From Candidatus Poseidoniaceae archaeon (GTDB lineage Archaea; Thermoplasmatota; Poseidoniia; Poseidoniales; Poseidoniaceae), in contig JAKMGM010000042.1 of NCBI GenBank assembly GCA_022424925.1, forward strand, positions 1 through 34,500: a stretch of DNA of 34,500 bases. The letters run 5' to 3'. The notes under the pieces are model-generated. The model searched no databases, was not told the origin of the DNA, and saw nothing but the letters and a program-made list of their open reading frames with translations. A program made the position numbers and the translations under genes. Below, one piece after another: positions 1-34,500 of this stretch; the stretch's first letter is position 1; every line of letters starts with the position of its first letter.

Positions 1-2
1 AC

Positions 3-1220
3 GCCCTGGACCCTGCCCTGCGCCGGCCTGGACGATTTGACCGCGAAATCGAGATCGGTGTTCCTGACCGAGACGGGCGCGAAGAAATCATGGACGTCCA
101 CACACGCCAAATGCCAATTTCTGACGACTTTGAAATCAACTGGGTGCTGGACAACACCTACGGATTCGTAGGTGCAGACTTGGCAGCACTCGTTCGAGAA
201 GCTGCAATGCGAGCCCTTCGACGCTACCTGCCGGAAATTGACTTAGAAGAAGAAACCATTCCACCTGAAGTTCTTGAAAAGATGGAAGTCCGAATGGATG
301 ACTTCCGTCACGCCATCAAGGATGTTGAACCTTCAGCATTGCGAGAAATCTACGTTGAAATCCCTGAAGTGACATGGGACGAAGTCGGTGGACTTGAGGA
401 AGTCAAGGACCGTCTCAAGGAATCGGTTGAATGGCCACTAACCAAACCCGAATTGTTCGAACACTTCGGCATCAAACCCCCGAGAGGTATCGTACTCTTC
501 GGCGCGCCAGGTACCGGAAAAACACTGCTGGCCAAGGCGATTGCCAATGAGGCACAAGCCAACTTCATCAGTATCAAAGGCCCTGAGATGATTTCGAAGT
601 GGGTCGGCGAATCGGAACGAGGCATACGTGAGATTTTCAAGAAGGCGAAGCAATCGGCTCCGGCCATCATCTTCCTTGATGAATTTGAATCCATAGCAAG
701 CATGCGCTCATCCTCCAGTTCAGAGGGAAGCGATGTTGGGAACAGAGTCGTAAACCAACTCCTTGCGAGCATGGATGGTGTTGAATCGCTCGACGGTGTA
801 ATCATCGTAGCAGCGACCAATCGACCAGAAATGATTGACCCTGCATTGCTGCGAAGCGGCCGATTTGAGCGTGTTCTTCACGTACCACCACCGGATGCTG
901 GCGCTCGTGAAGTCATCTTCAAGATTCACAGCGAAGGCATGCCTCTGTCGAAGTTTTCACTCAAGGATATCATCGGCGGTTTGGACGGTTTCACCGGAGC
1001 AGATATCGAAGCGGTCTGCCGTGAAGCGGGTTTGATCTGTATGCGAGCCGGCAAAAAGAAGGTTACTAAGACCCACTTTGAAGAAGCCATTAAGCGAGTG
1101 CGCCCGACCGTCACCGCTGAAATGCTGACCTACTACCAAAAGATGGAAACCATGCTCACATCCGGACTTTCGAACATCAAACGCTCCAGAGATACCGGAT
1201 TTGGCATGGAATCAATGTGA
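3..1220 (+). CDS. CDC48/VAT-type AAA+ ATPase, 3' part (5' end outside window)
   Basis: The frame is open upstream of the ORF-track start: codons from nt 3 read [30 protein letters not shown], the D1 second-region-of-homology motif of CDC48. A complete D2 module follows: Walker A GAPGTGKT, Walker [27 protein letters not shown]. Confidence 0.95.
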
Positions 1221-1290
1221 GATGGGTTCCCGCATCGACGCATTGATGTGCTGCATCGATGTGGTTGAACTGTCGGTGGAGCGTGATACA

Positions 1291-1530
1291 ATGGCAGTCT
1301 TTGCTCGAGAAATCATTGGACGAAACGTCATCGACTCGCACAGCGTGCTCCTGGGCACGCTCCAAGACATCACTTTTGACAAACAGTCAGGCTCTCTATC
1401 CTCCATTCGTGTCAAGGTTGAGGCGGATATTGACCCAACGGCATTACCGTGGGAGATGGATGACGGTTTGATGCGAATTCCTGTCGAGGAAATCGCACGA
1501 ATCGCTTCCCGAATTCATCTCAAACGGTGA
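1291..1530 (+). CDS. PRC-barrel domain protein (~79 aa)
   Basis: ORF 1201..1530; the likely start is the internal ATG at 1291 (MAVFAREIIGRNVIDSHSVLLGTLQDITFDKQSGSL...). The pattern 'GxxVhDxxGxxLGxxxDhxhDxxxGxh' is PRC-barrel-like. Confidence 0.75.
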   Translation: MAVFAREIIGRNVIDSHSVLLGTLQDITFDKQSGSLSSIRVKVEADIDPTALPWEMDDGLMRIPVEEIARIASRIHLKR

Positions 1531-1648
1531 GGGGTCATCGCACACGCCCTTCATCATGCGAGGAGCATTTCTGGTCCACGTGATAACAACCTTCTAAACA
1601 CACTTGAACACGTGGATGTGTCGGAACAGTGCTCTACAAGGTGAAGCT

Positions 1649-3283
1649 ATGCTTGACGGACTCAATCTCAACTACCGCCGAATCGGCCTCCAAGCCGCTT
1701 TTTGGGCTGTAATGCTGATTTTATTGATGAGTATTTTAGTGAACTTTGTCAACATTTCGAACACCAATCAGCTGTCAGCATACGATGATGATTGGAATGA
1801 CATGTCCGCATTCCGACAAGACATCAAAGACATGGGCATTCAAACCAACTCACTTGTCAGCAGCCCATTGCTTCTTGCAGACATAGAAGACCCCCGTAAT
1901 ACGACCTACATTCTCGCAGGTGTTGAACGAGATACGCTTTCATTGCCGCAATTTGACAGCGACGGATTCATCACGATTGCTGCTGAAGACGGATATTCAC
2001 CCTCAGAAATCGATGCAATAGTCGAGTTTGTTGATGCTGGAGGCACTGCACTGGTACTGGACGACTATGGCTTTGCAGGCAGTATTGCGCAAGCCTACGG
2101 GGTTCGCTACACTGGATACCAACTCTTCGATACGACATACGTTCAAGAACTGGATTACAACTACATCTGGATGTGTGTCCAATCCACACCGTGTGGAATG
2201 AACGGCACCACCATCGATCCCGAGACGATATCGGTTCACGAACGATGGAGCGGCCAAAGCGGCGAAGGTACGCACCCATGCAATCGAATGAACGGTCAGT
2301 CGATGCCGCTCGAAGATGCAGGACTTTGTGCTCAACACTGGGTGGATGGAGAAATTCAGTACAACGCAACCTACCAAATGCTCCTCAACAACATCACGGC
2401 CCTCGAACTTATTCCTGGAGTGAGTGGCGCCCTCTCTGAAGTGTCTATTCGCGCCGTCACCAGCAACGAAGCAACCGTTGATGTCAACGGTGATGGAGAA
2501 ATATGGGTTGGCAATGAAATCAACTCAGAAACGCCTGATTTGTGGGGTCAATTTAACCTCAGCATCGAAGCATGTGCTCGGAAATCCTGCGACCCAAATG
2601 AAGGTGGTAAAATCGTGTTTATGGCCGATGGTTCAGCACTCATCAATGCAATTTACGACTATGAAGGGTTCAACGATGCGGAAAACCCACTGTATGGAAC
2701 CAACGACTGTGTAACAAACAACACCAAGTGCATTCCTGAAAACGACAATCGAAAATGGGCCATGGACTTCATCGCTGAAGCGCTGATGTCCAGTAAAATC
2801 GGAGAGGAAGGGCAGCCGTCGGAAAACGCAATGGTCATCTTCGATGAGTCTAGACACCCGCAAAATGCTCTCCTTGCAGATTCATACAACACCGTTTACT
2901 TCCTCTTGGTTTACTTCACCGGTGAAGGGCTGGCCATGTTGCTGTTGTTCCTCGGCTTGTTCATCGCTTTTGAGGCCGTCCTCATCAAGAAGCGAGACCC
3001 GGAGCCTTGGCGTCACGTTTTCAGTATCATCTACTATGGGTTTGGTGACGCCAACCGTTACACGTACTACTCGAAAACCGACAAAATTCGACAAGTCTTC
3101 CTGTCGAAAGTTCGGAATCAAAACGGTTTGTCACGAGAAGAATTTCATGCCATGCCCGCTCGTGAATTGGTCGCTCTCATCAACGACCCTGTACTGGCAA
3201 AGTTCGCTATTGAACCGGGTAAATATTCCCTTGAGCAAACTGTGGCTGTGGTCAAACGCATCAAAGCGTGGGGTAGAACCTGA
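1649..3283 (+). CDS. DUF4350-like (GldG/ABC-type auxiliary-like) membrane protein with a large extracytoplasmic domain
   Basis: ORF 1604..3283; the ATG at 1649 is preceded by AAGGTGA. N-terminal TM segment, 'YSPSEIDAIVEFVDAGGTALVLDDYGFAGSIAQAYG' (DUF4350-like), C-terminal TM segment. Immediately followed by a DUF58 gene, a known gene-neighbour pairing. Confidence 0.7.
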   Translation: MLDGLNLNYRRIGLQAAFWAVMLILLMSILVNFVNISNTNQLSAYDDDWNDMSAFRQDIKDMGIQTNSLVSSPLLLADIEDPRNTTYILAGVERDTLSLPQFDSDGFITIAAEDGYSPSEIDAIVEFVDAGGTALVLDDYGFAGSIAQAYGVRYTGYQLFDTTYVQELDYNYIWMCVQSTPCGMNGTTIDPETISVHERWSGQSGEGTHPCNRMNGQSMPLEDAGLCAQHWVDGEIQYNATYQMLLNNITALELIPGVSGALSEVSIRAVTSNEATVDVNGDGEIWVGNEINSETPDLWGQFNLSIEACARKSCDPNEGGKIVFMADGSALINAIYDYEGFNDAENPLYGTNDCVTNNTKCIPENDNRKWAMDFIAEALMSSKIGEEGQPSENAMVIFDESRHPQNALLADSYNTVYFLLVYFTGEGLAMLLLFLGLFIAFEAVLIKKRDPEPWRHVFSIIYYGFGDANRYTYYSKTDKIRQVFLSKVRNQNGLSREEFHAMPARELVALINDPVLAKFAIEPGKYSLEQTVAVVKRIKAWGRT

Positions 3284-3292
3284 GGCGGTATC

Positions 3293-4546
3293 ATGTGGAC
3301 ACGAAAAGCATCCTTTACCTTCACTGGAGGAATTGCGCTCATCCTGATTGGGATGATGATTGCGAATCTTCAGATGATGATTCTTGGCTTGACTTTCATT
3401 GCCTTCATCGTGGTGAACTCATGGATTTCAGGACACGGCGATGTCGAAGTTCAACGAACATTGTCTGCCGATAACCTGTACAAGGGCGACGACTTGTATG
3501 TCGAACTCTTGGTCACAAACCGTTCAAACCGCAACACACAGTTGCTGGAAGTGTACGACAATATTCCGCACGAGATGAAATTACGAAGCGGTCTCAACCA
3601 AATGCGACTCAATCTTAAACCCGGAGAAAGCGCTCGAATTCGTTACGTACTACGCTGCCCTCTTCGAGGTCACTTTTCCATTGGCCCCGTGTCACTGCGC
3701 TCCCGCAACACATTCAATTTGGGTGTCGAAGAAATGTTGGTTGACCACCACAGCGATATCGTAATCTTCCCCCAAATCAAAGAGGTCGAAGAAGCGTTCC
3801 TTCGCTCACGTACGCCAAAGATGTACACTGGAGCAACCACATTGAGAACGCCCGGTCAAGGCTCAGAATTCTACTCACTTCGCGAATACGTTCCCGGAGA
3901 CCCATTCAAGAACATCAACTGGAAGGCGTTTGCACGAACCGGTGATCTCATGGTCAACGAAAAGTGTCGAGATGCAGTAACTGACCTCTACATTCTCTTG
4001 GACAGCCGAGATATCGCTCGTATCGGTACGGTACTGAAGAATCCGCTGGAAATGGGAACAGTTTCCGCCGCAAGCCTTGCGGCCTTCTTCCTCAAGCGGA
4101 GAGATTCCGTCGCACTGGCCATTTTCGATGACAGCCTGGCCTATCTACCCCCGGATACCGGCGACAAGCAGTATTTCAAAATCCTCAGCGCACTCGCTGG
4201 AGTATCGCCGAAAGGAAAGATGCCGTTGCAGGCCGTGACCAACTCGCTGAGCGGTCGCTTCAGCAGGGGAAGTCCCGTCTTCATCATCTCCTCATGCGAA
4301 GGTGACGGTACTGTCCCTGCCGCAGTACGGGACTTGGTTGGACGAGGGCATGAAGTCACCGTTCTTTCACCATCAAGCATCGACTTCGAGCGTTTAGTGA
4401 GTCGAATTCCTCGTATGTCCTACGAAGTACTCAAGCTGGAACGGCAAAACCGACTCACTACGCTCGCAGGTTCAGGCGCTATGGTCATCGATTGGATGCC
4501 TGACATGGACTTGTCTCAAGCGCTCATGCAAGTGAGGGGGTACTAA
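3293..4546 (+). CDS. DUF58 domain-containing protein
   Basis: Two N-terminal TM segments, then 'GQGSEFYSLREYVPGDPFKNINWKAFARTGDLMVNEK', the hallmark DUF58 motif, and a vWA-like C-terminal region. Confidence 0.92.
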   Translation: MWTRKASFTFTGGIALILIGMMIANLQMMILGLTFIAFIVVNSWISGHGDVEVQRTLSADNLYKGDDLYVELLVTNRSNRNTQLLEVYDNIPHEMKLRSGLNQMRLNLKPGESARIRYVLRCPLRGHFSIGPVSLRSRNTFNLGVEEMLVDHHSDIVIFPQIKEVEEAFLRSRTPKMYTGATTLRTPGQGSEFYSLREYVPGDPFKNINWKAFARTGDLMVNEKCRDAVTDLYILLDSRDIARIGTVLKNPLEMGTVSAASLAAFFLKRRDSVALAIFDDSLAYLPPDTGDKQYFKILSALAGVSPKGKMPLQAVTNSLSGRFSRGSPVFIISSCEGDGTVPAAVRDLVGRGHEVTVLSPSSIDFERLVSRIPRMSYEVLKLERQNRLTTLAGSGAMVIDWMPDMDLSQALMQVRGY

Positions 4547-4547
4547 G

Positions 4548-5762
4548 ATGGCTGAAGATGTTGGACTGCAACGAGATGTCACGGTTACCGGTGAAGTCAG
4601 TCCCCGAACACTGCATTTGAAATTACTTCGAAAGCAGTGGCAAATCATCTCTCTACAAGTGATTGCTACAGTGGCTTTAGTTGGCATGTACTTGGAAGTT
4701 GTTTCAAACTATGTGGTCGGTTCAATCGACCACACCATGCTGTTTGACACCATTGAATTGCTCATCGGCGACCAACTACCAATTGGTGATTGGCTGACCG
4801 GTGAAGGTCGAAGCGGTCTTGCTCGTTTCTTTGTCCCACTCGTACTTGGACTGCTGGTTGGTGGCGGCATGGCGCTCTTGGCCTTCCAAACTCCGAAGAT
4901 TCAACAACGGGTTAAACTCGGATTCATCGTCACGCTTATCGTCGTCTTGATTGGGCAATTGATGCTGTCTTGGCTCACTGGAATGTTGTTTTCCTTCGAC
5001 CTTCGATTACCGAACTCAAGCGAATTGAGTACACTGGAATGGCCGCTGTTAATGATTCTCTCTATGATGATTTTGTTCCTCTACCTGTTACCGGTGATTA
5101 TGGGGGTTCGTGGAATTTGGGGCCTTTCCCGCCGCTCAATCGCATGGGCTATTGGGTTCACGCTGCTGTTTCTCGGCATCCATGCCATCCTTGCTTTCCC
5201 ACTCATCAACGGTCAGTTGGGTACGTACGGTGACTCTGTTAACGTGATTGGCGCTCAATTCAGTGACCCTACAATCGGTATCTTCGGTTTAATGTTGGTC
5301 AATGAACAACAGTTTGCACTCATCCTAATCGCAGTACTCATCATGGTTTTCCAAGAATCCTCATACGGCGTTATTCGGTACTTGGAGTACGCATACAGGC
5401 TTCCTGAATCGTGCAAGCGAGACCCGGAATATGTTCGACAGATGGACAATGTTCTCAACACACACCTGAAACACACGTTCGGTTTCCTCGGCCTCACCGG
5501 CGTTGCAACCATGATTGCGTTAGGCTTCCATACTGTCTTGTTAGGCTTTGTCGAAGACTCGACTGGAAGTCAATGGGCAGGTCAAATTTCTGAATCAATT
5601 GAACTCTCACTTACCTATGGATTGGTGATTTCCGCTGCCATGTTCTTGAGCATCATGGCACTACTACGCTTCTTCGTACCCTGGGAGCGCATTTGGGGAC
5701 TGATTTACTCACGCCGAAATGCAGATGCCACGCCAGCGGGCAAAGAAGTCGTTGAGATTTGA
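4548..5762 (+). CDS. Polytopic integral membrane protein of unknown function
   Basis: 404 aa with many hydrophobic segments; starts 1 nt after the DUF58 stop, suggesting co-transcription. Confidence 0.75.
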   Translation: MAEDVGLQRDVTVTGEVSPRTLHLKLLRKQWQIISLQVIATVALVGMYLEVVSNYVVGSIDHTMLFDTIELLIGDQLPIGDWLTGEGRSGLARFFVPLVLGLLVGGGMALLAFQTPKIQQRVKLGFIVTLIVVLIGQLMLSWLTGMLFSFDLRLPNSSELSTLEWPLLMILSMMILFLYLLPVIMGVRGIWGLSRRSIAWAIGFTLLFLGIHAILAFPLINGQLGTYGDSVNVIGAQFSDPTIGIFGLMLVNEQQFALILIAVLIMVFQESSYGVIRYLEYAYRLPESCKRDPEYVRQMDNVLNTHLKHTFGFLGLTGVATMIALGFHTVLLGFVEDSTGSQWAGQISESIELSLTYGLVISAAMFLSIMALLRFFVPWERIWGLIYSRRNADATPAGKEVVEI

Positions 5763-6005
5763 TTACGAATCGTTTCGCATCGATTGAATCACGCGGCCGA
5801 TGAGTTCAGCACACATCAGCAACAGCAAAGGCAAACCACACCAAGCAGCAACAGACCCAAGCACGCCACCCACGGCACTCTGAACGTCTGAATGCAGTAG
5901 CCATACGCCGAGGAAAACCAGAACGAGTAAACCACGTTCGATGAACAAAGGATAGCGTCTGCCTGGTGTTTCGGTTCGGTTCAAAAGCGTCGATGAATCG
6001 CTCAT
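5763..6005 (-). CDS. Small membrane protein (~80 aa), unknown function
   Basis: MSDSSTLLNRTETPGRRYPLFIERGLLVLVFLGVWLLHSDVQSAVGGVLGSVAAWCGLPLLLLMCAELIGRVIQSMRNDS: two hydrophobic segments, 9 nt downstream of the coiled-coil gene on the same strand. Confidence 0.6.
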   Translation of the reverse strand: MSDSSTLLNRTETPGRRYPLFIERGLLVLVFLGVWLLHSDVQSAVGGVLGSVAAWCGLPLLLLMCAELIGRVIQSMRNDS

Positions 6006-6014
6006 TCAAGCACC

Positions 6015-9000
6015 TCAGAAATCAAGATTTGACAACCGTGCTTCAAGCGCTGCTAGAGCAGGGTCAGTCGATCGCTCTGCAACCGGTTCCTTTCTTCGCT
6101 CCCAGGAAGCGTCAAGACGAGCGAGCTCGGCCTCCAACCGAGCCCTCTCATCGCTTTGTTCTGTTTCGCTTACTGCTCCGGGGCTGTTGAACATAGGTTC
6201 AGCATTCTCTTGGGGGGCATCCTCATCAATGGGTGTCGGCATGTTTTCCCATCCTGCTTCATCCACATCGGGGGCTTCCACTGGAGCATCCAATGAGACA
6301 GGAACCTGTCCGGTGAGTGATGACTCCATATCCATGAGCATATCGTGTTCAACTGGCGTTCGTTGTGCATCAGGTACGGATTGACGCTCGTAGGGGAGCA
6401 ATCCATCGCGTTGGAATTCCCACAGCATTCCACTTGGCACACCGTTTGCAAGCCCCGATGCGTCCAGTTGCGTGATGAGTTCTTCAAGAACTCGTGCTGT
6501 GTCTTCCAAAGCAATCGCTTCACCAGCATCCCGTTGGTCTGCCTCAAGATAGATGTCGTCAAGAGCCACTTGAATCAACTTCCGTGTTGCTTGAGCAATG
6601 CTCGGGAGTGCCTCTGGTCGTGTACAGTTGTTGAGCAAAGCATCAATCTCCTGTGGCGGAGCTCCAAGTCGAACCAGTTGCTCGAGAACATTACGAAGAC
6701 GGCGTAGCATGGTTATCGAACGGTCGAAATCTTCCAAAAGGTGTTCAAGGTCGATCACTACATGTCCTACAGTTTCTCCTAATTGGTGTTCAAGACGTTG
6801 CTGAACCGACCAGCGTGCAAGACCGCGGACGGCACCAGCAGTTTGCGGGACTTGACGTTCGAGAAGCGTCATCACTTCACTCGAAAGCAAATGTCGGGGG
6901 GTGGCTGCAACGTGGTCAACCGTCGATTGAATCACCTGCAATCCTCGCTCAACCGCGCGGTCAAGCAAGGTGACTGAGTAGCCAAGCGCTCGAGCATTCT
7001 CAAGCCGTTCAAGAACCGGCCCGAGTCCATCGAAGGTCGATGCATCATCAAGGAGGGCTTGCGCAAGAGGCTCTTCCGCCAAGCGTGCGCGGAGACGCTC
7101 AGCCTCTTGGATATCGGAAAGGGCTTCCTCATGTGCATGTGAAAGCGCTTCGGCACGTTCCACCAAAGAGACAAGTTCAGCCTCTGCATGGCCTCTTCGA
7201 GCACCTAAATCACCCAACTCGCGCAATGTTTGCCGGCGTTCAGTCATCAATTCACGCAACTCGGCCTGTACCTGCGCCTGTCGGGCTTCATCGGTAGCGA
7301 GTCGAGTACGGTCTTCTTCAGCTCGACGCCGAGCGGATTTCGCTTCTGCCTCAATCGATTCAAGTTCAGAGGTGCTCGAATGAATCTTGTCTTCCATGAG
7401 CATGGCTTCGGCTTGTGCCCGTGTGTGGCGTTCTCGTGTTGCTTCGACTTGCTCTTGAAGCACACGAAGCCGTCGCTCATCGTCATCAGACTGTTGTCGG
7501 ATCGTGGCAAGACGTTCGCTTCCTGCATGCAACTCAGCATTAAGTTCAGCCTCTTTGAGAGCCAATTCTTCTATTGAAGCACGAAGGGTTTCGCTGGAAT
7601 CTGCATGCCCGAGAGCCTTGGCCAGTTCAGCGGCGCGAACGCTCACTTGGTGTTCAAGTTCATTCACCCGCTTGACCAAGCGTTCAGCACGGTTTTCGGC
7701 TTGCTCTGCTGCAGCCCGTGATTCGGCTACATCGAGTTGAAGTGAATTCAGTGATGAATTGGACGATTCCACCTTGGTGACGAACTCTTGCCGTGATTCA
7801 GATGCTTCACGCGCCACGATTTGTGCTGCCTTTTTACCGGAAATCGCTTCATCGAGTCGACTCGCAAGTGCCGCCTTTTCCTTTTCCAAGTCATTGATTT
7901 GATGTTCTGCAGATTCCAACCTCCGGCGCAATCCGGCATCAACGGCCAGCGGCTGGGCTCCCTCAGAAGGCAAACCGCCTGCAACATCAGTCGTCTCAGA
8001 GAACGTTGCAGTGGTGCGATTCTTTCGCAATTGCTCCATGCCAATTTCAAAGCCAAACAATTCGTTGAGCTTGTTTTTGAGGTTCGCACGGCGACTTTCA
8101 GAACGCGTTCGAAGCGTGACGAGCAAATCGTGGAAGTCATCAAGTCGGAACTCATCGACAGTTCCAGAATCGCGGGATACGACCGTTCCCGCAGGTAGTC
8201 GGTGGAGTTTGAGTATTCGAGATGAATCGGTGAATGTGAGCATCGCTTCTTCCAAAGATTGGCCTTCTGGAGCAGAAATGGCAACCGGAACACCTCGGGA
8301 TAACACGACAGAAACAGAGGTAGAAGATTGTCCGGATTGAAGGTGGCCAGTGACCTCCTCAGCCACACCTGCTGAGAGCATTGAAAGAATGGCATCGGGT
8401 CCTCCTCTACCTTCTCGAAGTACGAAGCCCTCTGGCATTGGACCTCCCGATGCTCCAACCACGCCAAGTTCGCCCTCAAGAAGCGATGCGGTGGCTGAAA
8501 GCAAGCGAGCATGGTTGGTGTTTGCTTCGGTCCAAACGCCGAGAGAAACATCACCTGCTCGAGCAAGGAGAAGTGAGCCGCCTTCGTGATGCATAGTCCA
8601 GTGGCTCCCTCCAATAACAGCGTCGTCCTCAACGATGCTGATGTTCATCGCTTCAAGCGTGGAGTGTATCTCTCGGGCAAGCGTGTCCGCATCGTTGGGT
8701 AAATCACCGACACTGTCGATGAGCATGCCTTGGTCGATGGCAACAGCACCACGTACCGTTTCACGTTCGACAAGGGTTCGTAAGACTGCAGACAAATCTC
8801 GAGCGAGAAGACGAACAACTGCATCGCCTCTGGCCAATAGACCTTGGCGGTCTGCAGCGTGCTCAAACGCTTCTGGGAGAACCTCGGCAACACTGCCGAG
8901 CCCAGCGAGCGAATACTCGCCAGCAATGAAACGGGTGTTTTCTTTCGCTTCAAGTTCTTCAAGGCGTTCACGGGCCTCTTTGCCTGCGAGCAAAACCTTG

Positions 9001-9191
9001 CCTTTGCCCGATTCAGCAAGCCAACCTACCACGCGTCCAGCGCGCACCAACCGGTGACCTGCAGGCGTTTTTCGTCGCCCAACCCAGGTACTGATGACGC
9101 CGTGGTCAAACGGTTGGATAGAACCGTCTACGAGGCTGACTTGTTCTTCAATCGGGTTTCCTTCAGGTAGATTAAACACGGTATCACTCAC
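6015..9191 (-). CDS. Large coiled-coil protein with an N-terminal region resembling Roadblock/LC7 domains
   Basis: ORF 6015..9335; the preferred start is the GTG at 9191 (VSDTVFNLPEGNP), which overlaps the upstream gene's TGA (GTGA at 9191..9188). Long heptad-rich central region (LRRRLESAEHQINDLEKEKAALASRLDEAISGKKAAQIVAREASESRQEF...). N-terminal segments such as VRGAVAIDQGMLIDSVGDLP...GSLLLARAGDVSLGVWTEANTNHARLLSATASLLEGELG look LC7-like. Confidence 0.8.
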   Translation of the reverse strand: MSDTVFNLPEGNPIEEQVSLVDGSIQPFDHGVISTWVGRRKTPAGHRLVRAGRVVGWLAESGKGKVLLAGKEARERLEELEAKENTRFIAGEYSLAGLGSVAEVLPEAFEHAADRQGLLARGDAVVRLLARDLSAVLRTLVERETVRGAVAIDQGMLIDSVGDLPNDADTLAREIHSTLEAMNISIVEDDAVIGGSHWTMHHEGGSLLLARAGDVSLGVWTEANTNHARLLSATASLLEGELGVVGASGGPMPEGFVLREGRGGPDAILSMLSAGVAEEVTGHLQSGQSSTSVSVVLSRGVPVAISAPEGQSLEEAMLTFTDSSRILKLHRLPAGTVVSRDSGTVDEFRLDDFHDLLVTLRTRSESRRANLKNKLNELFGFEIGMEQLRKNRTTATFSETTDVAGGLPSEGAQPLAVDAGLRRRLESAEHQINDLEKEKAALASRLDEAISGKKAAQIVAREASESRQEFVTKVESSNSSLNSLQLDVAESRAAAEQAENRAERLVKRVNELEHQVSVRAAELAKALGHADSSETLRASIEELALKEAELNAELHAGSERLATIRQQSDDDERRLRVLQEQVEATRERHTRAQAEAMLMEDKIHSSTSELESIEAEAKSARRRAEEDRTRLATDEARQAQVQAELRELMTERRQTLRELGDLGARRGHAEAELVSLVERAEALSHAHEEALSDIQEAERLRARLAEEPLAQALLDDASTFDGLGPVLERLENARALGYSVTLLDRAVERGLQVIQSTVDHVAATPRHLLSSEVMTLLERQVPQTAGAVRGLARWSVQQRLEHQLGETVGHVVIDLEHLLEDFDRSITMLRRLRNVLEQLVRLGAPPQEIDALLNNCTRPEALPSIAQATRKLIQVALDDIYLEADQRDAGEAIALEDTARVLEELITQLDASGLANGVPSGMLWEFQRDGLLPYERQSVPDAQRTPVEHDMLMDMESSLTGQVPVSLDAPVEAPDVDEAGWENMPTPIDEDAPQENAEPMFNSPGAVSETEQSDERARLEAELARLDASWERRKEPVAERSTDPALAALEARLSNLDF

Positions 9192-9565
9192 ATTCGGGGG
9201 GTTGTCGCTAAGATGCGTCGGTCGCGGTCGAGGGCATGACGCCAACGCGCCAATCGGCCTCCATCTCCGCTCAGTACTACGATCCGGTTTGAGGCAACGA
9301 CATCGAGAATCATTCGTGATGAATGTTCGCACCACACTTCATACACTTGGCCTAAGCCGAGTGCGTGGCTTGTTTCCTGAGCGACATTCATCATTTCAAC
9401 CGCTTGATCTACGGGTGCAAAAATCCCTTCTTCACCAACGCTGGCGAGGAGTTGACCAGTCCCGTCGAGAAGCATTGCATGATTGACGCCATCGAGACGG
9501 CATAATCCTGCTAATGCGCGTTGCAACATGGTTCTCAAACAATCGGTCAGTGCTGTGGCCTTCAA
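9188..9565 (-). CDS. Roadblock/LC7-like domain protein (start may be internal, ATG near 9529)
   Basis: MLQRALAGLCRLDGVNHAMLLDGTGQLLASVGEEG...ILDVVASNRIVVLSGDGGRLARWRHALDRDRR resembles the LC7 pattern 'L..L..hdGV.gahlhd.dG.hLAS...hhhl..dg.h.hLR'. Stop overlaps the start of the downstream coiled-coil gene. Confidence 0.65.
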   Translation of the reverse strand: MKATALTDCLRTMLQRALAGLCRLDGVNHAMLLDGTGQLLASVGEEGIFAPVDQAVEMMNVAQETSHALGLGQVYEVWCEHSSRMILDVVASNRIVVLSGDGGRLARWRHALDRDRRILATTPRM

Positions 9566-9581
9566 GTAGTTTTGCGCTTAT

Positions 9582-9599
9582 ATCCCCCTAAAGGGGGAT
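9582..9599. repeat. Perfect inverted repeat ATCCCCC-TAAA-GGGGGAT
   Basis: Read directly: atcccccta aagggggat; 7-bp arms, 4-nt loop, just upstream of the Roadblock-like gene. Confidence 0.85.
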
Positions 9600-9735
9600 T
9601 TGAAGACCCAAACGGATTTTCCAACTGGAGATTCCAAAAAGCACGGCGCGGAGAGGCTTTTATGGTGTAATTTCCGCGCAATTCTTCACCGCCCATCCCA
9701 AAGTCCAACGACCCTGGGGTAGAACTAATGAGAAG

Positions 9736-9753
9736 ATTTTTCAATTGAAAAAT
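9736..9753. repeat. Perfect 18-bp palindrome ATTTTTCAATTGAAAAAT in an AT-rich intergenic region
   Basis: Read directly; a second TCAATTG lies exactly 20 bp downstream (9761..9767). About 100 bp upstream of the tRNA thiolase start. Confidence 0.85.
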
Positions 9754-9855
9754 TAAAAAATCAATTGCGATATTCAACAATCAAGCGTGTCGGAGGCCAA
9801 CGGACATGGAGATTTCAAGCGGTGAACTCAAACCGTAGCGGTGCACGGGCGTATC

Positions 9856-10863
9856 ATGGCGCAAGAGGGGGAACCGCTGTTTTCCGTGCCGACCTGCGAC
9901 AGTTGCTCCAAACCCGCAATCCTCGAACAAGCCTACTCTGGTCGGATTTTATGCAGTGAACACATGGCGAAGTCCGTTCGCAAGAAAATTGGCAAGGAGC
10001 TTCGGCACCAACTCAAGTTACCTCGTGACAAGAATACTGTGATTTTTGTTGCCGTATCTGGTGGTAAAGACTCCGCAGTACTGCTGGACAGTCTTGTGGA
10101 TCGGGTTGGAAGCCGTCCCGACGTCACCATTATTGCCGGCACGGTCGATGAGGGCATTGAGGGGTATCGTCCGCCCTCCATGGTGTGTGCGCAAGAGTTG
10201 TGCGAACGCCTCGGTGTCGAATTCATCACCGTCTCATACCCCGAACTAAGTTTCAAAGAAATGGATGAAGTCGCCAGCAGAATACCCGGCCTGGTGAAAG
10301 AAAACAAACACGCTCCAAGAATGCCGTGCTCGTATTGCGGGGTGTTTCGTAGGCAAGGTATCAACCATCTTGCCAAACGGGTTAATGCCGATTATGTGGC
10401 GTTGGGGCACAACCTCGACGACATGGCGCAAACTGTCCTGATGAACATGACCAACGGAGATGTTGAGCGAACATTAAGGCTGGCGCCACACACAACGACG
10501 CCTGTCGACGGTTTAGCACCGAGAATCGTGCCGTTGCGCTGGATTCCCGAACAAGAAATTCACCTCTATGCATTGCATCGAAACCTTCCGCTTCATCATG
10601 AAGAGTGTCCTCATGCGCAGGGCGCTCTGCGCTGGCGACATCGGGAAATGGTAGCACAAATGGAGTCGGATACCCCGGGGACACGCCACGGTCTATTGCG
10701 TATGGCGGACAACATCAAGCTCCTTCGAGACCAAGTTCTGGAACTGGGTGGAGCACAAGCTCGCCCAGACCCGCCAAAACCGTGCGAACGGTGTGGAGAA
10801 CTCACTTCAGGTAGCCAATGCAAAGCATGCGACATGCGCGATTTGATGGACGGCGAATCATAG
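9856..10863 (+). CDS. TtuA/Ncs6 (CTU1)-family tRNA 2-thiolation protein
   Basis: PP-loop VSGGKDSAVLL; N-terminal zinc-finger Cys (CDSCSKPAI...LCSEH); PCSYCGVFRRQGIN; ALGHNLDDMAQTVLMN; C-terminal CERCGELTSGSQCKAC. ATG at 9856; the track start at 9841 is GTG. Confidence 0.9.
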   Translation: MAQEGEPLFSVPTCDSCSKPAILEQAYSGRILCSEHMAKSVRKKIGKELRHQLKLPRDKNTVIFVAVSGGKDSAVLLDSLVDRVGSRPDVTIIAGTVDEGIEGYRPPSMVCAQELCERLGVEFITVSYPELSFKEMDEVASRIPGLVKENKHAPRMPCSYCGVFRRQGINHLAKRVNADYVALGHNLDDMAQTVLMNMTNGDVERTLRLAPHTTTPVDGLAPRIVPLRWIPEQEIHLYALHRNLPLHHEECPHAQGALRWRHREMVAQMESDTPGTRHGLLRMADNIKLLRDQVLELGGAQARPDPPKPCERCGELTSGSQCKACDMRDLMDGES

Positions 10864-11334
10864 AACGTTTCGAGCTAATTCGTCCAAGTCTTGTGGACGA
10901 CCACAATAATGGCAGCGCAGTTGTAATGGGTCTCGCTTAACGACCCGAAGTCTGTGAGGTTGAGGCTCTCGAAGATTGGTCGTGATACAGTTCGAGAATG
11001 TACATCGTACAACGTTAACGACTTCTTCACCCAAATTGATGGTGAGTTTCTCGGCAACAGAATACGCCCGGATGATGGCGACATGTGCATCTGGAGCAAC
11101 CAAGGCCAAACGGTCGAGTTCAGATTGCGTCAACTCCCGGTCTTCGACCTTGATGATATCTTTCAGCCCCATCTTCTTCGATGGTACATTCATAACCAGC
11201 GAAACCGGCACCGAAGTCTCTCCACTGATACCAAGCATTTCGAGAACACGCATTGCTTGCCCCGAAGGAATGTGATCGATGACTGTGCCGTTTCGAATAG
11301 CAGTTACGCGTCGCATACTGTGTTCGTTCGACAT
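10858..11334 (-). CDS. pyrI: Aspartate carbamoyltransferase regulatory subunit
   Basis: RRVTAIRNGTVIDHIPSGQAMRVLEMLGI...; zinc-site Cys CTFSNC...CHYCG; ATG at 11334 overlaps the pyrB TGA by 1 nt (TGATG). Confidence 0.95.
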   Translation of the reverse strand: MSNEHSMRRVTAIRNGTVIDHIPSGQAMRVLEMLGISGETSVPVSLVMNVPSKKMGLKDIIKVEDRELTQSELDRLALVAPDAHVAIIRAYSVAEKLTINLGEEVVNVVRCTFSNCITTNLREPQPHRLRVVKRDPLQLRCHYCGRPQDLDELARNVL

Positions 11335-12284
11335 CAAAGAGCACCTCCTTCAGCAGTCACATCGGCAGGAACCGTAACGCCGAGCAACCGGCACAGCAAC
11401 GCCATCCGTGCGACAACACCGTTGAACGCTTGCTCAAAGTAACGAGCATGGCGAGTAGCATCGACAGTCGGGTCGATTTCATCGACCCGCGGGAGCGGAT
11501 GCATGACAATCATATCTTGCTTAACATCAGCCAAATGACGGGCATGGAGTTTGTATGCGCCGGCGCATCGAGCATATTCGTCCTCATCTGCAAACCGTTC
11601 TTTTTGGATACGAGTCATGTACACAACGTCTGCCTCTGCCATTGAACTGTAGAGGTCTTCTGTTTCGAGTACGTTTGCACCGTGCGCACGCAAGTCAGAA
11701 ACGATTTCCTCTGGCATCTTGAGTAAATCCGGGCTCGCAAAAACAAGGTCACAGCCGAAGCGGACAAGTGCGTGTGAGAGTGAATGGACGGTTCGGCCGT
11801 AGCGTAAGTCTCCTGCTAAGACCACCTTCAAACCCTCGAGGCGTCCGTGCGCCTGCTGGATGGTAAACAAATCAAGCATGGTTTGTGTTGGGTGGTGGCC
11901 GGCTCCGTCACCGCCGTTGAGAATTGGAACTCGAGCCGCATCTTGGGCGTACTGGGCTGCACCCTGACGAGGATGACGCATTGCGATGATATCGGTATAT
12001 CCGTCTACCATCTGTATCGTGTCAAACAAGGTTTCCCCTTTCACCACTGATGAGGTTTTGACGTCACCCAAATTGACTACATCGCCACCAAGTCGCTTCA
12101 TCGCAGTCTCAAAGGACATCCTTGTTCTCGTACTTGGTTCGAAAAACAGGTTCCCAAGGATTCTACCCTGCAACAGTGGCAGATAGAGTTCGCCTCGTGC
12201 AACGGGCAGGAGGCGTTCAGCATCGCTCAAAATCTCAAGAATTTGCTCGTTTGTCAAGTCGTCCATAGTGATAAGTCCAGCCAT
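11334..12284 (-). CDS. pyrB: Aspartate carbamoyltransferase catalytic subunit
   Basis: FFEPSTRTRMSFETAMKRLGG, MRHPRQGAA, PILNGGDGAGHHPTQTMLDLFTI, VVLAGDLRYGRTVHSL, HPLPRVDEI. Confidence 0.97.
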   Translation of the reverse strand: MAGLITMDDLTNEQILEILSDAERLLPVARGELYLPLLQGRILGNLFFEPSTRTRMSFETAMKRLGGDVVNLGDVKTSSVVKGETLFDTIQMVDGYTDIIAMRHPRQGAAQYAQDAARVPILNGGDGAGHHPTQTMLDLFTIQQAHGRLEGLKVVLAGDLRYGRTVHSLSHALVRFGCDLVFASPDLLKMPEEIVSDLRAHGANVLETEDLYSSMAEADVVYMTRIQKERFADEDEYARCAGAYKLHARHLADVKQDMIVMHPLPRVDEIDPTVDATRHARYFEQAFNGVVARMALLCRLLGVTVPADVTAEGGAL

Positions 12285-12415
12285 AATGCTCCCTTCCTTC
12301 TCTAAAGGCGGTCAAAGACACCCATGAACATTCCCGTCATTTACCTTGAACATTGCAATATGATTTCAATCGAAACATCGGAGTGGTTATCATCGTGATG
12401 GTGCCGAGGAGTGTC

Positions 12416-14182
12416 ATGGCTCTCGATGCATGGGCAGATGTGGATGCAGCAATCGATGCTGAACGCCAGTCTCTACAGCAGCGTATTGAACGCCTTACTA
12501 CGCTATCAGCGCTGGTCATTCTTTCCGGTGCAGTATGGTTGATGTGGCCGAACCTGCGCTCAGCATTGAACGGTGAAGCTGGCCTACTGGAAGGTCTTGG
12601 CTACCCGTTGCTGGTGATTGCGTATGGCCTTGTGCTACAGGACTCTGTACTCAATGACGCTCGAGCACGAACGCGCATTGGTTCGTTCGCAAGCATCGCT
12701 TGGCCAGTTGTATTGCTGTTAGCTTCAAAAAACATTGATGCTGACAACGAAACAGCACTCATTGGCAGTGGCTTCCTGCTTATCGTCGCCTACACGTGTT
12801 TCCAGACCTCTGCACACGTTCTGCAGGGAGGACTCGATGTGCTGCGCTGGAGAGCCATCATGACTGGATTAGGCGCAGTTGCAGCATTCTCTCTGTTCGC
12901 CGGCGACATGCCAGAATCAATGACCTATGAGTGGTTGGCATCGCTGTCGTCTCTCATTCTCGCTACCGTCACTACCGGCTACATTTGGTTCGTTGGTGAC
13001 GATAAGCGTGCGCAACGAAAAGTGTTCACGAAGCGCCTTGATTCGATAGAAACACGTTTGTTGGAACTCAAGGCTCAAGGTACCGCTGTCGATCAAGCCT
13101 CAAGCCTTACTATGACGGCTAAAGAAGAAGGGCATATCGACCCTGAATACGGCATGAAACTGCTGGATGAAGCGGAGGAAGATATTGAGCGTACACTGTC
13201 GCTCAGCGGTGATGTTGCAATCATTCAATCCGATGCTCAAGAGGCCGTTGAGAAGGCTGAAACAATTGCACCCACCGTAAAACGCCCGAGGAAATCATTC
13301 GAAATGGGCGTCCGAGAAGTCAAACTTGGTTCGTTACGTGAAGGCGAAATGCTCTTCAGACAATCGAAAAAATTAGCCAATGACATCATCGAATGGTGGA
13401 GTGTTGCAGAACAAGCCATTGCCGAAGCAGGGCGTCTTCTCACCGGCAACGATGCTCAAAGCGTTCAACATCTGAAAGAATTGCTCGCCGATGCAAAAAA
13501 GAAAATGGGCAGTGAAGCACCACGTGAAGCCTACGAATTCGCATCGGTCATCCCTGCTCAACTGCTCGCAGATGAAGACGCTCAAGGCAGGGCGCTTGAA
13601 TCCCTGAAAGAAGCAAAACGCCAACTAAAGCAAACAGATGGATTGGATACTGCAGAAATGCAACAACGACTCGTGCGTGCTGAAGAAGCGATAGACGCCG
13701 GCAGCCCCAGTCAAGCCATAGGACTCGCCGATGGAGTTGTACGCTCGATTGAAGCAGAACGCACAGCCATGGATAACGTTCGTAGAGGACTCAAGCAACG
13801 AAAGAAATTGGTTGCGCAATTCAAAGACCGCGATGACAAAAGCGAGTGGGAAGAACGCCTGACTGCTGTCGAGCAAGCGGCTGATGAGAAACAGTGGAGT
13901 CAGGCACATGCCTTGCTCGATGCGATAACATCTGATCTCGATAATGAAGGTCAAGCCACCGAAGAAGCCCTCGAACTGTACGACTATGTGGTTGAAGAAT
14001 GGCAGACTCTACGAAACCAGTGCGATGCAAGTAACATCTCAATCAAGGATGAAAACCGCAGAGCGTGTGAACAGGCAATTGCACTCGCAGAAGAAGCACT
14101 GGCAGGTGGACGAATTGAAGATTGCTTGGTGCAGTTATCACAAGCTGATACTTCTATGGAGCGACTACGCCGTCTCATTTAG
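12416..14182 (+). CDS. Membrane protein with N-terminal TM bundle and long cytoplasmic helical/coiled-coil region; unknown function
   Basis: ORF 12353..14182; the ATG at 12416 has a GGAG-like upstream sequence. About 5 hydrophobic segments, then helix-rich repeats (AEEAIDAGSPSQAIGLADGVV..., EQAADEKQWSQAHALLDAI..., AEEALAGGRIEDCLVQLSQAD). Confidence 0.75.
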   Translation: MALDAWADVDAAIDAERQSLQQRIERLTTLSALVILSGAVWLMWPNLRSALNGEAGLLEGLGYPLLVIAYGLVLQDSVLNDARARTRIGSFASIAWPVVLLLASKNIDADNETALIGSGFLLIVAYTCFQTSAHVLQGGLDVLRWRAIMTGLGAVAAFSLFAGDMPESMTYEWLASLSSLILATVTTGYIWFVGDDKRAQRKVFTKRLDSIETRLLELKAQGTAVDQASSLTMTAKEEGHIDPEYGMKLLDEAEEDIERTLSLSGDVAIIQSDAQEAVEKAETIAPTVKRPRKSFEMGVREVKLGSLREGEMLFRQSKKLANDIIEWWSVAEQAIAEAGRLLTGNDAQSVQHLKELLADAKKKMGSEAPREAYEFASVIPAQLLADEDAQGRALESLKEAKRQLKQTDGLDTAEMQQRLVRAEEAIDAGSPSQAIGLADGVVRSIEAERTAMDNVRRGLKQRKKLVAQFKDRDDKSEWEERLTAVEQAADEKQWSQAHALLDAITSDLDNEGQATEEALELYDYVVEEWQTLRNQCDASNISIKDENRRACEQAIALAEEALAGGRIEDCLVQLSQADTSMERLRRLI

Positions 14183-16734
14183 TACTCGAGCAGTTGTTTC
14201 TTGTCGATGGTCTTGAGGTCAAGTGTGCCTGGGAATCCAAGGTCGACCGGCATACCAGAAACGGTGACAATGATGCCCGTAAGGTGGAGATGCAAGCACA
14301 TCGGTAAGCCATTTGGCCACGTGCTTAGGACCATCTTCCAACCGCTTGATTTCTTTGCCATTGCAGCAAGAAGGGTGCCACTGCCATCCATCGCAGACCA
14401 ACCGTTGGAATTCCAAGCATGCTGAACGAGTATTTTGTTGCCAAACGTCGGTGGAGGGGCTACGACGTGTTTTCGGGTCCATCCTTCAAGCCAATCCAGT
14501 CCTGAATCATTCAGCCATTCAATTGGTGTTGGTTCAGAAGGCAGCATGTCCATATGCTCTGCACGTGAAAGTTCACCAACCAAATTACGGACGTGTGGGT
14601 GGCGTGGATGCTCTTTGGCCAGTTTTTCAGCCATTGTGATTCCTGTATTGATGCGACCAGCATCGATGTGAAGGAGTGCACGAACAACATCTCCGTGCGT
14701 CCATTCAACAATCTCAAACTCCTTGATGAACGCTTCAAGAAGATTGAGCGCCTTATCCGGCGTTCCAGCCAGCCGCATACGAGCAATGTCACCGAGTAAG
14801 AACAGGCGGCCTGCAGGCGTGTTGAGGTACTTCAACCGGCTTTGCGCCCGACCGGTGCGATAGCGCTGAACAAGTTCGATGTTGCGTTTCATGAGTGAAT
14901 CAATTGAAATCATCGACTTGAATCTCGGGTCAAGTTTCGTTTGCTTGGGGTTAAACAACGATGCTGCCCACTGCAAACGAGAGGACTCAATATCATCATC
15001 GTTGAGGAGAGCAAGACGGGGCCGGGCCTCAGCATAATCTCGCTGTGCCAAACTTGCAGCGGACAAGATAAGACGTGCTACCTGTGCCTCACGCCCACCT
15101 CGCAGGGCGAGAAGGGATACCGCTTCCTGCTCAGCTTCATTCCACCGTCCTAGACCAGCATAAAGTTCCATCATAGCATCGGTTTTTCGAGCCAAACTGA
15201 GACCTTCAAGTTGCTCGCCATGACCTTCAGTAACCTTGTCCAACCTGTCCATAGCCTTCGACCATTCATCCTCTGAAACCAATTCAGTGAACGGCTTTTG
15301 CTTAAGATAAATCAAATCAGCCATCTCTGAAAGACGCTCTCGGTTCTCTCCAACTGCAGCGTCAAAGGAAATGTCTTCCAACTTCAATCCGATTCGGCGC
15401 GAGCGTGCCCAAATCGTCAAAAAAGCGACTTGACCGCCCGAAGCAAGCATCCATGTCAATTCCTCGAGAGCATCTTTTTGCAGCACGGAACAAACGGTGC
15501 CTTCCCAATCACCACAAGTCGCACCTTGAGGTAAAAAGCTTGAATCCCAAAAGGTAATCATCGCCAAAGCCAACAGCAACATCGACTGTCCAGCAAAACC
15601 CGTGAAACAGAAATTGAGAACCTTGGCTTGTTGCGTTGGTTCCGCACGCAACAGTCGACTGTCAGCCAGTTTGATACCACCTTTACCCGACACGTCTTGG
15701 ACATCCAAAAACAGAATTCGGGCAACTTCGTAAACAAACAAGAAACCGATGATAGCGACGTTCAACAATAAAAACAAGAGAATGAAGGTGACAATCGGAA
15801 CCCGAATTCCAGACTGAGGGATGAACGAGAACAACTCGATGAGGGCAAAACCAAGCACGCCCCCTTCTTCCATGAATGTAGTCTGAGGCCGATACTCGGG
15901 TAATTCAAGGACGCGTTCTGAGTGCGTAAGCATACTGGGGTCGTACAACAACACCACCAACGATACGAGCGTATTCAAGGCGACATACGGCATTACGATA
16001 AGGTTGAAATTAACGATTTGAGCCAGCGCTTGCTGTTTTGCGTTCGGCACGTGGTTGTGAAAAGGAGAGGGTTCTCCGTTGGCAATTTTACGCGATGATT
16101 GTCGCAACGCTTGCCATGAAGAGCCCAGCACGCGACCGTAGGCAAGCACCGAAGGCGCAAACATCGCAAAGGCTGCAATGCTGAACCGTCGAGATGCGGG
16201 AACATCTGCGACATCGAGCAAGAGATACAAAGCAACTACGAGACCGAGCCAAAGTATGGCCAGCATGATGTAGGTATATCTGATCCAAACGCTGGACTCT
16301 TGCAGCGATGCACGGTCTTGACCAATCGGTTTGATGACCTGCGCACCAAGCGATGTGCCTGACGATACAAGTGCTGGGAAAGCGATGAAAATTAATGCGA
16401 TACTCAAGGTCGGTGTGTGATATCCATCGTACGAGTCGAAACGAATCATGGTGAATTCGAAAAACAGCAATAACGCACCTACGAGCGCCAAGATGTACGA
16501 AGCGACGCCAAAAACCATGCCTCGAGAACTCAACAACTTGCGAGCATCTTTGGTAGTTCGAGTGATTTGATGAACTTCATACCTTTTTTCACCGGTTTGA
16601 AAAGCCACTTGAAGACCACGAAGTTGACGAGGAACGACACGGGTCCAAAACAACCATGCTGTAGCCGCTGCAAGCACGTACGGCACCAATGCTGCCGGCG
16701 TAAATCCGCTCACAATTGGTGGTGCTGTCATCAT
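14179..16734 (-). CDS. Large polytopic membrane protein with C-terminal TPR-like helical region; unknown function
   Basis: 851 aa: multiple TM segments in the N-terminal ~470 aa, then repeat-like helices (MMELYAGLGRWNEAEQEAVSLL..., PDKALNLLEAFIKEFEIVEW..., INTGITMAEKLAKEHPRHPHVRNLVGEL). Convergent with the preceding gene, 4-nt overlap. Confidence 0.75.
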   Translation of the reverse strand: MMTAPPIVSGFTPAALVPYVLAAATAWLFWTRVVPRQLRGLQVAFQTGEKRYEVHQITRTTKDARKLLSSRGMVFGVASYILALVGALLLFFEFTMIRFDSYDGYHTPTLSIALIFIAFPALVSSGTSLGAQVIKPIGQDRASLQESSVWIRYTYIMLAILWLGLVVALYLLLDVADVPASRRFSIAAFAMFAPSVLAYGRVLGSSWQALRQSSRKIANGEPSPFHNHVPNAKQQALAQIVNFNLIVMPYVALNTLVSLVVLLYDPSMLTHSERVLELPEYRPQTTFMEEGGVLGFALIELFSFIPQSGIRVPIVTFILLFLLLNVAIIGFLFVYEVARILFLDVQDVSGKGGIKLADSRLLRAEPTQQAKVLNFCFTGFAGQSMLLLALAMITFWDSSFLPQGATCGDWEGTVCSVLQKDALEELTWMLASGGQVAFLTIWARSRRIGLKLEDISFDAAVGENRERLSEMADLIYLKQKPFTELVSEDEWSKAMDRLDKVTEGHGEQLEGLSLARKTDAMMELYAGLGRWNEAEQEAVSLLALRGGREAQVARLILSAASLAQRDYAEARPRLALLNDDDIESSRLQWAASLFNPKQTKLDPRFKSMISIDSLMKRNIELVQRYRTGRAQSRLKYLNTPAGRLFLLGDIARMRLAGTPDKALNLLEAFIKEFEIVEWTHGDVVRALLHIDAGRINTGITMAEKLAKEHPRHPHVRNLVGELSRAEHMDMLPSEPTPIEWLNDSGLDWLEGWTRKHVVAPPPTFGNKILVQHAWNSNGWSAMDGSGTLLAAMAKKSSGWKMVLSTWPNGLPMCLHLHLTGIIVTVSGMPVDLGFPGTLDLKTIDKKQLLEY

Positions 16735-16740
16735 AAATCC

Positions 16741-18765
16741 TCAATCTTCTGTGTTCTTCACAAGTGAAGGCTGGGGTATTTTCTCTTCAATCTCTGTCAA
16801 GAGGTCAGTTACGAACGTGCCCAAAGGAATCCCACTGACTTGGTCGCCGTTGCGGGCGCGTAGACTCACACTGCGTGCTTCAATTTCCCCGTCACCAAGA
16901 ATCACCATGTACGCAGGTTGCATCTTGCGATGGGTGCGGATTTTCTTACCAATCGTATCGTCGCCGTTATCGATTTCGACCCGAATACCGTGGTCTCGAA
17001 GAACTTCAGCCACTTCGTCTGCGTATGCAGTGTGCTTCTCGGAAATGGTGATGATGTGGCACTGAGTTGGTGTCAGCCATGTCGGGAACTTTCCAGCGAA
17101 ATGTTCGATGAGAACCCCACAGAAACGTTCCATCGAACCAAATGGAGCACGGTGAATCATGACCGGGCGGTGCAATTCTCCATCACTTCCTTTGTACTCC
17201 AAGCCGAAACGCTCGGGCAGGTTGTAGTCCACTTGCACGGTACCTAATTGCCACTCTCTGCCGATTACATCCTTGACGACAAAGTCAATTTTCGGCCCGT
17301 AGAACGCAGCCTCGCCTTGTTCCTCAGACCATTCAACTCCGAGTGATTCTGCTGCTGCACGGCATGCTTCCTCGGCTTTGTCCCAGCGTGCCGGGTCACC
17401 GACGTACTTATCGGAATCCAAATCACGAAGACCGACCCGAACACGGTAGTCTTCCATACCCAGTTTTTCAAAAATAATCTGGACCAATTCAATGCATCCG
17501 AGTACTTCTTCGGCGATTTGGTTTTCGGTTACGAACAGATGTGCATCGTCCTGAGTAAACCCACGTACCCGTGTCATTCCGGAGATTTCTCCGGACTGTT
17601 CCCACCGATAGACGGTTCCAAATTCAGCCAAACGCAAGGGTAAGTCGCGATACGAGCGCATCTGTGAGGCGTAAATCTTGACATGGTGTGGGCAGTTCAT
17701 CGGCTTGAGCATGTACCCGTCAATATCACCGCTCTTCATGAGGTTCGATAATTCCCCGCAGGTGCACCCCTCATCGGCTAACTTCTTCATCAAATCACGT
17801 TCGACCAGTGGGGGATATTGCGAATCTTGGTAGTAAGGGAAATGTCCCGAAGTTCGGTACAGGTCAAGTTTGCCAACATGCGGGGTAAACACTTGAGCGT
17901 AGCCTTGGCGGCGCAGATGATGCGATATGAAATCCTGTAATTCTTGTCGTATGACGGCGCCTCTTGGAGTCCAAAGAATCAATCCCTGGCCCACCTCTTC
18001 ATCGATATGGAACAATTGCAAATCTTTGCCAAGTTTCCGATGGTCGCGTTTCTTGGCTTCTTCAAGTCGCGTCAACGTTGCTCGCAGCGCTTCTTTACTC
18101 GGTTCAACAATACCGTAGATTCGAACAAGTTGTTCTCGGTCTTGGTCACCTCTCCAGTACGCTGAAGAGATGCTTGTGAGTTTGACATGCATGAGGCGGG
18201 AAGTGTTCGGAACATGAGGACCAAGACACAAATCGTACCACTCGTCTTGCTTGTAAATGGTTGAACCGCCACCGTCTTCGATTTTGTCGTTGATGATTTC
18301 GAGTTTGTACGGGTTATGAGCGAAATGTTCTGCCAATTCCTCGTCGGAGAGTTCGACGCGTTCTACGGTGAAGTTCTTACGCGCAATTTCCTGCATCTTC
18401 TTTTGAATCGGTTTGAGGTCTGATTCGGCGATGGGTTCCATGGCAAAGTCATAGTAGAATCCACGATCAATAGCGGGACCAATGGTTGGTTTGGCATCAG
18501 GATAGAGAGCCATGACCGCTTGAGCAAGCAAGTGTGCAGCACTGTGACGAAGAATGTGAATGCCCTCATCCGATTCTGTGAGGATACCTTCGACGGAACA
18601 ATCTGCATCGAGGATGCGAGAGAGGTCCGAATCATCGCCGTTCACTCTCGCGGCCAAGCAGCCGTGCTTTCGACCCAGTGCATCGGTAATGACCTCAGCA
18701 CAGGTAATGCCTGCAGCGTATTCGTTGACCGTTCCATCGGGCAATGTGATGTTGATGAGCGACAT
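16741..18765 (-). CDS. thrS: Threonyl-tRNA synthetase (TGS and bacterial/eukaryotic-type N2 editing-domain architecture)
   Basis: TGS: INITLPDGTVNEYAAGITCAEVITDALG; editing domain HILRHSAAHLLAQAV...GFYYDF; class II core MNCPHHVKIY, RWEQSGEISGMTRVRGFTQDDAHLFV; C-terminal anticodon-binding domain. Confidence 0.96.
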   Translation of the reverse strand: MSLINITLPDGTVNEYAAGITCAEVITDALGRKHGCLAARVNGDDSDLSRILDADCSVEGILTESDEGIHILRHSAAHLLAQAVMALYPDAKPTIGPAIDRGFYYDFAMEPIAESDLKPIQKKMQEIARKNFTVERVELSDEELAEHFAHNPYKLEIINDKIEDGGGSTIYKQDEWYDLCLGPHVPNTSRLMHVKLTSISSAYWRGDQDREQLVRIYGIVEPSKEALRATLTRLEEAKKRDHRKLGKDLQLFHIDEEVGQGLILWTPRGAVIRQELQDFISHHLRRQGYAQVFTPHVGKLDLYRTSGHFPYYQDSQYPPLVERDLMKKLADEGCTCGELSNLMKSGDIDGYMLKPMNCPHHVKIYASQMRSYRDLPLRLAEFGTVYRWEQSGEISGMTRVRGFTQDDAHLFVTENQIAEEVLGCIELVQIIFEKLGMEDYRVRVGLRDLDSDKYVGDPARWDKAEEACRAAAESLGVEWSEEQGEAAFYGPKIDFVVKDVIGREWQLGTVQVDYNLPERFGLEYKGSDGELHRPVMIHRAPFGSMERFCGVLIEHFAGKFPTWLTPTQCHIITISEKHTAYADEVAEVLRDHGIRVEIDNGDDTIGKKIRTHRKMQPAYMVILGDGEIEARSVSLRARNGDQVSGIPLGTFVTDLLTEIEEKIPQPSLVKNTED

Positions 18766-18778
18766 GCCGTGTTCTCCT

Positions 18779-18795
18779 CAACCCCTATGGGGTTG
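18779..18795 (-). promoter_or_regulatory. Short perfect hairpin next to the thrS ribosome-binding site (candidate 5'UTR element or upstream terminator)
   Basis: Minus strand reads CAACCCC-ATA-GGGGTTG-AGGAG-aacacggc-ATG(thrS). Arms are perfect; function is inferred. Confidence 0.4.
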
Positions 18796-18854
18796 TCAGC
18801 CCTTCATCAAACCATCACTCAAAACTTCGTACGCTGCGTCGTTTCTTACGCCGT

Positions 18855-19406
18855 CTACCACGGGAATTTCAAGTTCCAATAGATTCCATCGAAAATGATG
18901 CATTGAATACCGAGGAAGATTGATCCGAGCAACATCTTTCCACCACCTGGCACCTCATCAGCGTACGCCGAATAGGCCAATAATCCCATCATGATGTTTC
19001 CTATGCACGCCAGAACCAAAACACCGACAACGAGAATTGGCGTCCAACTGTAGTCGTTGTCGAGGTGGAAAATTGTGGCTTCGAGCCACAACGCCGATGG
19101 GATGACCAGTAACGCAAAAGCAAGCAGTAAACGTGCTCCACCGCCGCCGTCAGATTCACCCCAAGGCCAACGCAATGCTTCCATCACGGATGCATCGTTC
19201 TGATACAGAATAGTCCACCAGTACATCAAGAAACCGAAGGCTGCTAAAAACATGAATGGAACGATGAACTTGGCTTGTGACCACGGGATTCCACCCCAAA
19301 GTGCAGCCTTGTCGGAGGCATGAGAGAGACCGTAGACGTACGAGACCAAAACCAGCGTTCCGAAAATGAGAATGAAGATGCGAACAAAATTACGTGTCAC
19401 TTCCAT
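18855..19406 (-). CDS. Integral membrane protein (~183 aa), unknown function
   Basis: ORF 18855..19457; probable start MEVTRNFVRIFILIFGTLVLVSYVYGL at 19406, which avoids overlapping the upstream gene; ~5 hydrophobic segments. Confidence 0.65.
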   Translation of the reverse strand: MEVTRNFVRIFILIFGTLVLVSYVYGLSHASDKAALWGGIPWSQAKFIVPFMFLAAFGFLMYWWTILYQNDASVMEALRWPWGESDGGGGARLLLAFALLVIPSALWLEATIFHLDNDYSWTPILVVGVLVLACIGNIMMGLLAYSAYADEVPGGGKMLLGSIFLGIQCIIFDGIYWNLKFPW

Positions 19407-19450
19407 GACATACGCTGAAGGATTCAGTTGATAAGTGCCTGTTTGAAATC

Positions 19451-19798
19451 TTACCACTGGACGTCGAAATCATCACCCAAGGTGCTGGACGGTTTTTCCA
19501 ATATCTCGACTGCGACTTTCGGTTGTACCGATGCTTCACTTGGTTGTAGTGTAGTGCTTGAAGAAGTTTGAGCAACGGTGAAGCTGGTTCGGCGCTCAAC
19601 CGCTTGAGTTGGTTTGCTGTAATCAGGCGCAACGACCGGTTCTTCAGGTTTGGTCTGTACAGGTTGCTCTTGAGGAACTTCATCAACAACCGATTCATCT
19701 TCTGCCTTCATGGATGCAAACCCTTTGGCAAGTGCATCTTCCAAAGTTGGGAGTTCCCGTCCGCTTCTGTTCATGAGCATCGATACATCGTCGAGCAC
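19451..19798 (-). CDS. Small hydrophilic Pro/Glu/Ser-rich hypothetical protein
   Basis: 115 aa: LPTLEDALAKGFASMKAEDES...; non-hydrophobic, in line with same-strand neighbours. Confidence 0.5.
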   Translation of the reverse strand: MLDDVSMLMNRSGRELPTLEDALAKGFASMKAEDESVVDEVPQEQPVQTKPEEPVVAPDYSKPTQAVERRTSFTVAQTSSSTTLQPSEASVQPKVAVEILEKPSSTLGDDFDVQW

Positions 19799-19819
19799 AT
19801 CAATCCTTTCGTGAGATGC

Positions 19820-20581
19820 TTATTCAGATTCTTCATCTCGTGAGATGTCCTCATCTTCCACTTCCGGCAAGAATGACAGAATCGTACCGAGCATTCCAAA
19901 CACCAAAACGTATTCCCACGCCGCCGAAACGTTAAGCATCGGGTACGGTGAACTCGTGCAGAAAGCCATCATGTCCGCCGTAAGGGCATTGTATGCGTCC
20001 CAGTCAAAATCAGGCCCCCATACTTCCGCTTGCGTAGCAATCAACTGAAACAGACCGACGAAGGCGGAGAGAGCTGCAAAAACACGCAAACCAATGACTC
20101 TTCTGAAATTGGGATGCGTCCACCATATTCGCACGGTAACAGCGGTGATAAGCAAACACCAGTAGACGCCAAAAATGAAGATGTCAAACGCGTAATGACC
20201 GTGCATTGGACCGTCGGTATCCCATGGAACGCTTCCGATTCGAATACATGAAAACGCCCCGATGAGACCCGGAAAAACAGCCAAATGGTTCACACCATGC
20301 CAAAAGGTGTGATGGCCACCTAATGTGATTCGTTTCATGTTCATCGAGTGGATTTCCATGATGACCCAGAACACGAGGTAGCCGGTTACCAAAGTTCCAA
20401 GGGTGAAAATCGTATCCCCAGGCTCATACAAATCAAAATCAGAGATGAAAGGCATGTAGGCCTTGCAACCGTTCATGACCCAGGTGATGTACCCTGCTGC
20501 GAGCCACAGCGTTGTTATCACGACCGTTGAAACGATAACCAATCGGCGGCGCTGCGATGCTCGCATGGTACTTCGAAGCAT
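19820..20581 (-). CDS. Membrane protein resembling the Frag1/DRAM/Sfk1 family
   Basis: ORF 19820..20713; probable start MLRSTMRASQRRR at 20581. 'AYMPFISDFDLYEPGDTIFTLGTLVTGYLVFWVIME' resembles the Frag1/DRAM N-terminal motif (P-ISD-G--PP---IF); six hydrophobic segments; C-terminal 'AAWEYVLVFGMLGTILSFLPE'. Confidence 0.55.
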   Translation of the reverse strand: MLRSTMRASQRRRLVIVSTVVITTLWLAAGYITWVMNGCKAYMPFISDFDLYEPGDTIFTLGTLVTGYLVFWVIMEIHSMNMKRITLGGHHTFWHGVNHLAVFPGLIGAFSCIRIGSVPWDTDGPMHGHYAFDIFIFGVYWCLLITAVTVRIWWTHPNFRRVIGLRVFAALSAFVGLFQLIATQAEVWGPDFDWDAYNALTADMMAFCTSSPYPMLNVSAAWEYVLVFGMLGTILSFLPEVEDEDISRDEESE

Positions 20582-20654
20582 ATCGCTTTCTTGATGCCAC
20601 CGATGCTCACCGTTCAATGCAGGTCTTCTTGAAGGTGAATCCTTTGGGTGCAAC

Positions 20655-21851
20655 ATGCGCATCGGAATCGTCGTCAATCCCGACGCAGGTCTTGGCGGCC
20701 GACTCGGCTTCAAAGGCAGCGACGGTCGGGCTGCAGAAGCGCGTGCTGCAGGTGCTGAAGACAGAGCCGGGCCACGAATGAGGCTCGCACTTGACGTCCT
20801 CCAATCCCTTCTTTCCAGTTCGCTTAACCGGACTCAAGTCGAGTTGGAATGCATCGGTTGGGACGGTCGAATGGGAAGCACTTGGGTCCCCGAACACTCC
20901 GAAGAAATGGCCTTTACATCCATCGGTACGACGCCTTCACAAACTTCGGTTGAAGAAACAAGTCAACTGGTTCGCAGCCTTGTAGACGCAGGTGCTGAAG
21001 CAATTCTGTATGCTGGAGGTGATGGCACGACGCGTGACATCGCCAATACACTCCAAGACATCGGCAAGGATGCACAAGAAATCCCACTCATCGGTGTTCC
21101 TGGCGGCGTAAAAATGCATTCTGGATGTTTTGCAACAACGCCAAAAGCCGCAGCAGAAGTTACACTGGCGTTCCTTCTTGGTGATTTGCGATGTGCCATC
21201 ACAGAAGTAATGGATTTAGACGAAGAAATCTATCAAGAAGGCGTATGGAAAGTTCGAATGTATGGTGAGGCATGGACACCATCGAGTCCACGCTTTATGC
21301 AGGGCGCAAAAGAACAAGTCGAACGGACAAGTGAGGCTGATACCATCGAAGGACTAGCCCAGCATGTCGATTCGTTGCTCTCAAGCCAAGATGACCTCAT
21401 GGTGATCTGGGGCAGTGGAGGGACCCTCCGCCGGATGGGCGATTTCTGTGGTGAAGAGCTGACCTTGCTCGGCATCGACATTCTTGGACCAGTGGAAGAA
21501 GGGGGGCGCACGTCATACACCGATTTGAACGAACAAAGACTTCTCGAAATCATCACACAGCACGTCGATGCTGACGGACAGCCACGCCCTCGCGTGTTGT
21601 TGCTGTCACCAATGGGCGGTCAGGGATTCTTGATTGGACGTGGAAACCTCCAACTATCGCCCGATGTGTTGCGAGCGATTGGCATCGACCACATCCTCGG
21701 TGTTGCAACGCCTGCCAAATTGATTGGCCTGAACGCCGTACGCATCGATACAGGCGATGTTGAATTGGACAATATTTTCCAAGCAAAGCGGTTTATTAAA
21801 ATCGTACAGGGATTCAGAACCACTCGGCTCATTCGAATCGAAGAAGCATGA
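20655..21851 (+). CDS. ATP-NAD kinase-like family protein (COG3199-like)
   Basis: MRIGIVVNPDAGLGGRLGFKGSDG; ILYAGGDGTTRDIANTL (GGDGT kinase motif); GVPGGVKMHSGCFATTPKAAAE; SPMGGQGFLIGRGNLQLSPDVLR. Confidence 0.87.
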   Translation: MRIGIVVNPDAGLGGRLGFKGSDGRAAEARAAGAEDRAGPRMRLALDVLQSLLSSSLNRTQVELECIGWDGRMGSTWVPEHSEEMAFTSIGTTPSQTSVEETSQLVRSLVDAGAEAILYAGGDGTTRDIANTLQDIGKDAQEIPLIGVPGGVKMHSGCFATTPKAAAEVTLAFLLGDLRCAITEVMDLDEEIYQEGVWKVRMYGEAWTPSSPRFMQGAKEQVERTSEADTIEGLAQHVDSLLSSQDDLMVIWGSGGTLRRMGDFCGEELTLLGIDILGPVEEGGRTSYTDLNEQRLLEIITQHVDADGQPRPRVLLLSPMGGQGFLIGRGNLQLSPDVLRAIGIDHILGVATPAKLIGLNAVRIDTGDVELDNIFQAKRFIKIVQGFRTTRLIRIEEA

Positions 21852-21852
21852 T

Positions 21853-23484
21853 TCACAGTTGCCCTGTTGAAGCCATGAGCAAACCAAGGAACGGTGGACT
21901 TGGACGTCCGGGTCGACTCTTGAATTCGGGGTGGTATTGAACGCCGACATAGTAAGGGTGACCCTCAAGTTCAAAAATCTCGCATCGCTGACCAGTTTCG
22001 TCCTTGCCCACAAAGACGAGTCCAGCCGATTCAAAAGCCTCAATCATGTCAGGGTTGACTTCGTAACGGTGTCGGTGTCGCTCATCGACTGAATCACCAT
22101 CACCATACAATCGGCGAATCGTGCACTCTTCGACCTGCCAAAGCGTTGGACGGCTACCGAGGCGCATTGTACCGCCAAGATGTGTCGTAGAGATTTCAGG
22201 CATGAATACAACGGCCGGGTTTTTGCAATTCTCGTCAAATTCAGTTGAATTCGAACCTTCGAAGCCGAGAACATTTCGACAAAATTCGATCGCAGCGACC
22301 TGCAGGCCTAGACAAATGCCAAGGTAAGGTGTTGAGGAAGTTCGAGCGTATTCTGCTGCGAGAATCTTACCTTCGACGCCTCGGTCACCGAAACCACCTG
22401 GCACCAACACGCCGGACGATTGCTTGAGCAAAGCCCATGCATGTTCGCGCTCAGATGCATCGCTCCAGTCCGATTCCAAGTGACTGGCTTCAATCCAATT
22501 GATGACAAGTTTGTGGTCGACAGCCATTGCAGCGTGCTGCAAACTCTTGATGACCGAAAGGTAGGCATCTGACAAATCGGTGTACTTGCCGACCATGGCG
22601 ATTTCGACCTTCTCAGTAAGCGTATCAAGGTGATAAGCCATCGTTTTCCAATCGTGAAGCAGACCAGTCGACTCACAGTCAACATTCATGATTTCGCACA
22701 GTCCTTGCTCTTGTAACATCAACGGAACATGGTAGATGTTGGGGACGTCATGCGTCGACATCACTGCTTGTGGAGAAACATGGCAGAAAGCTGCCAGTTT
22801 CTCTCGCGTTTCCTTCGTAAGCGGCGCAGATGAGCGACATACAAGGATATCCGGCGTGATGCCCAGACCTCGAAGTTCCTTCACCGTGTGTTGGGTTGGT
22901 TTGGTTTTTTGCTCACCAACTGGACCCATGACTGGAACCAAAGAAACGTGCACAAAGGTTACGTTTTCCCGCCCGACTCGGAATTGAAACTGACGCAAGG
23001 CCTCAATGTACGGCGCCGATTCAATGTCACCAACCGTTCCACCCAATTCAATGATGCACGCATCTGGAGGCAAGTCGCCACCATCAGCAGGAATGTGCGC
23101 AACTTCTTCGAGCCAGTCTTGAACTGCATCGGTAACGTGCGGAATAACTTGTACGGTTTTTCCAAGGTAGTCGCCACGACGTTCTGCTTCAATCACTTTC
23201 GCGTATATTTTTCCCGTAGTGAGGTTGTTATCGCGTCCGAGGTTGATATCGAGAAAACGCTCATAATTGCCAAGGTCAAGGTCGACTTCGCCACCGTCAT
23301 CCAAAACAAAAACTTCACCGTGTTCGAACGGTGACATTGTGCCCGCATCGCTGTTGAGATACGGATCGATTTTCAAAGATGTGACTCGCAGTCCCGCACT
23401 TTTCAGCAATACGCCGATGCTGCTTGCAGTCACTCCCTTCCCTAATCCGGAAAGAACTCCCCCGCTAACAACAACGTACTTCAT
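21853..23484 (-). CDS. pyrG: CTP synthase
   Basis: [77 protein letters not shown]; glutaminase [19 protein letters not shown]. Start set at MKYVVV (23484), not the track start 23529. Confidence 0.97.
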
Positions 23485-23562
23485 GCACATCAACGGGCTT
23501 TGAGGCCGTCGCGCCTCCCCTATCAACATACCTCTTCAAACAGAAAAAATGCCCATGACGAA

Positions 23563-24669
23563 ATGAGCGAAGAATCAAAGGGTGGGAGCACTGAAACAAA
23601 ACCGAGGGGAAGCATGACTGAAGTTCCAGACACCATGCTTGCTTGGACGAAAACCGCTGACAAGACCGGTGGTTTCTCTCGGATTGAACACGATGTCCCC
23701 AAACCTGCTGAAGGCGAGGTGCTCGTCAAAACTCATTCAACTTCTGTATGCGGTACCGACATTCACATTTGGAAATGGGATCAGTGGAGTCGAGAAAACG
23801 TCCCACTCGGAACGATAACTGGGCACGAGACCTGTGGCCAGGTCGTAGCGCTTGGACCAGGTGTTGAATCTCATGCACTCGGTGACATGATTGCCGTGGA
23901 ATGCCACATTGCATGCTGGGCATGCCCCCGCTGCGACGAAGGAAACGCTCACATTTGTGAAAACGGTTCAATTTTTGGTGTTCATTCCAATGGCGCTTTT
24001 GGTCCGTACTTTACAGTGCCAGCAGTCAACGCCCGCCCTGTCCCACCCGGACTTGACTCCGGTCATGCCTCGATTCAAGACCCGCTTGGAAACGCCATTC
24101 ACACGTTGACTGGAGGCCCTGTCGAAGGTGCAACTGTTGCCATTCACGGCCTTGGCCCGATTGGTTTGTTTGCGGTCAATGCGGCCAAGGCCATGGGTGC
24201 TGCATACATCATCGCAGTAGACTGGGACAATACCTATCGTATGGAATTAGCCAAATCCTTAGGTGCTGACCTTGTCTTAGGCAAAGAGAATGATGTCGTG
24301 GCCGAAATTCGAGCGGCTACTGAAGGTCGAGGTGTTGACAACTCCTGCGAATTTTCAGGCTCACCTCAGGCGCTGTCAAACACAATTCACAGCACTCGAA
24401 TGGGTGGCTATGTGAACATTCTTTCCGTCTATGGTAACCCCACGCCCCAAGTTCCAATGAATGAAATCGTCTTTCGATACCTCCACATCAAAGGCATCAA
24501 CGGTAGAAAAATGTGGTCGACATGGGACACCATGCACGACTTACTTGAACAAGGTTTGATTGATGTCAACGCAGTTTTGACGCACCGAATGCCAATTGAT
24601 TCCTTTGAGCAGGCCGTAGAATTGGCAATCGCTGGTGAATGCGGTAAAGTCGTACTGGACTTTGATTAA
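23563..24669 (+). CDS. Zinc-type medium-chain dehydrogenase, probably L-threonine 3-dehydrogenase
   Basis: STSVCGTDIHIWKWDQWS; ITGHETCGQVVALGPGVE; structural-zinc Cys CPRCDEGNAHIC; GLGPIGLFAVNAAKAMGA; IKGINGRKMWSTWDTMHDLL (Tdh-like). Track start 23500 is TTG; ATG at 23563 or 23614 is more likely. Confidence 0.83.
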   Translation: MSEESKGGSTETKPRGSMTEVPDTMLAWTKTADKTGGFSRIEHDVPKPAEGEVLVKTHSTSVCGTDIHIWKWDQWSRENVPLGTITGHETCGQVVALGPGVESHALGDMIAVECHIACWACPRCDEGNAHICENGSIFGVHSNGAFGPYFTVPAVNARPVPPGLDSGHASIQDPLGNAIHTLTGGPVEGATVAIHGLGPIGLFAVNAAKAMGAAYIIAVDWDNTYRMELAKSLGADLVLGKENDVVAEIRAATEGRGVDNSCEFSGSPQALSNTIHSTRMGGYVNILSVYGNPTPQVPMNEIVFRYLHIKGINGRKMWSTWDTMHDLLEQGLIDVNAVLTHRMPIDSFEQAVELAIAGECGKVVLDFD

Positions 24670-26237
24670 GCCCCGACCCACTTGTATCGGCGGGCTCCTT
24701 CATCCACACCTTCGTCACCGATTTCAACCAGTGCGAACTCGCCTTGCGGGGTAACAACGCTGTCGTCTTGCAAGCCTTTGTGGAGATTTTCATAGGTGAT
24801 GTGGTCAATAGCAACTCGACCACCTAGCCTCTCAAACAAATGCCAGCGAGAGACGACTTCACGCCATCGTGGGCTGACTTTCCCTTCAAACACCTTGGCT
24901 TTGGCTCCCGAACCATAGCCGCACAAGCCGAACAACGTGTTATCGAGGTTTGTGTTATCCTCTAAATCGGACTCAAACGTCGACATCAGTGCAAGGAATA
25001 TGGAACCCGTGTATTGGTTTCCAATCAGACTACTGGCTCGCTGGCCTTTCTCGATTCGGCTGGCGTGGAAGTCAAGGTACTCTGGCGTCTTGGAGATAGC
25101 TCTGCGGTAGCCGTCCATGGCTTTCTCCCAAATTTCGATAATTTGTGGGTCATCGGAACCATGATCAGCCGGCATAGGCCCAAGTTGCTCAGCAATGGAA
25201 TCCCACATCGCAGTGCCCTCACGGTCGTGACGGAAGATGTCGGGGAACATGCGCTTGGCTTGGAAGGCATAGGGCAGATGCATGATGATGCGAGACCATT
25301 GTTCGGTCAACCGCTCGTCTTCTCCGTGAGCGTAGCGCTGCTGTCGTTCAGCCTTCTCAGCAAAATTGTGAAACGCTTGGCGAACGGCAGTTTGGTAGCA
25401 GCGGTTCGAAAATTGACCGTCAAAAATGGGGTCATCCCGATGCACGCTAACTTTCTGTTCTCCATGAGCGAAAATACCCAATTTACGAACAGTCGATTCG
25501 GGAAGGTGGCGAATCATTCGCTCAATCAGTCCTTTTTTCATCGTTTGACCGGTTTCTTGTGCGAGTTGCATCACGTTGGTGATGACAGAACGAATGCTTA
25601 CTTCACGCCGGGGTTTGAAGAAATCGTGAACGGGGGTCGTTGATACGCCGATACAGTCCGGTATTTCCAACAAACGAGGGTTGCGTCGAATCAGCAAAGC
25701 ACCGCCGCCAGCCCCTTGGGTGTATTCGCCTGAAGACTCCAAAGCGTATTTTGCATTGTCAGAAAAAATCACGATGCCGGTTCGCTCGTCGTGTTCGGTC
25801 GAACGTGCGACCCAATCGAGCGTAGTGTGCATAGCGTCAACCGCACCAATACACGCAAACGTCATGTCGACAACATCGCAGTTGCGGAAGCAATCTGCAC
25901 CGAACCGTTCTTGGTAACGTTGTGTAAGCATGTCCACGATATAAGTCGCCGTTGGTTTGGCGCCATCCAGAGCAGATTCGGTGCCGAGGTACATTCGTCC
26001 GATGTCATTTGGGTCCAATCCGTTACGGTCAATGATTTGCATAACAGCCATTGCCCCCATAGTGGCTGTGTCTTCGTGCACGTCCGGAATAGCCATCGCT
26101 TCAAGCCCAAGACCCTTGTTGAGTTTACCGAAATCGGCTCCTCGTAACTCGGCGAAGTCTTTCATGTCCATGTACAAACGTGGAAAATGAATGGCGATAT
26201 CATCGATGCCGACACAGGTTTGACTATACGTTCCCAT
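24666..26237 (-). CDS. Hydroxymethylglutaryl-CoA synthase (long form)
   Basis: Start at ATG 26237 (MGTYSQTCVGIDDIAIHFPRLYMDMKDFAELRGADFGKLNKGLGLEAMAIPDVHEDTATMGAMA). Nucleophile region DMTFACIGAVDAMHTTLDWV; GAGGGALLI; VHDFFKP; DPIFDGQFSNRCY; GSGAKAKVFEGKVSP. Confidence 0.9.
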   Translation of the reverse strand: MGTYSQTCVGIDDIAIHFPRLYMDMKDFAELRGADFGKLNKGLGLEAMAIPDVHEDTATMGAMAVMQIIDRNGLDPNDIGRMYLGTESALDGAKPTATYIVDMLTQRYQERFGADCFRNCDVVDMTFACIGAVDAMHTTLDWVARSTEHDERTGIVIFSDNAKYALESSGEYTQGAGGGALLIRRNPRLLEIPDCIGVSTTPVHDFFKPRREVSIRSVITNVMQLAQETGQTMKKGLIERMIRHLPESTVRKLGIFAHGEQKVSVHRDDPIFDGQFSNRCYQTAVRQAFHNFAEKAERQQRYAHGEDERLTEQWSRIIMHLPYAFQAKRMFPDIFRHDREGTAMWDSIAEQLGPMPADHGSDDPQIIEIWEKAMDGYRRAISKTPEYLDFHASRIEKGQRASSLIGNQYTGSIFLALMSTFESDLEDNTNLDNTLFGLCGYGSGAKAKVFEGKVSPRWREVVSRWHLFERLGGRVAIDHITYENLHKGLQDDSVVTPQGEFALVEIGDEGVDEGARRYKWVGA

Positions 26238-26310
26238 CGGGTTGAAACTTTCTCGGCTCCTATATGAAATATTGATACACACCGTAGCGCGCTCAACGAG
26301 TTTTTACGAC

Positions 26311-27900
26311 CTATCCAGTTTGCTCAACATCAGGCATTGTCGGGTCCTGCTTTGCCCACAACACATCATCGATTCGAAGAATAGAGATTGCTGCTTCAGT
26401 TGCTCCAGCAATCGATTGTCTGATAATCAAAAAAGGCTCTAAGACCCCGCTTTCAATCATGTTTGCAGGCTGGCGCAGCACAACATCAAGGCCAAGTTGG
26501 TGGGCATTTTCCCCACCGTTGACCTGCTGGGCAACAAGTTGCAACAACGTATCGATTGGATCAAGTCCGGCATTCTCAGCCAGCACCCGAGGGATGACCT
26601 CGAGTGCGTCTGCAAAGGCTTCGGCTCCTAATTGCTCACGACCGGGAATGGATTCTGCGAACCTTCGCAACCGACGTGCAAGAGCGACATGGGTAGCCCC
26701 TCCACCGGCGAGTAAGCGGTCATCCTCAAACATACGGCATGCAACGCCAAGCGCATCAGCAAAACTTCGTTCGACTTCTCCGAGCACTGTCTCTGTACTG
26801 CCGCATGCAATCAAGGTGGCTCCACCTTCTTCTGTCTCGACAATCCAGTGTGCGACACCTGCCCAGTTTTCATTGGTGCTGGAGATAAAAGCTCCAAGGT
26901 CGCTACGCTGAGCACGAATAACATCGTTCACCAAAATTGCTCCACATCCACGAGCAAGCAGGTCCAAGTCAGACCGAGAAACTCTTCGAAAGGCCTGAAT
27001 ACCCGCTTCAGCGAGCAAAATACGCGCTTCATCATCAATTCCTTCCTTGCATGCAAGCAAGCGAATACCGAGCGACTTGAGATGTTCGACCTGTTCTGTA
27101 AGAAGTTCCACTTCTTTCGCTCGGAATTGTTCAAGAACTCCTGGTGATGTGACATTTATTTTCATATCACTTTTCATTGAGCGACGCTCGATGCCACCGT
27201 CGACTAACAGAACTTTTCCTGCCCCGACAACGCGTGGCATTTCATCATGGATTCGGTTTTTGGCAAGCACCAAACCGGTGACCAGGCGCGTATCGCTGAT
27301 TGTACCTCCTGATTGTGGCAAGACTTTGACTCGTGTTGGGTCAGCCACTGTGCCATCAGGTGTTTGAACAAGAATCGTTTCTGCAGCCTGTACCGCCAGT
27401 TCTGAGAGCAGAAGTTGCATCGATTGGTGGCCTTTGCCAGCGAGTGATGTGCGAGTAGCCAGCAACCGGTGGTGCTGTTCTGAAGCGAGAGAAAACTCAT
27501 CGAGAATCTCATGAGCGTGCGTTTCAGCCATTCGAAAACCTCGAGCAATAACGGCGGGATGGACATCTTGGGTCACCAAATGCCACGCGTTCTGCAGCAT
27601 CTCAGCAGAAAGAAGAACGGTGGATGTCGTACCGTCTCGTGCGATTTTGTCTTGCACAGAGGAGGCGTTAATCATCATACGAGCGACGGGGTGCTCTACC
27701 TTAGCCGATTCAAGGACGGTTACACCGTCGTTGGTGACCAGGGTTCGTCCGTCATCATCGATGAGCAACTTATCCAGTCCTCGTGGACCTAGCGTTGAGC
27801 GAACCGCTCCAGCCAGCGCCATGGCCGCCTGAATGTTGTTTTGGAGAGCACTGCGTCCGGTTGTACGCTCGGTGTCTCGAAGCAATGGTGCATCGCTCAT
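26311..27900 (-). CDS. Group II chaperonin (thermosome) subunit
   Basis: AVRSTLGPRGLDKLLIDDDGRTLVTNDGVTVLES; DGTTSTVLLSAEML; VLLVDGGIERRSMKSDMKINVTSPGVLEQF; GGGATHVALARRLRRFA; AFADALEVIPRVLAENAGLDPIDTLLQL. Confidence 0.94.
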   Translation of the reverse strand: MSDAPLLRDTERTTGRSALQNNIQAAMALAGAVRSTLGPRGLDKLLIDDDGRTLVTNDGVTVLESAKVEHPVARMMINASSVQDKIARDGTTSTVLLSAEMLQNAWHLVTQDVHPAVIARGFRMAETHAHEILDEFSLASEQHHRLLATRTSLAGKGHQSMQLLLSELAVQAAETILVQTPDGTVADPTRVKVLPQSGGTISDTRLVTGLVLAKNRIHDEMPRVVGAGKVLLVDGGIERRSMKSDMKINVTSPGVLEQFRAKEVELLTEQVEHLKSLGIRLLACKEGIDDEARILLAEAGIQAFRRVSRSDLDLLARGCGAILVNDVIRAQRSDLGAFISSTNENWAGVAHWIVETEEGGATLIACGSTETVLGEVERSFADALGVACRMFEDDRLLAGGGATHVALARRLRRFAESIPGREQLGAEAFADALEVIPRVLAENAGLDPIDTLLQLVAQQVNGGENAHQLGLDVVLRQPANMIESGVLEPFLIIRQSIAGATEAAISILRIDDVLWAKQDPTMPDVEQTG

Positions 27901-27951
27901 AGCACACCCACCGTACTCTTCGACATAAGGTCAACTATGCGTGCTGAAGAC

Positions 27952-29844
27952 TCAGTCTTCGTCATCTTCGACAACTTCGAAGTCAGCATCGACCACGTCG
28001 TCACCGCCGACATTAATGTCACCGTCTTCCGCTGAACCGTCTTGTTCTGCCATTTCAGCAGCAGCAGCCTCGTAGAGTTTTGCCGACACGGCGTGCATGG
28101 CTTCTTCGACTTCCTTGACTTTGGCTTGGATGGCCGCATCGTCGATTGCATCAATGTCGAGGGGTTTTCCGTCCTCATCTTGAACCATTTTCTCGAGCGC
28201 ATCAAGGTGTTCCTTGACCGGGTCAACATCGGCGTCATCCAACTTGTCTGCGGACTCATCGAGGGTGCGTCGTGTCTGGTAAACCACTTGGTCAGCCATG
28301 TTTCGAAGTTCGACCTTGGCCTTTCGGAGCTGGTCTTCCTCAGCGAACTTTTCTGCTTCACTGATCTTCGCTTGGATTTCATCCTCAGACAGCGAGGTTT
28401 GCGATTCAATCTTCACCGATTGTTCCTTGCCAGTGCCCATATCTTTGGCACTCACATTGACAATACCGTTTGCATCGATATCAAACGTGACTTCAATCTG
28501 AGGTGTACCACGTGGTGCTGCGGGAATACCCATCAGTGTGAATTCACCAAGCGTAACGTTGTCTTTGGCGAAGTTTCGCTCACCTTGGAGAACGTGAATC
28601 GTCACCGCAGGTTGGTTATCGGCTGCTGTTGAGTAAATCTCAGAGCGTCGAGCGGGAATTGTGGTGTTGCGCTCAATCATGGTCGTCATCACGCCGCCAA
28701 GCGTCTCGATTCCAAGCGTGAGTGGAGTGACATCGAGCAGGAGAATATCAGAAACGCCTTCGTCTCCAGCGATAATTCCTGCTTGCAGTGCAGCACCCAT
28801 GGCAACAGCCTCATCGGGATTGATTCCCTTGTACGGAGCCTTTCCAGCTTCCTTCTCAACCGCTTCTTGTACAGCAGGAACACGAGTAGAACCTCCGACG
28901 AGGATGACCTTGTCAACATCGCCTTTCTTCACGCCGGCGTCCTTCATTGCTTGGCGTGTAGGTCCCATGGTTGCTTCGATGTGTTTCGAAATTAAGTCTT
29001 CGAATTTCGCTCGACTGAGGGTCATGTCCATGTGTTCCGGTTGACCATCACGCATGGTGATAAACGGCAGATTAATCTGGGTTTGTTGCGTGCCTGAAAG
29101 TTCGATTTTGGCTTTTTCAGCCGCTTCCTTGAGCCGTGACATGGCTTGGACATCCTTGGACAAGTCGATTCCCGTGTCGCGCTTGAACTCAGCAACCATC
29201 CAATCGATGACCTTGTCGTCAAAATCATCGCCACCAAGTTTGTTGTTTCCTGCGGTTGCCTTCACTTCAATTTGAGGCTGACCGTCGACTTGATAGATTT
29301 CCAAAACGGAAACGTCGAATGTCCCTCCGCCTAGGTCGTACACGAGGATGGTTTGGTCTTCGCCCTTGTCTACACCGTAAGCAAGTGCAGCAGCGGTTGG
29401 TTCGTTGATGATTCGCAGAACTTCAAGCCCTGCAATGCGTCCTGCATCCTTGGTTGCGGTTCGTTGTGCATCGGTAAAATACGCCGGACAGGTAATGACT
29501 GCTTGCTTCACTTCGTGACCCAGATATGCTTCAGCATCCGCTTTCAACTTCTGTAGAATGAATGCTGATATTTCCTGTGGCGTATAATCCGTATCGTCCA
29601 CGGTTGTTTTCCAATCTGTCCCCATGTGTCGCTTTACCGACAGGAGCGTTCGTTCGGTATTGGTTACCGCTTGACGCTTGGCTGTCACGCCAATCATGCG
29701 TTCGCTGCCGTCTTTAGCAAACGCTACGACGGAGGGTGTTGTTCGTGCGCCTTCTGCATTCGCGATGACAACGGGTTCTCCGTTTTCAATCGTTGCGACA
29801 CAGCTGTTTGTTGTTCCTAGATCTATTCCTATTACTTTGCTCAT
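27952..29844 (-). CDS. dnaK: Hsp70 molecular chaperone DnaK
   Basis: [76 protein letters not shown]; substrate domain [56 protein letters not shown]. Start at 29844 (MSKVIG). Confidence 0.98.
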
Positions 29845-29861
29845 TTTTTCACTTCCTTTTT

Positions 29862-30587
29862 TCAAAATATGGGGATTCCGCCGTCATCATCTTCATCGCT
29901 GTCTTGGCTATCATCGCCCACATCAATGCTCACGTCAGAGAAGCCCGGATTGTCATCATCACCGTTGTTATCGTCATCGTCGGATTCAGACGAAGGCAAG
30001 GCTGAACCTTGCGGTGTGAGTTTGAGTGTGACATCAAGAATACCGTTGTTAAGGCTCCAGTCAACCACTTCGTCGCAAGGATGTGGAAGTTCAACTCGAG
30101 CAAGCGGAGACGATTGCGTCGTTTTCATAATTTCCAGTTGTTGTCCCTCACGAACAAGAGACATCTCAACTTCCGTTTCCTCAACTTCGCCTTTGAGTGT
30201 AAAATCGATGGTCACCGACATGTTCCATCCGTCGAGGTACACATCGTCGGCAGGTAGTGCGTAGGCCTCGTTGCTCGAGTCATCGAGTTCTGGCGTGTTG
30301 ACCTCGATTGGGTTGGCGTCTACTTGGATATCGACGCCGAAATTCTTGAGGATGTCTTCCATGGACTTTCCTTTCTCAAACATTTTACCCAGTTGAGACA
30401 GATCGAAATTGAAGTTCACTTCACCTTTCGCAATCTTTTCCGCATCAAGGCCGAGATTTTCAAACTGGGATTGAAATTGTTCCATGAGCGCACGAATCTG
30501 CTCTTTATCGAGGTTCATACCCATTTTTTTGAACATTTCAGTGAGTTGTTCCAGCAATTTTTCCTCGAAATTATCTTTATCGCTCAT
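29862..30587 (-). CDS. Hsp20/p23 (CS)-like chaperone-domain protein with N-terminal helical region and highly acidic C-terminal tail
   Basis: Start [25 protein letters not shown] at 30587. Beta-rich central region [41 protein letters not shown]...[30 protein letters not shown] resembles the Hsp20/CS-domain end ('NGVLxVxLPK'). Tail [38 protein letters not shown]. 17 nt upstream of dnaK. Confidence 0.65.
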
Positions 30588-30739
30588 GCAGGCCCACTCC
30601 ACTATTCAACCACAGGTTACATACTGGCCAAAGTGTCACCCTATATCAAGGTCACGAATGAACCCACAAACGAAGTAGAGAAGGCATCTGCAGGCGAAGC
30701 CATAAGAAGAACCGACGATAGGAGACGTTGAGGATTACC

Positions 30740-32146
30740 ATGTCACGCTCAATTCAGGCTTTTTCTCTCATCACCTTGATGCTGTTTGCTCCTCTTTCAG
30801 GTTGTTTTGGTGAAAGCGAAAGCGAAGTTCAAGACCCGAGTGAAGTACTCTACATCGATTTTGCACCGGCAGGCGACATGCCACTTCGTAGCGGTGAATG
30901 GCATACATTCACACTTGAAGGCGAAGGCACACGGCTTGTTGTTCCGGAAGATGTTTTGCTGTTTGTCGACAACAGCATTGTGCCACTCGGCGTTGTACAA
31001 GTTCAGGACAGCTCGATGTTAAACGGTAAGATTCTCACAACCCCGTACGTGACATCGACTACCCTTATCATCGTCTATGCGGATGGGACTGGTTCAACCG
31101 TTGACCTTGAAGTCGAGAACGGGACACCTATCGTCAACGGCGAAGATTGGTTCCAGAAGATGGATTTCATTCTCTCTGTGTGTGCGGATTCAAGCCAATG
31201 CGGCGGGTATGTGAACCGCTGGATGGGGTCACCAAACCCGGCGTTTGAACGAGCAGCAAGTTACTTTCACGGCCACTTCGAAGGTCTTGGGTATGAAGCA
31301 AACATCATGCGTGTGACCGACCACCTCAACCCCACAGAGCCGGAATCACTCAACATCATCGCTTGGAAACAAGGTCGCAGTGATGACTGCGTCCAAGGTA
31401 TGGGAGCACACATGGACATCGCTCCACCCGGTGGTCCACCTGGCGGGGGTACATACGAAGGAGCCTACGACAACAACGCCGGAACGGTATCGATGATGCT
31501 GTTTGCTCGGGCGTTTGTCGATATACAGTTTGAATGCGATACCTTCCTTGCACTCTGGTCTTCAGAGGAAGAGGGGCTGCGAGGCTCAAACGCTTTTGCA
31601 AACAACGATTGCGACTATTGTCTTCCAAAGGACAAGGAACTTCGATTCTACATCAACATGGACATGATGGGGATTTCCTGGCCAGCGATGAAAGAGACTG
31701 GTGAACCGTTCCCGTACCATGCGTGGTCAGGTCCTGATTTTGACCCCGAAGTCGATGATGTCGAGATTACAGCAGTTATGGACCATGTTCATCGCAATAT
31801 CTTGAAGGCTCCAATGAATCTCAGCATTGACGGAACATACGGTGCTGGGTGTGACCAGCATTGGGATGAACATGAAGACCGGGTGTTCGATGTCCATGAA
31901 GACACATTTGGGCGCTCTGACCACGTTACATTCCGGGACCTAGGCGCTCAAACAATTTTCCATTTGGGTGCGTACGATGAAGACTACAGTGCCTACCACT
32001 CGCCAAGCGACACGCTCGACAACATGGTCGAAGTTGTCGGGGGGCAGGAAGAACTTGAGAAATCAATTGAGTTTGTCATGTGGGCTGCGATGCTCGAATT
32101 CCTTGTCGCCGACCAAACGCCAGAAATACGGAATGTCAATACATAA
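30740..32146 (+). CDS. Secreted M28-family-like metallopeptidase (putative lipoprotein)
   Basis: Signal/lipobox-like AFSLITLMLFAPLSGCFGES; metal-site motifs GAHMDIAPPGG..YEGAYDNNAGTVSMM, ALWSSEEEGLRGSNAF, FYINMDMMG; late AYDEDYSAYHSPSDTLDN. Track start 30728 is TTG; ATG at 30740. Confidence 0.88.
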   Translation: MSRSIQAFSLITLMLFAPLSGCFGESESEVQDPSEVLYIDFAPAGDMPLRSGEWHTFTLEGEGTRLVVPEDVLLFVDNSIVPLGVVQVQDSSMLNGKILTTPYVTSTTLIIVYADGTGSTVDLEVENGTPIVNGEDWFQKMDFILSVCADSSQCGGYVNRWMGSPNPAFERAASYFHGHFEGLGYEANIMRVTDHLNPTEPESLNIIAWKQGRSDDCVQGMGAHMDIAPPGGPPGGGTYEGAYDNNAGTVSMMLFARAFVDIQFECDTFLALWSSEEEGLRGSNAFANNDCDYCLPKDKELRFYINMDMMGISWPAMKETGEPFPYHAWSGPDFDPEVDDVEITAVMDHVHRNILKAPMNLSIDGTYGAGCDQHWDEHEDRVFDVHEDTFGRSDHVTFRDLGAQTIFHLGAYDEDYSAYHSPSDTLDNMVEVVGGQEELEKSIEFVMWAAMLEFLVADQTPEIRNVNT

Positions 32147-32184
32147 TCCAGTATGCTTTTATCGCCATCCTGCAAGGGAGATTC

Positions 32185-32646
32185 ATGCAGGTTGATTCAA
32201 CCGAACCTGAGTACAGCAGTGAACAGCGACTAGGGGCAGTACTCATGGGCATCTTCCTGATGTGTTTTGGAATGCCATTCACGCTCGTTCCGATGATGAT
32301 TGTTCCTGGCTCTTTTGGAGCAGGTTCAGTTGTTGTTCCTATGTTTTTAATTTGCTTCTCAATACCGTTTGTATTGGCAGGCTTAGCAGTGCAATACGCT
32401 GGTTTGAATGCCTTGCGATTCGGATTGTTTCCAAACAGTGAGAAAGCTCGTGAGGCGTTAAAAAATGGAACAATGTTCGCCTCAACCGGTGGGGAGACAG
32501 ATACAAGTGAAGTGAATGGACATCATCCAGCCACACTTGCGGAAAAAACGACCGAAACACTGCAACATCTCGAAGCGTTGACGCAGCACGAGCCAGAACC
32601 ACAAAGCACAAACTTCTGGGATTCCGTAGAAACCAAGTCTCCTTAG
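32185..32646 (+). CDS. Small membrane protein (two TM segments), unknown function
   Basis: ATG at 32185 preceded by AAGGGAG; MQVDSTEPEYSSEQRLGAVLMGIFLMCFGMPFTLVPMMIVPG.... Confidence 0.6.
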   Translation: MQVDSTEPEYSSEQRLGAVLMGIFLMCFGMPFTLVPMMIVPGSFGAGSVVVPMFLICFSIPFVLAGLAVQYAGLNALRFGLFPNSEKAREALKNGTMFASTGGETDTSEVNGHHPATLAEKTTETLQHLEALTQHEPEPQSTNFWDSVETKSP

Positions 32647-32689
32647 GCTGAATACATTGTTTGAAAAGGCGAGCGAACGATTTTGCAAC

Positions 32690-33142
32690 ATGTCCGAGGT
32701 GGCGAACGCTCCAATTTCCCAGCAAAGTCCGTTGAGGGCAATGTGGAAATATGTCGCTGGATCAACCTTTGTTGCATCACTCTGTTGTTTGCCGTCGGTC
32801 GTCATGGTAATGTTTGGACTTGCCACTGTATCCACCGGCGCAGCACTGTCTGATACCCTCTACTGGGGAGAGGACGGCTTTGGATGGTTTCGCGGGACAA
32901 TGCTTGCCATCGCTGCGATGTGCGTCGTGACGGGGTTGGTCTACTACTTCCGAAACCAAGGTATCTGCACCTTCGATCAAGCGAAGCGAGAACGACGTCG
33001 AATCGTCAACACCTCTCTGTTCGTGCTTTCAGCTGCCTACATAAGCTACCTGGTGTTCAACTATGTTATACTAACAGAGATTGGAATTGCGATAGGACTA
33101 CCATGGGAATCAAGCCGTGATTCTTACATGTTCTGGAAATAA
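32690..33142 (+). CDS. Small membrane protein (~150 aa, ~4 TM), unknown function
   Basis: Track start 32657 is TTG; ATG at 32690 gives MSEVANAPISQQSPLRAMWKYVAGSTFVASLCCLPSVVMVMFGLATVSTG.... Confidence 0.55.
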   Translation: MSEVANAPISQQSPLRAMWKYVAGSTFVASLCCLPSVVMVMFGLATVSTGAALSDTLYWGEDGFGWFRGTMLAIAAMCVVTGLVYYFRNQGICTFDQAKRERRRIVNTSLFVLSAAYISYLVFNYVILTEIGIAIGLPWESSRDSYMFWK

Positions 33143-33901
33143 TCACGAGCCATCCCTCGTGGTTTTGCAACCTATGCTCCATTCTTGTTCGCTCATGGCC
33201 GCTCTGGTCGCTTCCAAGAGTGCGTCTTCTGCGGTGCGCAATGATGCACAGCCATGCCGCCACGCCAAGGCACATTGCGCCCCTTCGAATATCCAATTTT
33301 GCAATTGGATTTTTGAATTACCAATTGAAATATCACAAATGAAGTCTTCAATTGGAATTACGATTTCACGAGGGTTAAGATGCATACCAAGTTGCATCGC
33401 TTTTTGCACAGATTCTTTCGAAGTCCACAAACGAATTGCCCGCTCAGGGTTTGCCTTCAAACGTTCCAATTCCTCACCTTTTGCCATCATATCAAAGGCA
33501 TTCGATGCAAAACCTCGTTTGGCAGATTCAACATCAATACCAATCGACCAGCCAGGTTCAATGACAGCCACATACGCCCATCCATCCGAATGGCCGATGC
33601 TGATTGATGGAAGAGGAGTATTCCGCCAAACACCCGGGAGATATGCGAGTAAAGGGGCGCGATGTTCGGTTCGATGCACCTCCAGAAGGGAGGCGTCAAG
33701 CCCCCATTCATCAAGAGCCTGTGCGAGCAACCATCGGCCGGAAAGATGCTCATTTCGACGCTTGTCTATTACAAATGTAGCAACCTCATCAGGTGAAGCA
33801 AGATCGACATTGTCGAGTGTTCGAGCAGTGACTCGGGTACGAAAACACATCGCCTTCACGGGTAATGTGTGAGGAGGATGTAGTTCCTCAATGAGAACCA
33901 T
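33143..33901 (-). CDS. 4'-phosphopantetheinyl transferase superfamily protein (Sfp-like)
   Basis: LSGRWLLAQAL; ISIGHSDGWAYVAV; GWSIGIDVESAKRGF; IRLWTSKESVQKAMQLG: the metal-binding GIDVE and WTxKES motifs of Sfp-type PPTases. Confidence 0.88.
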   Translation of the reverse strand: MVLIEELHPPHTLPVKAMCFRTRVTARTLDNVDLASPDEVATFVIDKRRNEHLSGRWLLAQALDEWGLDASLLEVHRTEHRAPLLAYLPGVWRNTPLPSISIGHSDGWAYVAVIEPGWSIGIDVESAKRGFASNAFDMMAKGEELERLKANPERAIRLWTSKESVQKAMQLGMHLNPREIVIPIEDFICDISIGNSKIQLQNWIFEGAQCALAWRHGCASLRTAEDALLEATRAAMSEQEWSIGCKTTRDGS

Positions 33902-33905
33902 ACCA

Positions 33906-34500
33906 TCACCTTTCGAGCCTAAACTCGTCTTCAGGTGCCACAGGCGCCATGCCCTTCAGGCGCAGACCCTTGAGGGCTAACACCGGTGCATCATCGTCAC
34001 CAACGATAACGACATCGTGAACGGTGACACCCGCATCCTCAACCGCCGTTCGCAAACTACGCATCCGAAGAACTTCGTTTCGTTCTGGTACACGAAGCAT
34101 GGTAGACCATTCGATTCCAACAGGTAATGATGAGACGCCTTCTGATTCCATCGCAACCAACCCAGCGTTTTGGAATCCCGCTTCAACAAGCATTGGTAGC
34201 GCTTCAAGCAGGACTGATTCCCCATTCGATTCGAATGCAAACTGATCAAGGAGCGGCAATTGATGACGCATCAAAGCGATGCCATCGGCACCTGGTGTTT
34301 CTTCATCGCCAATCCCGCGAAGAACCCCGCCGTGTGATTGGAAACGAGGGCCGTGGAAATACCTGCGATAGATGAACGATGGCAGTTCCACCAATTCACC
34401 GCCGGCGGGCGTTCCAAGTTGAGGCAATGCTTCGACTTCTTTTTGCAAAAACGGTCCGAGGTCATCACTGCCTTCAACCACCCGAACGACTGCTGTATGG
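33906..34500 (-). CDS. C-terminal part of a PKS/PUFA-synthase-like protein (hotdog dehydratase-like domain), truncated at the window edge
   Basis: The frame stays open through nt 34500 (no stop upstream of the GTG at 34481). 'FIYRRYFHGPRFQSHGGVLRGIGDE' resembles the PKS dehydratase second hotdog (YGPxF/FHGPxFQ); ends 'DDAPVLALKGLRLKGMAPVAPEDEFRLER'. Directly upstream of a PPTase. Confidence 0.6.
   Translation of the reverse strand, partial: HTAVVRVVEGSDDLGPFLQKEVEALPQLGTPAGGELVELPSFIYRRYFHGPRFQSHGGVLRGIGDEETPGADGIALMRHQLPLLDQFAFESNGESVLLEALPMLVEAGFQNAGLVAMESEGVSSLPVGIEWSTMLRVPERNEVLRMRSLRTAVEDAGVTVHDVVIVGDDDAPVLALKGLRLKGMAPVAPEDEFRLER

Follow-up and report, generated by a model that had tools for sequence, protein, structure and literature searches.

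Roadblock proteins are dimeric platforms best known for serving small GTPases, and their occurrence beside a very long protein in an archaeal genome raises the question of what such a platform might work with there. Here, we followed up three minus-strand open reading frames in the window (the whole 34,500-nucleotide stretch of DNA that was analysed, contig C15 of an incomplete, 85% complete Poseidoniales genome), and named them TM80 (5763-6005), GIANT (6015-9191), and ROBL1 (9188-9565). The original prediction, made from the letters alone, took these for a three-gene unit encoding a Roadblock-like protein, a ~1058-aa protein with an LC7-like N-terminal region and a coiled coil, and a small protein with two hydrophobic segments, together a membrane-associated scaffold using Roadblock domains. 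The 4-nt GTGA overlap and the 9-nt gap that it described between the frames are both read directly in the sequence, while the start of its first gene had to be moved, because orthologues of ROBL1 begin with MLQR, which places the start at ATG 9529 and gives a protein of 113 aa rather than 125 (Table 1). A search of the open-licence literature found nothing on GIANT in Marine Group II (MGII) archaea, a group described as uncultured (PMC6864105). The locus could give work on these abundant ocean archaea a definite starting point in a protein that is as yet uncharacterised.

Table 1 Features of the locus, with positions counted from the first letter of the window
Feature	Positions	Strand	Description
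ROBL1	9188..9529	-	113-aa single-domain Roadblock/LC7 protein by profile; frame open to 9565, start at ATG 9529
GIANT	6015..9191	-	1058 aa: alpha/beta segment, LC7, alpha/beta segment, coiled coil, helical domain, variable tail (predicted; alignment of orthologues)
GIANT residues 12-116	8844..9158	-	small alpha/beta segment (AF2 model); no convincing Pfam match
GIANT residues 133-240	8472..8795	-	predicted Roadblock/LC7 domain (AF2, Foldseek, PDB profile matches, Pfam in GIANT of four other genomes)
GIANT residues 256-360	8112..8426	-	second alpha/beta segment (AF2 model)
GIANT residues 440-700	7092..7874	-	coiled coil; 18 orthologues show neither proline nor indel here; hydrophobic residues recur with a period of mostly ~3.5
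GIANT residues 700-945	6357..7094	-	modelled as all-helical; best conserved domain of GIANT, with a column majority of 79% on average
GIANT residues 946-1058	6018..6356	-	variable tail with a conserved short motif at its end
TM80	5763..6005	-	80-aa protein with two hydrophobic segments; adjoins the pair, separable from ROBL1-GIANT

Domain architecture of ROBL1 and GIANT

Profile searches bear out the Roadblock-like character proposed for the first protein. Matches of ROBL1 to Pfam Robl_LC7 (E 5e-4 to 7.5e-4, 19.6-20.1 bits) lie under the curated cut-off of 23, which is passed by one orthologue, that of genome G041, together with a neighbouring stretch. Searched against the PDB, a profile of 19 orthologues matched 11 chains at E <= 10 (best 5.7e-6), nearly all of them named Roadblock, MglB, or MglC, and every one either bearing a Roadblock-family name or being a known Roadblock fold; a profile of 51 closer orthologues gave weaker matches, with some unrelated chains among them. 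The gene is under purifying selection (dN/dS 0.08 where dS is unsaturated). Judged from these sequence comparisons, ROBL1 is a genuine Roadblock/LC7 protein.

For GIANT, profile HMMs, AF2 modelling, and Foldseek agree on the LC7-like N-terminal region that had been suspected. The AF2 model of the N-terminal part (mean pLDDT 79) places a helix, two strands, a helix, three strands, and a final helix, i.e., the LC7 order, at residues 133-240, and the 50 Foldseek matches listed for this domain all come from the Roadblock family or from LAMTOR complexes (E 1.8e-6 to 4.1e-5, probability 1.00), including LAMTOR, Asgard Roadblock, and MglB proteins. Further, the N-terminal profile matched 8 PDB chains at E <= 10, which are Roadblock/LC7 proteins or cvnB5 (best E 0.041, residues ~126-230), Pfam Robl_LC7 matched within GIANT of four other genomes (G044, G035, G059, and G029; E 0.008-0.09), and hhalign aligned the ROBL1 profile to the GIANT-LC7 profile weakly over nearly the full domain (E 0.0026). 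Purifying selection acts on the LC7 part (dN/dS 0.04 where dS is unsaturated) and also on the part at residues 250-395, with dS saturated in the remaining parts. By prediction, then, GIANT carries one LC7 domain, at ~133-240, between two small alpha/beta segments. The second of these segments (256-360) had no LC7 or other convincing match among PDB sequences, and homology between the two was not detected; a possible resemblance of the two to PATAN/DUF4388 found no support in Pfam matches.

The "very long heptad-rich coiled coil" of the original prediction is present as a long coiled coil, but it takes up only ~260 residues (440-700) rather than the greater part of GIANT; after it come a helical domain of 245 residues and a poorly conserved tail. 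If continuous, it would be ~39 nm long. The helical domain is modelled as all-helical (pLDDT 75); with this modest model, no PDB match to its fold was found with E <= 0.001, and no convincing sequence relatives were found in the PDB.

Distribution of the pair and its separation from TM80

Our sample comprised 60 Poseidoniales genomes, 30 from the family of the window (Poseidoniaceae) and 30 from Thalassarchaeaceae, of which 36 encode GIANT: 30/30 Poseidoniaceae and 6/30 Thalassarchaeaceae, the latter belonging to genera g11, g13, and g15. When 147 genomes from across the phylum were searched with a GIANT profile, only members of the order matched. In public genomes, most close relatives of GIANT carry the label 'Candidatus Poseidoniaceae' or Poseidoniales/Euryarchaeota, which corresponds to Marine Group IIa (MGIIa). 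ROBL1 adjoins GIANT wherever upstream sequence could be seen, while in 20 genomes without GIANT the flanking genes are retained and both ROBL1 and GIANT are cleanly absent from the same site. In a four-gene tree with an arbitrary root, g11, g13, and g15 grouped apart from the GIANT-lacking genera of Thalassarchaeaceae, so that one loss suffices to explain the pattern.

TM80 does have the two hydrophobic segments ascribed to it. It is, however, no obligatory partner, since 18 of the 20 genomes that lack ROBL1 and GIANT but keep the flanking genes retain it, and G045 showed no TM80 frame although it carries the ROBL1-GIANT pair; the three genes thus form no obligatory unit. Membrane association is not supported either, as TM80 and the pair each occur without the other and no membrane segment is predicted in ROBL1 or GIANT. 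A scaffold using Roadblock domains remains the best reading.

Other features of these loci are worth recording. Positions 90-5762 of the window encode a Cdc48-like AAA protein, DUF4350 and DUF58 proteins, and a 404-aa membrane protein, a block that adjoins the GIANT site order-wide and is also kept in genomes without GIANT. Two nearly identical GIANT loci occur in G030 (on C8 and C4; L050 and L051), which may reflect a strain mixture or a duplication. On the MG-II chromosome CM001443.1 (L149; also L036), GIANT is split in two frames, with a single open frame in close relatives. Finally, contig PAYR01000017.1 (L205), labelled Flavobacteriales, has a GIANT of the Poseidoniaceae type, and that bin is therefore probably mislabelled or mixed.

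Ras-like GTPases, a second Roadblock gene, and KaiC-like ATPases

The original prediction remarked that no GTPase lies in the window, and this extends to whole genomes: two Pfam models, for Roc and Arf GTPases, matched in 0/60 Poseidoniales genomes at E 0.001, a search that a very divergent GTPase could escape, while the same searches matched 11 and 12 of 14 control genomes, respectively. Given these results, a GTPase-activating role of the MglB kind is unlikely, and the pair probably acts as a scaffold, not as a usual GTPase regulator. Ragulator (LAMTOR) and the Roadblock proteins of Asgard archaea share the LC7 fold, provide the best Foldseek matches of the GIANT domain, and resemble the present case in having several Roadblock proteins per genome, but they act with Rag or Rab-like GTPases, and no such GTPase was found in these genomes.

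A further small Roadblock gene, ROBL2, occupies a locus of its own, preceded by a GNAT gene and followed by a DUF7121 gene and one that we take, from our own sequence reading, to be PurP (loci G000:C43 (L236), L221, L222, L237-L246, L259-L263, and L265). A ROBL2 profile recognises copies in g3, g11, and g15, and the gene stands at its own locus in the GIANT-bearing genera examined, with the exception of g5, where an opposite-strand frame covers the site. In GIANT-lacking genomes, ROBL2 was missing from 9/9 loci examined, and its neighbours remain. The same locus (L242:4400-6577 and equivalents) also encodes a protein of 726 aa that has a poly(A)-polymerase-like nucleotidyltransferase domain; in Thalassarchaeaceae, the C-terminal part of this protein stands alone as one of ~320-350 aa.

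KaiC-like ATPases follow the same distribution as GIANT: a KaiC-like query matched in 36/36 genomes with GIANT and 0/24 without. The Pfam KaiC model matches in 60/60 genomes, with only one or two matches in those lacking GIANT; we read these as RadA (frames of 333-387 aa) and, where they lie next to archaellin genes in archaellin-bearing genera, as ArlH. A KaiC-like gene sits beside ROBL2 in g6, g11, g13, g15, and one g3 genome (G055), i.e., in some genera only, and none was seen beside ROBL1-GIANT. KaiC-like ATPases were reportedly proposed as archaeal signalling hubs in 2017; here, they are distributed as GIANT is, and any link to ROBL1-GIANT is putative. As the common pattern of GIANT, ROBL2, and KaiC-like genes can be explained by one loss branch, in a smaller-genome lineage, it amounts to approximately one event, and the shared distribution is no more than suggestive of a functional link. 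Separately, a conserved cluster at L275-L279 holds two further KaiC-like ATPases and a 194-aa protein; a type IV pilin gene belongs to the cluster in G017 and follows in L277.

Proposed role and alternative readings

Taken together, LC7 domains in both proteins, a coiled coil free of indels and prolines, gene adjacency, joint absence, and the lack of a Roc or Arf match lead us to favor, at a little short of even confidence, a Roadblock-headed scaffold formed by ROBL1 and GIANT that would work without a Ras-like GTPase and is possibly tied to KaiC-type ATPases. In such a scaffold, the LC7 domains of ROBL1 and GIANT would pair with each other, the coiled coil would dimerise to give a rod ~39 nm long, and the helical domain might dock to a fixed partner. 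The LC7 heads could then recruit an NTPase, or regulate one, with a member of the KaiC family as the likeliest candidate and perhaps a connection to a pilus-like surface machine. A bolder version, that the three LC7 domains of ROBL1, GIANT, and ROBL2 act with KaiC-type ATPases that replace the small GTPase in archaea, seems doubtful. If true, several archaeal Roadblock domains, one of them on a long rod and all without a detectable Ras-like GTPase, would mean that this fold works with a different partner.

An unlikely alternative is that ROBL1 and GIANT serve to organise or place the archaellum, e.g., as a polar-cap-like platform. Published work reports archaella for every MGIIa group and for some of MGIIb (PMC6336850, PMC6461757), and across our 60 genomes archaellin and GIANT occur together in 34, GIANT only in 2, archaellin only in 4, and neither in 20, such that archaellin is found in 34/36 genomes with GIANT and absent from 20/24 without it, a looser match to GIANT than that of the KaiC-like query. 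Type IV pilus loci of archaea also include Roadblock proteins (arCOG02603; PMC4858521), which are archaeal Roadblocks as those described here are. ROBL1-GIANT lies outside any pilus locus, and the archaellum sits at a different locus from the pair. Presence of GIANT does not strictly follow archaellin, the exceptions being two g13 genomes with GIANT and no archaellin and four genomes of g10 and g17 with the reverse, and no chemotaxis genes have been reported in the group (PMC6461757, PMC6864105). With exceptions in both directions, we rejected the archaellum as a sole explanation.

Somewhat less probable still is the structural cytoskeletal or envelope scaffold without an NTPase partner that was suggested at the outset. 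Both the fixed length of the long coiled coil and the strong conservation of the helical domain would suit it. Against it, no membrane segment is predicted in ROBL1 or GIANT, the gene for the membrane protein can occur apart from them, published work describes the two MGII clades alike as small cocci (PMC6864105), and the Roadblock domains would be left unexplained.

We regard it as very improbable that the pair regulates a Ras-like GTPase in the way that MglB does. The Roadblock fold, for which Foldseek matches include MglB and LAMTOR, speaks for this reading, and ROBL1 shares both the LC7 fold and the small single-domain form with the MglB/Roadblock GAP proteins of bacteria. MglB genes are, however, often coupled to an MglA-type GTPase (PMC4316618), while none was found here, Roc and Arf models that matched most control genomes matched none of the 60 at E 0.001, and GIANT has an additional coiled coil and helical domain. 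An SMC/Rad50-like chromosome organiser can be set aside as equally improbable, because GIANT has no Pfam ATPase head domain and the weak NCBIfam matches to SMC and Rad50 that hint at it lie in or around the coiled coil, far under the curated cut-offs.
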